From Arenibacter sp. P308M17 (lineage in GTDB: Bacteria; Bacteroidota; Bacteroidia; Flavobacteriales; Flavobacteriaceae), in assembly GCF_003426735.1 (NCBI RefSeq), contig NZ_QVON01000002.1:620001-684000 (forward strand): a stretch of DNA of 64,000 nucleotides. Reading direction: 5' to 3'. This document shows, in pieces, positions 1 to 64,000 of the stretch (within the stretch, counting starts at the first letter, position 1; every line of letters begins with the position of its first letter). The position numbers and the translations under genes were made by a program. The notes under the pieces were generated by a model. The model saw only the letters and a program-made list of their open reading frames with translations. It ran no database searches and was not told where the DNA came from.

Positions 1-1
1 T

Positions 2-559
2 TGGGCCGGAGCCTTTAAATACAACGAAAAGGCCAATACGGCTTTAAGGAATTTCTTTGCCAGGCCAGACACCCTTTCCATTGGTATTTGTAATGGTTGT
101 CAACTATTCATGGAATTGGAATTGATAAACCCTGAGCACGCGGAACATGGAAAAATGACCTTTAACGATTCCCATAAACATGAAAGCGGATTTACATCCG
201 TGGTTGTCCAAAAGAACAATTCCATTATGCTTTCAAGTTTGGAAGGATCCAATTTGGGCGTTTGGATATCCCATGGCGAAGGAAAGTTTAAATTACCAAT
301 GGCCAAGGAAAATTACAATATAGTGGCAAATTACGGTTACGAAGGTTATCCTGCAAATCCCAACGGCAGTGACTTCAACACGGCTATGCTATGTGATGCT
401 TCCGGCAGGCATTTGGTGACCATGCCCCATATTGAGCGTTCCATATTCCAATGGAATTGGGCCTATTACCCGGCAAACAGAAAGGATGAGGTTTCCCCCT
501 GGTTGGAAGCCTTTGTAAATGCCAGAAAATGGCTGGAGACCTATAAAGGGCAAGAATGA
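2..559 (+). CDS. purL: Phosphoribosylformylglycinamidine synthase, C-terminal part (runs off window start)
   Basis: FGAM synthase converts FGAR, glutamine and ATP to FGAM in purine synthesis. Only the glutamine amidotransferase domain is in the window; the reading frame is open from base 2, so the gene begins upstream. Seen: the nucleophile motif GICNGCQ (about bases 92-112), the downstream catalytic His/Glu pair in MPHIER (about 421-438), and a family-typical C-terminus with SPWLEAFVNARKW. The large single-chain PurL type is inferred because the residues before the nucleophile (FARPDTLSIG) run on from further upstream sequence. The stop codon overlaps the start of the next gene (ATGA), so the two are probably co-translated. 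Confidence 0.93.
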   Translation, partial: WAGAFKYNEKANTALRNFFARPDTLSIGICNGCQLFMELELINPEHAEHGKMTFNDSHKHESGFTSVVVQKNNSIMLSSLEGSNLGVWISHGEGKFKLPMAKENYNIVANYGYEGYPANPNGSDFNTAMLCDASGRHLVTMPHIERSIFQWNWAYYPANRKDEVSPWLEAFVNARKWLETYKGQE

Positions 560-1008
560 TATTTAGACGGGCTAACAAGGAAGACCTTCCGGCTATAATA
601 AAAATGATAGCCAATGATACTTTGGGCAAATTACGGGAGCAATATAGGGATCCCCTTCCCAAAGCATATTATAGCGCTTTTGAAATAATTGATGGGGACA
701 AAAACCAGCAGCTGATGGTTATAGAGAATTCCGAGGGAGAAGTGGTAGCCTCCTTTCAGTTGAGTTTTCTGCAATACCTTACCTATGTAGGCGGCATCCG
801 CTGTCTTGTAGAGAATGTACATGTAAGGGAAGATCAAACGGGCAAGGGCATAGGAAAGCAAATGTTTCAATGGATCATTGAAACAGCCAAGAAAAAAGGG
901 GTTCATCTGATACAGCTGACCTCCAACAAACTGCGGCCCCGTGCTATTCGATTTTATGAAGGCATCGGATTCAAGGCCACCCACGAAGGGTTTAAACTAC
1001 ATTTATAA
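556..1008 (+). CDS. GNAT family N-acetyltransferase
   Basis: A 150-residue single-domain Gcn5-related acetyltransferase, which transfers acetyl from acetyl-CoA to an unknown amine. Seen: start MIFRRANKEDLPAIIKMI typical of the fold, a central strand LVENVHVREDQTGKGIGKQM that carries the acetyl-CoA pyrophosphate loop (Q-T-G-K-G-I-G), and a C-terminal ARGFYE-like segment RAIRFYEGIGF. The start ATG overlaps the purL stop by 4 bases, so it is translated from the purL message. The substrate cannot be read from the sequence. Confidence 0.88.
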   Translation: MIFRRANKEDLPAIIKMIANDTLGKLREQYRDPLPKAYYSAFEIIDGDKNQQLMVIENSEGEVVASFQLSFLQYLTYVGGIRCLVENVHVREDQTGKGIGKQMFQWIIETAKKKGVHLIQLTSNKLRPRAIRFYEGIGFKATHEGFKLHL

Positions 1009-1342
1009 AACCAAATTAAAATCCCTTGAAATGAAGTTGGGACTAAATGCATATAGGGCATTAAAGTTCATCTTCATTTCAAGGGATTTGTGAATAAAAC
1101 AATTCCCGATTCCATTAGGAAAGCATCTCGTTTATTATCTAGTTAAAGGTTAAAACCCCGCCTGAACGTAGTCGGGGCGGGCCTTTAATTTCAATATAGT
1201 TGCTTTAGTTTCTATAAACTTTGGTAGTCCACAATTGGCAATGGGCAATGAAATCCGTCATCTTGCCAACTGCTTGCTTACTGCCAACATATCATCAAGT
1301 CCTAGCCATAGAATCCCATTCCGTCCCGAAACCTATGTAATT
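1009..1342. other. Gene-free stretch with repeats
   Basis: Contains the inverted repeat above, a GC-rich self-complementary dispersed repeat at 1156-1181 (CCCCGCC...GGGGCGGG, with the core CGTAGTCGGG that recurs near 2880) and a stretch of ACTGCC-type words near 1266-1290 that matches repeats near 33.3-33.5 kb and 59.1-59.2 kb. No convincing coding frame was seen on either strand. Confidence 0.6.
1019..1089 (+). terminator. Long perfect inverted repeat after the acetyltransferase gene
   Basis: Two 18-bp arms, 1019-1036 and 1072-1089, are perfect reverse complements (left arm begins AAATCCCTTGAAATG) separated by 35 bases. It starts 10 bases after the stop codon, so it probably ends or protects the purL message. 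The long loop and lack of a clean T-run make it unusual for an intrinsic terminator. Confidence 0.55.
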
Positions 1343-2467
1343 TCATTGCATATTCGTTTTGTCCTTTGAGTAATCGGCATGGATTGCCTTGTCAAAAGCC
1401 GCCCAATGTTCTGGTTTCATTCTTTCGGGAGTAAAAAGGCATATTCCGGTAGCTCCATTCTCCATGGAAGTCCTGATGGCCGTTTCTATTTCCGAAGGCA
1501 GCAAGCCGTGATTTTCTGGGTCGTTTTCCTTGGTTTTGTTCTCCGGGTTTGGACATATGAAGAGTCCACTGTAAATAGGCTTTTCCCCCTTAACGGATGC
1601 CACTTCCTCTTTGGTTATCTCCCCGACCCATTCAGGACCCTTTAAATAAAAATCATTATAGTTCATAGGATAAAAGGCATCCAAATCCCATTTGTTCCAT
1701 TCCTGTCTCACCATCTTCATTGCATTGCTGGGTCCTGGAAAAACTGCTGCATTGATCTTTTTGCCCTTTTCATGGACCACCTTTGCCAAACGATTTACAA
1801 TATTGGTGATCAAATCATATCTATACTGCTTCCATTCCTGAACCTTGGATGGATCTTCAACCTCTTTTATATCTATTCCCGATTTCTCCTTAAAATCCGA
1901 TACACATTTATCACAATAGCAATAATCGGCTACTGGGTATTCCTCGTTCATTACCAGTCCATATTTGTCCCAAAGGCCTTCGGCCAATATTACATCCGGG
2001 AAACGGATATAATCCAAATGTATCCCGTCTACCTCTTCAACAGCTGCAACATCCCCGTACAACTCGGACAAAAAGGTAAAGGAGCCTTCCTTATTGGGGC
2101 AAAGAAATTTATAATATGGAACATAGGCCGGTTTATCATAGGCCGATTCCCCATTTCTGTTTACCGCATAAAGATCCCTTGGTAATTTAGGATTTTCACC
2201 TTGGACCATTGTAGGTATCCAAGTATGGAATTCCATACCGGATTCCTTTACCAATTTACCTACCCGCATATAGGTTTCAGGATCATGTCCGCCGTTGTAC
2301 ATTAGTCCATCTATCCCTTTCTCCTTATACTTCTTAAAAGTTGCCAGTAGTTCCTGGTCTGTGGCCTCCCCAGGACCACCGGTCCATGCATACACAGGGA
2401 TTTTGGATTTTTCGGCACAGGAAATCAAGGTAAAAATAACTGCTGCCGTTACAAAAAATTTCTTCAT
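1343..2467 (-). CDS. Glycoside-hydrolase-like (GHL10/DUF187-type) lipoprotein
   Basis: A 374-residue lipoprotein. The N-terminus is a signal peptide with a lipobox LISC, so the mature protein starts at Cys17 and is membrane anchored. The rest looks like the (beta/alpha)8 barrel of YngK/GHL10 proteins: the diagnostic strand DGIHLDYIRFPD (about residues 147-158), later NAAVFPGP and DAFYPMNY, and a C-terminal GICLFTPERM. A cysteine pair in YCYCDKC may bind a metal or form disulfides. These proteins are predicted to act on polysaccharide or peptidoglycan; the substrate is unknown. It stands alone on the minus strand. Confidence 0.8.
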   Translation of the reverse strand: MKKFFVTAAVIFTLISCAEKSKIPVYAWTGGPGEATDQELLATFKKYKEKGIDGLMYNGGHDPETYMRVGKLVKESGMEFHTWIPTMVQGENPKLPRDLYAVNRNGESAYDKPAYVPYYKFLCPNKEGSFTFLSELYGDVAAVEEVDGIHLDYIRFPDVILAEGLWDKYGLVMNEEYPVADYCYCDKCVSDFKEKSGIDIKEVEDPSKVQEWKQYRYDLITNIVNRLAKVVHEKGKKINAAVFPGPSNAMKMVRQEWNKWDLDAFYPMNYNDFYLKGPEWVGEITKEEVASVKGEKPIYSGLFICPNPENKTKENDPENHGLLPSEIETAIRTSMENGATGICLFTPERMKPEHWAAFDKAIHADYSKDKTNMQ

Positions 2468-3084
2468 TGGTTTAGTTTAATTGTTAATAAATATTACATA
2501 TAAAAACACGCATAAACGCCTCCGATATCAAAAAAATAAAGGTTAAAACGTTTATTGTTGAATACGGTGTTGAAACATTGAACTTAATCATTTTGTAGTT
2601 TCCATGTTATAAATCTTAGCTAAGTGACCTTGGAATTAGTACAAACAGCATTATTATGTCCGGAATCGACTGTATAAAAAAACATTAACGAGGGCCCACT
2701 TTTAACCGGATTCCTGATATCTTAATTCAAAAATCGGTAAAATTCATGAATAAATCAATGGTTCCCACTAGAAGGCTTTATGCTGTAAGCTTTACGCTAT
2801 ATGCAGTGGGCACTTTAAATTTAAAGAAACTAATCCCGATAATTATTGGGATCAGGCCGGCAAAGACAGGCCTTCCTAAACGTAGTCGGGCAGGGTTTTA
2901 AACTTTAACCGACCAATTATTTATCCCTATTACAACTCCCTAAACTAATTAGGCAAAGTCAATATGAAACAAATTTATGATGGTAAAATGAAGACTCCTT
3001 AAAAATTTTGGATTTTTTATACGAATGTGATTTTATAATACCGTTCCCTTTTCTTAATTTGCGAATACGAACAGCAAATTAAAT
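2468..3084. other. 617-base gap with a dispersed repeat
   Basis: No supported gene. The piece 2831-2910 belongs to the dispersed family also seen at 21.99-22.05 kb and 59.24-59.29 kb: an inverted core AATCCCGATAATTATTGGGA followed by CAGGCCGGCAAAG and CGTAGTCGGG. The words before it (GCAGTGGGCAC) also match the copy near 21.96 kb. Bases 3053-3060 (TTAATTTG) are a near match to a -7 box for the acyl-CoA ligase. Confidence 0.6.
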
Positions 3085-4857
3085 ATGCAAGAAATCACCC
3101 GCCTTTTTGATTTTCCTTATTATCAATTAGAGAAATTCAATTTAAAAAAATCCCTGGTCACCAAATACAATGGAGAATGGGTTGCCACATCTACCCAAGA
3201 ATATATAGACAAGGCAAATACCATAAGCAGGGCCTTGTTGCGACTAGGGGTTAAGCCCAATGATAAAATTGCCCTTATTTCCATGGCCAACCGAACGGAA
3301 TGGAATATAATGGACATTGGAATACTTCAAATAGGTGCCCAAAACGTGCCTATATATCCAACAATATCCAAGGAAGATTATGAATATGTCCTAAACCATT
3401 CAGAGGCCAAATATGTGTTTGTGTCCTGTTCCGAAGTATTTGAAAAGGTGGATGCGGTAAAAGGAAATACGCCAAATTTAAAGGAAATATATTCCTTTGA
3501 CGTGTTGGAAAACTGTAAAAATTGGAGCGAAATTTTGGAATTGGGTTCGGATACCTCAAACCAAAGTGAAGTTGAACAACTTAAAAAGAAGGTGAAGCCA
3601 GATGATCTGGCCACCTTGATTTATACCTCCGGGACCACTGGCCGACCAAAAGGGGTGATGCTGACCCACAAAAATGTGGTGAGCAATGCCTTGGAAAGTT
3701 CCAAACGGTTGCCCATAGATTACGGCAATACCAGGTGTTTAAGCTTTTTGCCCGTCTGCCATATCTACGAGAGAATGATGATCTATCTCTATCAATACGC
3801 AGGGGTTAGCATTTATTTTGCCGAATCTATGGACAAAATAAGCGAAAACCTAAAAGAGTGTGCACCCCATGTAATGACCGCGGTTCCAAGATTATTGGAA
3901 AAGGTATACGATAAAATCATTGCCAAGGGAACCGAGCTTACAGGTATAAAAAAGAAATTGTTTTTCTGGGCCGTTGAAGTCGGATTGAAATATGAACCGT
4001 ATGGCCAAAACGGTTGGTGGTACGAGCAAAAATTGGCTCTTGCCAGAAAATTGATCTTTAGCAAGTGGAAGGAAGGCCTAGGGGGCAACCTTTCCCTAAT
4101 AGCTTCAGGAAGTGCGGCCTTACAACCTAGATTGGCCCGTATTTTCAATGCGGCCGGCTTTGGGGTCATGGAAGGATATGGACTTACGGAAACGTCACCT
4201 GTGGTTTCGGTGAACGATATGAGGGACGGGGGATTTAAAATAGGAACCGTCGGAAAATTATTGGACAATACGGAGGTAAAAATTGCAGAGGACGGAGAAA
4301 TATGTGTAAAAGGACCGCAGATAATGCTTGGCTATTACAAAGATGCCGAAAAAACGGCTGAGGTTATTAAGGACGGCTATTTTCATACCGGGGATATCGG
4401 TGAATTAGATTCCGATGGATTTCTAAAGATTACAGACAGGAAGAAAGAGATGTTCAAAACATCTGGTGGTAAATATGTTGCGCCCCAACTATTGGAGAAC
4501 CGGTTTAAACAATCCAGGTTTATAGAACAAATTATGGTGATAGGGGAAGGTGAGAAAATGCCGGCAGCCCTGATCCAACCCGATTTTGAATTTTTACGCA
4601 ATTGGGCCAAATTGCACCGTATAGAGATTGGCAACAATGTAAAAATGATCCAAAATAAAGATGTAATTGCCAGGTTTCAAGAGGAGGTGGATGCTGCAAA
4701 CGAAAGCTTTGCCAAATGGGAAAAAGTAAAGCAATTTAGACTTACGCCAGATATATGGAGTATAGAACAAGGGCACCTTACCCCTACCATGAAACTAAAA
4801 CGCAAAATCGTCAAGGAAAAATATATAGATCTCTATAACGACATTTATGAACACTAG
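3085..4857 (+). CDS. fadD: Long-chain-fatty-acid-CoA ligase (AMP-binding)
   Basis: A 590-residue acyl-adenylate enzyme that activates fatty acids with ATP and CoA before beta-oxidation. Seen: the P-loop LIYTSGTTGRPKGVMLTHK (about 178-196), the A5 motif GYGLTETSPV (about 366-375), the A7/A8 block YFHTGDIGELD and ITDRKKEMFKTSGGKYVAP (about 433-468) and a late catalytic-lysine region PTMKLKR. The length suits the AMP-forming long-chain family (FAA1/FadD15-like). Its stop codon TAG (4855-4857) lies inside the end of a small inverted-repeat element, so the extreme C-terminus may have been altered by insertion. The marR-fad genes follow on the same strand, supporting the role. Confidence 0.9.
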   Translation: MQEITRLFDFPYYQLEKFNLKKSLVTKYNGEWVATSTQEYIDKANTISRALLRLGVKPNDKIALISMANRTEWNIMDIGILQIGAQNVPIYPTISKEDYEYVLNHSEAKYVFVSCSEVFEKVDAVKGNTPNLKEIYSFDVLENCKNWSEILELGSDTSNQSEVEQLKKKVKPDDLATLIYTSGTTGRPKGVMLTHKNVVSNALESSKRLPIDYGNTRCLSFLPVCHIYERMMIYLYQYAGVSIYFAESMDKISENLKECAPHVMTAVPRLLEKVYDKIIAKGTELTGIKKKLFFWAVEVGLKYEPYGQNGWWYEQKLALARKLIFSKWKEGLGGNLSLIASGSAALQPRLARIFNAAGFGVMEGYGLTETSPVVSVNDMRDGGFKIGTVGKLLDNTEVKIAEDGEICVKGPQIMLGYYKDAEKTAEVIKDGYFHTGDIGELDSDGFLKITDRKKEMFKTSGGKYVAPQLLENRFKQSRFIEQIMVIGEGEKMPAALIQPDFEFLRNWAKLHRIEIGNNVKMIQNKDVIARFQEEVDAANESFAKWEKVKQFRLTPDIWSIEQGHLTPTMKLKRKIVKEKYIDLYNDIYEH

Positions 4858-4909
4858 TGTCCTGTCAAGCCTAAACCTACGGGTAATTTAAACGTTTACA
4901 CGACACTAG
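4854..4909. repeat. Short inverted-repeat (MITE-like) element, internally deleted copy
   Basis: Starts CTAGTGTCCTGTCAAGC and ends ACACGACACTAG, imperfect reverse complements. The left 33 bases (through CTAAACCTACGGGTAAT) and the right end (TTAAACGTTTACACGACACTAG) match the two ends of the 168-bp element at 30183-30350, but the middle is missing. The first bases supply the TAG stop of the preceding gene. Confidence 0.75.
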
Positions 4910-4934
4910 TAGCATATGCCGCACTAAATTAAAT

Positions 4935-4964
4935 ACAGCTTCCCATAAAGAGGCTGTTTTTTTA
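4935..4964 (+). terminator. Rho-independent terminator of the acyl-CoA ligase gene
   Basis: Stem ACAGCTTC / GAGGCTGT (one G-T pair), 7-base loop, then a run of seven T. It lies between the ligase gene and marR, separating the two transcription units. Confidence 0.8.
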
Positions 4965-4983
4965 TACGCCCATAATTTTTTAT

Positions 4984-5009
4984 AATATATTATGCATGCA
5001 TAATATATT
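4984..5009. promoter_or_regulatory. 26-bp perfect palindrome, likely MarR operator
   Basis: AATATATTATGCA and its exact reverse complement form a gap-free 26-bp palindrome centred at 4996/4997. It ends 4 bases before the -7 box at 5014 and covers the expected -33 region of the marR promoter. MarR-family proteins usually bind such palindromes and repress their own operon, so this is a strong operator candidate; that is inference. Confidence 0.75.
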
Positions 5010-5013
5010 TTTA

Positions 5014-5021
5014 TATCTTTG
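5014..5021 (+). promoter_or_regulatory. -7 promoter box of the marR-fad operon
   Basis: TATCTTTG, an exact match to the Bacteroidota TAnnTTTG element, 20 bases before the marR ATG and immediately after the palindrome. Confidence 0.75.
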
Positions 5022-5041
5022 AAAGAACCAACGCAACCAGC

Positions 5042-5473
5042 ATGCAAGACATAACAATAGATTACGCGCTCCGAGCAACTTGGCAAGCGGTAACAAAGAT
5101 GTATAACGAGGAGGCCAGGAAATTCAATAGTACCATGGCCGTTGGTTTTACACTATTGAGTATTGACCCCAAAACAGGAACTCCTTCCACTGCCCTTGGC
5201 CCAAAAATGGGAATGGAGGCCACAAGTCTCTCCCGAATATTGAAAAGTATGGAGGAAAAGGGACTAATAGAACGAAGGCCCAACCCCAATGATGGTAGGG
5301 GCGTACTAATACACCTTACCTCTTTTGGCCTGGAAAAGAGGAACGATTCAAAAGATGCCGTACTTCGGTTTAACGATGTGGTAAAGGCGCATGTATCCAC
5401 AGAAAAATTGGATACCTTTTTTGAGGTAACCGAGGTCATAAACAAATTGATCCTGGAAAAGAAAATTTATTAA
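5042..5473 (+). CDS. MarR family transcriptional regulator of fatty-acid oxidation
   Basis: A 143-residue winged-helix regulator. Seen: recognition-helix region MGMEATSLSRILKSMEEKGL (about 59-78) followed by the wing IERRPNPNDGRGVLIHLTSF, the classic MarR layout with basic residues and D-x-R in the wing. It is 34 bases upstream of the FadN-type gene and has a perfect palindrome at its promoter, so it probably represses itself and the fad operon until an acyl-CoA or fatty acid binds. The ligand is inferred from neighbours, not seen. Confidence 0.88.
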   Translation: MQDITIDYALRATWQAVTKMYNEEARKFNSTMAVGFTLLSIDPKTGTPSTALGPKMGMEATSLSRILKSMEEKGLIERRPNPNDGRGVLIHLTSFGLEKRNDSKDAVLRFNDVVKAHVSTEKLDTFFEVTEVINKLILEKKIY

Positions 5474-5507
5474 GAAAGTTAAAAAAATAGTTAACACCTT
5501 TTTATTG

Positions 5508-7898
5508 ATGAACAAACACATTAAAAAAGTAGCAGTCATTGGTTCAGGTATTATGGGAAGCGGCATAGCCTGCCATTTTGCCAATATAGGAGTGGAAGTA
5601 TTGCTTTTGGATATTGTACCAAGAGAACTTAATGATAGGGAAAAAGCCAATGGCCTTTCCTTAGAGGACAAAGTGGTGAGGAATAGATTGGTAAACGATT
5701 CCTTGGCCGCGGCATTAAAATCCAAACCCTCCCCTATTTATCATCAAAATTTTGCCAGGAGAATCATTACCGGAAATCTTGAGGACGACATTTCGAAAGT
5801 TGGACAGGTAGATTGGATTATTGAGGTAGTGGTAGAACGTTTGGATATCAAAAAAATGGTTTTTGAAAAACTGGATCAGCACAGAAATCCAGGTACCTTA
5901 ATTACCTCCAATACTTCTGGCATTCCTATAAAATTTATGAGTGAGGGAAGAAGCGAGGATTTCCAAAAACATTTTTGCGGAACCCATTTTTTTAACCCGG
6001 CCCGATACTTAAAACTCTTTGAAATAATTCCTGGTCCAAAAACTTCCCCCAAAGTGCTAGATTTCCTCAATGGCTATGGGGAACAGTTTTTAGGAAAGAC
6101 CTCGGTGATAGCAAAGGACACTCCGGCATTTATAGGGAACAGAATCGGAACCTTTAGTATTATGAGCCTGTTCCATGCCGTAAAGGAAATGGATCTTACC
6201 GTTGAGGAAATAGATAAACTTTCTGGACCTGTAATAGGCAGGCCTAAATCGGCCACCTTCCGCACGGTAGACGTTGTTGGTCTGGACACCTTGGTGCATG
6301 TGGCCAATGGCATTGCGAAAAATTGTAAGGATGATGAAAGACGGGAGCAATTTACACTTCCCGGTTTTATCGGAAAAATGATGGAAAATAAATGGTTTGG
6401 AAGTAAAACAGGCCAAGGCTTCTATAAGAAGGAAGGCAAGGAAATATTGGCCCTGGACCTAAATACCATGGAGTACAGGCCCAGTAAAAAAGCTAATTTT
6501 GCCACTCTTGAACTCACCAAAACCATAGAAAATGTCGTTGACAGATTTAAGGTGTTGGTGACCGGAAAGGACAAAGCCGGAACCTTTTACCGAAAAACTT
6601 TTTCTTCATTATTTGAGTATGCTTCCAATAGGATCCCGGAAATAACGGATGAGCTATATAAAATAGATGATGCCTTGAAAGCAGGTTTTGCCTGGGGACA
6701 TGGCCCCTTTCAAATTTGGGATGCCATAGGGGTTGAAAGGGGTATTGAAATGATGAAGGCCGAGGGTTTTCAACCGGCGGCCTGGGTTACCGAAATGATA
6801 TCCAAAGGAAATAGATCGTTCTACAGTATTAAAGACGGTGCAACCTATTATTACGATATTCCCAAAAAGGCGATGGAGAAAATTCCAGGACAGGATTCCT
6901 TTATCATTTTGGACAATATTAGAGAGTCCAAGCAGGTCTGGAAGAACTCCGGTGTTGTTATTGAGGATTTGGGAGATGGCATACTGAATGTGGAATTCCA
7001 ATCCAAAATGAACACCATTGGGGGCGATGTTTTGGCCGGACTCAACAAGGCCGTTGATTTGGCCGAAAAAGACTATCAAGGCCTAGTAATAGGCAACCAG
7101 GCACCCAACTTTTCTGTTGGCGCCAATATTGGAATGATATTTATGATGGCCGTAGAACAGGAATATGAGGAGCTTAACATGGCAATCAAGATGTTTCAGG
7201 ATACCATGATGCGCATGCGCTACTCGTCCATACCTACCGTTTCCGCCCCACATGGAATGACCTTGGGCGGGGGTTGCGAATTATCCTTACATGCCGATAA
7301 GGTGGTTGCTGCAACTGAAACCTACATAGGATTGGTAGAATTTGGAGTTGGTGTCATTCCAGGAGGAGGCGGATCCAAAGAAATGGCCTTAAGGGCATCG
7401 GATACCTTTAGGAAAAATGATGTGGAACTGAACGTGCTTCAGGAATATTTCCTTACCATCGGGATGGCCAAAGTTTCCACATCCGCATACGAGGCCTTTG
7501 ATATGGGCATACTTGAAAAAGGGAAGGATATAGTAGTCGTAAACAAGGACCGACAAATTGCTACCGCAAAAGCCTACGCCAAACTTATGGCAGAACAGGG
7601 CTACACCCAAGCTCCCAAGCGTAAAGACGTTAAGGTTCTTGGAAAACAGGCCCTCGGAATGTTCCTGGTAGGGACCGATGCCATGGAAGATAGCAATTAT
7701 ATAAGCGAACACGATCATAAGATTGCCAACAAATTAGCTTATGTAATGGCCGGGGGAGACTTGTCCGAGCCTACCTTGGTAACCGAACAATACCTACTGG
7801 ATCTGGAAAGGGAAGCGTTCCTCTCCCTATGCTCGGAAAGAAAAACCTTGGAACGTATACAGCATATGTTGAAGACGGGGAAACCGTTACGGAATTAA
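5508..7898 (+). CDS. fadN: 3-hydroxyacyl-CoA dehydrogenase / enoyl-CoA hydratase (FadN type)
   Basis: A 796-residue bifunctional beta-oxidation enzyme. Domain order is dehydrogenase first, hydratase/isomerase last, as in Bacillus FadN (YusL) and unlike E. coli FadB. Seen: NAD Rossmann loop VIGSGIMGSGIACHF (about 10-24), dehydrogenase motif THFFNPARYLKLFE with its catalytic His, then a C-terminal crotonase part with GNQAPNFSVGANI (oxyanion region) and HGMTLGGGCELSLHAD. ATG at 5508 was chosen; the TTG three bases upstream adds nothing conserved. Gene order marR-fadN-(cassette)-fadA-fadE mirrors the fadNAE operon. Confidence 0.92.
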   Translation: MNKHIKKVAVIGSGIMGSGIACHFANIGVEVLLLDIVPRELNDREKANGLSLEDKVVRNRLVNDSLAAALKSKPSPIYHQNFARRIITGNLEDDISKVGQVDWIIEVVVERLDIKKMVFEKLDQHRNPGTLITSNTSGIPIKFMSEGRSEDFQKHFCGTHFFNPARYLKLFEIIPGPKTSPKVLDFLNGYGEQFLGKTSVIAKDTPAFIGNRIGTFSIMSLFHAVKEMDLTVEEIDKLSGPVIGRPKSATFRTVDVVGLDTLVHVANGIAKNCKDDERREQFTLPGFIGKMMENKWFGSKTGQGFYKKEGKEILALDLNTMEYRPSKKANFATLELTKTIENVVDRFKVLVTGKDKAGTFYRKTFSSLFEYASNRIPEITDELYKIDDALKAGFAWGHGPFQIWDAIGVERGIEMMKAEGFQPAAWVTEMISKGNRSFYSIKDGATYYYDIPKKAMEKIPGQDSFIILDNIRESKQVWKNSGVVIEDLGDGILNVEFQSKMNTIGGDVLAGLNKAVDLAEKDYQGLVIGNQAPNFSVGANIGMIFMMAVEQEYEELNMAIKMFQDTMMRMRYSSIPTVSAPHGMTLGGGCELSLHADKVVAATETYIGLVEFGVGVIPGGGGSKEMALRASDTFRKNDVELNVLQEYFLTIGMAKVSTSAYEAFDMGILEKGKDIVVVNKDRQIATAKAYAKLMAEQGYTQAPKRKDVKVLGKQALGMFLVGTDAMEDSNYISEHDHKIANKLAYVMAGGDLSEPTLVTEQYLLDLEREAFLSLCSERKTLERIQHMLKTGKPLRN

Positions 7899-7917
7899 GA
7901 TATAGGACGATTAGACC

Positions 7918-8308
7918 CTAGAGACTAGACCAAATGGGACGAACATAATTTTAAGAAAATGAAAATTTGGCAAAAGGGGATGGAAATTGTAAATGAAACC
8001 TATAAACTTACACGAACTTATCCAGATTTTGAAAGGTTTAATTTAATTAGCCAAATGAACAGATGTGCAGTTTCCATTCCATCAAATATTTCTGAAGGGT
8101 CTAGCAAAAGTACAAATAGACATTTTATTAAATATTTGGAGAATAGCCTTGGTTCTGCTTTTGAATGGGAAACTCAATTAATTGTTTCATATAATGAAAA
8201 ATATTTGGATGAAAAGAAGTTCGAAGAACTTGAAACTAAAATTTTACAAATTCAAAAAATGATTGCCTCATTTATCGACAATTTAGGTAAATAAGGTCTA
8301 GAATCTAG
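7918..8308. mobile_element. 391-bp cassette with inverted-repeat ends carrying a four-helix-bundle gene
   Basis: The arms 7918-7931 (CTAGAGACTAGACC) and 8295-8308 (GGTCTAGAATCTAG) are reverse complements at 12 of 14 positions and enclose one small gene almost exactly: the right arm begins on the base after the stop codon. The unit lies between fadN and fadA, which otherwise would be close neighbours, and is visibly more AT-rich than they are. No transposase is present; mobility is inferred from structure. Confidence 0.55.
7959..8294 (+). CDS. Four helix bundle protein (S23 / 23S rRNA intervening-sequence family)
   Basis: A 111-residue helical protein. Family hallmarks: IWQKGMEIVNETYKLT at the start, then LISQMNRCAVSIPSNISEG and a long helix FIKYLENSLGSAFEWETQLI. 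Homologues occur in 23S rRNA intervening sequences, next to diversity-generating retroelements (as Avd) and as solitary genes of unknown role. The frame is open upstream (encoding HNFKK, which resembles the usual N-terminus of homologues) but has no start codon there, so ATG 7959 was kept. Codon use is more A/T-rich than the flanking fad genes, suggesting acquisition. Confidence 0.85.
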   Translation: MKIWQKGMEIVNETYKLTRTYPDFERFNLISQMNRCAVSIPSNISEGSSKSTNRHFIKYLENSLGSAFEWETQLIVSYNEKYLDEKKFEELETKILQIQKMIASFIDNLGK

Positions 8309-8352
8309 TATCGGCCAGTCTAAAATCTCAAATTCAAAACAAAAATAGAACT

Positions 8353-9546
8353 ATGAACAAACAAGCATTTATAGTAAAAGCATATAGAACCGCAATAGGA
8401 AAGGCTCCAAAAGGTGTTTTCCGTTTTAAAAGAACGGATGAGCTGGCCGCAGAGACCATAGCGTATATGATGAACGAACTGCCCCAATTGGATAAAAAAC
8501 GAATTGATGACGTTATTGTCGGAAATGCCATGCCAGAAGGTTCCCAAGGCCTTAATATGGCCCGTTTAATCTCCTTGATGGGTCTTAATATTGTAGATGT
8601 GCCCGGAGTTACCGTAAATAGATTTTGTTCCTCCGGAATTGAAACTATTGGTATTGCCACCGCAAAAATCCAAGCCGGTATGGCCGACTGTATCATTGCT
8701 GGTGGTGCAGAGAGCATGAGTGCCGTTCCAATGACCGGATATAAAACGGAGCTCAACTATGATTTGGCAAAGGCGGGCCATGAAGATTATTACTGGGGCA
8801 TGGGAAATACTGCGGAAGCGGTGGCCAAACAATTTAATGTATCCCGTGAGGACCAGGACGAGTTTGCCTATAATTCGCACATGAAAGCACTTAAGGCCCA
8901 GGCTGAGGACCGGTTTCAAAGCCAGATCGTTCCCATAGATGTGGAACAGACCTATGTTGATGACAATGGAAAGAAGGCTACCAAAAAATACACCGTTACC
9001 AAAGATGAGGGACCACGAAAAGGGACCAGCAAGGAAGCTTTGGCAGGATTGCGACCTGTTTTCGCCGCTGGCGGAAGTGTTACAGCCGGCAATTCTTCTC
9101 AGATGAGCGACGGAGCAGCGTTTGTACTGGTTATGAGCGAGGAGATGGTAAAAGAATTAAAGTTGGAACCTATTGCAAGATTGGTCAACTATGCCGCTGC
9201 CGGTGTTGAGCCCCGAATCATGGGTATTGGCCCCGTAAAGGCCGTTCCAAAGGCTTTAAAACAGGCCGGACTTAAACAGGATGACATTGAATTGATAGAA
9301 TTGAACGAAGCATTTGCCTCACAGTCATTGGCCGTAATTCGCGAACTCGGTTTAAATAATGACATAGTAAATGTAAATGGCGGTGCCATTGCTCTTGGCC
9401 ACCCTTTGGGCTGCACCGGAGCCAAATTGTCCGTCCAACTTTTTGATGAAATGAGAAAGAGGAATATGAAAGGCAAGTACGGCCTGGTAACCATGTGTGT
9501 AGGTACCGGTCAGGGAGCAGCAGGAATTTTTGAATTTTTAAGTTAA
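8353..9546 (+). CDS. fadA: Acetyl-CoA C-acyltransferase (3-ketoacyl-CoA thiolase)
   Basis: A 397-residue thiolase that cleaves 3-ketoacyl-CoA with CoA, the last step of beta-oxidation. Seen: nucleophile Cys92 in VNRFCSSGIETIG, catalytic His350 in NGGAIALGHPLGCTGA, and the second active-site Cys382 in TMCVGTGQGAAGIFE. The length matches the family. It follows the FadN-type gene after the four-helix cassette and precedes the dehydrogenase, all on the plus strand. Confidence 0.94.
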   Translation: MNKQAFIVKAYRTAIGKAPKGVFRFKRTDELAAETIAYMMNELPQLDKKRIDDVIVGNAMPEGSQGLNMARLISLMGLNIVDVPGVTVNRFCSSGIETIGIATAKIQAGMADCIIAGGAESMSAVPMTGYKTELNYDLAKAGHEDYYWGMGNTAEAVAKQFNVSREDQDEFAYNSHMKALKAQAEDRFQSQIVPIDVEQTYVDDNGKKATKKYTVTKDEGPRKGTSKEALAGLRPVFAAGGSVTAGNSSQMSDGAAFVLVMSEEMVKELKLEPIARLVNYAAAGVEPRIMGIGPVKAVPKALKQAGLKQDDIELIELNEAFASQSLAVIRELGLNNDIVNVNGGAIALGHPLGCTGAKLSVQLFDEMRKRNMKGKYGLVTMCVGTGQGAAGIFEFLS

Positions 9547-9627
9547 AGACACAAGACCTATAAATTGAGGAGGTTACCTTTTAAAACGACCCTTCAATTC
9601 ATATTATAACACTTAATAGCACGAACA

Positions 9628-11436
9628 ATGAGTACAGATACGACAACCAAGGATATATTAAGGGGTGGACAATTTTTAGTAAAGGAAACCAATTGTGAGG
9701 ATGTATTTACACCGGAGGATTTTTCCGAAGAGCAAAAAATGATGCGCGACTCCGTTATTGAGTTCAACGATCGGGAGATTATTGCCAACAGGGATCGTTT
9801 CGAAGCCAAGGATTACGCCCTTACCCAGGAAGTAATGACCAAGGCCGGAGAAATGGGCTTTTTGGGAGTGGCCGTTCCCGAAGCGTATGGGGGATTGGAA
9901 ATGGGCTTTGTTTCTACCATGATCGTATGTGAATATATTTCCAGTGGAAGCGGTTCCTTTAGTACAGCCTTTGGTGCACATACCGGTATTGGTACCATGC
10001 CCATTACCTTATATGGTACCGAGGCCCAAAAGCAAAAATATGTTCCCAAATTGGCCACCGGTGAATGGTTCGGCGCATACTGCTTAACGGAACCTGGTGC
10101 CGGTAGCGATGCCAATTCGGGAAAAACTACGGCAACCCTCTCCGCGGATGGCAAGAGCTACAAGATAAATGGGCAGAAAATGTGGATTTCCAATGCCGGG
10201 TTCTGTAAATTGTTCATTGTTTTTGCACGAATAGAAAATGACAAAAACATCACCGGATTTATAGTTGAAAATGATCCTAATAACGGCATTACTCTAGGAG
10301 AGGAAGAACATAAATTGGGAATCCGTGCCTCCTCTACCAGACAGGTATTCTTTAACGATACCGTAGTTCCCGTAGAAAATATGCTTTCGGAAAGGGAAAA
10401 TGGTTTTAAAATTGCAATGAATGCCTTAAATATTGGACGTATCAAGTTGGCGGCCGCCTGTTTGGATTCCCAAAGACGAATTACTACCAATGCCATAAAA
10501 TATGCCACGGAACGCAAACAGTTTAATACAGCTATTGTAGACTTCGGAGCAATAAAATTTAAGTTGGCGGAAATGGCAAGCAGTTTGTATGCCGGGGAAG
10601 CCGCCTCGTACAGAGCTGCCAAAAACATTGAGGACCGTATTGCAATACGTATGGCGGCCGGTAATAGCCATCAAGAGGCCGAGCTTAAAGGGGTGGAGGA
10701 ATATGCCATTGAATGTTCCATCCTAAAAGTTGCCGTATCCGAAGACGTGCAGAACTGCTCGGACGAAGGTATCCAAATTTTTGGTGGCATGGGCTTCTCT
10801 GAGGAAACCCCAATGGAAGCCGCTTGGAGGGATGCACGTATCGCCAGGATATATGAAGGCACCAATGAAATCAACAGAATGTTATCTGTTGGCCTATTGG
10901 TTAAAAAGGCTATGAAAGGTCATGTAGATCTATTGGGTCCGGCCACGGCCGTAGGGAATGAACTTATGGACATCCCTTCTTTTGACACGCCAGACTTTTC
11001 CGAATTGTTGTCCGAAGAAAAAGAAATGGTTGCAAAACTGAAGAAAGTATTCTTAATGATCGCCGGTTCTGCAGTCCAAAAATATGGTCCCTCCCTAGAT
11101 GAACATCAAATGCTGTTATTGGCCGCATCCAATATTCTAATAGAGATCTATTTGGTCGAATCCGCTATCCTAAGGACGGAAAAAAATGCAAAACGATTTG
11201 GGGAAGCAGCTCAAAAAGAACAGATTGCCATGTCCAAGTTGTACTTGTACAATGCAGTGGACACTGTTATAAAAAATAGCAAGGAGGCCATAGTATCAAT
11301 GGCAGAAGGTGATGAACAACGTATGATGCTTATGGGCCTAAAGCGGTTCACGAAATACACAAACCAACCCAACGTTGTTGCACTAAGAAACACAATTGCA
11401 GAAAAACTCAAGGCTGAAAACAAATATTGTTTTTAG
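9628..11436 (+). CDS. fadE: Acyl-CoA dehydrogenase
   Basis: A 602-residue FAD flavoprotein that introduces the 2,3 double bond in acyl-CoA. Seen: YCLTEPGAGSDANS and KMWISNAGFCKLFIVFARI (FAD-binding middle domain), ERKQFNTAIVDFGAIKFKLA, and the catalytic base Glu410 in RIYEGTNEINRM. It carries about 170 extra residues after the standard ACAD fold, as in Bacillus FadE (YusJ) and very-long-chain types. Last gene of the fad operon; transcription probably ends at the hairpin near 11.7 kb. Confidence 0.93.
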   Translation: MSTDTTTKDILRGGQFLVKETNCEDVFTPEDFSEEQKMMRDSVIEFNDREIIANRDRFEAKDYALTQEVMTKAGEMGFLGVAVPEAYGGLEMGFVSTMIVCEYISSGSGSFSTAFGAHTGIGTMPITLYGTEAQKQKYVPKLATGEWFGAYCLTEPGAGSDANSGKTTATLSADGKSYKINGQKMWISNAGFCKLFIVFARIENDKNITGFIVENDPNNGITLGEEEHKLGIRASSTRQVFFNDTVVPVENMLSERENGFKIAMNALNIGRIKLAAACLDSQRRITTNAIKYATERKQFNTAIVDFGAIKFKLAEMASSLYAGEAASYRAAKNIEDRIAIRMAAGNSHQEAELKGVEEYAIECSILKVAVSEDVQNCSDEGIQIFGGMGFSEETPMEAAWRDARIARIYEGTNEINRMLSVGLLVKKAMKGHVDLLGPATAVGNELMDIPSFDTPDFSELLSEEKEMVAKLKKVFLMIAGSAVQKYGPSLDEHQMLLLAASNILIEIYLVESAILRTEKNAKRFGEAAQKEQIAMSKLYLYNAVDTVIKNSKEAIVSMAEGDEQRMMLMGLKRFTKYTNQPNVVALRNTIAEKLKAENKYCF

Positions 11437-11959
11437 TGAAGATTTACTAACTCAAGCTCACACTTCTTTGAAACTGTTTAATTTTTGTTTTTGGAATATT
11501 TTATTGAGTATTCCTACCTGCCGGCAGGCAGGTTTTCATCATTTAAAGGTATTTTAAGGCGCATAGCCATAGCTACTGAAAAATAGCTGAAACCTGCCTT
11601 TGTCGGCAGTCAGGCATGTAGGAAAAAGAGACCTAAAAGAACCAAAGGATAAAATTTAATCAGTTTCTTCATGTAGCAAAAATGAAGGACCGCTTTAATA
11701 TGGGCGGTTCTTTTGTTTATGTTAATTGCTAAACAATAATCGGAAATGGCCTTCTATTGATCGTAGGTATTCCCATTATGGAAGCTTTGCCAATAGGGGC
11801 AAAATATTATGCAAATAGGTCTCCACATAAGATCAAAACTGAATATCTTATTGGCCAATAACTTGTGTTCAACATAAAATACTTACATCGAATCCAGGTC
11901 CGTAGACAAATCAATGTTTTCATAAAGGAAGAGGCCTCGTTAAAATCATATTATAGTTT
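11437..11959. other. 523-base gap with palindromic repeats and a terminator
   Basis: Holds the GC-rich palindrome CCTGCCGGCAGG (11517-11528), a related degenerate copy at 11592-11617, and a hairpin at 11685-11717. No coding frame was supported. The GC-rich pieces belong to the CCTGCC/GGCAGG family seen at several gaps in this window. Confidence 0.6.
11685..11717 (+). terminator. Hairpin terminator downstream of fadE
   Basis: AGGACCGC pairs with GCGGTTCT (one G-T pair), followed by a T-rich tail TTTTGTTT. It lies 250 bases past the fadE stop and is the first good intrinsic terminator after the operon. Confidence 0.65.
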
Positions 11960-12862
11960 ATGACCAAGAAGAGAAATATCGATAAATTTAAGTTGCGGCA
12001 TCTGCCCACTTTGATAGTTGATACCTTTAAGGCATGGAATGCAGACGACCCTTTTAGATTAAGTGCAGTGGTAGCTTATTATGCCATACTTTCCCTGCCC
12101 GGGCTTTTGGTAATCATCATCAATCTGGTAGGATCTATTTGGGGTACTGAAATTGTACAGGGCAAGCTTACCTTTGAAATTTCAGAGGCATTAGGCAGGG
12201 ATGCCGCAGAATCCATTCAAACGATGATACTCGAGACACAGACTGGGAACAGCAGCGAAATAGCAAGCATTTTAGGTGTCGGCATATTGATTTTTGGAGC
12301 TACTGGTGTTTTTTATCACTTACAGCTTTCCTTAAACCAGATTTGGCGAATTAAACCGGACCCTAATTTGAACATAATAAAGATCCTAATTGACAGGGCC
12401 AGGAGTTTTGCCTTTATTTTGGTCATCGGCTTTTTGTTATTGGTAAGTTTTTTGATTACTACAGCGATTTCGGCACTAAACGAGTACATCAGGAGTGTAT
12501 TACCTGATGTTGTACTTTACTTCGCCTATATTTTGGATTTTTTACTTTCTACAGGAATTGTAACAATACTTTTTGCATTAATATTTAGATACTTGCCAGA
12601 TACCAAAATAAGATGGAAGACGGTTTGGATAGGGGCCCTTATTACAGCCATTCTTTTTGTTCTAGGGAAATTTTTATTAGGGCTTTATTTTGGGGAAGCA
12701 GATCCAGGATCAACCTATGGCGCAGCTGGAACTATTGTATTAATTTTATTATGGGTTTCGTATTCTTGTTTAATATTGTTTTTTGGTGCGGAATTCACAA
12801 GGGTATTTTCCAATCGATATGGAATGGGGATCAAAGGCAGTTTCCCAAATAAATTTAAATAG
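11960..12862 (+). CDS. YihY/BrkB family inner-membrane protein
   Basis: A 300-residue multi-pass membrane protein. Seen: N-terminal family motif DDPFRLSAVVAYYAILSLPG, then about five further hydrophobic segments (for example near 94-110, 137-160, 178-205, 213-240, 245-272) and AEFTRVFSNRYG at the end. The family was once mislabelled RNase BN; its transport or envelope role is unknown. It stands alone between two long gaps. Confidence 0.85.
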   Translation: MTKKRNIDKFKLRHLPTLIVDTFKAWNADDPFRLSAVVAYYAILSLPGLLVIIINLVGSIWGTEIVQGKLTFEISEALGRDAAESIQTMILETQTGNSSEIASILGVGILIFGATGVFYHLQLSLNQIWRIKPDPNLNIIKILIDRARSFAFILVIGFLLLVSFLITTAISALNEYIRSVLPDVVLYFAYILDFLLSTGIVTILFALIFRYLPDTKIRWKTVWIGALITAILFVLGKFLLGLYFGEADPGSTYGAAGTIVLILLWVSYSCLILFFGAEFTRVFSNRYGMGIKGSFPNKFK

Positions 12863-13256
12863 GTTTGTAGATCATGACTTGAATATAGGGAAAAATGGGT
12901 AAGCAGCTTTCAGGAAAATCCTTCAGTTATGCTCCATTTTGTGCCATTTTTAATGGTTACCGGCAAACTAAGCGCTTTCTAGGTACCTTTAAAGAAAATG
13001 AAGTAGTACTTATCGTCGTGAACAGGAAAATATATATAACCTTTTGGAGTCATTTATTTTACACCAACATACTAAAATTACATTTTTACACGCTATTTCA
13101 AAATAAAAAGTAACTTGCCTATAAGTATACTTTTTGTGGCCAATGCTTTCTAGCAAAAAAATAAAAAAGGCTTTTACCTCTAACATTAATATGTTGGTAT
13201 TAACAAAATTTATCAGAAAAAGTGTCCCTTATATCATATAATTATAATTTTTCCAG
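12863..13256. other. 394-base AT-rich gap
   Basis: No supported feature. A 72-codon open frame from 12895 has biased, low-quality composition and no family resemblance and is not called. Confidence 0.5.
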
Positions 13257-13754
13257 ATGTTCAATTCCAAAGACAAAAAGTTAACTCCCTCCACCTATCT
13301 CAATACCCTTAAATTTATACATTCCGCAATGCTTATGGGGATTTTATTATTTACCATATACATCTACATAACAGGAAAGGGTTTTATGGTGGATTTTTCA
13401 GAAGACCATAACGTTTTTGTGTACCTTGTCCCCACCTTGGCCATATTGAGTTATTTTATTAGCAATTATGTTTTCGGAAAACAATTAAAGGACTTGACAA
13501 AACTTAATTCTTTAAAAAGTAAATTGATACTTTATCTTCAGGCCTGTGTGGTGAGGTTTTCATTTATAGAGGGCGCAGCAATATTGGCTACAATTGTTTT
13601 TAGATTGAATAACCATATATTTTATCTGGTTATTTCCTTACTTTTAATTCTTTATCTTGTTAAGCTGAGGCCCACCAAGAAAAAGATCATGATCGATTTG
13701 GAATTATCATTGGAGGAACAACAATTTTTTATAAAAGAAAACAAGGGAAAATAA
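13257..13754 (+). CDS. Hypothetical four-helix inner-membrane protein
   Basis: 165 residues with four predicted membrane segments: about 24-44 (SAMLMGILLFTIYIYITGKG), 56-76, 98-118 and 121-141, with a charged C-terminal tail ending EEQQFFIKENKGK. The spacing and a conserved-looking third-helix entry CVVRFSFIEGAAI suggest a conserved flavobacterial membrane protein. The function is not recognised. It is 101 bases upstream of the oxidoreductase gene on the same strand. Confidence 0.7.
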   Translation: MFNSKDKKLTPSTYLNTLKFIHSAMLMGILLFTIYIYITGKGFMVDFSEDHNVFVYLVPTLAILSYFISNYVFGKQLKDLTKLNSLKSKLILYLQACVVRFSFIEGAAILATIVFRLNNHIFYLVISLLLILYLVKLRPTKKKIMIDLELSLEEQQFFIKENKGK

Positions 13755-13855
13755 AATGTTTTATGAATAAGATTATTCCCTAGGCAAAATCTTCAGGTAA
13801 TTATCGAAATTAAAATGATCATTAACAGTAGCCAGGCATGTGCCATACTTAAACA

Positions 13856-15556
13856 ATGGAGGTGAAAAATAAACTATACACTGCAATAGATACTGTTATT
13901 ATCGGTTCCGGTGCCGGTGGATTGTCCGCCGCCCTTTGTTTGTCAAAAGCGGGCCAGCGTGTATTGGTATTGGAACAACACGATGTGCCCGGGGGCTGGT
14001 GCCATAGCTTTTATTCCAACGGTCACCGTTTTTCCCCGGGAGTGCACTATATTGGCCTTCTAGGGGAAGGAGAATCTACAAGAACCCTTTATGAAGGATT
14101 GGGGATAGCCAATGACCTTGTTTTTTTTAGAATGAATCCCAAAGGATATGAGCACTGTTTTATAGGTGAGGAAAGAATTGACCTTCCAGGTAATTTTAAT
14201 GATTTGAACACCTCCCTCGGGCAAAGGTTCCCTAAGGAGAAAAAACGTATCGAGCATTATTTGAAGTTGGTCAGGAATGTTTCCCGACAAATACAACTCA
14301 TTCCCAAGATGAACGGTTTTTGGGACAATATCACTATTCCTTTTAGAACCAAGCATATGGGCAAGTATGCGTTGTTCAGCTTAAAACGAGTTATAAACTG
14401 GCATATAAAGGACCCCTTACTGCAAAAAGTCCTCAATATACAATGGGGAGACCACGGATTGTCCCCTTCTAGGGCAAGTTTCCCTTTGCATTGCGCCGTT
14501 ATGGACCACTATTTTAGTGGCGGTTACTATCCTATGGGCGGTGGAGCGGCCATTGTAAAGGCGATGACCAAGGCCTTACATAGGAATGGTGGAACCATTC
14601 GCACTGGTACGGCAGTAAAACACATTCTTTTGGAAGGAGGCAAAAAGAAAAAGGCCATTGGGGTGGAATTGGAAAATGGGGAGAAAATATTTGCATCCAG
14701 AATTATATCCAATGCCGATCCGGGGACTACCTATCTAAAACTGGTGAAAGAAGGAAACCTAAGTACAAAACTCCGTAAAAAACTAACAAAAACGAAGTAT
14801 TCCTGCAGTTCCCTTATGCTTTTTCTTACCGTTGCTACCGACCTTCGAAAATGGGGAATGGATTCCGGTAATATATGGATGATGGACAACAGGGATATGG
14901 ACAGCATTTACGAAGATATGACCACAAGTGATATCAGCAAAGGAGAAGTTTTCCCGGGCCTGTTCATTAGCTGTACCACATTAAAAGATCCCACAAGTTA
15001 CGATGGGAAACACCACTGTCTTGAAGTGATTACCTATATTAACCCGGATTCCTTCTCCAAATTTAAGAAAGAGGGTAAAGAGCGATCTATGGAGTATATG
15101 GAATTCAAGGAAATATTGACCTCTAAAATGATAAATACCTTGGAACGTGCACTTCCAAGTATTAGGGAACATATAGTCCATAAAGAATTGGGAACGCCTA
15201 TCACCAACATGCACTATTTGAATGCTACCAATGGCAGCGTATATGGTACGGAAAAATGCTTTGGGCAAATTGGTCCCTTTGCATTCAGGGCCAAGAGCGA
15301 AATTGAAAATTTGTATATGTGTGGAGCAAGTATTCAATCGCACGGAGTGGCCGGAGCCAGCTATTCCGGCGTACAAACAGCGGCCACCATTCTAAATTGC
15401 AAACAAGACGACCTGATAAAACCTGATGATTTACAGAACCTAAGGGTCTTGGACGCCGAAGACCATTCCGACTACCCAAAGGATATACAACAAAAAATAA
15501 AATTGAGAAAAGCACGATTGCTATCCAATGAAAAAAATATGACCTTCCAACCCTAA
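13856..15556 (+). CDS. Phytoene-desaturase / retinol-saturase-like FAD oxidoreductase
   Basis: A 566-residue flavoprotein. Seen: N-terminal dinucleotide motif VIIGSGAGGLSAALCLSKAG (about 14-33), the family segment VPGGWCHSFYSNGHRFSPGV, and C-terminal LYMCGASIQSHGVAGASYSG, which anchors FAD. It is closest in pattern to RetSat/CrtISO proteins that saturate or isomerise polyenes. A carotenoid or other lipid substrate is likely, but no other carotenoid gene lies nearby, so the reaction is uncertain. Confidence 0.85.
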   Translation: MEVKNKLYTAIDTVIIGSGAGGLSAALCLSKAGQRVLVLEQHDVPGGWCHSFYSNGHRFSPGVHYIGLLGEGESTRTLYEGLGIANDLVFFRMNPKGYEHCFIGEERIDLPGNFNDLNTSLGQRFPKEKKRIEHYLKLVRNVSRQIQLIPKMNGFWDNITIPFRTKHMGKYALFSLKRVINWHIKDPLLQKVLNIQWGDHGLSPSRASFPLHCAVMDHYFSGGYYPMGGGAAIVKAMTKALHRNGGTIRTGTAVKHILLEGGKKKKAIGVELENGEKIFASRIISNADPGTTYLKLVKEGNLSTKLRKKLTKTKYSCSSLMLFLTVATDLRKWGMDSGNIWMMDNRDMDSIYEDMTTSDISKGEVFPGLFISCTTLKDPTSYDGKHHCLEVITYINPDSFSKFKKEGKERSMEYMEFKEILTSKMINTLERALPSIREHIVHKELGTPITNMHYLNATNGSVYGTEKCFGQIGPFAFRAKSEIENLYMCGASIQSHGVAGASYSGVQTAATILNCKQDDLIKPDDLQNLRVLDAEDHSDYPKDIQQKIKLRKARLLSNEKNMTFQP

Positions 15557-15593
15557 TTTAATTATTAACATATCTTCCAATCAATTTTTAAAT

Positions 15594-16280
15594 ATGAAAT
15601 CACTAAAATCACTAATTGTTTTATTTACATTAAGCATTTTTGGCATGAACATTAGTTATGGGCAGGATTGGCCCAATCTGCAACACTTTGCCGAGGATAA
15701 CAAAAAAGTGGGAATGCCTGCCCCCAATGAAAATCGGGTGGTATTTATGGGCAATTCCATTACCATAGGCTGGCTGAACAAAAGACCTGAATTCTTTGGG
15801 GGCAAGCCTTATATCAACAGAGGTATCAGTGGACAGACCACCCCTCAAATGCTTTTGCGCTTTAGGCAGGACGTTATCGACCTAGAACCCAAAGTAGTGG
15901 TTATTTTGGCAGGAACCAATGATATTGCCGGCAATACAGGACCATCCACTCCAAAAATGATTTTGGACAATATAAAATCCATGGCCGAGCTGGCAAAGGC
16001 CAACAACATTAAGGTCATTATCTCCTCCATATTGCCTGCCTTCGATTATCCCTGGAAGCCTGGATTAAATCCCAACAAAAAAATCCCTGCATTAAACGCC
16101 ATGCTAAAGGAATATTCGGAAACCTATGGACATATATATCTGGATTATTTTTCGGCCATGACAGATGAGAGGAACGGACTCCCCAAAAAATATGCGGACG
16201 ATGGGGTTCATCCTACCGAAGCGGGCTATGCCGTGATGGAACCCTTGGTGGAAGCTGCAATAACCAAGGCCTTGCAATAG
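15594..16280 (+). CDS. Secreted SGNH/GDSL-type hydrolase
   Basis: 228 residues with a signal peptide (first about 23 residues, ending SYGQ). Seen: block I nucleophile Ser55 in VVFMGNSITIGW, block II RGISGQTTPQM with the oxyanion Gly, block III ILAGTNDIAGN, and block V DGVHPTEAGY with Asp203 and His206. Such enzymes remove acetyl or acyl groups from sugars or lipids outside the cytoplasm. The following GH20-like gene supports a role in degrading modified glycans. Confidence 0.88.
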   Translation: MKSLKSLIVLFTLSIFGMNISYGQDWPNLQHFAEDNKKVGMPAPNENRVVFMGNSITIGWLNKRPEFFGGKPYINRGISGQTTPQMLLRFRQDVIDLEPKVVVILAGTNDIAGNTGPSTPKMILDNIKSMAELAKANNIKVIISSILPAFDYPWKPGLNPNKKIPALNAMLKEYSETYGHIYLDYFSAMTDERNGLPKKYADDGVHPTEAGYAVMEPLVEAAITKALQ

Positions 16281-16357
16281 TATCTGACTTTGGAGCGATT
16301 GGAAACGAATTTTATATTTTTAATGGCGGTATTATAAACTTATAATCAAAAATTACA

Positions 16358-17458
16358 ATGAGAAAGCTACTTTTCATATTTCTATCCCTAAACATTTATT
16401 TTGGCAATGCGCAAAGTATTTTTGAAGTAAAGGGGCTTTGTATAGCGGCACCCGATCCGGATGGGGTAAGCGAGTTTGTAAAATTTATTGATGAAGAACT
16501 GGGGCCCAATGGCATCAACACCTTGATACTTCGGGTAGATTTTAATTATGCCTACGAATCAAGACCGGAATTAAGGGGCAACGATCCTCTGTCCAAACAA
16601 CAGGTAAAGGAATTGGTCGCTGCTGCAAAAAAACATAATATCAACCTAATTCCCCAAGTAAATTTATTGGGACACCAGAGTTGGGCAGAAAAGACCAATA
16701 AGCTTCTGGAGGTGTATCCCGAATTCGATGAAACGCCCCATGTCAAGATTCCGGTAAAATAGGAATGGCCAAATGCTGATGGCCTCTACTGCAAAAGTTA
16801 TTGTCCTTTGCACCCGGAGGTGCACAAGGTGGTGTTTGACCTAGTGGATGAAATCACCACCGTTTTTGAGGCCAATGCCTTTCACGCAGGAATGGATGAG
16901 GTATTTTACATTGCGGATGAAAAATGTCCGCGCTGCCAAGGAAAAGATCCCGCTGCGCTCTATGCCCATGAAGTGAATAAGATTAGTCGACATTTGGAGT
17001 CCAAAAATAAGCGACTCTGGATTTGGGGCGATCGCTTAATCGATGCTTCCACTTCAGGAATCGGGATGTGGGAAGCCAGTATGAACAACACGGCAAGGGC
17101 CATAGACCTAATTGATAAATCTGTAGTAATCTGCGATTGGCATTATGAAAAGGCATTGCCTACCCCTGCCCTTTTTGCCCTTAAGGGGCTGGACGTTATT
17201 GCCTGTCCTTGGAAAAAACCCGAAGTAGCCAGGGAACAGGTTAACATGATGTACAATTATAAAGAAAATGCAACCCCGGAAATGAAACAACACTTTTTGG
17301 GCATAATGCATACGGTCTGGTCATCTGCCGGTGAATTTATTAATAGCTACCATGCCAAAAAAGCAAAAGAAGCCCATCCCGAAACCCAAGAGGCCTGCTT
17401 TAGGGCCATGCTGGCCGCAATAGAGGATTTGGAACAAATGGTCAAAAGTACCAATTAG
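16358..17458 (+). pseudogene. GH20-type glycosyl hydrolase (beta-hexosaminidase-like) interrupted by an in-frame amber codon
   Basis: One frame runs from ATG 16358 to the stop at 17458 and is broken only by TAG at 16760-16762. The upstream half (134 codons) has a signal peptide ending GNAQS and starts the TIM barrel (LILRVDFNYAYESRP, LIPQVNLLGHQSW). Directly after the TAG the same frame continues EWPNADGLYC and then LHPEVHKVVFDLVDE, AGMDEVFYIADEKCPRC with the catalytic Asp-Glu pair, and KRLWIWGDRLID. The join K-stop-E-W-P-N suggests a tyrosine codon changed to TAG by one base. The second half alone would lack secretion, so the gene is probably inactive unless the stop is read through or is a sequence error. 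Confidence 0.82.
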
Positions 17459-17549
17459 TTTTTATTTACCAGTCTATCCATAATTGGCGGACTTGTCCGA
17501 TTTGGATTCGATTCCTAAACCCATGTTGATCTTATTCAAAGTATATTTC

Positions 17550-17557
17550 TAATTTTG
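17550..17557 (+). promoter_or_regulatory. -7 box of the GT2 gene
   Basis: TAATTTTG, exact TAnnTTTG match. It ends only 4 bases before the ATG at 17562, so the transcript would begin at or next to the start codon. Confidence 0.65.
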
Positions 17558-17561
17558 GTAA

Positions 17562-18569
17562 ATGGACAATAGAAGTGTCAGTATCCTTATTCCTTTTAAA
17601 AATACCGCGGAATTTATCCCGGAATGCATACAATCCATCATCGGTCAAACTTATAACGAATGGGAAATTTTGGCAGTAAATGACCATGCTACCGACAATA
17701 GTCCGAACATCCTGAATGCTTATGCACAAAGGGATGCCAGGATTAAAGTATTTAAAAATGATGGAAAGGGAATTATAGAAGCATTAAGAACAGCATATTC
17801 CCGTTCCAAAGGCACCTATATCACCAGAATGGATTCCGATGACATTATGTCCCCAAAAAAAATGGAACTCATGGTGAATTCCCTTAAAAACCATGGACCT
17901 GGTCATGTAGCCTTGGGAAAAGTGAAATACTTTTCCAAAGATGGGGTTGGGGATGGTTACAAAAGTTATGAAAAATGGTTGAACCACTTAACTGAAAAAG
18001 GAACCAATTACTGTGAAATCTATAAGGAATGTGTAATACCTTCCCCCTGCTGGATGGTGCACAGGGAAGATCTGGAAAAGGCGGGATCGTTCTCTTCAGA
18101 GCGCTATCCGGAAGATTACGACCTGGCATTTCGTTTTTACGAACAGGGCCTAAACTGTATTCCAACCCATGACCTTCTTCACTTTTGGCGCGATTATGAC
18201 CATAGAACTTCCAGAACAAGTGAACACTATGCCCAAAATTATTTCCTGGATATTAAACTGTATTATTTCCTGAAACTTGACCGTGATGATCATTGCCCCC
18301 TGGTATTATGGGGTGCGGGTAAAAAAGGAAAAACCCTGGCCAAAAAACTTCTGAAAAAAAACATCGCTTTTACATGGGTATGTAACAATTCCAATAAAAT
18401 TGGATTGGATATTTATGACAAGAAGATGTATCGTTATCCAGAAATAACCAAACTCGGAAAAGCCCAAATTATAATTACTGTTGCCAATAAGGAAGCACAG
18501 GTATTCATAAAAGACTATTTGTTGGCACTGGGAAAAAAAACGGCACAAGACTTTTTCTTTTTTTGTTGA
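17562..18569 (+). CDS. Glycosyltransferase family 2
   Basis: 335 residues. The N-terminal GT-A domain shows VSILIPFKNTAEFIPECI (3-20), QTYNEWEILAVNDHATD, and the metal/nucleotide motif TRMDSDD near residue 88. The last ~100 residues (from LVLWGAGKKGKTLAKKLLKK) resemble the Rossmann-like NAD/sugar-nucleotide domain found after some GT2 domains. The donor and acceptor are unknown. No polysaccharide operon surrounds it. The promoter box abuts the start, suggesting a leaderless mRNA. Confidence 0.88.
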   Translation: MDNRSVSILIPFKNTAEFIPECIQSIIGQTYNEWEILAVNDHATDNSPNILNAYAQRDARIKVFKNDGKGIIEALRTAYSRSKGTYITRMDSDDIMSPKKMELMVNSLKNHGPGHVALGKVKYFSKDGVGDGYKSYEKWLNHLTEKGTNYCEIYKECVIPSPCWMVHREDLEKAGSFSSERYPEDYDLAFRFYEQGLNCIPTHDLLHFWRDYDHRTSRTSEHYAQNYFLDIKLYYFLKLDRDDHCPLVLWGAGKKGKTLAKKLLKKNIAFTWVCNNSNKIGLDIYDKKMYRYPEITKLGKAQIIITVANKEAQVFIKDYLLALGKKTAQDFFFFC

Positions 18570-18678
18570 ATTTGTAGTTCTGATTTTTAAAAGGATATTC
18601 TTAGGATCCACTACTATTTAATTGGGGCCTAGTTCATAGTTGGACAATAAATTTAAGACTGCCTCGAAATTCTTTTCT

Positions 18679-18686
18679 TATATTTG
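18679..18686 (+). promoter_or_regulatory. -7 box of the BatA-domain gene
   Basis: TATATTTG, exact TAnnTTTG match, 17 bases before the ATG at 18704. Confidence 0.65.
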
Positions 18687-18703
18687 AAAAATTAAAATTA
18701 GGA

Positions 18704-20626
18704 ATGCTGTTTAAACATCCGGAACTCCTTTGGGCCCTTTTTCTTCTCCTTATTCCTATTTTCATCCATCTCTTCCAACTCCGCAGATTTAAGAAAACTC
18801 CATTTACAAATGTAAAAATCTTAAAAAAAGTTGTTGCGGAATCAAGAAAAAGCAAATCCATAAAAAAGTGGCTGCTTTTGGTTACCCGCCTATTACTCCT
18901 AACAGCACTTATCCTAGCTTTTGCCCAACCTTTTTTCCCTGGAAAATCAGCCCTAAAAAACAATGAAATAGTCATATACCTTGATAATTCCCTAAGTATG
19001 CAGGCCAAAATGGGAACAGCTACCCTATTGGAAAATATGGTACAAGGAATATTGAAGGCTGTTCCAGAAGATAATATTTTCACTCTTTTTACCAATGATA
19101 AGATATTTCGGGAAGTTCGTATAGGCGACATTAAAAACGATTTGCTTGCCCTGCCCCATTCCAATAACCAATTGCAATTAAAAGATATAGACTTAAAGGC
19201 CAAAAGCTTGTTCTCCGGAGATGAAGGAACTCGTAAGGACCTGGTCATGATATCCGATTTTCAAAAGAGTATTAATTGGACCCCAACGGACTCTCTAGGG
19301 GACATTAATACACATTTGGTAGGATCCGTACCGGCAAAGCTTGTAAATATCTCAATAGATACTGCCTTTATCAGCACTATTTCCTCTGAGAATTTGGAAT
19401 TGAAAAGTATTCTCTCTACCAATACCACAGTGGACAACAGTCCGGTTTCCCTATATAATGGGGATAAATTGATTGCAAAAACATCGGTTACGTTCAATAA
19501 TGATAAAAAGGGGGAGGTAGTTTTTACCCTTCCGGCAGACGAACTTATCAATGGCGAAATTTTAATCTCGGATTCAGGGCTTAATTATGACAATCAACTT
19601 TATTTCAATTTGGACAAGCAAAATACAATTAAGGTAATATCCGTAGGGGATGCCAATAGTGATTACTTAGGGCGCATTTTCGACGAAGATACCTTCCAAT
19701 ACTCCAATTTCAGCTTAAAATCTTTGAATTACAGCCTATTGGAGTTACAAAATCTAATCATCCTCAACGAACTCAACAGCATCCCCATACCTCTGCAAAA
19801 TGCCTTGCTGGCCTTTAAAAACAGTGGAGGTACGGTAGTAGTTGTACCAAGTATCCAAGCTGATAGGGAAAATTACAATTCCTTTTTAATGGCGCTTTCA
19901 AATACTATTCTAATTTCTTCTGTTGGCGAGGAAAGAAAGATTAGCCAGATTGCCTTTTCCCATCCACTTTATAGGAATGTTTTTGAAAAAGAAGTAACCA
20001 ATTTTCAATATCCCTCCGTAAATTCATTCCATAATATTAAATCGGACATGCCTAAAATCCTTTCGTATCAAAATGGCGATCCATTTTTGGTTGGAGAAAA
20101 CGGTACTTATTTATTTACAGCATCCATATCCAAGGAAAATTCAAATTTTTTAAATTCTCCCTTAATTGTTCCAACCTTATATAAAATGGGCATGGGTAGT
20201 CTTAAGATTCCCAAAATTTATGAAACGATAGGCGGTAAAACCACTGTTGATATCCCTGTTAAACTTACTAAAGATCGTATTTTAAAAGTGTCCAAAGAAG
20301 ATTTCGAATTTGTACCCTTTCAACAATCCCTTACCAACAGGACCACCTTAAATTTTAGCGATTATCCCAAGGGTTCCGGCATATACAACATAACGGACGA
20401 AGGAAAGATAATTAGGCACATAAGTTTCAATTTTCCCAGGGAGGAAAGTCAATTGGACTATTTGGACCTGGATAAGCTCAATGCCAGTAGTAAAAACGAC
20501 GATGTTGCCACATTGTTCCAAAATATAGAAAAAGACAATAGCATCAACGAGCTTTGGAAATGGTTTGCTATTTTAGCATTAGCATTCATATGTATCGAGG
20601 TTCTTATCCAAAAATTTTTGAAATGA
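18704..20626 (+). CDS. BatA N-terminal domain / VWA-like membrane protein
   Basis: A 640-residue inner-membrane protein. The start ELLWALFLLLIPIFIHLFQL, then RRFKKTPFTNVKILK, is the BatA (aerotolerance) N-terminal domain with its first membrane helix; a second helix lies near 58-78. A von Willebrand A-type region follows, with the MIDAS-like motif YLDNSLSMQ (about 91-99). A last membrane helix near 619-636 leaves a short tail, so the middle ~530 residues probably face the periplasm. No MoxR, BatB or TPR genes accompany it. It overlaps the next gene (ATGA), a fixed arrangement suggesting joint function. Confidence 0.82.
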   Translation: MLFKHPELLWALFLLLIPIFIHLFQLRRFKKTPFTNVKILKKVVAESRKSKSIKKWLLLVTRLLLLTALILAFAQPFFPGKSALKNNEIVIYLDNSLSMQAKMGTATLLENMVQGILKAVPEDNIFTLFTNDKIFREVRIGDIKNDLLALPHSNNQLQLKDIDLKAKSLFSGDEGTRKDLVMISDFQKSINWTPTDSLGDINTHLVGSVPAKLVNISIDTAFISTISSENLELKSILSTNTTVDNSPVSLYNGDKLIAKTSVTFNNDKKGEVVFTLPADELINGEILISDSGLNYDNQLYFNLDKQNTIKVISVGDANSDYLGRIFDEDTFQYSNFSLKSLNYSLLELQNLIILNELNSIPIPLQNALLAFKNSGGTVVVVPSIQADRENYNSFLMALSNTILISSVGEERKISQIAFSHPLYRNVFEKEVTNFQYPSVNSFHNIKSDMPKILSYQNGDPFLVGENGTYLFTASISKENSNFLNSPLIVPTLYKMGMGSLKIPKIYETIGGKTTVDIPVKLTKDRILKVSKEDFEFVPFQQSLTNRTTLNFSDYPKGSGIYNITDEGKIIRHISFNFPREESQLDYLDLDKLNASSKNDDVATLFQNIEKDNSINELWKWFAILALAFICIEVLIQKFLK

Positions 20627-21876
20627 ACATAGTTTTAAAATCTGCCAAGATAGTTGCTCCTTCCAACAAGGAACTTCATTTAAAAAAGCGCGATATTTTT
20701 ATAAGAAACGGGATAATAGAAGATATTGCCGCCAATTTGGATATTGAAGGAAAAACAAAGGTAGTCCAATTAAAAAATCTACATGTATCCCTCGGATGGT
20801 TCGATTCCAGCGTAAGTTTTGGCGAACCGGGCTATGAGGAAAGGGAAACCATTGAAAATGGTCTATACACGGCGGCAAGGAGTGGTTTTACAGATATTGT
20901 ACTAAACCCCAATACCCATCCCTTGCCCGATAGCAGCTCCGATATTGTTTTTTTAAGGAACGCATCTAAAAATGCCGCTACCTCCCTTCACGCCTTAGGG
21001 ACCTTGACCGTTAGGTCCGAGGGAGAAAGTTTGGCCGAACTGTACGACATGAAATCTGCCGGTGCCGTGGGGTTTTATGATTACAAACTGCCTTTGGGGA
21101 ACTCAAATCTTCTAAAGATCGCCCTTCAATATGCCCATAATTTTAATGGCCTGGTACATTCCTTTCCCATGGATCTGCAGATTGCAGGAAAAGGAATCGT
21201 AAATGAAGGTAGGGAATCCACAAAACTTGGATTAAAAGGAATTCCCAATTTGGCAGAGGAACTAAATATTGCCCGGGATCTTTGCATATTGGAATACACG
21301 GAAGGCAAATTGCACATCCCCACTATTTCAACGGCCAATTCTGTAAAACTAATAGCGGAGGCTAAAAAAAAGGGATTGGATGTTAGCTGCAGTGTAGCCG
21401 TACACAACCTTTGCTTTACCGATGAAACCTTGGCAGAGTTCGATTCCCACTATAAATTGATGCCACCGCTTAGGACCCTGGCAGATCGTAAGGCCTTAAT
21501 AAAGGGATTAAAGGACGGAACCATAGATTTTGTAACCACAGACCATAGACCTATGGACATTGAACACAAAAGAGTGGAATTCGACAATGCTTCGGATGGC
21601 ACTATAGGCCTGGAAAGCGCTTTTGGCATGTTAAATCGGATTTTTGATCTTGATACCACCATATCCCTGCTGACCAAAGGTCGTGAAAGATATGGCCTTG
21701 AAACCCCTATGCTGAAAGTAGGTGAAAATGCAGCACTTACCCTATTCGACCCCGATCAGGAATATACCTTTGAAGAGCAGCACATTTTATCCAGTTCCAT
21801 GAATAGTTGTTTTTTGGGAAGTAAACTTAAGGGAAAGGTTTATGGAATTGTGGCCAACAATCAAATTATTGACTAA
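20623..21876 (+). CDS. Dihydroorotase-like protein lacking the metal-binding HxH
   Basis: 417 residues with the amidohydrolase fold of class I dihydroorotase: VLKSAKIVAPSNKELHLKKR, VVQLKNLHVSLGWFDSSVSF (strand 1), GFTDIVLNPNTHP, and TTDHRPMDIEHK. In active enzymes strand 1 reads DxHxHLREPG; here it is DSSVSFGEPG, so both His are lost. The usual CHIS motif is PTIS. It is therefore probably a catalytically dead or repurposed paralogue, like the PyrC' partners of ATCase. ATG 20623 was chosen because it overlaps the batA-type stop and precedes the conserved start; an in-frame ATG 69 bases upstream lies within the preceding gene. Confidence 0.85.
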   Translation: MNIVLKSAKIVAPSNKELHLKKRDIFIRNGIIEDIAANLDIEGKTKVVQLKNLHVSLGWFDSSVSFGEPGYEERETIENGLYTAARSGFTDIVLNPNTHPLPDSSSDIVFLRNASKNAATSLHALGTLTVRSEGESLAELYDMKSAGAVGFYDYKLPLGNSNLLKIALQYAHNFNGLVHSFPMDLQIAGKGIVNEGRESTKLGLKGIPNLAEELNIARDLCILEYTEGKLHIPTISTANSVKLIAEAKKKGLDVSCSVAVHNLCFTDETLAEFDSHYKLMPPLRTLADRKALIKGLKDGTIDFVTTDHRPMDIEHKRVEFDNASDGTIGLESAFGMLNRIFDLDTTISLLTKGRERYGLETPMLKVGENAALTLFDPDQEYTFEEQHILSSSMNSCFLGSKLKGKVYGIVANNQIID

Positions 21877-21988
21877 CTTTATAGGAACTAAGCCTAAAGC
21901 GATATGCAATGGAATTATTTAGATTTCCTTGGCAAGGGACTGAATGATAAGTTGGCGTAAGCGGTGGGCACCCAAAGTTAATAAAAAT

Positions 21989-22048
21989 TAATCCCGATAA
22001 CCAACGGGAACAGGCCTACCGGCAAAGGCAGAATTTTAACCTTTAACT
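21989..22048. repeat. Dispersed intergenic repeat copy
   Basis: Contains AATCCCGATAACCAACGGGA, then CAGGCCTACCGGCAAAGGCA, closely matching the copies near 2831-2910 and 59243-59294. It lies just upstream of the first DUF4870 gene. Confidence 0.65.
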
Positions 22049-22070
22049 AGATAATAATAAAAGCTAAAAA

Positions 22071-22388
22071 ATGGACCAGAAAACTATAAGTGAGGGAAAA
22101 ACTATGGCAATTGTCAGTTACATTACCGTTATTGGCCTACTCATTGCCTTTATAGTGAACAATGATAAAAAAAATGAATTTGTCAAATTCCATATCGGGC
22201 AATCTTTAAGGGTGTGGATATTGGCCATTGCCCTTTCCATTGTCCTGGGAATTATAGCTGTAACCATGGGAATGGGGTTCCTTAGAATATTACAGTGGGC
22301 CCCATGGGTTTTGGCCGTAATTGGAGCCATAAATGCCAACAACGGAAAATTGGAAAAATTGCCTATTATTGGGTCTATTGGGGAATAA
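22071..22388 (+). CDS. DUF4870 family membrane protein
   Basis: 105 residues, a short cytoplasmic start (ISEGKTMAIVSYITV) and three hydrophobic segments (about 12-28, 46-66, 72-90). It is typical of DUF4870, sometimes labelled Tic20-like; the role is unknown. The first half is clearly paralogous to the next gene (shared pattern EGKT-AI-Y-T--G-LIA and N-D-KN-F--FH--Q). A terminator separates them. Confidence 0.8.
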   Translation: MDQKTISEGKTMAIVSYITVIGLLIAFIVNNDKKNEFVKFHIGQSLRVWILAIALSIVLGIIAVTMGMGFLRILQWAPWVLAVIGAINANNGKLEKLPIIGSIGE

Positions 22389-22410
22389 TTATAAGGAACT
22401 ATAAATTCAG

Positions 22411-22438
22411 GGAGGTCTGTTAAGGGCCTCTTTTTTTG
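22411..22438 (+). terminator. Terminator between the two DUF4870 genes
   Basis: GAGGTC pairs with GGCCTC (one T-G pair) over a short loop, followed by seven T. Confidence 0.75.
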
Positions 22439-22457
22439 TTCAAATTTTAAACTTGAC

Positions 22458-22465
22458 TAACTTTG
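22458..22465 (+). promoter_or_regulatory. -7 box of the second DUF4870 gene
   Basis: TAACTTTG, exact TAnnTTTG match, with a TTTG about 19 bases upstream (22435-22438) that can serve as the -33 element. Only 5 bases separate it from the ATG at 22471. Confidence 0.7.
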
Positions 22466-22470
22466 CCTCT

Positions 22471-22797
22471 ATGGATAATGTTATTAAGGAAGGAAAGACT
22501 ACGGCTATTATAGCTTACCTCACAATGGTTGGGGCATTGATTGCCATTTCGATGAATTCGGACCCAAAGAACGGCTTTGCCCGGTTTCATACAAGGCAAG
22601 CGTTCGGATTACATCTTGTTTTTCTTGGCTTTGCTATTTTTTTAAGCAATTGGTACAACGAATATGCCTGGTACGGCCTCTATATTTTTTATATAGTACT
22701 TTGGTTCTATGGCTTTCTGGGAGCCTTGAACAATAAAAAGCAGGAGCTGCCCATACTTGGCCCCTATTTTCAAAAATGGTTCACTTTTATATCTTAG
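22471..22797 (+). CDS. DUF4870 family membrane protein, second copy
   Basis: 108 residues with three hydrophobic segments, paralogous to the preceding gene in its first 45 residues (VIKEGKTTAIIAYLTMVGAL and NSDPKNGFARFHTRQAF). ATG 22471 is preferred over the TTG at 22453 because that TTG lies upstream of the -7 box and would not be transcribed. It ends one base before the esterase start, so the two form an operon. Confidence 0.8.
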   Translation: MDNVIKEGKTTAIIAYLTMVGALIAISMNSDPKNGFARFHTRQAFGLHLVFLGFAIFLSNWYNEYAWYGLYIFYIVLWFYGFLGALNNKKQELPILGPYFQKWFTFIS

Positions 22798-22798
22798 A

Positions 22799-23458
22799 AT
22801 GACTACAGCTCCCCTTTCATTGGAACATCTTATTAGACCATCAAATATTTCCGAGGGCAAGCCGCCCGTACTGTTCATGCTCCACGGGTATGGAAGCAAT
22901 GAGGAAGATCTTTTTTCCTTTGCCTCCGAACTCCCTAAAGAATTATGCATCATATCGGTTAGGGCACCCTACCCCATGCAGCCCTATGGCCATGCATGGT
23001 ATGCCATTAACTTTGAAGCTGAAAAAGGGAAATGGAACGATGAGGCGCAAGCGGTTCTCTCCAGGGATAAAATTAAGGTATTTATAGGGGAAGCCTGTAA
23101 AACCTATGGGCTGGATGAAAAAAATGTGACCTTATTGGGGTTCAGCCAAGGTACCATCCTGAGTTATGCGGTAGCATTATCCTATCCTGAGTTGGTCAAA
23201 AATGTAATTGCCCTGAGCGGTTATATCAATGAAAACCTAATTCTGAAGAATTATCGGGAGAATAACTTTAAAAATCTAAAGATCTATGTTTCCCATGGAA
23301 GTGTAGATCAGGTAATTCCCGTGGCCTGGGCACAGCAGGCCCCGGAAATTTTAAAAGAAGTTAAGATCGACCATGTATATGAGGAATTCCCTGTTGGCCA
23401 TGGTGTGGCCCCTCAGAATTTCTACTCCTTCAAGTCGTGGTTACAGGATAAGATCTAA
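22799..23458 (+). CDS. Alpha/beta-hydrolase, phospholipase/carboxylesterase type
   Basis: 219 residues. Seen: oxyanion start LFMLHGYGSNEEDLF, nucleophile Ser in LLGFSQGTILSYAVAL, catalytic Asp in SHGSVDQVIPV and His in FPVGHGVAP, the standard triad order of the carboxylesterase/thioesterase family. There is no signal peptide, so it is cytosolic; the substrate is unknown. The start one base after the upstream stop is preferred to an in-frame ATG 42 bases earlier inside that gene. The 3' end overlaps the convergent next gene by 4 bases. Confidence 0.88.
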   Translation: MTTAPLSLEHLIRPSNISEGKPPVLFMLHGYGSNEEDLFSFASELPKELCIISVRAPYPMQPYGHAWYAINFEAEKGKWNDEAQAVLSRDKIKVFIGEACKTYGLDEKNVTLLGFSQGTILSYAVALSYPELVKNVIALSGYINENLILKNYRENNFKNLKIYVSHGSVDQVIPVAWAQQAPEILKEVKIDHVYEEFPVGHGVAPQNFYSFKSWLQDKI

Positions 23459-23949
23459 TTGCTACGGGTATACAACAAATGGTCTATCAATGAAAAATCC
23501 ACACCAAGATCGTCCTTCAGTTCATACTTGATCAGTACTTCCCCCCAATATTTCCCGTCCGAGAAATCGGCCAATATCCATTTATGGTTTAAAACATTGA
23601 TCTTGTTTATCTTGAAATCGTTTTCCATCCCCTCATAAGGGATTAGGGGGTTGTCCCCAACACTCTCATTGGTCTCCAGTAACTTATCCGATATATACAG
23701 GCTGGGGTCCTTTAAATTTAAATGATCATAATAGGCCAAGGCATCATCATTGTTTTCCAAAGAAAAATATTGGTTGTCCAAAACCTTTATATGCAATTTC
23801 TGTACGGAATCCTCCAGCTGGGAAAGGTTTTCCTCCAGTGCTTCCAATTTTGTATTTTTTGCCTTCACCATATTATTGGTACTTACAAATTGGTAAAGTG
23901 CTATTAAGGCTACGAATATGAACAAATACAGGTAAATTTTATGTTTCAT
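23455..23949 (-). CDS. Membrane-anchored coiled-coil protein of unknown function
   Basis: 164 residues: a short N-terminal membrane helix (IYLYLFIFVALIALYQFV, about 4-21), a coiled coil (AKNTKLEALEENLSQLEDS, about 30-55), then a soluble periplasmic domain with NHKWILADFSDGKYWGEVLI. I do not recognise a named function. It resembles flavobacterial anchored proteins of unknown role. Its 3' end overlaps the convergent esterase gene. Confidence 0.72.
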   Translation of the reverse strand: MKHKIYLYLFIFVALIALYQFVSTNNMVKAKNTKLEALEENLSQLEDSVQKLHIKVLDNQYFSLENNDDALAYYDHLNLKDPSLYISDKLLETNESVGDNPLIPYEGMENDFKINKINVLNHKWILADFSDGKYWGEVLIKYELKDDLGVDFSLIDHLLYTRSN

Positions 23950-24168
23950 TTATTTAAAAATTTTTATTAATTTGAAAATGAGGATAATAAAAATTTTCTG
24001 CATAAATCAACCGCTTAGCTTTCGCATAAAAAATTTAATTATTTCGGTCGGTATACAAAAAATTAATTTTGTTTATGCTCATTCCATTCCTTTGTTTTCG
24101 ATTGTATTGGATTAATAATAATTGATATTAGTTGAAATATTTATCTGACCCATGGGCGTTAAGATAGA

Positions 24169-24933
24169 TTAAACCTCTATAACCAGATTGTCATAGGCCA
24201 AATGGACATTATCCGGGAGCTCTTCCTCAACCTCATCATGAAAGCCCAATAAGTGGCTTATATGGGTCAGATAAGCAGTTTTAGGCTTTACGATAGCAAT
24301 AAACTCCAAAGCTTCTTCCAAATTGAAATGTGAATGGTGGGGCTCTATGCGTAGGGCATTGATTACCAAGGTACTTACTCCTTTTATTTTTTCCATTTCT
24401 TCCTTGTCCATACTTTTCACATCGGTCAAATACACAAAGTCCTGTATTCTAAACCCAAAAACCTGTAATCTATTGTGCTGCGCCTCCACTGGTATGGCCA
24501 TGAGGTTTCCAATTCTGAAAGGCTTATTGTTTTTAATGGTATTGATCTCTACGGCCGGGGCGCCCGGATATCGATTTTCATCGGCGAATATATAATCGAA
24601 CCGTTCTTTAATGGAAGCAACGACCCGTTCATGGGCATAGATGGGAATATCTCCCTGTCTAAAAAAAAATGGCCTAATATCATCTATTCCAGCGGTATGG
24701 TCGGAATGCTCATGCGTAAATAAAATTCCATCTATTCTGACTACATTATTGGCCAGCATCTGCTGTCTAAAATCGGGGCCGCAATCTATTATATAATTAT
24801 AGGAGTCCCAAGAAACCATTACTGAAACCCGTAGCCGTTTATCCTTGGAATTATTACTTAAACAAACAGGGTGTTTACTCCCAATTACGGGGATTCCCTG
24901 AGATGTTCCAGTACCTAGAAAAGTTATTTTCAA
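24169..24933 (-). CDS. MBL-fold metallo-hydrolase (PhnP-like)
   Basis: 254 residues of the metallo-beta-lactamase fold. Seen: FLGTGTSQGIPVIGS at the start, the two-metal motif HEHSDH (His74, His76, Asp78, His79), later HNRLQVFGF and LTHISHLLGFHDEVE. The pattern matches PhnP-type phosphodiesterases, but no phosphonate genes are near, so the substrate is open. The start is TTG at 24933: the conserved N-terminus begins there, no in-frame ATG lies between it and an upstream stop, and a promoter box is 18 bases upstream. Confidence 0.87.
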   Translation of the reverse strand: MKITFLGTGTSQGIPVIGSKHPVCLSNNSKDKRLRVSVMVSWDSYNYIIDCGPDFRQQMLANNVVRIDGILFTHEHSDHTAGIDDIRPFFFRQGDIPIYAHERVVASIKERFDYIFADENRYPGAPAVEINTIKNNKPFRIGNLMAIPVEAQHNRLQVFGFRIQDFVYLTDVKSMDKEEMEKIKGVSTLVINALRIEPHHSHFNLEEALEFIAIVKPKTAYLTHISHLLGFHDEVEEELPDNVHLAYDNLVIEV

Positions 24934-24951
24934 ACTGCTATTTATTTAATC

Positions 24952-24959
24952 CAAATTTA
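24952..24959 (-). promoter_or_regulatory. -7 box of the MBL-fold gene
   Basis: CAAATTTA on the plus strand reads TAAATTTG on the minus strand, an exact TAnnTTTG match. It is back to back with the divergent box at 24994. Confidence 0.6.
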
Positions 24960-24993
24960 TAACTATTTTATTTAATAGATAACTCAAACTTTT

Positions 24994-25001
24994 TAACTTT
25001 G
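24994..25001 (+). promoter_or_regulatory. -7 box of the 486-residue protein gene
   Basis: TAACTTTG, exact TAnnTTTG match, 20 bases before the ATG at 25022. Confidence 0.65.
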
Positions 25002-25021
25002 CTACAAGTAAATAAGACGCT

Positions 25022-26482
25022 ATGTCCAATATTTTTAAGAAAGAAGTGGCTTTTACCAATGTCCCATCCATTAAGGCAAAAACCTTAAGGATAAATTTAA
25101 ATCCGGATATTTACGGTACGTTTTCTGAAATTGGTGCGGGACAAGAGACTTCCGGTCATTTTTTTAAGTCGGGCGGTGCTTCAGGTACCATTGCAAAAGC
25201 AATGAGTGCGTACGATAAGGATTTTAGCGACGCTATTTATGGAATTGAGGAAGACGGCAGGTATGTAACCCAGTCCAGGTTAAAAAAAATGTTGGCCCAC
25301 GAAATGGAAAACATGGACAATAGAATAAGTCGGGACAAACACCCTGATAGATTGTTTTTTTCATATGCCAACACCGTTGCCACAATAGATTTTTCAAAGA
25401 GATATAAAGGCCATGGGTGGATCGGAATCCGATATCAGTTGGATCCCAAACAAAAAGAATTGAACGAAATTATCCTACATATTCGCTTCAAACAAAATGA
25501 AGCGAGGCTGCAACAGGAAACCTTGGGAATTGTCGGGGTCAATCTTATTTACGGCGCATTTTATAAATACGACAAACCTAGAAAATTACTAAAATATCTT
25601 TATGACCATATCGATAAGGACACGGTTGAAATAGATATGGTCAATTTTGCCGGACCAAATTTTGCCGAAGTAGACAATAGGCTAATGAGTTTACAGCTCG
25701 TTAAAAACGATATGACCGATGCCGTAATGTTCGGACCCGATGGTAATAATCTTTTACCGGCGACCATGCTTTACAAAAAAAATATTTTGGCCTTGCGCGG
25801 TAGCTTTAGACCGGTAACCAAGGTGAATATGGATATGTTCAAAAAATCCTATGAGATATTCATCAGGGAACCAAGTGTAGAGGAGGAAAATACCGTTGTC
25901 ATTTTTGAAATTACCCTTTCCAACCTTCGTGCTTCCGGGGAAATTGATGAACAGGATTTTATGGATCGGGCAGAACTATTGTGTTCCTTGGGCCATACGG
26001 TAATGATATCGAAATTTCAGGAGTATTTTAAACTCGTTGAATATTTTAGCAATTATACCAAATCCAAGATCGGCCTTACCATGGGGGTCAACAATTTGGT
26101 CGATATTTTTGATGAAAAATATTACCGCCATTTAAGTGGAGGTATCTTGGAAGCTTTTGGTAAATTGTTCTTTAAAGACCTTAAAGTGTACCTATATCCT
26201 ATGCGCAACGAGGAAACGGGACAAATTATGACAAGTAACACCATCAAAGTACATCCTAGAATGAAAGAATTGTACAAATTCTTCAAGTACAATGGAAAAG
26301 TGATGGACATCATAGATTACGATCCGGAAATACTACATGTTTTCTCCAGGGATGTTCTCAAACAAATAATCAATGGGGAAGAAGGATGGGAATCCGTACT
26401 TCCTGAGGGTATCGCGGAAATAATAAAAAAGAAGGAACTTTTTATCCGTAAACCCTTGGAAGAGGAAAAGGAAAAAGTGTAG
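25022..26482 (+). CDS. Conserved cytosolic protein of unknown function (family often mislabelled TonB-dependent receptor)
   Basis: 486 residues with no signal peptide and no membrane segments. N-terminal blocks IYGTFSEIGAGQETSGHFF and GGASGTIAKAMSAYDKDFSD look highly conserved, as does GIVGVNLIYGAFY. The C-terminal half is rich in Lys/Glu (IIKKKELFIRKPLEEEKEKV). I recall flavobacterial homologues carrying the label TonB-dependent receptor; nothing here (no plug, no barrel, no secretion signal) supports it. It has its own promoter and a bidirectional terminator. Function not assigned. Confidence 0.78.
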   Translation: MSNIFKKEVAFTNVPSIKAKTLRINLNPDIYGTFSEIGAGQETSGHFFKSGGASGTIAKAMSAYDKDFSDAIYGIEEDGRYVTQSRLKKMLAHEMENMDNRISRDKHPDRLFFSYANTVATIDFSKRYKGHGWIGIRYQLDPKQKELNEIILHIRFKQNEARLQQETLGIVGVNLIYGAFYKYDKPRKLLKYLYDHIDKDTVEIDMVNFAGPNFAEVDNRLMSLQLVKNDMTDAVMFGPDGNNLLPATMLYKKNILALRGSFRPVTKVNMDMFKKSYEIFIREPSVEEENTVVIFEITLSNLRASGEIDEQDFMDRAELLCSLGHTVMISKFQEYFKLVEYFSNYTKSKIGLTMGVNNLVDIFDEKYYRHLSGGILEAFGKLFFKDLKVYLYPMRNEETGQIMTSNTIKVHPRMKELYKFFKYNGKVMDIIDYDPEILHVFSRDVLKQIINGEEGWESVLPEGIAEIIKKKELFIRKPLEEEKEKV

Positions 26483-26510
26483 GCTTTTTTTATTACATGG
26501 CAATATTAAA

Positions 26511-26554
26511 GGGGCCGTCATAAACTATTGGGTTATGACAGCCCCGTGTTTTTT
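26511..26554. terminator. Bidirectional terminator
   Basis: GGGGC-c-GTCATAA pairs with TTATGAC-a-GCCCC over a 9-base loop, followed by a T-rich tail (GTGTTTTTT). It sits between two converging genes and can serve both. Confidence 0.85.
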
Positions 26555-26562
26555 CCTTTCAC

Positions 26563-27012
26563 TTAAAGTAATTGCGCAGCGTGATCCTTGGTCTTTACCT
26601 TTTCGATTACCTTCTCCACAACTCCGTCCCCGCCTATAACAAAGGTCATTCTGTGAATGCCATCATATTTTTTTCCCATAAACTGTTTTGGCCCCCACAC
26701 ACCAAAAATATTAAGAATGGTATGGTCCTCATCCGCCAACAATGGAAAGGGGAACTGATATTTATTTTTAAAATTCAATTGTTTTTTCTGTGAGTCGGCA
26801 CTTACACCCAAAAGCTCATAACCCTGTGCTTTCAGCTCTTTGTAATTATCCCTTAAATTACAGGCTTCTGCCGTACATCCCGGTGTATTCGCCTTAGGGT
26901 AGAAAAAGACGATTAATTTTTTACCACTATAATCGGATAGCTTAATAATATTACCGTTTTCATCATGGGCCGAAAATTCGGGTACCCTATCCCCTACTTT
27001 TAAAGTTTTCAT
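26563..27012 (-). CDS. bcp: Thioredoxin-dependent thiol peroxidase (Bcp)
   Basis: A 149-residue atypical 2-Cys peroxiredoxin that reduces hydrogen and lipid peroxides. Seen: peroxidatic Cys46 in YPKANTPGCTAEACNLRDNY with resolving Cys51 five residues later, and GVWGPKQFMGKKYDGIHR near the C-terminus. ATG 27012 (MKTLKVGDRVPEF) matches the family start; an in-frame ATG 45 bases upstream adds an unrelated peptide reading through a repeat. Confidence 0.94.
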   Translation of the reverse strand: MKTLKVGDRVPEFSAHDENGNIIKLSDYSGKKLIVFFYPKANTPGCTAEACNLRDNYKELKAQGYELLGVSADSQKKQLNFKNKYQFPFPLLADEDHTILNIFGVWGPKQFMGKKYDGIHRMTFVIGGDGVVEKVIEKVKTKDHAAQLL

Positions 27013-27025
27013 CTGTTTATATTTA

Positions 27026-27141
27026 TTGCCTGCCTGTTCGGCAGACAGGTTGTTCAACGGTCGGACCTGCCCTACTTCTTCATTCGGGCGGGTGTAATAT
27101 TCAAGTAGTCAATTTCGTCCCGACAATTATCGGGAGGTTTT
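27026..27141. repeat. Dispersed GC-rich repeat cluster upstream of bcp
   Basis: Holds GCCTGCCTGTTCGGCAGAC, a second GC-rich piece CGGACCTGCCC...GGGCGGG and CCCGACAATTATCGGGA, the reverse-orientation counterparts of the repeats near 2.8 and 22 kb. Confidence 0.6.
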
Positions 27142-27211
27142 TAAATTTTCCTAATGAATCTTCCATAATTAAATTTTAAGTAAATTTATATTTTTATAAA
27201 ATTACGCATAA

Positions 27212-27874
27212 ATGACCAAAGCGGAAAAAGTAAACTTTACCATTGAAACTTTACAAACAATATACCCCACCATCCCCGTCCCCCTAGATCATAAAGACCC
27301 TTACACATTGCTAATCGCAGTACTATTGTCCGCACAGAGTACGGATGTCAGGGTAAACCAGATTACCCCAATACTATTTGCAAAGGCCGACAATCCGTAT
27401 GACATGGTGAAAATGACAGCAGATGAAATAAGGGAAATTATAAAACCGGTTGGACTATCACCAATGAAATCGAAAGGTATTTATGGACTTTCCAAGATAT
27501 TGATCGAAAAATATGATGGCCAAGTTCCACAGGAAATGGAACTATTGGAGCAATTGCCCGCAGTAGGTCACAAAACGGCCAGTGTTGTGGTCTCCCAAGC
27601 CTTTGGCATACCTGCCTTTCCCGTGGACACTCACATACATAGACTCATGTACCGATGGGGATTTTCCAACGGTAAAAATGTAGTTCAAACGGAAAGGGAT
27701 GCAAAAAGATTGTTCCCCAAAGAAATTTGGAACGACCTACATTTACAGATCATATGGTACGGAAGGGAATATTCCCCTGCAAGGGGCTGGGACTTACAAA
27801 AAGACATTATTACCAAAACGATAGGAAGAAAAAAAGTTTTGAACGCCTATTACAAAACAAAAAATCCCAGCTAA
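27212..27874 (+). CDS. nth: Endonuclease III homologue (DNA glycosylase/AP lyase), without the usual Fe-S cysteines
   Basis: 220 residues. It excises oxidised pyrimidines and cleaves at abasic sites. Seen: HhH element LPAVGHKTASVV with catalytic Lys121, and catalytic Asp139 in FPVDTHIHR. The C-terminus, where E. coli Nth has four cluster-binding Cys, reads WYGREYSPARGWDLQKDI and contains no cysteine, so no 4Fe-4S cluster can form there. This is known in some Bacteroidota homologues. Its terminator overlaps the stop codon. Confidence 0.93.
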   Translation: MTKAEKVNFTIETLQTIYPTIPVPLDHKDPYTLLIAVLLSAQSTDVRVNQITPILFAKADNPYDMVKMTADEIREIIKPVGLSPMKSKGIYGLSKILIEKYDGQVPQEMELLEQLPAVGHKTASVVVSQAFGIPAFPVDTHIHRLMYRWGFSNGKNVVQTERDAKRLFPKEIWNDLHLQIIWYGREYSPARGWDLQKDIITKTIGRKKVLNAYYKTKNPS

Positions 27875-27890
27875 GAGTTGGGATTTTTTG
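27861..27890 (+). terminator. Rho-independent terminator of nth
   Basis: AAATCCCA pairs with TGGGATTT across an 9-base loop that includes the TAA stop; six T follow. The stop codon is inside the hairpin. Confidence 0.82.
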
Positions 27891-27892
27891 TT

Positions 27893-28036
27893 CTAGTTTA
27901 AATTATTTTCGAATTGAATATTACTATATTCAACTATTTGCAAAGATTTGGAATAGCCAATCAAAAACTTAATGGTTTCGGGACTAGCTTTGGCAAGTTT
28001 ACACTTGTGTTGATTCTCAGAGTAAATTTTTTCCAT
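27893..28036 (-). CDS. Small protein paired with sigma factor, copy 1 (47 residues)
   Basis: Translated by hand from the gap: ATG at 28034-28036 to TAG at 27893. It begins MEKIYSENQHKCKLAKASPE and contains FLIGYSKSLQIV. It shares the pattern CKL-x4-P-x2-I-x-FL-x2-YSKSL-x-I with the small gene at 29185-29337. Both start about 71 bases after the stop of a sigma-factor gene on the same strand. Repeated conservation of a coding pattern in two paralogous loci is good evidence that it is a real gene. Function unknown; it may bind or modulate its sigma factor, which is inference. Confidence 0.72.
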   Translation of the reverse strand: MEKIYSENQHKCKLAKASPETIKFLIGYSKSLQIVEYSNIQFENNLN

Positions 28037-28108
28037 AGGATTATAGTATTGTTATGTTAAGATAACGCCACTAAAATGGAAATATTGTCCAGTTCGTCCT
28101 ATGACCTA

Positions 28109-28690
28109 TTAATTCGTTAAAACGATATTATGTTTTTCAATTATTTTTCTAAGGTTGATAAGTGCATATCTCATTCTTCCCAAGGCCGTATTGATACTAA
28201 CCCCAGTGTTTTCAGAAATTTCCTTAAAGCTCATGTCCCTGTAAATACGCATTAGGAGCACTTCTTTCTGATCATCCGGTAATTCTTCAATTAACATGGT
28301 AAGATCGGAATCTATCTGGTCCTTGATAATTTGTTTTTCTACATTTAATTTATCATCCCCGATGACGGAAAAAATATTAAAATCATCATTCCCCTCAAAC
28401 ATTGGCATTCTTTTATTTCTTCTAAAGTGGTCAATTACCAGGTTATGGGCTATTCGCATTACCCAAGGCAAAAACTTGCCTTCCTCGCTATAATTTCCCT
28501 TCTTCAAGGTTTTGATCACTTTAATAAAGGTATCCTGAAAAATGTCCTCCGAAACATCCCGGTCCAATACTTTGGAATAAATAAAGCTACTAATACGTTG
28601 GTTGTGCCTGTTGATCAAAACCTCCAAGGCTTTTTCATTACCGTTAATATAATCCTTTACTAATACTGAGTCATCAATTTGCAGTTCCAT
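28109..28690 (-). CDS. RNA polymerase sigma factor, ECF/sigma-70 family, copy 1
   Basis: 193 residues with sigma region 2 (DIFQDTFIKVIKTLKKGNY, FLPWVMRIAHNLVIDHFRR) and region 4 (EELPDDQKEVLLMRIYRDMS, then FKEISENTGVSINTALGRMR). It is ungapped and about 79% identical (about 152 of 193 by hand count) to the copy at 29408-29989. No transmembrane anti-sigma gene is adjacent; instead a 47-residue gene follows. The target promoters are unknown. Confidence 0.9.
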   Translation of the reverse strand: MELQIDDSVLVKDYINGNEKALEVLINRHNQRISSFIYSKVLDRDVSEDIFQDTFIKVIKTLKKGNYSEEGKFLPWVMRIAHNLVIDHFRRNKRMPMFEGNDDFNIFSVIGDDKLNVEKQIIKDQIDSDLTMLIEELPDDQKEVLLMRIYRDMSFKEISENTGVSINTALGRMRYALINLRKIIEKHNIVLTN

Positions 28691-29184
28691 ACAAAATATT
28701 GTTTTTGGTTAAACTAGGGGGCCTCCCCTTTCGGTTCGGACTTTTTGTTGCTTCTTACTTAGTGGTAGACTTAAAAATCTTCCTTAATGATCAGCAACAG
28801 GATAAAAGTATATAAATGGTAAGGTGTGCAAAAAACTATGTTGTAAAACCACCGTTAATTGATGTCAAATGCCGATTTTCTTATTTTACATATAATAATT
28901 GGTCAAAAATGAAGTTGCAATGGCCCAAAGGAATTAAAAGATAAGACTATCTATTTTTACCGGGCTGCCTAGAGAGGGTACCCTAATATATTTATGAATA
29001 TAAAATACACTTTTACATTCACCTTATTTGGCCATACAAAGAAACCCAAGGTTGTAATGCCTAAGGGAGGCGGGCAACAATTCGCAAGGAATTATAGGGT
29101 TTAGGGTAATGTGGTTCAAGGCCACTGCACATGTACTTATACAAGCCATTGCATTTTACTATGCCCGAAAACTATGATGATTTC
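28691..29184. other. 494-base gap between the duplicated sigma units
   Basis: No gene supported on either strand. It contains a GC-rich run GGGGGCCTCCCC (28715-28726), and is otherwise unremarkable. It presumably holds the copy 1 promoter on the minus strand, although no exact TAnnTTTG box was found near 28690. Confidence 0.5.
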
Positions 29185-29337
29185 CTAGTTTAAGCAATGC
29201 TCATTCAATTCATCGTTCCCCTCATCACTTTTAATGATGTAAAGTGATTTGGAGTAATTCAACAAAAAATCTATCTTGGACTTAGGTGTAGACATTAATT
29301 TACAATTGACCTTTTTAGTAACGTTGGATTTCCCCAT
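29185..29337 (-). CDS. Small protein paired with sigma factor, copy 2 (50 residues)
   Basis: Translated by hand: ATG at 29335-29337 to TAG at 29185. It begins MGKSNVTKKVNCKLMSTPKS and contains IDFLLNYSKSLYIIKS, ending EHCLN. It aligns with the 47-residue protein at 27893-28036 over CKL...P...I.FL..YSKSL.I and the C-terminal LN. The start lies 70 bases after the upstream sigma gene, the same spacing as in copy 1. Function unknown. Confidence 0.72.
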   Translation of the reverse strand: MGKSNVTKKVNCKLMSTPKSKIDFLLNYSKSLYIIKSDEGNDELNEHCLN

Positions 29338-29407
29338 AATTATATATTGTTATTGTAAATAACGCAAGTGTTATGAAGAAATTAATTAAAAGCGGATATA
29401 AGGCCTA

Positions 29408-29989
29408 TTAATTCGTTAAAATAATGTTGTTTTTTTCTACAATCTTCCTAAGGTTGATAAGTGCATAGCGCATTCTGCCCAGGGCCGTATTGATGCTGAC
29501 CCCTGTATTCTCAGAAATTTCCTTAAAGCTCATGTCCTTATATAGGCGCATTTCCAAAACTTCCATCTGATCTTTTGGCAATTCTTTGATAAGAATAATC
29601 AGATCTTGGTCTATCTGGTCCTTAATAAGCCTTCTTTCAGCATTTAACTGATCATCACTTATAATGGAGAAAATATTAAATTCATTGTTTCCCTCAAATC
29701 TGGGCATTCGTTTGCTCTTCCTAAAATAATCGATAATTAGATTATGGGAGATGCGCATTACCCATGGCAAAAATTTTCCCTCTTCGTTATAATTGCCCTT
29801 CTTTAGGGTTCTTATTACCTTAATAAAGGTATCTTGAAAAATATCTTCTGTTACTTCCCGGTCCTGTACTTTGGAATAAATAAAACTGCTAAGGCGTTGG
29901 TTGTGTCGGTCTATTAGTTTTTCCAGGGCTCTTTCGTCCCCGTTCATGTAGCTCTTTACCAATACCGAATCTTCTATCAATAGTTCCAT
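29408..29989 (-). CDS. RNA polymerase sigma factor, ECF/sigma-70 family, copy 2
   Basis: 193 residues, same length as and gap-free with copy 1. Region 2 shows DIFQDTFIKVIRTLKKGNY and FLPWVMRISHNLIIDYFRK; region 4 shows FKEISENTGVSINTALGRMR, identical to copy 1, so the two may recognise the same -33 element. Most differences cluster in the region 2-4 linker and in KELPKDQMEVLEMRLYKD. Together with its small downstream gene it forms a tandem duplicate of the copy 1 unit. Confidence 0.9.
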   Translation of the reverse strand: MELLIEDSVLVKSYMNGDERALEKLIDRHNQRLSSFIYSKVQDREVTEDIFQDTFIKVIRTLKKGNYNEEGKFLPWVMRISHNLIIDYFRKSKRMPRFEGNNEFNIFSIISDDQLNAERRLIKDQIDQDLIILIKELPKDQMEVLEMRLYKDMSFKEISENTGVSINTALGRMRYALINLRKIVEKNNIILTN

Positions 29990-30182
29990 ACAAATTACTT
30001 TTTTGAGGCTAAAATGACATACCTGTTATGACTTACAAGTGCATTTGAGCTAGATTTTTAAAAAAGTAATTTTGTTACGTATAGGCTATTTAGGGTATTT
30101 AATGCATCAAATATAAAAAAAAATATATCCAATCAAACTACTTTCCTTCATTGAATAATATTTAGTTATAGGTAAAAGGCTA

Positions 30183-30350
30183 CCAGTGTCCAGTCAAGAC
30201 TAAACCTACGGGTAATCTAATGTGTCTCTTGAGCCGCTCCTGCGTTGCAAAAATCCTTACTTAGCTAGGGCTATGCTCGTTTTTTGCGCCTTGGCCCAAC
30301 TCAAGATCCATCATTCCTTACCCATCATTTAAACGTTGACTGGACACTAG
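30183..30350. mobile_element. 168-bp MITE-like element with terminal inverted repeats
   Basis: Left end CCAGTGTCCAGTCAAGAC and right end AACGTTGACTGGACACTAG are reverse complements over about 15 bases. The interior folds: TCTTGAG pairs with CTCAAGA, and GCGTTGCAAAAA faces TTTTTTGCGC. It encodes no protein. A shortened copy with the same ends is at 4854-4909, and a fragment near 42938-42970. The right end is 20 bases upstream of the uvrA -7 box. Confidence 0.75.
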
Positions 30351-30370
30351 CGAATAAAAATCACATATCG

Positions 30371-30378
30371 TATCTTTG
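30371..30378 (+). promoter_or_regulatory. -7 box of uvrA
   Basis: TATCTTTG, exact TAnnTTTG match, 17 bases before the ATG at 30396. Its expected -33 position falls on the last bases of the MITE-like element. Confidence 0.65.
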
Positions 30379-30395
30379 CAGACTTAAATACGAGC

Positions 30396-33179
30396 ATGAC
30401 CACTATAACAGACGTTAATCCCAAGTATAATATTATAATAAAAGGGGCCAAGCTCCATAATTTAAAGAATATCGATGTTGTAATACCACGGAATAAACTA
30501 GTGGTGATTACGGGATTGTCCGGTTCGGGAAAATCCAGTTTGGCCTTCGATACCCTTTATGCCGAAGGACAAAGAAGATATGTGGAAAGTCTTTCCTCTT
30601 ATGCCAGACAGTTTTTAGGAAAATTGGACAAGCCCAAAGTGGATTATATTAAAGGAATATCTCCGGCCATTGCCATTGAACAAAAAGTAAACTCTACCAA
30701 TCCCAGATCTACGGTAGGAACTACCACCGAAATATATGATTATTTAAAATTAATGTATGCTCGTATTGGAAGAACTTTTTCCCCGATATCTGGTAACGAG
30801 GTGAAAAAGCATACGGTTTCGGACGTGGTTGAACATATTAAATCCTTTGAAGAAGGTACAAAATTGCTCTTACTTGCCCCCATTAAAATTAGTGCCGATA
30901 GGGATCCCTATAAATCGCTCCAATTGTTTTCCAAGCAGGGATTTGCAAGGATATTGCACAATGGCGAGGTAACCAGGATAGATGGGGATCTAAAGGAAGT
31001 AGGTAGGGAATTTGAACTGGTGGTAGACCGAATCATTTATAAAAACGAGGATGACTTTTTCAATAGATTGGGCAACGCCATTGATACTGCCTTTTTTGAA
31101 GGAAAGGGCGAATGCATTATTCAGGAACCGGCAACTGGCAAAAATGTCCATTTTAGCAATAAGTTTGAACTGGACGGCCTTCAATTCCTAGAACCCAATG
31201 TCCACTTGTTCAGCTTCAACAACCCTTATGGGGCTTGTCCCAAATGTGAGGGTTATGGAGATGTAATCGGAATAGATGAAGACCTGGTAGTTCCCAACAC
31301 CTCCCTCTCGGTATATGAGAACGCCATTTTCCCATGGCGTGGGGAGAGTATGGGATGGTATAGGGACGAATTGGTGAATGCGGCCTACAAATTCGATTTT
31401 CCGATACATAAGCCCTGGTATCAGCTATCCGATGGGCAAAAGCAAGTTGTTTGGGATGGGAACAACTATTTTACCGGTATCCATAAATTCTTTGAAGGCC
31501 TGGAAGAAAAGAGCTATAAAATACAGAATCGCGTAATGTTGTCCCGGTATCGGGGCAAAACCAAATGCAGTACCTGTAAGGGAAAGCGACTGCGAAAGGA
31601 AACCGATTATATAAAAATTTCGGGAAAATCCATTTCCGACCTTGTAGAACTGCCTATAGAAGATTTGATCGACTTCTTTAAAAACATACAACTTGATTCC
31701 AATGAGGAAAAAATTGCCAATAGACTGCTCAAGGAAATTGAAAATAGATTGGGATTCCTATATAATGTTGGACTTAGTTATTTAACATTAAATAGAAAAT
31801 CCAATTCCTTATCCGGCGGGGAAAGTCAACGAATAAATTTGGCCACCTCTTTGGGAAGTAGTTTGGTAGGCTCCATGTATATTTTGGACGAACCCAGTAT
31901 TGGCCTTCATCCCAAGGATACCGAGAACCTGATTACGGTTCTAAAATCACTGCGCGACCTGGGCAATACCGTAATTGTAGTGGAACACGATGAGGATATT
32001 ATGAAAGCGGCGGACGAGGTGATCGATATTGGTCCGGAGGCGGGCACACATGGCGGAGAAGTGGTTGCCCAGGGAACCATGGCCGAAATTCTAAAATCCA
32101 ATTCGCTTACAGCGGACTATCTTAATGGTAACAAAGAAATTGAAGTACCAAAAACAAGAAGGCCTTTCAAAAATTTTATAGAAATAAAAGGAGCTAGGGA
32201 AAATAACCTACAAAATATTGATGTTACCTTTCCATTGAACGTCCTAACGGTAATTACCGGGGTATCTGGCAGCGGAAAAAGTACTTTGGTAAAAAAGTTA
32301 CTTTATCCTATAATTCTTAAGGAACTTGGAGGCTACGGAGAAAAAGCCGGGCAGTACAGTGCGGTGGAAGGTAAGTTTCAATCCTTAAAACACGTGGAAT
32401 ATGTTGATCAAAATCCCATTGGCCGTTCCTCCAGATCCAACCCCGTAACCTACATAAAGGCCTATGATGATATCCGTAATCTTTTTGCCAACCAAAAATT
32501 AAGCAAATTAAGAGGGTATCAGGCCAAACATTTTTCTTTTAATGTTGACGGTGGTAGGTGCGAAAAATGCAAAGGCGAAGGAGAGATTACCGTAGAAATG
32601 CAATTCATGGCCGATGTGCACTTGGAATGTGAAACCTGCAACGGAAAAAGATTTAAAAAAGAAGTATTGGAAGTAAAATTCGAAGATGCCAATATAGATG
32701 ATGTCCTTAATATGACCATTGATGATGCCATAGCCTTCTTTGACAAAAACGATCAATCCAAAATTGTAACCAAATTGAAGCCGCTTCAAGAGGTTGGACT
32801 GGGATATGTAACCTTGGGACAGTCCTCCTCTACCCTTTCCGGGGGTGAGGCCCAACGTATTAAGCTGGCCTCATTTTTAGTTAAGGGGAACACCAAGGAC
32901 AAGGCCTTGTTTATTTTTGACGAACCTACTACCGGGCTCCATTTCCATGATATCAAAAAATTGCTCAAATCATTTGATGCACTAATCGGAAAAGGGCATT
33001 CCATCATCGTAATAGAGCACAATATAGACTTGATCAAATGTGCCGATTACATCATTGACCTAGGTCCGGACGGAGGAAATAAGGGAGGGCAACTATTGGT
33101 GCAGGGAATTCCGGAAATTGTGGTGAAGAGCAAGACCTCCTATACGGCAAAGTATTTAAAGGATAAATTACCGGGATAG
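30396..33179 (+). CDS. uvrA: Excinuclease ABC subunit A
   Basis: 927 residues; the damage-recognition ATPase of nucleotide excision repair. Seen: first Walker [21 protein letters not shown], then [18 protein letters not shown]; zinc-binding CPKCEGYG and CSTCKGKR; signature [14 protein letters not shown]; second Walker [16 protein letters not shown]; second zinc module [18 protein letters not shown]; signature [14 protein letters not shown] and Walker [13 protein letters not shown]. Full length and intact. The variant Walker [16 protein letters not shown] may indicate the second UvrA paralogue that many Bacteroidota carry, so this may not be the only uvrA. Confidence 0.93.
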
Positions 33180-33675
33180 GAAGCATTTTAATGTCCTATT
33201 ACTGTTATCTGAAGATTGGTCAACTCTAATCAGGGAAGTTCAACTTTCAACTTTCAAACCCTGAACTTTGAATTTTGAACTTGAAACTTTTCCCCTGCCC
33301 ACTGCTACTGCCAACTGAAAACTGTTACTTCCAACTGAAAACTGTTACTTCCAACTCCGATTTCGACTCCGCTCAATCTACATCAATACACACCCCTAGC
33401 CTCCCGAAAAAAAGAGGGATAGGCTCTCTCAAGAGGGGAATTTGAGACATGGAATACAAGACTTTAGATGTTCACTGACAGCTGCTCACTGCTTACTGCC
33501 TACTGCCTACTGCTTACTGATTACTGATTACTGATTACTGCCGAATGGCTCATTATTGATAATTATAAATAACTCAAAATCAATACTTTACATTATACAT
33601 AAAATTTTTGGCATATTGTTTGGTATATAGATATTGAATGTAAATAGTTGCATTTAAAAATTAAAACCTTATATC
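33180..33675. repeat. Low-complexity repeat gap between uvrA and the repetitive secreted protein gene
   Basis: No gene seen. A run of AACTTTCAACTTTC and GAACTTTGAATTTTGAAC words at about 33240-33290 is followed by two exact 20-bp tandem copies (33311-33330 and 33331-33350, CCAACTGAAAACTGTTACTT) and by heptad-like repeats at 33488-33542 built from CTTACTG, CCTACTG and ATTACTG. Similar words occur at 1266-1290 and 59140-59220. Confidence 0.7.
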
Positions 33676-34971
33676 ATGAAAAATTTAATATTCCTTTTTA
33701 CAGCGCTTATAATAGGTACTACAGGTTCCAAGGCAGCTTCAACGGAAGATAAGGTTGCCACAAGCAATAATTCATATAGAAATAATAACTCTTTCATTTT
33801 CGTGGAGAATGGCATCACGTTTTCTGTTTATCCTGATGGGGAATTTGATTTCTATATTGACAATAGCGGTGGCGTAAATGCCAATGTAAATTTTGGCCAT
33901 ACCAATATAACTTTTAATTCCGGTTACGATTACAATCCTTATGTACAGTACGACGATTACGGTGCCGTTGTACAAATTGAGAATGTCCCCATATATTACG
34001 ATTATTATGGTAGGGTAACCCAAATTGGGGATGTCAATATCAATTATAATAGTGGTAGGGTATCCAGGGTTGGCGGACTATATGTTTACTATAATAACCG
34101 TGGATTTTATAGTCACCACAGGGGATTCATCAATGTCTACAATAGGAACTACATTTACAGCCCTTTCCACAGTTATTTTGTAAGACCGGCCATAGGCTTT
34201 AGCCTCGTATTTGGCAGCCCTTATAGAAGATATTACGAGCCTGTAAGATATACCTATTACAGACCATATCATCACAACTACAGAAAAGCATACGCTAAAA
34301 TAGGCCATCATTACAATTATGACAAAGGGCATCATAATACAAGAAGTACCATTTATAGAAACGACAAAAGGGTGGCCGTTAGGGATAACGGGTATAGAAC
34401 CAATAACAACCTAAGATCCAATAGATCTGTGGCCAGTGGAAGTGACGGGTTAAGAAACAATAATACCGTTTCCAGAAGTACTACGGCCAGAAATAACAAT
34501 AACAATACTGTATCAAGGACTACAACACAGCGTAGTAGCAACAATGGAAATAGTACCATAAAACGAAGCACCACTGTAAGGAGTAGTTCTCCCAATACCA
34601 ACAATTCTGTTTCCAGAAGTACTACGGTCCGTTCCAACGACAAGGGCAATGTACAAAGATCAGTAAGTAGAACAACCGCTACAAGGAGCAACAATGGCAG
34701 TGGAAATTCTATAACAAAGAGCAAGGCAGTCGTATCCAGACCTACCGGAAATACCAGAACGGTAATAAAAAAGGAAGTCAACAGAAGCCCAAGAAATACG
34801 GCGACCAGCAGAAGTTCTTCAACTAGAGGTAATAGCGGTTCATCTGTAAGAAATACTACTGTAAAACGACCAACCGTACAGTCAGGAAGATCGGTAACAA
34901 AGTCGTCTTCCAGCAGTGTAAGACAAGTTTCAACGACTTCCAATAGAGGAAGAAGTGCCAGAAGTAATTAA
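33676..34971 (+). CDS. Secreted, highly basic Arg/Ser/Asn/Thr-rich repetitive protein
   Basis: 431 residues with a signal peptide (MKNLIFLFTALIIGTTGSKA). Residues about 95-145 hold three short tandem repeats of about 16 residues: YGAVVQIENVPIYYDY, YGRVTQIGDVNINYNS and GRVSRVGGLYVYYNN. A Tyr/His/Arg-rich stretch follows. From about residue 240 to the end is low complexity with repeats of the type VSRSTTVRSN and almost no acidic residues, so the tail is strongly positive. I do not recognise a family function; a role at the cell surface, for example binding acidic polymers, is a guess. The antisense strand of the tail is also open, a by-product of the composition. Confidence 0.75.
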   Translation: MKNLIFLFTALIIGTTGSKAASTEDKVATSNNSYRNNNSFIFVENGITFSVYPDGEFDFYIDNSGGVNANVNFGHTNITFNSGYDYNPYVQYDDYGAVVQIENVPIYYDYYGRVTQIGDVNINYNSGRVSRVGGLYVYYNNRGFYSHHRGFINVYNRNYIYSPFHSYFVRPAIGFSLVFGSPYRRYYEPVRYTYYRPYHHNYRKAYAKIGHHYNYDKGHHNTRSTIYRNDKRVAVRDNGYRTNNNLRSNRSVASGSDGLRNNNTVSRSTTARNNNNNTVSRTTTQRSSNNGNSTIKRSTTVRSSSPNTNNSVSRSTTVRSNDKGNVQRSVSRTTATRSNNGSGNSITKSKAVVSRPTGNTRTVIKKEVNRSPRNTATSRSSSTRGNSGSSVRNTTVKRPTVQSGRSVTKSSSSSVRQVSTTSNRGRSARSN

Positions 34972-35001
34972 AGATAGTTTTTAGGTTGGTTAGTTGTTTA
35001 G

Positions 35002-35028
35002 CCCCGCAGCGAATTCGTTCCTGCGGGG
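35002..35028. terminator. GC-rich hairpin between converging genes
   Basis: CCCCGCAG (35002-35009) pairs perfectly with CTGCGGGG (35021-35028) around an 11-base loop, then TTATACTTTA. It is probably a terminator for the repetitive protein gene and perhaps for the opposing operon. Confidence 0.7.
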
Positions 35029-35068
35029 TTATACTTTATTAGGGATGTTTGGCCGGTATTGGAGTAAT

Positions 35069-36547
35069 TTACTTTCTCTTATTTTTGTTTCCCAACTTCC
35101 CTAAATAAAATGAGATGGCCCCAAATACGTCTTCGGAAATTCTAAATCGATATAAAACAAAAACATAACAAAGCAGTATCAACATACTCTTTAGGGCAAT
35201 GTTCACCACCGGATGGAAAGAAAACGATACAAAATAAAAAATGGCAGACAATATCCCCAATAAAAATACAACCTTGAGGGTCTCCTTGGTTAAAGGTTGG
35301 ATTCCAAACCTATATTTAACAAAGCCTAATTTTACGGTATTGTAAATAAAAAAGGCCATAAAACTAGCTATGGCCGCACCGTCCAAACCGTATTTTGGAA
35401 TCAGCCAAAGGTTTAACAATATGGTAAGAACGGCCAAAGCGACCCCCATAAGGAGCAAGGCCCTATAAAAATCCGAATTGTACATTATAGCATTATTATT
35501 GCCCAAAAGGGAGTCATACACTCTGGCAAATCCGATGATAAAAACAATTACATATCCGCCACGATAGGACATGGGCAACAAATTGTACAGATCATTTAGG
35601 TTTAGAACAATCAAAATAAATATGAGTCCGGACACGATAAATAAGGTAAGCGAACTCTTTTGATATAATGTTTTAAGCGCCTTGATATCCTTTTTATGAA
35701 GGATTTCCGCAGTTAAGGGATAGGTAATGTTGTGCATGGACCTGGACGGAACCGCAATGACGGTGGCAATGTACCCGGCCACGCTGTAATAGGCCACATT
35801 TTTAATTTCTATAAATTGGTTGATCATTACCTTGTCTACCTCCAGCAAAACTATTGCTGCAGATCCTCCCAAAATAATCAGGGTACTGTAATTAATAATT
35901 TCACGGGTATTGACAGGAAAATTAAAATTGAGCCTTAAACGCAGAGATCTTAAGGCGTAGGCCTGCATAATAAGGGTTCTAAGGATATACATCCCCACCA
36001 TGGCATTGAGAAAGGTGAGCACCGAAATCATATCCAAATAAACCAACAAAAGCAATATCGTTATCACTATTCGGCTGAATACTTCCTTCATGAAGTTGCC
36101 GAAAACCGACTTCATCTGTACCTTTGCCCAGGCATAAAAAACCTCGAAATAGGCCATAGACACGCCAATAATGAAAATATGCCACACATACCCTTTTACT
36201 ATCGGGTTTTCCTTGGACAAAAAATCGCCAATGGTCTCATTGGCCAAATAGGAAATGCCGCCAATAGGTACTATAAGTAGTAAGGGCAAGAAAATCATTA
36301 GGGTCAAAAAACCGTCCTTACCATTATTATTCTGGAAACCTGAGAAATATTTTACCATGGTGTTAGGAATCCCAAAGGCCAATAGCGGCATTAGAACGGA
36401 AGATGCCGAAAGAATTACATTCACCAGGCCAAAATATTCGTCCGTTAAAAACCGTGTATATAAAAATAGCAGGTTCAATGCCCCTATGGCAAAGCCAATA
36501 TAGGTAATCAAAGTATTGTTCAATGATTGTTTTAAGACTATTCCCAT
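35069..36547 (-). CDS. Polysaccharide biosynthesis flippase (Wzx/MATE-like)
   Basis: 492 residues with about 12-14 hydrophobic segments spread over the whole chain and the PST/Wzx-like start LKQSLNNTLITYIGFAIGAL. It would flip lipid-linked oligosaccharide across the inner membrane. It ends the minus-strand operon that starts with the DUF4834 gene; its first codons overlap the end of the GT4 gene by 10 bases, indicating translational coupling. Confidence 0.87.
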   Translation of the reverse strand: MGIVLKQSLNNTLITYIGFAIGALNLLFLYTRFLTDEYFGLVNVILSASSVLMPLLAFGIPNTMVKYFSGFQNNNGKDGFLTLMIFLPLLLIVPIGGISYLANETIGDFLSKENPIVKGYVWHIFIIGVSMAYFEVFYAWAKVQMKSVFGNFMKEVFSRIVITILLLLVYLDMISVLTFLNAMVGMYILRTLIMQAYALRSLRLRLNFNFPVNTREIINYSTLIILGGSAAIVLLEVDKVMINQFIEIKNVAYYSVAGYIATVIAVPSRSMHNITYPLTAEILHKKDIKALKTLYQKSSLTLFIVSGLIFILIVLNLNDLYNLLPMSYRGGYVIVFIIGFARVYDSLLGNNNAIMYNSDFYRALLLMGVALAVLTILLNLWLIPKYGLDGAAIASFMAFFIYNTVKLGFVKYRFGIQPLTKETLKVVFLLGILSAIFYFVSFSFHPVVNIALKSMLILLCYVFVLYRFRISEDVFGAISFYLGKLGNKNKRK

Positions 36548-37818
36548 GCTAAATACTTGGACAATTTTGCCGTTAATTCCCTTCTATGGTATTGTTCAAC
36601 TGCTGCCAAAGGCAAGGTCAATCGTTCCTTTTTATATTCCTGGAACCATTGCAGTAGCGTACTTTTTAATTCATTGAACTGTGGGTAGGTATAGGCCTTG
36701 CCCGTATTGGATCCGGCAATAAGATCTGCCACTTCCCAGTGGGCAGGACCTACGCCCAAGATAGGTCTTTTGGACGCCATATATTCAAATACTTTTCCGG
36801 GAATAATACCTTGGGTCTCCTCTGCATCTATCTCTATCAACAACAGCACTTGGGACTTCCTTTGATATTGCTGTGCATCATTATGGGAAAGATAGCCAAG
36901 CAAATGGGTATAAGGTTGCAGGCCATAAAAATAAATGCTCTCCAAAACGTCCGAACTAATAACGCCTGCCAGCTGCAGTTTGAAACATTTTTTAAAATCG
37001 GGGTATTCGTAAATCAATTCCGATATCGCCTTCCAAAGATTCAGCGGGTTTCTCCCCGTAAGTAGGGATCCGATATGGGAAATGGTAAAATCAACATCCA
37101 AGGCCATAGGACCACCTTCGTTTGAATCGTACCCATTGGTGATAACAGTAATAGGTTTTTGGGTGATTTTGGAAAACTCACGTCTAGTGGTATTACTGGT
37201 CACGATAATTTTATCGGCTTCATTTAACACCAAATGCTCCAGCTGTTTGTGCTTGGCTTGGGAAGCATTGGTCAGTTTTAATTTTTTATGGTAGCCAATG
37301 GAAGTCCACGGATCCCTAAAATCTGTTATCCACCTAATTTTGGTTCGCTTTTTTAGTTCAAGGCCGATAAGATGCAGGCTATGTGGGGGGCCGGTCGTTA
37401 TGACGGTTCCGATACTTTCTTTTTCTATCACTTCCACCAGGAACCTTGTTGAAGGCTTTATCCAAAATTTTCTGGCATCCGGAATAAATAGATTTCCCCG
37501 TATCCATAGCAACACTTTTTCCAAAGCGGATTGATTTTTGGAATTGATGATCCCAGCACTGATCTTTTTTGTCCTCTTTTTTGAAAATAGGCGGGCAAAG
37601 CCATAGGGTTCGCGAATAGGCCTCTTATATACTTTTATCCCATCTGGTATTTCATGTACCAAAGATTCGTCCACTATGGGATAATTGGGGTTTTCGGGGA
37701 TATAGACAATGGGCTCTATATCATAATCCCTAAGGTATTTCACAAATTTCAACCATCGCTGTACACCAGGTCCACCTGCAGGAGGCCAATAATAAGTGAT
37801 GATGAGTACCTTTTGCAT
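36538..37818 (-). CDS. Glycosyltransferase family 4 (GT-B)
   Basis: 426 residues. N-terminal GT-B fold VLIITYYWPPAGGPGVQRWL (about 4-23), later WITDFRDPWTSIGYHKK, IVTSNTTRREF and ITNGYDSNEGG; the nucleotide-sugar side shows IIPGKVFEYMASKRPILGVG with the conserved Glu. There is no signal peptide. It sits between YfhO and the flippase with overlaps on both sides, so it probably adds a sugar to a surface-glycan precursor. Confidence 0.88.
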   Translation of the reverse strand: MQKVLIITYYWPPAGGPGVQRWLKFVKYLRDYDIEPIVYIPENPNYPIVDESLVHEIPDGIKVYKRPIREPYGFARLFSKKRTKKISAGIINSKNQSALEKVLLWIRGNLFIPDARKFWIKPSTRFLVEVIEKESIGTVITTGPPHSLHLIGLELKKRTKIRWITDFRDPWTSIGYHKKLKLTNASQAKHKQLEHLVLNEADKIIVTSNTTRREFSKITQKPITVITNGYDSNEGGPMALDVDFTISHIGSLLTGRNPLNLWKAISELIYEYPDFKKCFKLQLAGVISSDVLESIYFYGLQPYTHLLGYLSHNDAQQYQRKSQVLLLIEIDAEETQGIIPGKVFEYMASKRPILGVGPAHWEVADLIAGSNTGKAYTYPQFNELKSTLLQWFQEYKKERLTLPLAAVEQYHRRELTAKLSKYLAWE

Positions 37819-40253
37819 TAAGCCTTTGGTTTTTTCCTAGCAATCCAAAAAGCATGGCCAATTCCAAAAAAGAGCCCCAAGGCCAATATTATGGAACTGG
37901 CCATGGTTATGTTTCCTCCAATCTTAATTAGGCTTGGCTCAAACTTAAACTCTATTTTATGCTTCCCCGCGGGTATTTGCAAGGCCCGCAAAACATAATT
38001 TACCCTAAAGTGATCCTTTAACTCACCATCGATATAGGCATTCCATCCATGAGGGTAGTACATTTCGGAAAATACGGCCATTCCAGGGTTGCTGTTATCG
38101 GAGCTATAGGTTAAATGATTGGGTCGGTATTCTATCAGTTTTATCGCCGCTGTAGAATCGGTCTTGAAATTAAGCGCTGCTATACTTTCAAACTTGGATT
38201 TATCAAAAACCGCCTTATGCTTTACATCCAAGGTGTTCAAGGCCATTATCTCATCATTGGCGTTAAAAACCGGAACCAACTCATCAATAAACCAGGCATT
38301 GCCATTGGCATCGGGATTTAGGGCTGGATAGTTCCTGCCCTCCTCATCTTGCTGTACCACGTATTTAACGTTGAGCATACTCAGCACCTTAACGTTGTTC
38401 TTGGAAATATGGAAGTCGAACAACTCCTGTATCCCCGCGGGTTTGGCGGCGTGATACCCCCATATGGACTGGTGAAAATATGCGGTACGGCCTCCCCCAC
38501 CAATCTCTGATGGATCGTATACCCTAAAAACAGTAGTATCCTTTGCTATCTGTTTATCCATTTCCGTTTCCTGAAAGGGTTCCACCATTCTGCGTTGTAC
38601 TACGAAATCATCTTCGTTTACGTAACGCTTGGCTACACCCACCAGATCAAACAAGAGCAGGACTCCCAAAATAATTATAACTAGATTTTGTTTCAATTTA
38701 TCCTTTAGATAGAACCAAATGGCAAGAGCTGCCAAAGCCACATAGATCAATGACCGAAATATATCTGCATTGTATACCGACTTGCGATCTGATACAATTA
38801 AGGAGACGATGTCATCGCCATAATACTGCCTGTAGGTTTCATCGCTCTGTCCCACAAAATCGAACATTCCCTTTATTAAAAAAAGAACAACTCCGATACC
38901 CATGGTAATAAAAAGAGTGAGCTTTAAGTCCTTTAGCTTCTTAGAGGTGTCCATCTTCTTATCAAAAAGTTGTGATAAGGCCAAGATGGCCAAGACAGGT
39001 ACACATAATTCAAGAATAACTTGAATGGATGAAACCGCCCTAAACTTATTGTACATCGGAAAATAATCGATCATTAGATCTGTCAGAAAGCTAAAATTTT
39101 TGCCCCACGAAAGAAGTAGTGCCATGATAGTACCTCCCAAAAGCCACCATTTCACTTTTCCCCTTACCAAGAAAAGCCCAAGGACAAAGAGGAAAAACAC
39201 TACGGCCCCTATGTAGGCAGGGGCCGCAACTATAGGCTGGTCTCCCCAGTAAAGGGGAAGGGCACTGGTAAAATCCAATGCCTTGGTCCTGGAAATACCA
39301 TTCTCGGTCAAAAAATCATAGGTTTTGGAATCGGTTCCCAGATCCTCGCCCCCGGAACCACCGAACAGTCTTGGAACAAACAAATTCAGGGATTCTACAA
39401 TTCCATAACTGAATTGGGTTATATATTCCCGGTCCAGACCGGAACCACTTTCCTTTGGTTCCCCGTTGGCACTTATGGTGAGGTCGGATTTTCCTCTTGT
39501 ACTCCAATCCGCATATTCCTTGGTAGCCAAAAGACTGGTGGCATTGGCAGCAATTCCCAACAATACCGCCAAAACCAGGATTCCGATGGAAATACCAAAA
39601 TGTTTCAGTTTCTTTTTCTTAATGGCGTCCACTAGGTAGACAACCCCTAAAATGAGTACCAATAACATAAAATAGTAGGTCATCTGATAATGGTTGGCAC
39701 CCACTTCCAAGGCCATAGCAATGGCCGTTAGAAGAAACCCCCAGAGGTATTTCTTTCTAAAGACCAAAACAATTCCTCCCAAGAGCATGGGCAAATAGCC
39801 AATGGCATGTGCCTTTGCGTTGTGCCCCACCCCCAATATAATGATCATATAGGTAGAAAAACCAAAGGCCAGTGCCCCCACTATCGCCAATTTGTAGTCC
39901 ACCTTGAGACAACAGAGCAAAATATAAAAACCGATAAGATATATAAAAAGATAATCCGCAGGCCTAGGTAAAAATCGGATAATCCGATCCAGCTTTTTTA
40001 CGTAGTCGTGGGGATAATAGGCTCCCAACTGATAGGTGGGCATTCCGCCGAAGGCACTATTGGTCCAATACGGTTCCTCCCCCGTTTTTTTTCGATAATC
40101 GTTTTGTTCTTTGGCCATCCCGGTAAATTGGACAATATCGGATTGTTCGATCACCTTCCCCTGAAGTACGGGATGGAAATACGCCAGCGCTACAATTACA
40201 AAAAATACGGTTACAAAAAAATGGACAAAAAAGGCTCTTGGACCGTTTTTCAT
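37818..40253 (-). CDS. YfhO family membrane protein (GT-C-like)
   Basis: An 811-residue polytopic membrane protein with about 12-13 membrane helices in the first ~560 residues and a periplasmic C-terminal domain (EYRPNHLTYSSDNSNPGMAV, FSEMYYPHGWNAYIDG), then a last helix near 780-800. The loop after helix 1 (QFTGMAKEQNDYRKKTGEEP) and YWTNSAFGGMPTYQLGAYYP are family hallmarks. In Bacillus YfhO glycosylates teichoic acid; in a Gram-negative the acceptor is unknown. Its last base overlaps the GT4 start. Confidence 0.88.
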   Translation of the reverse strand: MKNGPRAFFVHFFVTVFFVIVALAYFHPVLQGKVIEQSDIVQFTGMAKEQNDYRKKTGEEPYWTNSAFGGMPTYQLGAYYPHDYVKKLDRIIRFLPRPADYLFIYLIGFYILLCCLKVDYKLAIVGALAFGFSTYMIIILGVGHNAKAHAIGYLPMLLGGIVLVFRKKYLWGFLLTAIAMALEVGANHYQMTYYFMLLVLILGVVYLVDAIKKKKLKHFGISIGILVLAVLLGIAANATSLLATKEYADWSTRGKSDLTISANGEPKESGSGLDREYITQFSYGIVESLNLFVPRLFGGSGGEDLGTDSKTYDFLTENGISRTKALDFTSALPLYWGDQPIVAAPAYIGAVVFFLFVLGLFLVRGKVKWWLLGGTIMALLLSWGKNFSFLTDLMIDYFPMYNKFRAVSSIQVILELCVPVLAILALSQLFDKKMDTSKKLKDLKLTLFITMGIGVVLFLIKGMFDFVGQSDETYRQYYGDDIVSLIVSDRKSVYNADIFRSLIYVALAALAIWFYLKDKLKQNLVIIILGVLLLFDLVGVAKRYVNEDDFVVQRRMVEPFQETEMDKQIAKDTTVFRVYDPSEIGGGGRTAYFHQSIWGYHAAKPAGIQELFDFHISKNNVKVLSMLNVKYVVQQDEEGRNYPALNPDANGNAWFIDELVPVFNANDEIMALNTLDVKHKAVFDKSKFESIAALNFKTDSTAAIKLIEYRPNHLTYSSDNSNPGMAVFSEMYYPHGWNAYIDGELKDHFRVNYVLRALQIPAGKHKIEFKFEPSLIKIGGNITMASSIILALGLFFGIGHAFWIARKKPKA

Positions 40254-40272
40254 ATTCGGTTATGGTAAAAGG

Positions 40273-40536
40273 TTATTCAATTTCCTCAAAATCTATGTAT
40301 TCTCCAACATTTTTTGAGCTGTTCTTTTTCTTGGTAGTTTTTTTATCTATGATAACGTCGCCTATTTGCTCTTCGTCTTGGGCTTGCCGGCCGGCAAAAC
40401 CTTCAAACCTTTCCTTAAAATGTTCCTCGGTCTTCTTTGCTGCGTACCTGAACAATTTAGGGGCAAACCATTTGGCCAGAATTTTAAACAAATAGTATAC
40501 TAAGAGTACAATTAGTACCGTTTTTAAAAAACCCAT
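40273..40536 (-). CDS. DUF4834 family small membrane protein
   Basis: 87 residues: an N-terminal membrane segment (FLKTVLIVLLVYYLFKILAK) followed by a charged tail with KKTEEHFKERF and a Lys/Asn-rich end. Small proteins of this kind precede YfhO in flavobacterial genomes, as here with a 19-base gap. Role unknown; it may assist the membrane complex. Confidence 0.78.
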   Translation of the reverse strand: MGFLKTVLIVLLVYYLFKILAKWFAPKLFRYAAKKTEEHFKERFEGFAGRQAQDEEQIGDVIIDKKTTKKKNSSKNVGEYIDFEEIE

Positions 40537-40558
40537 AATTAGTTGACAAATTTTATAT

Positions 40559-40566
40559 CAAAAGTA
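40559..40566 (-). promoter_or_regulatory. -7 box of the DUF4834-YfhO-GT4-flippase operon
   Basis: Plus-strand CAAAAGTA reads TACTTTTG on the minus strand, an exact TAnnTTTG match 22 bases upstream of the ATG at 40536. It is the only box found for this four-gene run. Confidence 0.6.
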
Positions 40567-40624
40567 CAATTCTAACGTTGTATTAATAGTGCAAAAGTCT
40601 TAAAATAATAATAAAATAGTACCT

Positions 40625-41701
40625 ATGGAGTATAATGTTTCCAAGAAACGCCTGATGAAAATACTAATATTTGGAATTTTCGCTATTCCATGGGCCGCAT
40701 TTTCACAATACACCGATGTCATCAACTCTAACCGCCCTGGACAATCCGTAAGTGCATACGCGATAGGCACCAACGTTTTACAGGCCGAATTCGGCATTGC
40801 TTATGAACAGCAGGATCACTCAAAGCTGGCTACCGAATCTAATATTTTTGGAGCCGATCTATCATTGCGATATGGCCTATTTTTCGAAACCTTGGAACTG
40901 AATTACGAAGGCACTTTCGACAATCAAAATAAAACATACACCAACACCGGGGTAGAAATAACGAACACCGATTTTTCCAGAAACAGGATCGGTTTAAAAT
41001 ATTTGGTTTACGACCCTTTCAAAAATCCCGAAAACAACAAGCCCAATCTATATAGTTGGAAGGCCAACCATAGGTTTAGGCTAAAAAACCTAATCCCTGC
41101 CATATCGGTCTACGCAGGCGCTAATTTTGTATTGGGCGATAACCCATTTTACAGTGGAGACCCCACCGTATCCCCCAGGGTAATGGTCGCTACCCAAAGT
41201 AGGTTAACCCCAAGATTTGTGCTTATTTCCAATATTGCCTATGACAGATTGGGGACCGATTTCCCAGAATGGAACTACAGTGTATCCCTATCGCATGCTT
41301 TTAGAGACCCTAAATGGAGTGTATTTGTAGAAAACCAAGGAATAAAAAGCGATCGGTATTCCGACGTGCTTTTAAGGGGTGGAGTAGCCCATTTGTTGGG
41401 TGAAAATATGCAGGTGGATATGCACTTGGGCGCCAGTTTTAAAAATACGCCCAGTAGGATCTTTGCCGCAATGGGATTCTCCTATAGGATAGACATGCAC
41501 AAAGACAAGATGAAGGCCATTGAGGACCAAAAGGCCGGCGAAAATGGCGGTCCTATCAACAAGAACGCCATGAAGAAAAAGAACAAAGGCAAAAACAAAG
41601 GTTCCGGTGCAGAGGATATCGATTTGGGGCCTTCCAAAAAGCAACTACGGAAATTAAAGAAAAAGGAAAAGAATAGGGACGATTCTGAAATTGATTTCTA
41701 A
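40625..41701 (+). CDS. Outer-membrane transporter-like beta-barrel protein
   Basis: 358 residues. A signal peptide ends at AAFSQ (about residue 28). The body alternates hydrophobic and polar residues in barrel-like strands (NSNRPGQSVSAYAIGTNVLQ, FGADLSLRYGLF, HRFRLKNLIPAISVYAGANF) and matches the PF13557-type transporter pattern. The last ~60 residues are Lys-rich and disordered (MKKKNKGKNKGSG), which is unusual for a barrel. ATG 40655 (MKILIFG) is an alternative start that gives a tighter signal peptide. Confidence 0.75.
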   Translation: MEYNVSKKRLMKILIFGIFAIPWAAFSQYTDVINSNRPGQSVSAYAIGTNVLQAEFGIAYEQQDHSKLATESNIFGADLSLRYGLFFETLELNYEGTFDNQNKTYTNTGVEITNTDFSRNRIGLKYLVYDPFKNPENNKPNLYSWKANHRFRLKNLIPAISVYAGANFVLGDNPFYSGDPTVSPRVMVATQSRLTPRFVLISNIAYDRLGTDFPEWNYSVSLSHAFRDPKWSVFVENQGIKSDRYSDVLLRGGVAHLLGENMQVDMHLGASFKNTPSRIFAAMGFSYRIDMHKDKMKAIEDQKAGENGGPINKNAMKKKNKGKNKGSGAEDIDLGPSKKQLRKLKKKEKNRDDSEIDF

Positions 41702-41769
41702 CAAAATAACCTTTGTCCTTTTTCCTATAGATTAATATTGCTAATATTGGGCCCTGTAAGAAATATGGC

Positions 41770-42888
41770 ATGGTTATTCTAAAAGAAGCAAAAACAAAAT
41801 CGGAACTTAAAGATTTCGTTCAATTTCCCTTTTCCCTGTACAAGGATTCCCCCTATTGGGTCCCCCCCATTATCAATGACGAACTGGAGTCTTTTGACAA
41901 AAACAAGAACCCTGTGTTCAAGGATGCGGATGCCTGGTTTTATCTGGCCTATAGGGACAACAAAATTGTGGGAAGGGTCGCGGCCATTATCAATAGATTG
42001 GAAGTGGACACACAGCAGCTAAAAAAAATGCGTTTCGGTTGGTTCGATTTTGAGGATGACTATGAGGTTACAGCGGTGCTCTTCAACAAGGTGGCGGAAA
42101 TAGGGAAAGAGCATAGGTTATCCTATATGGAGGGGCCGGTAGGCTTTTCCAATCTGGACAAAGTGGGGGTACTTACCGAAGGTTTTGATGAAATAGGCAC
42201 CATGATCACTTGGTACAACCATCCTTATTACAAAGACCATTTTGAACGCTTTGGGTTTGTAAAGGAAAAGGAATACATGGAAAATAAATTCCCATTTAGC
42301 AATGCAGAGCCCAAATTTTTTGAAAAGGCAAACGATCTGGTAAGAAAACGTTATGGTGTTAAGGAATTGAACTTTAATAAAACCAAGGACGTAATGCCCT
42401 GGGTAGATCAAATGTTCGATCTTTTCAACGAGACCTATTCCTCTCTTTCTTCCTTTGTGCGCATCACGGATATTCAAAAGGAATACTTCAAAAAAAAATA
42501 CATCAGTTTTATAAATCCCGAGTATATCAAATTCATCTTGGACAAAGATGATAAATTGATTGCGTTTGGAATTGTTATGCCCTCATTTTCACGGGCCTTG
42601 CAAAAGGCCAGGGGGAAATTATTCCCTTTTGGCATATTTCATTTGCTAAACGCTAAAAGAAATAGTAAAGAGGTCCTATTTTATTTGATAGGGGTACTTC
42701 CAGAATACCAGAATAAAGGGGTTACCGCCGTAATGTTCAATGAGTATTACAAGACCTTTAAGGCCAAGGGCATAGAAAAATGCGTTAGGACCCCTGAATT
42801 GGAGGAAAATGTGGCCATTCGCCAGTTATGGAAGCATTTCGACCCAAAAATTTATAAGAGGAGAAGAACCTATCGTATGGATCTATAA
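41770..42888 (+). CDS. GNAT-like protein with two acetyltransferase-type domains (family sometimes labelled GTP cyclohydrolase)
   Basis: 372 residues. The N-terminal half has LKDFVQFPFSLYKDSPYWVP, NKIVGRVAAIINR and MEGPVGFSNLDKVGVLTEGF; the C-terminal half ends in a GNAT-like LIGVLPEYQNKGVTAVMFNE and RTPELEENVAIRQLWKHFDP. The pattern is conserved across Bacteroidota. The GTP cyclohydrolase label attached to some homologues has no support here (no zinc or GTP motif). Substrate unknown. Confidence 0.78.
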   Translation: MVILKEAKTKSELKDFVQFPFSLYKDSPYWVPPIINDELESFDKNKNPVFKDADAWFYLAYRDNKIVGRVAAIINRLEVDTQQLKKMRFGWFDFEDDYEVTAVLFNKVAEIGKEHRLSYMEGPVGFSNLDKVGVLTEGFDEIGTMITWYNHPYYKDHFERFGFVKEKEYMENKFPFSNAEPKFFEKANDLVRKRYGVKELNFNKTKDVMPWVDQMFDLFNETYSSLSSFVRITDIQKEYFKKKYISFINPEYIKFILDKDDKLIAFGIVMPSFSRALQKARGKLFPFGIFHLLNAKRNSKEVLFYLIGVLPEYQNKGVTAVMFNEYYKTFKAKGIEKCVRTPELEENVAIRQLWKHFDPKIYKRRRTYRMDL

Positions 42889-42937
42889 GGTGACTGTGCA
42901 ACATTTTTTTTCTTGGCCAGACAAAAAAATGGCGACT

Positions 42938-42970
42938 TAAACGACACAGTAGCATTGATACGACACTAGT
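42938..42970. repeat. Fragment related to the 30.2-kb MITE-like element
   Basis: TTAAACGACACAGTAGC and ATACGACACTAGTGG repeat the right-end words of the elements at 4854-4909 and 30183-30350 (TTAAACG, CGACACTAGT). The left end is too decayed to define. Confidence 0.4.
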
Positions 42971-43001
42971 GGCTATAATCAAGGTTGAGCTATAGAAAAT
43001 A

Positions 43002-43032
43002 AAGAAGCCAGCCTTAAAAAAGCTGGCTTCTT
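43002..43032. terminator. Strong bidirectional terminator
   Basis: AAGAAGCCAGC pairs perfectly over 11 bp with GCTGGCTTCTT across a 9-base A-rich loop. It sits between two converging genes with A/T runs on both sides. Confidence 0.87.
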
Positions 43033-43050
43033 TATATAATTAAAAAAATA

Positions 43051-44310
43051 TTATTCTCCCATCGCCGCCGCTACGGCCGCAGACAATCTTTTGTAGGTCC
43101 CGTTCTGTAATCGTTCGCGTATTACCGAGAAGGCCTCCAAAGTTTCAGATACGTCCTGCAAGGTATGCGTGGCCGTAGGGATCATTCTCAATAGAATTAG
43201 TCCTTTAGGGATTACAGGATAAACTACAATGGAACAGAAAATACCAAAATTTTCCCTCAGATCCTTGACCAACGCCATGGCTTCGGGAATACTGCCATTA
43301 AGATAAACAGGCGTAACACAGCTAGTGGTAGTCCCTATATCAAAACCCCTTTCCTTTAATCCGTTCTGCAAGGCATTTACATTCTCCCAAAGTTTGGCCT
43401 TGAGTTCCGGTTGGGTACGAAGCATATCCAACCTTTTAAGTGCTCCTTTTACATAAATCATCGGTAATGATTTGGCAAACATTTGGGACCGTAAATTGTA
43501 TTTAAGATACTCAATAATCTCTTTATCCGCAGCCAAAAAAGCTCCGATACCTGCCATAGATTTGGCAAAAGTTGCAAAATAGACATCTATATCGTCCTGT
43601 ATCCCTTGTTCCTCACCTGCCCCTGCCCCGGTTTTGCCCAAGGTACCAAAACCGTGTGCATCATCTACGAACAATCTGAAGTTATATTTTTTCTTCAGGG
43701 CAACGATTTCCTTAAGCTTGCCCTGTTCTCCGCGCATACCAAATACCCCTTCGGATATCACCAATATACCTCCCCCGGTCTGTTCGGCCATTTTAACGGC
43801 CCTGTCCAAGTTTTTTTCAAGACTCTCTATGTCATTGTGCTTAAAGGTAAAACGCTTGCCCATATGCAAACGTACGCCATCAATAATACAGGCATGGGAA
43901 TCAACATCGTAAACAATGATATCATCCTTGGAAACCAAGGCATCAATGGCGGAAACCATTCCCTGGTAACCAAAGTTCAACAAATAGGCGGATTCCTTAT
44001 TGACAAAAGCAGCCAATTCCTGTTCCAATTGTTCGTGGAAATCCGTATGTCCACTCATCATTCTTGCCCCCATAGGAAAAGCGGCACCATACTCCATGGC
44101 TGCCTCACCATCTACCTTCTTCACTTCCGGCAAGTTGGCCAATCCCAAGTAATCATTTATACTCCAGGTAATAACTTCCTTTCCTTGGAACTTCATCCTA
44201 TTGGATATTGGACCTTCTAATTTTGGAAATACAAAATATCCCTCTGCTTGGGAAGCCCATTTTCCTAAAGGCCCTTTATTTTCGATAATTCTGTCAAATA
44301 AATCTCTCAT
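43051..44310 (-). CDS. Alpha-oxoamine synthase (PLP), candidate cysteate/serine acyltransferase for sphingo- or sulfonolipid synthesis
   Basis: 419 residues of the KBL/AONS/serine-palmitoyltransferase family, which condense an amino acid with acyl-CoA or acyl-ACP and release CO2. Seen: YLGLANLPEVK, HTDFHEQLE, substrate/PLP residues in VDDAHGFGTLG (Asp216/217, His219) and the PLP Lys250 in FATFAKSMAGIGAFLA. Both biotin and threonine enzymes share this fold. Its neighbour is a cysteine-synthase-like enzyme, which points to cysteate plus acyl-ACP (capnine), while serine palmitoyltransferase is the main alternative. A promoter box is 24 bases upstream. Confidence 0.83.
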   Translation of the reverse strand: MRDLFDRIIENKGPLGKWASQAEGYFVFPKLEGPISNRMKFQGKEVITWSINDYLGLANLPEVKKVDGEAAMEYGAAFPMGARMMSGHTDFHEQLEQELAAFVNKESAYLLNFGYQGMVSAIDALVSKDDIIVYDVDSHACIIDGVRLHMGKRFTFKHNDIESLEKNLDRAVKMAEQTGGGILVISEGVFGMRGEQGKLKEIVALKKKYNFRLFVDDAHGFGTLGKTGAGAGEEQGIQDDIDVYFATFAKSMAGIGAFLAADKEIIEYLKYNLRSQMFAKSLPMIYVKGALKRLDMLRTQPELKAKLWENVNALQNGLKERGFDIGTTTSCVTPVYLNGSIPEAMALVKDLRENFGIFCSIVVYPVIPKGLILLRMIPTATHTLQDVSETLEAFSVIRERLQNGTYKRLSAAVAAAMGE

Positions 44311-44333
44311 CTAGCCTACATTGATTGTTACTG

Positions 44334-44341
44334 CAAAAATA
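44334..44341 (-). promoter_or_regulatory. -7 box of the alpha-oxoamine synthase gene
   Basis: Plus-strand CAAAAATA reads TATTTTTG on the minus strand, exact TAnnTTTG match, 23 bases upstream of the ATG at 44310. Confidence 0.6.
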
Positions 44342-44380
44342 TATATTTTTAATATGCATATGCAACTTATTTAATACATA

Positions 44381-44412
44381 AAAAGCAACGACTTATGAAC
44401 CGTTGCTTTTGT
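44381..44412 (-). terminator. Terminator of the cysteine-synthase-like gene
   Basis: AAAAGCAACG pairs with CGTTGCTTTT over a 10-base loop; reading on the minus strand, T-rich sequence follows. It separates the two PLP-enzyme genes into independent units. Confidence 0.8.
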
Positions 44413-44433
44413 ATTATAAATTTTGCATAACCC

Positions 44434-45474
44434 TTACTTTACAAATTCTATTTTCTGTGGTTCTTCAGCATTTTTAATGTCAAAGAAGCCTTGGTCCGCC
44501 ATCCATTGATCACTGTAAATCTTGCTCATATACCTAGATCCATGATCGGGAAAAATGACCACTACATTACTGTTTTTATTAAACTCCCCCATTTCCTCCA
44601 ATTGCCTTACCGCTTGCATTACGGCACCACTGGTATACCCAACGAAGAGTCCTTCCGTTCTGGATATCTCCCTGGCCGTATGGGCACTCTCTTCATCGGT
44701 AACCTTGATAAATTCATCTATTACCCTAAAATTGGTAGCAGTAGGTATTAAATTTTTACCCAGCCCTTCAATACGGTACGGATAAATTTCCTTGGTATCC
44801 AACTCACCTGTCTCGTGGTATTTCTTAAGAACCGAACCATAGGCATCCACCCCAATTACACGTATATTGGGATTTTGTTCCTTAAGATACTTGGCGGTAC
44901 CTGAAATGGTGCCGCCCGTACCACTACAGGCTACCAAATGCGTAATATGCCCATTGGTCTGATTCCAAATTTCCGGTCCGGTACTTTTATAATGGGCCTC
45001 GGCGTTTAACTCGTTAAAATATTGATTGATATATATGGAACCCTCGGTTTCCTCGTGCAGTCTTTTGGCCACCTCGTAATAAGACCTTGGGTCATCGGCG
45101 CTTACGTGTGCCGGGCATACATAAACTTTTGCCCCCATAGACCTCAACATATCTATTTTATCCTTGGAAGATTTTGAACTCACCGCCAGGATACATTCAT
45201 AACCTTTAATGATACTGATCATGGCAATGCTAAAACCCGTATTTCCCGAAGTAGTTTCTATTATGGTACTCCCTTTTCCCAATATTCCCCTTTTCTCTGC
45301 CTCTTCAATAATATAGAGGGCGATACGATCTTTGGAGGAATGACCGGGGTTAAAACCTTCCACCTTGGCGTAAAAATTACCCTCTAAGTTGGCGGCTATC
45401 TTATTTAGTTTTATTAATGGGGTGTTTCCTACAAGTTCCAGGAGGTTGTTATAAGCGTTGATCTTATGTTCCAT
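44434..45474 (-). CDS. PLP-dependent cysteine-synthase-like enzyme (candidate cysteate synthase)
   Basis: 346 residues of the beta-family (OASS/CBS). Seen: PLP Lys48 in [12 protein letters not shown], the substrate-binding [14 protein letters not shown], the phosphate-cradle [15 protein letters not shown], and the C-terminal [10 protein letters not shown]. Cysteate synthases of this fold are known in sulfonolipid makers; in other bacteria such proteins make cysteine or cystathionine. The adjacent alpha-oxoamine synthase supports the first, but the assignment is inference. It has its own promoter and terminator. Confidence 0.83.
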
Positions 45475-45534
45475 AAACAGTTTCTAGGTTTAGAACTTAT
45501 CGACATTTTTTAATTTATGTCAATACTGATAGGA

Positions 45535-45542
45535 CAAAATTA
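45535..45542 (-). promoter_or_regulatory. -7 box of the cysteine-synthase-like gene
   Basis: Plus-strand CAAAATTA reads TAATTTTG on the minus strand, exact match, 60 bases upstream of the ATG at 45474. Confidence 0.55.
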
Positions 45543-45556
45543 GTCTTTTTTTTTGA

Positions 45557-47617
45557 TTATCGAATTTTATGCTCCAAATCTAACAAAAATGCATATTCCT
45601 TGGCCACTTCCCTTAAGGATTCAAATCGGCCCGAAGCACCGCCATGACCTGCATCCATATTAATATTGAACAACAATAAATTATTGTCCATTTTATACTC
45701 CCTAAGTTTTGCAACCCATTTGGCAGGTTCAAAATATTGTACTTGGGAATCGTGAAATCCTGTAATGACCAGCATATGGGGCTGCAATTGTCGGGAGACA
45801 TTGTCATATGGCGAATAGGATTTCATATAGTCATAGTATTCCTTCTCGTTTGGATTGCCCCATTCATCATATTCCCCTGTGGTAAGGGGAATGGTGTCGT
45901 CCAACATGGTAGTAAGCACATCCACAAAGGGCACAGCGGCTATTACCCCATGGTATATCTCCGGGCACAGATTTACTATGGCCCCCATTAAAAGTCCCCC
46001 CGCGGAACCTCCCGAAGCGTAAAGATGTTCCGCACTTGTATATTTTCTTTCAATTAAGTATTTGGAACAATCTATAAAATCGGTAAACGTATTCATCTTA
46101 TTCAACAATCGTCCTTCCTCATACCATTTACGTCCCAAATATTCCCCACCCCTTACATGGGCTATGGCGTACACAAAACCTCTGTCCAACAGACTGAGGC
46201 GTACGGTGGAAAAATAAGGATCTATAGTATGCCCGTAGGAGCCATAGCCGTATTGCAAGAGCGGACAGGAACCGTCCAATTTGGTGTTCTTGTGATAGAC
46301 CAAGGAAATAGGAATTTTATTGCCATCCCTAGCCGGTGCCCAAATTCGTTCGGATACATAGTTTTCTTTCTCGAATTTTCCACCCAGTACCTCTTGTTCC
46401 TTTTTTATAACTTTTTCCTTGGTCCCCATATTAAAATCGATGATGGAACTGGGGGTCGTCATGGAGTTATAACCATATCTGAGAATTTGGGTGTCAAAAT
46501 CCGGATTGGTCCCCACATAGGCCGTATAGGTTTCATTGTCAAAGGGCAGGTAATAGCTTTCCCCTGTATCCCATCTCACAATTTTTAGCTTATTTAAACC
46601 ATTCTCGCGCTCGGATAAGACATAGTACTCATTGAACATTTCAATATCCTCTAACAATACTTCTTCCCTGTGGGGAATAAAGTCTACCCAATGTTCGGAT
46701 TCGGTTTGGTCTTCTGGGGTGGTCATCAATTTAAAATTGGTGGCGCCCTCCATATTGGTAAGTATATAAAAATTGTCCTCGTAGTGGGTCAGGGAGTACT
46801 CCATGCCCCTAATTCTTTTAGAAAACACGTGAAACTTCCCTTTAGGGTCATCCGCCCTTAGAATTTGAAATTCGGTGGTCAATGTACTGGAAGAGCCTAT
46901 GACAATAAACTCCTTGGATTTAGTTTTATACACAAAGGTGGTAAAGGTTTCATCCTCCTCATGAAAAACCAGTTCATCTTCCTCGGGAGCTGTCCCCAAT
47001 ACATGCCTATAAACATTATTGGACCTGAGTGTAACAGGATCTTTTTTGGTATAAAATAAGGTCTTATTATCATTGGCCCAAACAGCGCTTCCGGTAGTGT
47101 TCTCTATTTTATCGGCATATATTTCATGGGTGCCCAAATTTTTTATTTGCAGGGTATATTGCCGACGGGAAACCGTATCCACCCCAAAGGCCGCTAGTTC
47201 GTTATTAGGACTTATGGACAGGCCCCCTAAGTTAAAATAATCGAACCCCTCCGCCATAATATTGCAATTGAACATTATTTCCTCCTCCGCATCCTCTTTT
47301 TCGAACCTTCTGGTAAATATGGGATACTCCTTGCCCACCTCATATCTGGTAGCATACCAATAACCGTTAAACTTGTAGGGTACGGAAGAATCATCTTCCC
47401 TTATCCTGGATTTCATCTCTTGAAACAAGCTCTCCCTAAGCTCCAAGGTATGGGACGTCATATCCTCGAAGTAGGCATTTTCCCGTCCCAAATAAGCTAT
47501 CACCTCAGGGTTTTCCCTTTCGTTCAGCCAATAGTAATCATCTATCCTTACATCATTGTGCTTTATTAATTGCTTCCCAATTTTTTTTGCACTTGGTGCT
47601 TTCAATTCCCGCTGCAT
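45557..47617 (-). CDS. ptrB: Oligopeptidase B-like S9 serine peptidase
   Basis: 686 residues: an N-terminal beta-propeller and a C-terminal alpha/beta-hydrolase. It cleaves short peptides after basic residues. Seen: nucleophile Ser in YASGGSAGGLLMGAIVN, catalytic Asp region VITGFHDSQVQYFEPAKW, catalytic His in NMDAGHGGASGRFE, and the PtrB motifs YYWLNERENPEV and SLVYHKNTK. No signal peptide, so cytosolic. Start ATG 47617 (MQRELKAPSAKKIG) fits the family; an in-frame start 30 bases upstream adds a doubtful peptide and lies at the promoter. Confidence 0.91.
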   Translation of the reverse strand: MQRELKAPSAKKIGKQLIKHNDVRIDDYYWLNERENPEVIAYLGRENAYFEDMTSHTLELRESLFQEMKSRIREDDSSVPYKFNGYWYATRYEVGKEYPIFTRRFEKEDAEEEIMFNCNIMAEGFDYFNLGGLSISPNNELAAFGVDTVSRRQYTLQIKNLGTHEIYADKIENTTGSAVWANDNKTLFYTKKDPVTLRSNNVYRHVLGTAPEEDELVFHEEDETFTTFVYKTKSKEFIVIGSSSTLTTEFQILRADDPKGKFHVFSKRIRGMEYSLTHYEDNFYILTNMEGATNFKLMTTPEDQTESEHWVDFIPHREEVLLEDIEMFNEYYVLSERENGLNKLKIVRWDTGESYYLPFDNETYTAYVGTNPDFDTQILRYGYNSMTTPSSIIDFNMGTKEKVIKKEQEVLGGKFEKENYVSERIWAPARDGNKIPISLVYHKNTKLDGSCPLLQYGYGSYGHTIDPYFSTVRLSLLDRGFVYAIAHVRGGEYLGRKWYEEGRLLNKMNTFTDFIDCSKYLIERKYTSAEHLYASGGSAGGLLMGAIVNLCPEIYHGVIAAVPFVDVLTTMLDDTIPLTTGEYDEWGNPNEKEYYDYMKSYSPYDNVSRQLQPHMLVITGFHDSQVQYFEPAKWVAKLREYKMDNNLLLFNINMDAGHGGASGRFESLREVAKEYAFLLDLEHKIR

Positions 47618-47644
47618 GCTTGTAGTATAAATTATAAGAAACCG

Positions 47645-47652
47645 CAAAAATA
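47645..47652 (-). promoter_or_regulatory. -7 box of the oligopeptidase B gene
   Basis: Plus-strand CAAAAATA reads TATTTTTG on the minus strand, exact match, 27 bases upstream of the ATG at 47617; it rules out the longer start. Confidence 0.6.
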
Positions 47653-47775
47653 ATATTTAAATGCAACCTACCTGATTAAATTATATGGTTTATCCAATTA
47701 TTATATTTTACCAAACTGCAGGGTATCCCTATGAATAACGGTCACCTTAATTTCAATATATCCCGATCAATTTAG

Positions 47776-47783
47776 TAATTTTG
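47776..47783 (+). promoter_or_regulatory. -7 box of the YbaB gene
   Basis: TAATTTTG, exact TAnnTTTG match. It overlaps an upstream in-frame TTG, showing that the downstream ATG at 47811 is the start. Confidence 0.65.
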
Positions 47784-47810
47784 AACAAAGAACTTATTAA
47801 ATCTAAAATT

Positions 47811-48137
47811 ATGTTTGGAGATATGATGGGCATGTTGGGAAAACTGAAGGAAACCCAAGAAAAGGTAAAGGCCGCCAAAGAAAGAATGGATACCATAATA
47901 CTGGAGGAGCATTCTCCGGAGCATTTGCTCAAAGTGAGCATAACTGCCAATAGAACCATTAAATCGATTACTATAGATGATCGTCTTCTGCAGGACAGGG
48001 AACAGCTGGAAGATTATTTGATCCTCACCCTCAATAAAGCTATAGAAAAGGCCACCACCATTAATGAGAATGAATTGGCCGCGGTTGCCAGGGAAGGAAT
48101 GCCCAACATTCCCGGTATGGATTCGTTTTTGAAATAA
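47811..48137 (+). CDS. YbaB/EbfC family nucleoid-associated protein
   Basis: 108 residues. Start [20 protein letters not shown] and the central [20 protein letters not shown] are typical of the DNA-binding YbaB family, which forms dimers and coats DNA. It ends in the family-like [11 protein letters not shown]. It is not next to dnaX or recR here. The small thioredoxin gene follows after 45 bases. Confidence 0.88.
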
Positions 48138-48182
48138 ATTTCGATAAGTCTATTAAGGCCCTATTAAATATAAGCTGCACCA

Positions 48183-48641
48183 ATGAAAAAAAATTTCCTG
48201 CTACTACTTTTTCCAATTCTGATGAATGCACAATTGCATAATGCCGATATCAACGGAACCGATTGGCATACGAATTATGGCAGGGCCCTGGAAGCTGCCA
48301 AAAAAAGCAATGCCAATATTCTCATGTATTTTACCGGCAGTGATTGGTGCTCTCCCTGCAAGGCTTTAAAAAAAGACCTGTTCAATACCGATCGATTCAA
48401 AGAAGTGGCAAAAGACTATGTACTCCTATATGTAGATCTCCCAAGAAAGAAAGAACTTCTTAGTGCCGAGGAAATGCAACATAACAAGGCCTTATTATCA
48501 CAATGGAACAAAAAGGGCATTTTTCCACTTATAAGCTTGGTCGGTACCGACGAAAAAGAAGTGGCTTCCATGTCCGGTTATGGTTCCAAGGTAGATGTGG
48601 AAAAGTATATGGATTTTCTTCGGAAAAACAGAAAAATGTAA
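48183..48641 (+). CDS. Periplasmic thioredoxin-like protein
   Basis: 152 residues with a signal peptide (MKKNFLLLLFPILMNAQ). Thioredoxin fold with the active site GSDWCSPCKALKKD (Cys56, Cys59), preceded by NILMYFTGS. The C-terminal half (FPLISLVGTDEKEVASMSGY) matches Thioredoxin_7-type periplasmic proteins. A role in disulfide reduction in the periplasm is likely. Confidence 0.88.
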   Translation: MKKNFLLLLFPILMNAQLHNADINGTDWHTNYGRALEAAKKSNANILMYFTGSDWCSPCKALKKDLFNTDRFKEVAKDYVLLYVDLPRKKELLSAEEMQHNKALLSQWNKKGIFPLISLVGTDEKEVASMSGYGSKVDVEKYMDFLRKNRKM

Positions 48642-48864
48642 TTTAAATCCCAAGGATAGGGCACTAACTTACAATTACCAAAACTTAATACAGGGTTCCA
48701 GTATCGTATCGCGCTGTGCCAGCTCCCCAAAGGGAGCCAACATTGCAAGGTCTTGGACCCTTATAAGGACCCTGTACGATTAAGCCTAAATTTACCCGGA
48801 TAAAATTGTTAAAATTAAAGATTCACATTTTTTTGTGTAACTTTAAAAAAAGTTGCCCTGGGCC

Positions 48865-49188
48865 ATGCTAAAAATAAAAAAGGAATCGGATACTACATTT
48901 ACCTTTAGTCTGCAATCGGAAAGTGGACAGGCACTTCTGAACAGTATCCCCTTTAGCAACAGGGAGGAGATAAACAAGACCATTGCCAATCTTAAGGTGC
49001 TCATTGGACAATCCTGGGTCTTTGAACGCAAGACCGACTATAACGGTAAATTTCTATTTACCCTTAAGAACAGTGAAGGTAAAATTCTGGGCAACTCCAT
49101 GCTTTACAGTTCGGAGGCCGGAATGGAAAATGGTATAAAAAACCTTAAAACCAGTATCTCCTTGTTACCTGATGCCATTGACCTATAA
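48865..49188 (+). CDS. DUF1508 (YegP/UPF0339) tandem-domain protein
   Basis: 107 residues made of two copies of the small DUF1508 fold: FTFSLQSESGQALLNSIPFS with NREEINKTIANLK, and FLFTLKNSEGKILGNSMLYS with EAGMENGIKNLKTS. The repeat is visible by eye. Function unknown. ATG 48865 is preferred to a TTG 12 bases upstream because the family begins at MLKIKKE. The 3' end overlaps the convergent aldolase gene by 6 bases. Confidence 0.86.
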   Translation: MLKIKKESDTTFTFSLQSESGQALLNSIPFSNREEINKTIANLKVLIGQSWVFERKTDYNGKFLFTLKNSEGKILGNSMLYSSEAGMENGIKNLKTSISLLPDAIDL

Positions 49189-50205
49189 TTTTGAAAGTAT
49201 TTCCAAAAAAGCCCCATGCTTTTCATTGGTGTAATCCATATGGGTTACTATACGCAGCTTATTTTGGCCCATCCCGATGATTTGAACATTCCTTTTGTTC
49301 AATCTGTCCAAGAAATCATCAGGTGACATCCGGTTTTCGTCCATTTCAAAAATAACAATATTGGTTTCCGTAGGTTCCACCTTTTTAATATAGGGCAAGC
49401 CGCTTAGCAATACACTTATTTCCCTGGCCTTTTTATGGTCTTCCGCCAACCTTTCCCTGTTGTTTTCCAAGGCATAAATTCCGGCGGCCGCAAGGTAACC
49501 TGCCTGTCTCATCCCACCTCCAAGAACCTTCCTTATCCTAAGCGCTTTCTTAATATGCTCCTTCTCCCCCAACAGGACCGAACCTATGGGACATCCCAAC
49601 CCCTTACTTAAACAAACACTTATGGTATGGAACAATGCCCCATAATCCAAGGCCGATTCATTTTTGGCTATTAGCGCATTCCAAAGTCGCGCTCCATCCA
49701 AATGGTATTTTAGATTATTGTCGTCACAAACCTTTTTAATGGACCTTAATTCCTCAAGATCCCAACATGCCCCTCCGCCCTTATTGGTCGTGTTTTCAAT
49801 GCAGACCAGGGAGGTTAATGGACTATGATGAAAGTCGGGCGGATTTATTGATTCCTCCACTTGTGCAGCCGTCATCATTCCCCTATGGCCATCTACAAGT
49901 CTACAGGAGACACCGCTGTTAAAACTTACCCCTCCCCCTTCATAATTATAAACATGGGCGTACTTATCGCAAATCAATTGTTCTCCGGGTTGGGTATGTA
50001 ATTTGATGGCTGTTTGATTGGCCATGGTACCACTAGGAAAAAACAGGGCGGCTTCCATTCCGAACAAATTTGCCATCATTTCTTCCAGTCTGTTCACCGT
50101 AGGATCATTTTTAAAAACATCATCGCCCACTTTGGCACGCATCATGGCATGCAACATTCCTGGAGTAGGTTGTGTAACGGTATCGCTAATAAGATTTATC
50201 TGCAT
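49183..50205 (-). CDS. ltaE: Threonine aldolase-type PLP enzyme
   Basis: 340 residues of the fold-type I low-specificity L-threonine aldolase / GntG family, which cleaves L-threonine or allo-threonine to glycine and acetaldehyde. Seen: start INLISDTVTQPTPGMLHAM, FPSGTMANQTAI, IENTTNKGGGACW, HLDGARLWNA, and the PLP Lys201 in TISVCLSKGLGCPIGSVLLG. Full length. It is divergent from the ATP-grasp gene and converges with DUF1508. Confidence 0.9.
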   Translation of the reverse strand: MQINLISDTVTQPTPGMLHAMMRAKVGDDVFKNDPTVNRLEEMMANLFGMEAALFFPSGTMANQTAIKLHTQPGEQLICDKYAHVYNYEGGGVSFNSGVSCRLVDGHRGMMTAAQVEESINPPDFHHSPLTSLVCIENTTNKGGGACWDLEELRSIKKVCDDNNLKYHLDGARLWNALIAKNESALDYGALFHTISVCLSKGLGCPIGSVLLGEKEHIKKALRIRKVLGGGMRQAGYLAAAGIYALENNRERLAEDHKKAREISVLLSGLPYIKKVEPTETNIVIFEMDENRMSPDDFLDRLNKRNVQIIGMGQNKLRIVTHMDYTNEKHGAFLEILSKL

Positions 50206-50429
50206 ACGGAATAAAAGTTATAATAAAAACGGACGGTTTTGATATACCCAGTTACCAAATTTATGCAAAACGAACATAATATTTCCAAGAAGGAAAATTT
50301 ACGCTCCCAATAAATAGCATTCGATAATATTCTCCTTTGCTTTTTCAAAAAAAGATAATTCTCATGACAAATTAAATCTATAATTCCCTATAGTGCTACA
50401 AATGAGCTATCTTCAAAGAAAATAGGCGT

Positions 50430-51896
50430 ATGAACTCGGACGCAAACAAAACCATATTTTCTTCCTACAACAAAAATGTGCAACTTTTTGATGAAGTCTT
50501 TGATTCCAATGGAGTTGCCAAAAACGTATATCAAAAATTATTGGAATTGTACGGGAATCATTCCATACAGGATTATGTACAATTGAACAACAAGGCAAAA
50601 GCCTCATTTTTCAATCAAGGGATCACTTTTCAGGTCTATGACAATAAAATGACCCAAGAAAAAATTTTCCCTTTTGATCTATTTCCCAGGATTATAGACG
50701 AGGGGGAATGGGAAATCATTGAAAAGGGCGCCATCCAGCGCAGCAAGGCCTTGAACCTGTTTTTGTGGGATATATATCATGATAAAAAAATAATCAAGGA
50801 TGGGATAGTCCCATTAGACCTTATAAGCTCTTCTGCCAACTATTTACATCAAATGATAGGTGTGGATCCGCCCGGAGGCATTTACAACCACATATCGGGC
50901 ACCGATATCATTAAACACTCCGATGGCAACTATTATGTGCTTGAGGACAACATTAGATGTCCCTCCGGAGTAAGCTATGTTATTTGTAATCGCACCGCTT
51001 TAAAAAGGGCTCTTTTTGGGGTTTTCAACCACTACAAAACCCATTCGGTTACCAATTACGCCGAAAACCTATTGGAGATTCTGGAAAGCGTAAAGCCAAA
51101 AGGCGTGGATATTCCAAATTGCGTGGTACTGACCCCAGGAATGCACAATTCTGCCTTTTACGAACATTCCTATCTTGCAAAGGCAATGGGTGTAGAATTA
51201 GTGGAAGGCAGGGATTTGTTCGTTGAGAACGATTTTGTATATATGAAGACTATTCGTGGTCCTATAAAAGTTGATGTAATTTACCGTCGGGTAGATGATC
51301 TGTTCATAGATCCATTGGAGTTCAAACCCGAATCTGCACTCGGGGTACCCGGTCTTTTCGCTGCCTATAGAAAAGGTAATATTTGCCTGGCCAATGCACC
51401 CGGAACGGGTGTGGCCGATGATAAGGCCATATACACCTATATGCCACAGATCATTAAATATTATTTGGACGAGACCCCAATACTGAACAATGTCCATACG
51501 TACCACTGCAGCAGGCCGGACGAGCTGAACTATGTTTTGGAGCATATACATGAACTGGTGATAAAACCTGTGGACGAAGCAGGTGGTTATGGCATTTCCA
51601 TTGGCAACCGACTCACCAAAAACGAAATAAAGGTAGTGCAGCAGGAGATTAAACAAAACCCAAGAAAATATATTGCGCAACCCATCATGTCCTTATCCGT
51701 GCATCCCACATATATAGACGACAGTGAATCTTTTGAACAACGGCATATAGACCTCAGAACCTTTACCCTATTAGGTAATGAAAAGGAATTTGTCCTTAAG
51801 GGAGGCCTCTCCAGGGTAGCGCTAAAAAGAGGGAACCTAATTGTAAATTCCTCACAGGGAGGAGGGTCCAAGGATACCTGGGTATTAAAAAAATAA
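50430..51896 (+). CDS. Circularly permuted type 2 ATP-grasp protein (DUF404/407)
   Basis: 488 residues. Seen: VDPPGGIYNHISGTDIIKHS, DGNYYVLEDNIRCPSGVSYV (metal/ATP residues), VLTPGMHNSAFYEHSYLAKA, and KPVDEAGGYGISIGNR with RHIDLRTFTLLG near the end, the family signatures. ATP-grasp enzymes form amide bonds through acyl phosphates. In many bacteria it is paired with the alpha-E protein, and it starts the three-gene run here. The ligand is unknown. Confidence 0.9.
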   Translation: MNSDANKTIFSSYNKNVQLFDEVFDSNGVAKNVYQKLLELYGNHSIQDYVQLNNKAKASFFNQGITFQVYDNKMTQEKIFPFDLFPRIIDEGEWEIIEKGAIQRSKALNLFLWDIYHDKKIIKDGIVPLDLISSSANYLHQMIGVDPPGGIYNHISGTDIIKHSDGNYYVLEDNIRCPSGVSYVICNRTALKRALFGVFNHYKTHSVTNYAENLLEILESVKPKGVDIPNCVVLTPGMHNSAFYEHSYLAKAMGVELVEGRDLFVENDFVYMKTIRGPIKVDVIYRRVDDLFIDPLEFKPESALGVPGLFAAYRKGNICLANAPGTGVADDKAIYTYMPQIIKYYLDETPILNNVHTYHCSRPDELNYVLEHIHELVIKPVDEAGGYGISIGNRLTKNEIKVVQQEIKQNPRKYIAQPIMSLSVHPTYIDDSESFEQRHIDLRTFTLLGNEKEFVLKGGLSRVALKRGNLIVNSSQGGGSKDTWVLKK

Positions 51897-51905
51897 ATCA
51901 ATCCT

Positions 51906-52853
51906 ATGTTAGCAAGAGTCGCCAATAATCTTTTTTGGATGGGGCGCTACATTGAACGTGCCGAACATGTAGCCAGATATCTGAACGTAAATTACTTCTC
52001 GTCCTTGGATGCACCCAACGAGTTGTCCCAGTCCAGACAGTTTGTACTTAGATCCATGATGTTCTTAGTAGGGGAACCCATAGGGGACGATTCCATTGAA
52101 CTAAAGGAGGAAGACATCCTTTACAATATTGGTCTCAACCCGCTCCAACCCTATTCTGTCATCAACAATGTAAAAAGTGCCAGGGAGAATGCCAATAGTG
52201 CCAGAGACCTTATATCTACGGAACTATATGAATCCATCAACAAATTCTATCATTTTGTGATCAATTATTCGGTAGCGGATTTTACTAAAAAAGGGTTGTA
52301 CGATTTTACCGTAAATGTCACTGAAATGACGGCTATCTTAAGGGGTAAGATTCGGGGCACCCTTTTGCACGATGAGGTATACGCCATAATCATGCTTGGA
52401 ATAAATCTGGAAAGGGCCACCCAGGTAATCCGCATCATTAATGCCAAATACAACGATGCCGTAAAGGCCAAAGGCAGTTATGGAGACCAAATAGGACATA
52501 GTTTTGAATGGATCACATTGCTCAAATGTGTGGAATCCTATGATATGATGCGAAGGTATTATAAAAAAACACCAACGAGTATCTCAACCTTGGAATTTTT
52601 GATATTGAATCCAGATTGCCCCAGATCGGTCATTAACAGTATCAACCAGGTCCACAAGCATATCAGGGTTTTGGATGAATCCAAAACTCCTAACAAAAAT
52701 TCCACAGCCTTTTTAATAAGCAAGGTTAAAGGGGAGTATGATTATAAATTTGCAGAGGAAATTGAAGAGGACATTCAAGGGTTCATTGAAAAAATTCTCA
52801 ATAATCTGGTACAGATCAGCCTTAAAATGGAAAATGAATTTTTTAACTATTGA
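51906..52853 (+). CDS. Alpha-E domain protein (DUF403)
   Basis: 315 residues, almost all helical. The start MLARVANNLFWMGRYIERAE is the diagnostic sequence of the family, followed by HVARYLNVNY. It starts 9 bases after the ATP-grasp stop and is predicted to be its partner in an amide-ligase complex. No catalytic residues are known for it. Confidence 0.9.
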   Translation: MLARVANNLFWMGRYIERAEHVARYLNVNYFSSLDAPNELSQSRQFVLRSMMFLVGEPIGDDSIELKEEDILYNIGLNPLQPYSVINNVKSARENANSARDLISTELYESINKFYHFVINYSVADFTKKGLYDFTVNVTEMTAILRGKIRGTLLHDEVYAIIMLGINLERATQVIRIINAKYNDAVKAKGSYGDQIGHSFEWITLLKCVESYDMMRRYYKKTPTSISTLEFLILNPDCPRSVINSINQVHKHIRVLDESKTPNKNSTAFLISKVKGEYDYKFAEEIEEDIQGFIEKILNNLVQISLKMENEFFNY

Positions 52854-52895
52854 TATAAAATCAATGCCCTACATTTGTCTTAAGAACTACTTGAA

Positions 52896-53747
52896 ATGTC
52901 TTTTGAATATTCCATTACCTATATTGCCGACAATGAGTACGAAAATCCGGTAGAAAATGCTTCTTGGCAATTTCTAATTGTACCGGAAAATAATGATACA
53001 CAAGAATTGATACGTGTAGACATTAATAATTCATTGGGTGTCAAAAACGAGTTTTCGGAAAACGGTTATGGTTTTCGGACGATTAGGATCAATACCCAGG
53101 AGAATTTCCAAAAATTAAATTTCAAGGCCACTTTTATACTAAAAAAAATAAACCACAATCCCTTCAGGGAGGTGCCCGTCTTCAATATTCCCAGTAATTA
53201 TGAACTTGTTCAAAGTTTGGGTTTCAGAGTAGATTTTGAACCCTTTTTGGGCCAAAGCAAATTCACCACTTTGCCCCAAAGTTCTAATAACCTTTTTGTT
53301 CTGGATCCTACCCAAAGTATATTCGATAATCTTCAAAAATTAAATTTATGGGTCTACCGGTTCATAAAATTCACTACCGGAGTAACCCATGTCAATACCC
53401 TCTTGGATGAAATAATTGAAAATCCAAAAGGGGTATGTCAGGATTTTACACATTTATTCTGTGCCTTGGCCAGGAGCAATAGGATTCCGGCCCGCTATGT
53501 TTCGGGGTATCTACACCAGGGAAACGGGTACTTTGGAGACTCGCAGATGCATGCTTGGGCAGAGGCATATGTCCCCCAGATGGGGTGGGTAGGCTTTGAC
53601 CCTACCAACAATTTATTGGCAGATGACAACCACATAAAAGTAGCCCATGGCAAGGACTTTAATGACTGTTCCCCTCTAAAAGGGGTGGTTTACTCACGTG
53701 GGGCCAATAAGACCTCCCATTCCGTGGAAGTACGTTCCCAACAATAA
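52896..53747 (+). CDS. Transglutaminase-like cysteine protease/transferase
   Basis: 283 residues. The N-terminal beta-sandwich is followed by the catalytic triad: Cys181 in NPKGVCQDFTHLFCALARSN, His219 in DSQMHAWAEAYVPQMG, Asp235 in WVGFDPTNN. No signal peptide is seen. Transglutaminase homologues of this type commonly follow the ATP-grasp and alpha-E genes. It is 42 bases downstream and co-directional, so it probably processes or crosslinks the product of the ligase. Confidence 0.9.
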   Translation: MSFEYSITYIADNEYENPVENASWQFLIVPENNDTQELIRVDINNSLGVKNEFSENGYGFRTIRINTQENFQKLNFKATFILKKINHNPFREVPVFNIPSNYELVQSLGFRVDFEPFLGQSKFTTLPQSSNNLFVLDPTQSIFDNLQKLNLWVYRFIKFTTGVTHVNTLLDEIIENPKGVCQDFTHLFCALARSNRIPARYVSGYLHQGNGYFGDSQMHAWAEAYVPQMGWVGFDPTNNLLADDNHIKVAHGKDFNDCSPLKGVVYSRGANKTSHSVEVRSQQ

Positions 53748-53814
53748 ATAACATTTGCCATTTGGTCCAGAATCAAAGAAAAGAATCCTATTTTTGGCAA
53801 AAATATAATAGCAT

Positions 53815-54913
53815 ATGATAACTACGGACCATTATAAGAGTCTCATTGATCGCCTTGGTGCGTTAAGGAGGTATCTTTGACATAGATGCCAAGCTTGTAG
53901 AAATAGAAAACGAGGAAGAAAAGACCTTGGCCCCTGATTTTTGGAACCATCCCCAAGAGGCTCAAGAGCAGATGAAGTTAATTCAGTCCAAGAAACAATG
54001 GGTGGACGACTTTAACAATGCAAAAAGCCTAGTAGCGGATCTTGAGATTTTCCTAGAATTTCAGAAAGAGGGTGAAATGTCCGAGGCCGAGGTTGAAGGC
54101 CATTACGATAGGACCATTGAAGCCTTGGAGAAATTGGAATTCAAGAACATGCTCTCTGCTGAAGGGGATGAACTTACGGCCGTACTCCAAATTACGGCTG
54201 GTGCCGGTGGTACCGAAAGCTGTGATTGGGCATCCATGCTCATGAGGATGTACATGATGTGGAGCGAAAAAAATGGCTATAAGGTAAAAGAGCTCAATTA
54301 TCAGGACGGGGATGTTGCAGGGATAAAAACCGTAACCTTGGAAATTGAGGGAGATTATAGCTTTGGATGGCTCAAGGGAGAGAACGGGGTACACAGGCTG
54401 GTACGTATTTCCCCATTCGACAGTAATGCCAAGCGGCATACCTCCTTTGCCTCCGTTTACGTGTACCCTTTGGTGGACGACAGTATCGAAATCGATATAA
54501 ATCCGGCAGATGTGGAGATTACCACTGCCAGATCTAGTGGAGCCGGGGGACAGAATGTCAACAAAGTGGAAACCAAGGTACAATTGACCCACAAACCCTC
54601 TGGAATTCAGATTTCTTGTTCGGACTCAAGATCACAACACGATAATAGGGCAACCGCCTTAAAAATGCTCAAATCCCAATTATACGAAATTGAATTGCGG
54701 AAGAAAATGGAAGCCAGGCAGGAAATCGAGTCCTCAAAAATGAAAATTGAATGGGGATCACAGATCAGAAATTATGTAATGCACCCCTACAAATTAGTGA
54801 AGGACGTGCGTACGGGTGAAGAAACGGGCAACGTTGAGGCGGTAATGGACGGCAATATTGATCAATTCCTAAAGGCCTATCTTATGATGATGGGGCAAAA
54901 AGAAGAAAGTTGA
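53815..54913 (+). CDS. prfB: Peptide chain release factor 2 with programmed +1 frameshift
   Basis: RF2 ends translation at UGA and UAA. The first frame from ATG 53815 encodes 21 residues ending RRYL and then meets TGA (53878-53880). Shifting +1 at CTT-TGA-C continues as [15 protein letters not shown] to the stop at 54913, giving 365 residues. The classic slippery site is intact: an SD-like AGGAGG (53866-53871), three bases, then CTTTGAC. The second part shows the peptidyl-tRNA hydrolysis motif [16 protein letters not shown] and [20 protein letters not shown]2 shortage at TGA promotes the shift, an autoregulatory loop. Confidence 0.95.
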
Positions 54914-55027
54914 TCCATGCCCTCCCGCTACCATCTGTTAAATTGATATGGGCAAAGGCCTTAAAGTTCCTTGTTCCCTACAGGAGATAGCAAGCTTTTT
55001 AATCCTAAAACGTAAAAACGAAGCATT

Positions 55028-55372
55028 ATGATTAAAATATATCACAACCCCAGATGTGGAAAGTCCAGGGAAGGATTGGCCATTCTGGAAAATTCGGGAA
55101 ACGACTTTGAAATCATCAAATATCTGGAGAAGGTGCCAACCAAAAAAGAATTGGCGGGCATTTTAAAAATTTTAGGGTTATCCCCTATAGAGTTGGTGCG
55201 AACCAACGAAACCATTTGGAAAGAGAAGTACAAAGGAAAATCCATGATGGACGATGAAATAATAACTGCCATGATAACTTTTCCCAAACTTATAGAGCGC
55301 CCCATTGTTATTATGGACAATCTGGGGGTGGTCGGAAGACCTCCCGAGAAAATAAAGGATCTTTTAAATTAA
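55028..55372 (+). CDS. arsC: ArsC/Spx-family reductase (arsenate reductase, glutaredoxin type)
   Basis: 114 residues: MIKIYHNPRCGKSREGLAIL gives Cys10 in the active-site loop, then FEIIKYLEKVPTKKEL and FPKLIERPIVIMDNLGVVGR with the arginine used by the family. No arsenic operon is nearby, so the protein may be a housekeeping ArsC-like reductase. Its TAA stop overlaps the TTAA at the end of the next inverted-repeat element. Confidence 0.87.
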   Translation: MIKIYHNPRCGKSREGLAILENSGNDFEIIKYLEKVPTKKELAGILKILGLSPIELVRTNETIWKEKYKGKSMMDDEIITAMITFPKLIERPIVIMDNLGVVGRPPEKIKDLLN

Positions 55373-55505
55373 TGTGAGTTCGAGATATGTTTTATTTAAG
55401 ATCCGTTGTTTATGTAATACCTGTCCGGTGGGGCGGACTGTAGCAATTTTTTAATTTACACCAAATCAATGTCTTGCAATAATTTTTATGTCGAACTCAC
55501 GTTAA
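55369..55505. mobile_element. 137-bp inverted-repeat element on the arsC stop codon
   Basis: Left end TTAATGTGAGTTCGAGATAT and right end TTATGTCGAACTCACGTTAA are reverse complements at most of 20 positions. The bases TTAA at both tips resemble a target duplication. It has no coding capacity. The interior includes GTCCG...CGGAC that may fold. Different end sequences distinguish it from the 30.2-kb element. Confidence 0.6.
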
Positions 55506-55748
55506 ATTAGTATCCCCATAGAACACTTTAAAGCATAATGGAACGGGGGGTCGAGCCTAGAAGCACCTGCCTGCGGCAGGTAGGTTCAAATCCCATTTAG
55601 CGGTAAAAGAATCATTAATTACATCAGCTGCCCAATTCACCAAGTGCCTCAAAACGGTACAGTTCTTGAGCTATTCATTTTAACAAACATTTAACCCTTA
55701 AGGGTTAAACCATCTATTAATTTTGGAATCCAATTAACCCATAACATT
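55373..55748. other. Gap after arsC
   Basis: Apart from the inverted-repeat element, it contains the palindromic CCTGCCTGCGGCAGG repeat (55569-55583) and the tRNA-like word GGTTCAAATCCC, which does not fold into a tRNA. No gene seen. Confidence 0.55.
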
Positions 55749-56237
55749 ATGAAAACCGACAAGAGATTATTTTTTAGTGTTTTATTTACTGTATTATCCT
55801 TTCCTTTTTTAAGTGCCCAATATGGCTACGGAAATGGGTATGGTTATGGATACGGTGGCTATGGAGGGTACGGTAGACAGAGAAACAGTATCCCACAAGC
55901 ACAGGAAACTCCAAAGGAGCCGGAAAAATTAACGGCAGAGCAAATTGTGGATCAGGAAATGCCGGGAATAACCGAAAAATTGGGTTTAAATCCGTTTGAG
56001 GAGGCCATTTTGAGCACCACCTTAAAAAAGTACCTCCAAGAAAGAATTGAATTACAGATATTGGATTTACCTCAGGATAAAATGAGGGAAAGTTATGAGA
56101 AAATTACCCAAAAACAGGACGAAGAACTTAAGGCAGGACTCCCTGCCGACAAATATGAGGCCTTTGTAGAACTACAGAAAAACGGTTTTAAAAAGGTGAA
56201 GGAAAAAAAGAAGAAAAAAAAGAAGAATAAATCCTAA
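55749..56237 (+). CDS. Secreted Gly/Tyr-rich small protein with poly-lysine tail
   Basis: 162 residues with a signal peptide (MKTDKRLFFSVLFTVLSFPF, ending LSAQ). The mature protein begins with the low-complexity GYGNGYGYGYGGYGGYG, then a helical domain with EEAILSTTLKKYLQERIELQ, and ends in a run of about 14 Lys with Asn (KEKKKKKKKNKS). It lies 9 bases before the outer-membrane barrel gene, so the two are one operon and may be partners. Function not recognised. Confidence 0.78.
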   Translation: MKTDKRLFFSVLFTVLSFPFLSAQYGYGNGYGYGYGGYGGYGRQRNSIPQAQETPKEPEKLTAEQIVDQEMPGITEKLGLNPFEEAILSTTLKKYLQERIELQILDLPQDKMRESYEKITQKQDEELKAGLPADKYEAFVELQKNGFKKVKEKKKKKKKNKS

Positions 56238-56246
56238 AAATTGCAC

Positions 56247-58763
56247 ATGAACAAACTACTCCCAGTTACACTATTTCTAATCTCTTTAATAGGGTACACC
56301 CAAGGGGCCCAAGGCCCGCAAGAACCCATAAAAATAACTGGGACCGTTTTGGACCAAGAAACAGACCAACCTTTGGAATATGCCACGTTAGTACTGCATA
56401 GTGTCAGTAACCCGGAAAAAGTTACTGGTGGGATTACCGATGCCAAAGGGCAATTTGAAGTGGAGGCGGCTCCCGGAAACTATAACATTAGTGTAGAATA
56501 TATCTCCTATAAATCCTACAAATTAAATAATCAAAATCTTAGTTCCGCCACTGATCTGGGGGTAATCCGGCTTTCCTTGGATGTAGGCCAGTTGGCCGAA
56601 GTGGAAGTAGTGGGAGAGCGAACTACTGTAGAACTTAGACTAGATAAAAAAGTATATAACGTTGGATCGGATCTCACCGTAAAAGGTGGCTCGGTAACCG
56701 ATGTACTGAGCAACGTACCTTCGGTTTCCGTGGATGTAGAAGGCAATATTAGCCTGAGGGGAAACGAAAGTGTTAGAATCCTAATCAATGGCAAACCTTC
56801 CGCCCTTTCCGGTCTGAGCCCTGAAGCACTCCAACAATTACCTTCCGATGCCATTGAAAAAGTAGAGGTCATCACCAATCCTTCCGCAAGATACGATGCA
56901 GAGGGTACGGCAGGAATATTAAATATCATACTCAAGCAGGGCAAAACAGCCGGCCTTAACGGATCGATCAACCTGTACGCGGGACATCCCGAAACGTATG
57001 GAGGTTCTGCAAGCCTAAACTTAAGACGTGACAGGTTCAATATTTTCACCAACACTACCTACCGTTACAGAAGTGGTCCGGGAAACGCCCTTTTTAATCA
57101 AGAAAATTTTGATGCCAATGGCAACACTTTAAGCTTTCAAGATGAAATCAGGGACTATCAAAGAAACGATAAAAGCTTTAATACCAATATAGGTTTTGAA
57201 CTTTTCTTGGACAAGGACAATACCAGTAGTATTACCAATTCCTTTGTTTTTGGAAAATCTAACGGGGACAATACGGTAAATGTTGATTTTTTCAATTTTG
57301 ATGCCGATAGGAACCCTACCATCCAAAGAAACCGGTTTACGTTGGAGGACGAATTTGAAGAAGAAGTCCAATATTCCTTGAACTATCAAAAGAAATTCGA
57401 AAAAGAGGGACATATGCTAACCTTCGATTACCAATACTCCAAAGGATTGGATAATGAAAGTTCTATCATCGAGGAGGTAATCCTAGGGGACAATATTGCC
57501 TTGGATACGGAAAGGACAATAGATGACCAAACCCAAATATCGCAATTGGTGCAAATGGATTATGTGTTACCCTTTGGTAAGGATGACCAATCTCAATTCG
57601 AAATGGGCTATCGCGGAACCTTTAACAACAACAACACCGATTTTGATTTTGGCGTACAGCAGCAAGACGGAAATTTCAACAGTGACCCCAACTTTAGCAA
57701 TGAGCTAAATTACAAGGAATACGTAAATGCCGCCTATATGCAATTAGGGTCCAAGTTTGATAAATTCAGTATTCTTGGTGGCTTAAGAATGGAGGCTTCC
57801 GATATCGCCATTGAACTTGTCAACACCAACGAACTTACCAACAAGGATTATGTAAATTGGTTTCCTTCCATATTTTTAGGGTATGAATTTACCGAAAAGG
57901 AACAGCTTACCTTAAGCTACAGTAAAAGACTAAGACGTCCTTGGTCCAGATTTATCAATCCCTTTCCGTCCCGATCCAGTAATACCAATCTTTTTCAGGG
58001 AAATCCGGATCTTGACCCTACTTTTACGGATGCCTATGATTTGGGATACCTAAAAAGATGGGATAAATTTACGTTTACCACTTCCGGATATTTTAATCGG
58101 TCTACAGGAGTTTTTCAATTTGTATCCAGGGAGACGGGAGATTTTGTTACCATTGAAAATCCGGAAGACCCGCAAAATCCTATAATTGTACCCGTACAGG
58201 TACGTAGTCCCATAAACTTGGCCACTGAAGATCGTTATGGTATGGAATTTACAACCACCTATACCCCAAAAAAGGATTGGAGATTAACATGGAACGTAAA
58301 TGCCTTTCAGAGAGATCTAAAAGGAAACTATACGTATATAAACAGTCAAAATGTGGAGATAGTTCAAAATTTTGACGCCAATAATTTTTCGTGGTTTACC
58401 AGATTCAGTTCCAAACTACCTTTGCCGGGAAAAATTGACCTCCAGGCCAACTTCTTCTATATGGGCGCTTCCAGGGATGCACAGAACACCAATAAAGGAA
58501 TGTTGAGTTCCGACCTTGCCCTGAGCAAGGATATCTTAAAGGATAAAGGTTCCCTAACATTGAACGTTGGCGATATATTCAACTCCAGAATACGTAAAAG
58601 TGAGACCAGAACGGAAAATGTACTTACTTACAGTGAATTTCAATGGAGGGAGAGGCAGATTACCTTATCGCTTCAATACCGGTTCAACCAACCCCAAAAT
58701 CAAAAGGGTGAAAACAGGGAAGGCAGAAGTGGCGGAGGAGAGGATATGGACTTTGAAGGATAA
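56247..58763 (+). CDS. Outer-membrane beta-barrel receptor with carboxypeptidase-regulatory and plug domains
   Basis: 838 residues. Signal peptide MNKLLPVTLFLISLIGYTQG; then a CarboxypepD_reg-like domain (ITGTVLDQETDQPLEYATLV); then a plug (VGSDLTVKGGSVTDVLSNVP, VRILINGKPSALSGLSPEAL, ARYDAEGTAGILNIILKQG) and a large barrel with YLKRWDKFTFTTSGYFNRST, the layout of the TonB-dependent OMP_b-brl_3 family. No SusD follows, so it is more like a stand-alone receptor. ATG 56247 was chosen over an upstream TTG. The C-terminus is disordered and acidic (GRSGGGEDMDFEG). Confidence 0.88.
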   Translation: MNKLLPVTLFLISLIGYTQGAQGPQEPIKITGTVLDQETDQPLEYATLVLHSVSNPEKVTGGITDAKGQFEVEAAPGNYNISVEYISYKSYKLNNQNLSSATDLGVIRLSLDVGQLAEVEVVGERTTVELRLDKKVYNVGSDLTVKGGSVTDVLSNVPSVSVDVEGNISLRGNESVRILINGKPSALSGLSPEALQQLPSDAIEKVEVITNPSARYDAEGTAGILNIILKQGKTAGLNGSINLYAGHPETYGGSASLNLRRDRFNIFTNTTYRYRSGPGNALFNQENFDANGNTLSFQDEIRDYQRNDKSFNTNIGFELFLDKDNTSSITNSFVFGKSNGDNTVNVDFFNFDADRNPTIQRNRFTLEDEFEEEVQYSLNYQKKFEKEGHMLTFDYQYSKGLDNESSIIEEVILGDNIALDTERTIDDQTQISQLVQMDYVLPFGKDDQSQFEMGYRGTFNNNNTDFDFGVQQQDGNFNSDPNFSNELNYKEYVNAAYMQLGSKFDKFSILGGLRMEASDIAIELVNTNELTNKDYVNWFPSIFLGYEFTEKEQLTLSYSKRLRRPWSRFINPFPSRSSNTNLFQGNPDLDPTFTDAYDLGYLKRWDKFTFTTSGYFNRSTGVFQFVSRETGDFVTIENPEDPQNPIIVPVQVRSPINLATEDRYGMEFTTTYTPKKDWRLTWNVNAFQRDLKGNYTYINSQNVEIVQNFDANNFSWFTRFSSKLPLPGKIDLQANFFYMGASRDAQNTNKGMLSSDLALSKDILKDKGSLTLNVGDIFNSRIRKSETRTENVLTYSEFQWRERQITLSLQYRFNQPQNQKGENREGRSGGGEDMDFEG

Positions 58764-58782
58764 AAGTTTTTACCCCATAAAT

Positions 58783-58816
58783 AAAAAGGGAGCTTCCGAT
58801 CGGAGGCTCCCTTTTT
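58783..58816 (+). terminator. Terminator of the receptor gene
   Basis: AAAAAGGGAGCTTCCG pairs with CGGAGGCTCCCTTTTT (one G-T pair) over a tight loop, ending in five T. It can also serve the opposing small gene. Confidence 0.87.
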
Positions 58817-58840
58817 ATTTAATAATATATCGTCTTATGC

Positions 58841-59014
58841 TTATTGGTTGCGCTTCGCTTTTTTAGCTTCGCGCTTTTCTTTTAATATTTCCAAAATAGA
58901 ACCTCCTATCCAATAGGGAATAACAAAAGTCAACAAAAAAATCATCAACCAAAACCCAATGGTCAAGATGGTCAAAAATGCTAAAAACCCTAAATATTGG
59001 TCAAAATCGAACAT
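58841..59014 (-). CDS. Small single-pass membrane protein (57 residues)
   Basis: Hand-translated on the minus strand from ATG 59012-59014 to TAA 58841: starts MFDFDQYLGFLAFLTILTIG, a long hydrophobic helix follows (FWLMIFLLTFVIPYWIGGS), and it ends in a strongly basic tail (KEKREAKKAKRNQ). A -7 box TATCTTTG lies 26 bases upstream and the gene ends at a terminator. It is probably a real small membrane protein, orientation tail-in. Function unknown. Confidence 0.72.
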   Translation of the reverse strand: MFDFDQYLGFLAFLTILTIGFWLMIFLLTFVIPYWIGGSILEILKEKREAKKAKRNQ

Positions 59015-59040
59015 GATCACTATGTTTTTTAATGGAAGTA

Positions 59041-59048
59041 CAAAGATA
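59041..59048 (-). promoter_or_regulatory. -7 box of the 57-residue membrane protein gene
   Basis: Plus-strand CAAAGATA reads TATCTTTG on the minus strand, exact TAnnTTTG match. Confidence 0.6.
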
Positions 59049-59139
59049 TCAAAATCTAAGTTATTATTCCAAGGGCCAATTAAAATAATTTAACTTAATA
59101 CACAAACAACTTTGGCTATGGTCCCCATAGGGAAGGTTT

Positions 59140-59294
59140 GGGCAGTATGCTGTAGGCAGTAAACAGTAATCAGTGAAATATTTTTTTTTTGCCGACTGTA
59201 AACTGCCACTGCCAACTGTGGATATCCAAAAGTCTTAGCAACCAATCCCGATAAGCCTCCATCAAGAGCAGGCCTGCCGGCAAAGGCAGACGTA
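59140..59294. repeat. Intergenic repeat cluster
   Basis: Two dispersed families meet here: ACTGCC/GGCAGT words (59140-59220, partly reverse oriented) and the AATCCCGATAA ... GGCCTGCCGGCAAAGGCAGA repeat (59243-59291) that also occurs near 2.83 and 21.99 kb. Confidence 0.65.
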
Positions 59295-59305
59295 TAGCCT
59301 TTCAT

Positions 59306-60484
59306 TTATTTCAGGTTGTCCAATATAAAATCCAGGGTACTGTTTTTATTGCAATTCTGTTGAAATGCCATATTGTAATGTGTTATGTCATTGGCCAATC
59401 CCAAGTCCTTAAAACGGTTTATAGTGGCTTCGGACTCCATGGTAACCTTACCTGTCAATAAAGAATCCATGGACAGGCCGGCCCTATGTCTTTTATAAAT
59501 CTTTTTCAATCCACTTAAATACAGGCGGTCCTTGGTAAATCCGCCGCCCCGGTGGACCCGCATGGTTATGGTAAAGGCTTTATTGCGGTCCAGTTTGTAC
59601 TGCCCGTGCAGCATATCGAAAGTATCGGAAAAACCATATCCTTTTATCAAACTATCGGAGGCCAGGACCCTGTAGGCCAACTCCTTTAATCTCCTTAAAG
59701 TTAGGGCCCCGCTCATATATTCGCTGAATACCGCCAGACCTTCCTGGGTTTCCACATTCTTTGGAAAGCCGTTGGAAAAAACTTTTAGGGGTTGTAGCAT
59801 ACCGTTATAAGTGGTTACCAAATGTACCCCGATCTCATGATTGGCCAAAGTAAGCAATTGGTTCCTGCTAAAAATGGTATTTTTCTTAATTAGAAGGGAT
59901 TGGGTATTGTTGCTCACCATGGCCTCTGCGGCGATACTATTGGAAAAGGAAATATTTAGAGGAAAATTGTACTGCTGTACAAACTCTTCAAAATACACCT
60001 TGGCGTCTTCCGGAGTATATATCTTTTCCATATCCCCGGTATCCGGTTCATCGGCCAAATGCAGAATAAACCTGGCATTTTGAACATCTTTCTCCGTGGG
60101 GGTGCCGTACACCCTAAGCGAATTGTAATAGAACTTTTTGTGCTGTCCAATAGTCTCTATACACTGTATCATATTGGCGTAGTAATACACCACTTCCTGA
60201 TAAAATTTCATTATCTGTTCATCCTTTATTCGCTCCAAGCGCTGTGAAAAGAATAACCGGTTTAGTTTATAAGGATCAAATTGTAGCTTTTTATACTTAA
60301 AAACAGGTTCCTCCAGGTACTTGGATGAAAAAAACCGATGCTTTTCCTTTTCAATATTTAAAGGATTCAGATAGGTAAGCAATTCAATTTTTTTTACCAG
60401 CCTGTCCAGGTTGGCATCTATTGCAAATACATTGGGAAACTGTTGGATAATTTCCTGCTGTCTTCTTTCTTTGATCATATCCAT
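59306..60484 (-). CDS. Flavohemoglobin-expression-modulating QEGLA-motif protein (DUF1704)
   Basis: 392 residues. Seen: metal-site helix LANHEIGVHLVTTYNG and the motif VETQEGLAVFSEYMSGALTL that names the family, followed by KELAYRVLASDSLIKGYGFS. The HExxH-like site (NHEIGVH) and the later Glu suggest a zinc peptidase-like hydrolase (tyrosine carboxypeptidase-like). Cytosolic; substrate unknown. The symporter gene lies 69 bases upstream in the same direction. Confidence 0.86.
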   Translation of the reverse strand: MDMIKERRQQEIIQQFPNVFAIDANLDRLVKKIELLTYLNPLNIEKEKHRFFSSKYLEEPVFKYKKLQFDPYKLNRLFFSQRLERIKDEQIMKFYQEVVYYYANMIQCIETIGQHKKFYYNSLRVYGTPTEKDVQNARFILHLADEPDTGDMEKIYTPEDAKVYFEEFVQQYNFPLNISFSNSIAAEAMVSNNTQSLLIKKNTIFSRNQLLTLANHEIGVHLVTTYNGMLQPLKVFSNGFPKNVETQEGLAVFSEYMSGALTLRRLKELAYRVLASDSLIKGYGFSDTFDMLHGQYKLDRNKAFTITMRVHRGGGFTKDRLYLSGLKKIYKRHRAGLSMDSLLTGKVTMESEATINRFKDLGLANDITHYNMAFQQNCNKNSTLDFILDNLK

Positions 60485-60553
60485 ATTTGTAATACCCTAC
60501 TGCTACCTAACAATCCCAATTGCCGGCACTTCCTGAAATTAAAGTACAATGAA

Positions 60554-61861
60554 TTATTTGGACGACTTATAATGATCTCCCCATTCCTTGACCTTGGGCT
60601 CCCCCAATTTGTCCACAGACTTTGCCACCATCATGGATACCGCAGCATCCCCAGTAACATTTACTACCGTTCTACACATATCCAAGGGCCTATCAACGGC
60701 AAAGATGAGTGCCAGTCCGGCTTCCGGAATTCCGGCCTGTGCCAGAACAATAACCAGCATCACCATGCCTGCTCCCGGTACAGCGGCACTACCTATGGAA
60801 GCCAATGTAGCCGTTACAATGATTCCCAATTGTGCCCCCAAACTAAGATCCATTCCAAAAGCTTGGGCAATAAATACCGCTGCGACCGCTTGATAAAGAC
60901 TGGTACCGTCCATATTTATAGTGGCCCCAATGGGCAACACAAAACTGGCCACCTCCTCCTCTACCCCTAAATGCTCCTCTACCCGTTCCATGGTCACAGG
61001 AAGTGTGGCCGCACTGGAGCTGGTAGAAAATGCCAGTAATTGGGCAGGGGAAATTCCGTTGATAAAAAATGATGGTCTGCGTTTGGTAAAAACCCATACA
61101 AGTAAAATATAGACCCCTATCATTAACAGTAAACCTAATAATACACTTATTGAATACCATCCAAGGGCCTTAAAAAGATCCAAACTGGGAGATTCCACTA
61201 CCAATGCGGCCAATAATGCAAAAACACCGTAGGGAGCGGTCAACATAATTAAATCTATCAACTTGAGAATTACCTCATTGAAGCCATCAAAAAATTTCTT
61301 GACCGGATCGGCCTGCTCTGCTGGAATCAAAATTAAGCCTATTCCAAAAAAGATGGCAAAAAAGATGACCTGTAACATGTTACCATTATCACTGGCCGCG
61401 TTAAAAATATTGCTGGGTACCAAATCTTCCAAGGCCTGTAACGGACCGGACTCTTTTTGTTCATTGGCCTGGGATATTGTGGAATCGGCATCACCCTTAT
61501 AATTTTCCACCAATTCGTTCCTTGTCTCTTCGGAAATAGAGGATCCGGGCTTTATTATGTTCACTATCGCAAGTCCGATAGAAACGGCCAGTACGGTAGT
61601 TATTAGATAAATACCAATGGTCCTCCCCCCCATTTTTGAAAGTTTGGAAATATCCTTTAGATCGGAAACTCCCTTGATCAAGGAAGCCAATATCAATGGA
61701 ACCGCTATTAGCTTTAAGGAATTGATAAAGATATTCCCAAAGGGTTTGATCCAATCGGAGACCATTTTGGGGCCCCAATCGAACTGTACCATGGCCAGCG
61801 CAAAAAGAACGCCGCCCAACATTCCCAAAATAATCTGCCAATGCAATTCCAACTTCCTCAT
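60554..61861 (-). CDS. Dicarboxylate/amino acid:cation symporter (DAACS)
   Basis: 435 residues, glutamate/aspartate or C4-dicarboxylate proton/sodium symporter of the inner membrane. Seen: eight or so membrane segments, the reentrant-loop signatures AFSTSSSAATLPVTMERVEE (HP1, serine-rich) and LPIGATINMDGTSLYQAVAA (TM7, NMDGT), and the Asp-Arg-Asn region AVDRPLDMCRTVVNVTGDAA. The family fold is complete. The exact substrate is not readable. Confidence 0.92.
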   Translation of the reverse strand: MRKLELHWQIILGMLGGVLFALAMVQFDWGPKMVSDWIKPFGNIFINSLKLIAVPLILASLIKGVSDLKDISKLSKMGGRTIGIYLITTVLAVSIGLAIVNIIKPGSSISEETRNELVENYKGDADSTISQANEQKESGPLQALEDLVPSNIFNAASDNGNMLQVIFFAIFFGIGLILIPAEQADPVKKFFDGFNEVILKLIDLIMLTAPYGVFALLAALVVESPSLDLFKALGWYSISVLLGLLLMIGVYILLVWVFTKRRPSFFINGISPAQLLAFSTSSSAATLPVTMERVEEHLGVEEEVASFVLPIGATINMDGTSLYQAVAAVFIAQAFGMDLSLGAQLGIIVTATLASIGSAAVPGAGMVMLVIVLAQAGIPEAGLALIFAVDRPLDMCRTVVNVTGDAAVSMMVAKSVDKLGEPKVKEWGDHYKSSK

Positions 61862-61924
61862 AATAACAATGAATTTGATTGGAAAGATAGCATTTTGTGG
61901 TACAAAGCACCAAAAAATATAACG

Positions 61925-62989
61925 CTATAATTTAACGGTCCTGTTCAGCAAAGTAAAATCTGCCATGACCAAAGCGGCCATTGCCTCTACAATGGGTACC
62001 GCCCTGGGCACTACACAGGGATCGTGCCTGCCCTTGCCCTGGGTGCTTACTTTATTCCCTTCCCTATCTATGGTATCATAAGCCTGGATAACGGTAGCAA
62101 CAGGCTTAAAGGCAATATTGAAATAGATATCCATTCCGTTGCTTATCCCGCCTTGAATACCGCCACTGTGATTGGTCTTGGTGGTACCATCGGTATTAAA
62201 CTGATCGTTATGCGCACTTCCCTTCATCTTTACCCCTTCAAAACCGCTACCGTACTCAAAACCTTTAACGGCGTTAATGGAAAGCATGGCTTTCCCCAGT
62301 TCTGCATGTAACTTATCAAAGACCGGTTCCCCCAAGCCAATGGGTACATTTTGGATAACACAGGTAATTATTCCACCTATGGTGTCGCCCTCCTTTTTTA
62401 TCTTTTTAATATAGGTTTCCATTTTAGCCGCAGTAGCGGTATCAGGACATCGTACCGGGTTGGATTCTATAAGGGAAAAATCCAGTTCCCGATAACTTTT
62501 GTTAAGTGAGAGCTCCCCCACTTGCGAAACGTAGGCGTTTATTTTCATATCGCCCAGGAATTGTTTGGCAATGGCACCTGCAACTACCCTACTGGCCGTT
62601 TCCCTGGCCGAACTTCTACCTCCTCCGCGATAATCCCGAAAACCGTATTTTTTGTCGTATACATAATCGGCATGCGAAGGTCTGTAGGAATCCTTTATAT
62701 GTGAATAATCATGCGACTTCTGATTGGTATTGTGTATGGCAAACCCTATAGGCGTCCCGGTGGTCTTCCCTTCAAAAATCCCGGAGTAAAACTCCACGGT
62801 ATCCGGTTCCTTGCGTTGGGTCACAATGGCCGACTGACCGGGTTTACGCCTGTCCAGATCTTTCTGAACGGCCTCCACATTCAATTCAATTCCTGCCGGG
62901 CAACCCTCCAGTACGCCACCGATGGCAACACCGTGCGATTCTCCAAATGTGGATAATTTAAAAAGGGTTCCAAAAGTGTTTCCTGCCAT
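61925..62989 (-). CDS. aroC: Chorismate synthase
   Basis: 354 residues. It converts EPSP to chorismate with reduced FMN, the last shared step to the aromatic amino acids. Signatures seen: [20 protein letters not shown] (about 15-34), RRKPGQS-type [40 protein letters not shown] and [13 protein letters not shown]. Full length, with a promoter box CAAAGGTA (minus strand TACCTTTG) at 63051. Confidence 0.95.
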
Positions 62990-63050
62990 ATGTGTAAATC
63001 TAAGGTTGTGGTTAAGAACTGGCCTTAATGGCCGTATCAGCTCAAAGATC

Positions 63051-63058
63051 CAAAGGTA
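63051..63058 (-). promoter_or_regulatory. -7 box of aroC
   Basis: Plus-strand CAAAGGTA reads TACCTTTG on the minus strand, exact TAnnTTTG match, 61 bases upstream of the ATG at 62989. Confidence 0.6.
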
Positions 63059-63219
63059 AATCTTAAAACAGAGATACGAAAATAGAAATCCTGCTTATAT
63101 CACATTAAAACAGAAGTGGACCCACTTAATGTAAACTTAACCATTTCCTTATTCTAATTTCATTTTATCTTCACCTTAAATTTATATCCAAAGGTTTAAT
63201 TTGAAGAAACTCCACCTCT

Positions 63220-64000
63220 GTGAAAAAGAGACAAATAGAATTGGTAGTGATTTCCGATGTACATTTAGGAACTTTCGGTTGCCATGCGGATGAACTACTG
63301 GCCTATTTGAACAGTATAAACCCCAAAAAGATCATTTTAAATGGCGATATAGTGGATATTTGCCAATATAACAAGAATTATTTCCCGGCCACACATATAA
63401 GAGTACTTAGAAAGATAATGGGCATGGCCACCAATGGCACCGAAGTGTATTATATTGCAGGGAGCCTCGATGGAAAGCTACGGAAATTCAGTGGCACTTC
63501 CTTGGGAAACATCCATTTTGTAGATCGGTTGACCTTGGAAATAGATGGGAAAAAGGCCTGGTTCTTTCACGGTGATATTCTTGATATACCCATTCAGCCT
63601 GCAAAATGGATGGCCAAAATGGGAAGGCAAGGTTTTAGTCTCCTAATATTCCTTAACAGTTCCCTAAATTGGATCTTGGGCACCTTGGGAAGCAAAAAAC
63701 ACTCCTTATCAAAAAGGAACAACCTAAAGGGTACTGTAGGGTTCGTTGAAAATTTTGAACATACGGTCAAGGAGTTGGCCATCGCCAAAAACTTTGATTA
63801 TATTATCTGCGGCCATATCCATCTGCCCAAAAAAGAGATTTATGAAAATGGATTAGGTAATTGTACCTATTTAAATTCCGGGGATTGGGTAGAAAACCTT
63901 ACAGCCCTTGAATATGCATTTAAACGCTGGAAAATATATCGATATAGTGCGGACAAACTCTCTCCTTTCTTCGTGGACGAAGAACTTAAGGGCATGGACA
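63220..64000 (+). CDS. LpxH-like metallophosphoesterase, N-terminal part (runs off window end)
   Basis: The frame is open from GTG 63220 to the end of the window (260 codons); no in-frame ATG precedes the conserved start, so GTG is the likely start. It resembles UDP-2,3-diacylglucosamine hydrolase-like calcineurin enzymes: motif I VISDVHLGTFG, motif II LNGDIVDICQ, a later FFHGDILD and GHIHLPKKE. Motif III, normally GNHDE, reads GSLDG here, losing the conserved Asn and His that bind metal and substrate. It may be inactive or altered, or it may be a sequence error. The 3' part is outside the window. Confidence 0.8.
   Translation, partial: MKKRQIELVVISDVHLGTFGCHADELLAYLNSINPKKIILNGDIVDICQYNKNYFPATHIRVLRKIMGMATNGTEVYYIAGSLDGKLRKFSGTSLGNIHFVDRLTLEIDGKKAWFFHGDILDIPIQPAKWMAKMGRQGFSLLIFLNSSLNWILGTLGSKKHSLSKRNNLKGTVGFVENFEHTVKELAIAKNFDYIICGHIHLPKKEIYENGLGNCTYLNSGDWVENLTALEYAFKRWKIYRYSADKLSPFFVDEELKGMD

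Follow-up and report, generated by a model that had tools for sequence, protein, structure and literature searches.

A conserved small protein behind an ECF sigma factor of Flavobacteriaceae as a candidate single-helix anti-sigma factor, seen from a duplicated locus in Arenibacter

Two genes for ECF sigma factors lie close together in the 64,000-nt stretch of Arenibacter sp. P308M17 DNA analysed here (the window), and each is followed on the same strand by a very short gene. This raises the question of what a protein of 47 or 50 residues does beside its sigma factor, and where it came from. Both sigma/small units are flanked by nth and uvrA, the nth score being just below the curated cut-off. 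The features needed below, in window coordinates and in the direction of transcription, are:

30108 to 30115, minus strand: TATATTTG, which fits the housekeeping -7 box TAnnTTTG, 126 nt upstream of sigma A
29408 to 29989, minus strand: sigma A, ECF sigma factor, upstream copy, 193 aa, with Pfam Sigma70_r2 and r4
29338 to 29407, minus strand: spacer A, 70 nt, with CGTTAT at 29359-29364 and a degenerate -35-like TTAATTT at 29379-29385
29185 to 29337, minus strand: small A, helix-4-like partner of sigma A, 50 aa, dN/dS 0.21
28109 to 28690, minus strand: sigma B, ECF sigma factor, downstream and slower-evolving copy, 193 aa
28037 to 28108, minus strand: spacer B, 72 nt, with an ECF-type promoter-like element (ACAATAT at 28082-28088, 14 nt, CGTTAT at 28062-28067)
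27893 to 28036, minus strand: small B, helix-4-like partner of sigma B, 47 aa, dN/dS 0.14
27941 to 27979, minus strand: small B codons 20-32, predicted helix coevolving with sigma region 2.1 (AF2 helix and coevolution)

The layout agrees with the original prediction, which had described two sigma genes of equal length and about 79% identity, each followed after some 70 bases by a small gene: the two 193-residue proteins are 78.8% identical, the small ATG follows the sigma stop after 72 nt (B) or 70 nt (A), and the sequence motifs named for the small proteins occur in both. Both sigmas score above cut-off with Pfam Sigma70_r2, Sigma70_r4_2 and Sigma70_r4 and with NCBIfam TIGR02937 (sigma70-ECF). 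The nearest named matches of sigma B are from Arenibacter, with 99% identity to the copy of Arenibacter echinorum (L205). As had also been predicted, the region 4 stretch MSFKEISENTGVSINTALGRMRYALINLRKI is identical in the two sigmas, which makes an overlapping promoter specificity of sigma A and sigma B plausible. Small A and small B gave no match to any Pfam or NCBIfam model at E 1, and we found no description of the small protein in the open-access literature. The family profile, which includes small B itself, finds small B in its own genome with E 1.4e-21. An ORF of 486 aa at 25022-26482 of the window is kept beside the cluster across the genus and has no NCBIfam match at E 1e-20.

Both small genes are under purifying selection. 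Calculated from 18 genomes of the genus, dN/dS amounts to 0.14 in small B (18 sequences) and 0.21 in small A (16 sequences), compared to 0.03 and 0.05 for the sigmas; when the small genes are read in either of the other frames, pN/pS is 1.05 to 2.16. These values rule out chance ORFs, and the lack of conservation at the protein level that had been named as evidence against the pair did not appear. Sigma A, sigma B and small B behind sigma B are present in 18/18 genomes. Small A follows sigma A in 16 of them and is absent from L059 and L062, where sigma A is intact. The spacers behind sigma A of these two strains both end in a GC-rich stretch, GGACCGCGGCGGCATCCCCGCAGCGGAGCAAGGGAT, perhaps a repeat element.

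The pair reaches far beyond Arenibacter. In a survey of 149 Flavobacteriaceae genera, with one genome per genus, the sigma was found in 144 (matches with E up to 1e-28) and the small protein in 140 (matches with E up to 0.01), which rules out a private invention of Arenibacter. Among the matches listed, 146 of 150 small genes come next after a sigma, share its strand and begin 50-157 nt behind it, and the genomes of the remaining four do have a sigma match; the small gene without its sigma gene, the second observation named as speaking against a functional pair, was not encountered among them. Also among the matches listed, two sigmas and two small genes occur in exactly the same 18 genomes, 17 of which have the sigmas 1.1-1.5 kb apart on one contig. 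In the exception, G437, the two units lie on different contigs, by an assembly break or a true separation. Two small matches stand against one sigma in G357, G410 and G470, one small match against four sigma matches in G425, and a weak small match against no sigma in G398. G021, G033, G352, G366 and G456 have a sigma without a small match, which we count against an anti-sigma function. In many loci of the class uvrA lies beside the sigma in divergent orientation, nth in fewer. Throughout the family the unit is a pair that mostly occurs once per genome, often near uvrA and nth. The predicted tandem-duplicated unit stands in so far as two units are present in the window, but the pair as such is not tied to the duplication. 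The proposal that the two genes form a conserved pair, with the small protein acting on its sigma, gains support from frame conservation and adjacency.

A tree was built from 84 sigmas. In it the downstream B copies have short branches and cluster with the sigmas of Cellulophaga, Flagellimonas and Croceitalea, which have a single copy each; the A copies from upstream fall into two sets, whose branches are longer. The Arenibacter/Maribacter/Eudoraea group probably inherited the duplication from an ancestor. A single ancient duplication followed by losses of A agrees with these data; a single origin of A would need two changes in the tree. Copy A is drifting within the genus, since small A is missing in L059 and L062 and the A spacers of L051, L054, L058 and L061 lack the CGTT box described below.

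For the origin of the small protein, we sorted the slot behind the sigma in a distant set of 60 further regions, drawn from sigma matches. It held a long ORF starting near the sigma stop in 21 loci, an ORF of 75-83 aa overlapping the sigma end in 10, one of 64-70 aa in 7 and the short form in 3. The remaining 19 were without recognisable partner, a further count against an anti-sigma function. Three soluble (88-90 aa) and three intermediate forms came from the order itself. Across Bacteroidota the slot holds a graded series from mostly membrane-anchored anti-sigma-like proteins through soluble four-helix forms of 75-90 aa and forms of 60-70 aa to the proteins of 47-50 aa. A hydrophobic 19-mer of at least 1.6 is present in 16 of 20 long ORFs tested and in 0/13 soluble, 0/10 intermediate and 0/96 short forms, which rules out an ordinary membrane anti-sigma factor for the latter. 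Two long forms resemble the NCBIfam anti-sigma model NF052375: L157 with 7.1e-11 and 42.5 bits, below the cut-off of 100, and L166 with 2e-5.

The neighbouring classes of this series recognise each other. We searched 2190 ORFs from these loci with a profile HMM of each class and counted the members scoring above the first background ORF. The short profile retrieved 10/10 intermediate and 6/13 soluble forms, the intermediate profile 85/89 short and 9/13 soluble forms, and the soluble profile 20/22 long, 9/10 intermediate and 38/89 short forms; the long profile, with L170 counted as a member, retrieved 13/13 soluble, 1/10 intermediate and no short forms. Long and short forms therefore had no direct profile match to each other in this test. 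L038 combines the N-terminal domain with the second half of the short form, and the short profile matches L038 with E 2e-9. Since class profiles reach the neighbouring classes and L038 holds both parts, the short protein is placed at the end of a graded series; it keeps the start (MxK.YS, MxKTFT) and helix 4, and the three-helix bundle is gone. Good hhalign scores between short and long forms were set aside: among column-shuffled controls a few outliers went as low as 1e-30, and 2 of 100 were as good as the real short-soluble score, for which reason the ORF-background test was used instead. L132 and L134 were rejected as independent losers of the N-terminal domain, their short ORFs being internal starts of ORFs of 77-79 aa. 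Searched against PDB sequences, the long-form profile hit only RskA among the anti-sigmas, with E 1.3, in nine non-significant matches.

Three further ORFs behind sigmas were noted by eye. That of L168 (G287), of 567 aa, repeats a motif like LxxLDxLPxxxPsxxxlxxixxxA several times before a membrane segment, as if helix 3-4 units had multiplied. The one in L164 (G188), of 268 aa, shows two anti-sigma-like domains in a row. In L171 (G076) a short helix-4-like stretch is directly followed by a membrane-like segment with no visible bundle, possibly an independent reduction.

Structure models fit into this series. The model of the soluble form L134 (30 aligned rows, pLDDT 88.3) has helices at 7-14, 20-32, 34-52 and 59-71, and the motif kept in the short form is the fourth of them. 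Searched with Foldseek against the PDB, it gave 19 matches, 13 of which are class I anti-sigma factors of six systems (ChrR, MucA, RsiW, RskA, RseA, RslA), each match being weak (E 2.4-9.8). A joined-chain AF2 model of sigma B and small B reached pLDDT 71 and pTM 0.46, a score at which the docking is unreadable; its PDB matches are ECF sigmas such as AlgU and RpoE. In this model small B consists of one helix plus a low-confidence tail, the helix covering residues 237-249 of the chain (small B residues 19-31) with pLDDT of about 79-86. The four-helix domain of class I factors is consequently found in the soluble relatives and not in small A and small B (one helix predicted, for small B), and the contact of helix 1 with sigma 4 is missing from both, as no helix 1 remains. 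These comparisons place the small protein within an anti-sigma-like lineage, at its reduced end. The original prediction had called it unlike usual anti-sigma genes: this is correct for the lack of a membrane helix, but not for its descent, as indicated by the intermediates, the NF052375 match and the fold.

Which part of the sigma is contacted was approached by coevolution. Mean-field coupling scores from 264 unique sigma-small pairs (effective number 182) were summed along all 361 parallel and antiparallel diagonals for small residues 17-36. The antiparallel diagonal with sigma i + small j = 51 came first of 361 in nine of nine settings with z 5.9-7.2, in a test chosen after the top coupling pairs had been seen; 20 permuted pairings gave diagonal z values of at most 4.8 (range 3.2-4.8). 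Diagonal 51 was first in two disjoint subsets as well, with z 5.4 for the 180 pairs outside the duplicated clade and z 3.9 for the 84 pairs inside, the latter value falling within the permuted full-set range. Eight of 12 random halves also placed it first, the other four at ranks 2, 3, 4 and 10. The leading sigma-small pairs are I26-L25, A21-K30, S34-A17 and I15-E36.

This register resembles that of class I factors. In PMC7406223, contacts common to four crystal structures place helix 4 and the linker antiparallel to region 2.1, with near-constant residue sums of 79 to 85 in RpoE/RseA numbering (pair 26-56 included). The window sigma aligns with AlgU at equal numbering over the region 2.1 stretch. 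With an offset of 31 the published residues 55, 56, 59, 60 and 63 fall on small B F24, L25, Y28, S29 and L32, all in low-entropy columns; the mean entropy at offset 34 (0.55) is lower than at offset 31 (0.68). No preference for offset 31 emerges from the contact pairs exactly as published; with a tolerance of one residue it is first of 32 with z 2.0. The contact of helix 4 with region 2.1/2.2 is thus seen in the coevolution register, not in a structure. Taken together, these covariation data suggest that the small protein very probably binds its sigma and that its helix probably lies antiparallel on region 2.1, as in class I helix 4.

The spacer between the two genes carries the consensus ACAATAA, 14-15 nt, CGTT. 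Of 105 spacers, including 34 of the genus, 98 contain a CGTT that leaves space for the upstream box (10.2 on average in shuffles), and 48 match this box in at least 6 of 7 letters (shuffles at most 1). As the box had been read off these spacers, it was tested on 85 others: 84 contain CGTT, its commonest place being 35 nt ahead of the small ATG, and the full element is present in 77, compared to at most 2 in shuffles. Upstream of the sigma the element was found in 0/70 regions, while TAnnTTTG is present there in 43/70 (13.9 in shuffles); for window sigma B no TAnnTTTG lies within 250 nt upstream. PMC9723704 describes TAnnTTTG as the -7 box of housekeeping promoters and ascribes a CGT box at -10 in Flavobacterium psychrophilum to an ECF sigma. 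The SM6 promoters of that species are close to the spacer element, a comparison that leaves out the -35 part, and which sigma reads SM6 is unsettled. The small gene is probably made under ECF control, and the neighbouring sigma itself would be the one that reads the element. The strict pattern matches the genome twice, spacer B included, and the reversed control does so four times; a looser promoter-like pattern showed no clear excess in 37 genomes, so we do not claim a regulon. In the order relatives L045 and L046, ORFs of 64 and 47 aa behind the sigma are unlike the family; both loci have a perfect ACAATAA-15-CGTT element.

We consider it fairly likely that each unit consists of an ECF sigma factor and a free-standing helix-4 micro anti-sigma factor, probably ECF-controlled as a negative feedback. 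In this model a class I-type anti-sigma domain would have lost helices 1-3 and any membrane part, the short N-terminus and helix 4 being kept as a free-standing peptide. The helix would pack antiparallel on the region 2.1 helix of the sigma, a surface for the beta-prime clamp helices, so that the small protein and RNA polymerase should be competitors for the sigma. Transcription of the sigma gene would start from a housekeeping promoter and that of the small gene from its own ECF-type promoter-like element in the spacer; an active sigma would thereby raise the level of its inhibitor. The analysis shows that the genes are real and adjacent, that they descend through graded intermediates, and that there is a helix, a coevolving interface and a conserved promoter-like element; we infer the inhibition, the identity of the sigma that reads the element and the feedback. 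Helices 1-3 of class I factors touch sigma 4 and add to inhibition; their absence counts against the micro anti-sigma reading, as does the intact sigma A without small A in two of 18 genomes. For the more specific proposal of a stepwise reduction in Flavobacteriales to a soluble single-helix peptide, which would sequester the ECF sigma via region 2.1 alone and be made from a sigma-dependent promoter behind the sigma gene, we see about even chances.

Binding to the same surface may also help the sigma, with the small protein as a chaperone, stabiliser or loading factor, for instance a remnant that became a positive cofactor once the helices clamping sigma 4 were lost. The binding surface and the coevolution are compatible with either sign, and sigma A survives without the small gene in two genomes; the same survival, however, would be unexpected if the helper were essential. 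An origin in an anti-sigma-like lineage also speaks against it, and since the helix 4 site on the sigma is that of the beta-prime clamp helices, according to PMC7406223, binding should block core binding. We regard a helper as unlikely. Less probable still is a role in delivering the sigma to a protease, as an adaptor or tag whose signal would be the conserved C-terminal ..LN. The last residue is Asn in 43/43 aligned forms and in all of the 264 paired sequences that fill the last column (entropy 0), beyond the helix, but the small-ORF filters partly favoured a terminal N, so that this invariance is overstated, and no degradation signal was recognised.

That short proteins replaced the anti-sigma lineage in the same slot by convergence, binding the sigma in the way of CnrY, is very improbable. 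The missing direct profile match between long and short forms would agree with it, and unrelated helices can sequester an ECF sigma, as described for CnrY (PMC4598750); yet the same genomic place holds intermediates between the two forms, L038 joins both parts in one protein, and the coevolution register is that of class I helix 4. A decaying remnant without function, as copy A with its loss of promoter box or gene in part of the genus might suggest, is hardly credible given purifying selection on both copies, a small gene in 140 of 149 genera and coevolution with the sigma.

The micro anti-sigma reading can be set beside known systems. Like the class I anti-sigma factors (ASDI: RseA, MucA, ChrR, RsiW, RskA, RslA), the small protein is encoded behind an ECF sigma, as in the 146 of 150 listed cases, its soluble relatives model as a four-helix domain with mostly ASDI matches in the PDB, and its helix would take the helix 4 register on region 2.1; it differs by having one predicted helix in 47-50 aa, without helices 1-3 and without a membrane part. 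By membership it is an incomplete class I factor, yet it would work like the helix 4 of one. CnrY-type factors and Acinetobacter AabA likewise have a very small cytoplasmic sigma-binding part and no class I bundle, as outlined in PMC4598750 and PMC12153292, but AabA is described in the latter as a protein of 107 aa with a membrane helix, which by this description sets the small proteins apart. CnrY-type factors wrap sigma 2 and sigma 4 with two helices; for small B the joined-chain model gives one helix and a tail of low confidence. EcfO/Reo of Bacteroides and Phocaeicola is also a pair of an ECF sigma and an adjacent anti-sigma in Bacteroidota; Reo, in contrast to a soluble protein of 47-50 aa, is described as spanning from the cytoplasm to the cell surface (PMC13114119).

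According to PMC7406223, only 6% of the ECF sigmas of Bacteroidetes have a class I anti-sigma neighbour, and their regulation was left open. An ECF sigma that our survey found in 144 of 149 Flavobacteriaceae genera appears to have an anti-sigma-derived partner that Pfam and NCBIfam models miss at E 1. The graded series indicates which part of the anti-sigma domain persists longest, and its predictions, residue pairs and a promoter, are open to direct tests. It further points to a search for single-helix partners behind other orphan ECF genes. If our reading is true, micro anti-sigma factors below the reach of annotation models would partly explain why Bacteroidota ECF sigmas seem to be without an anti-sigma.
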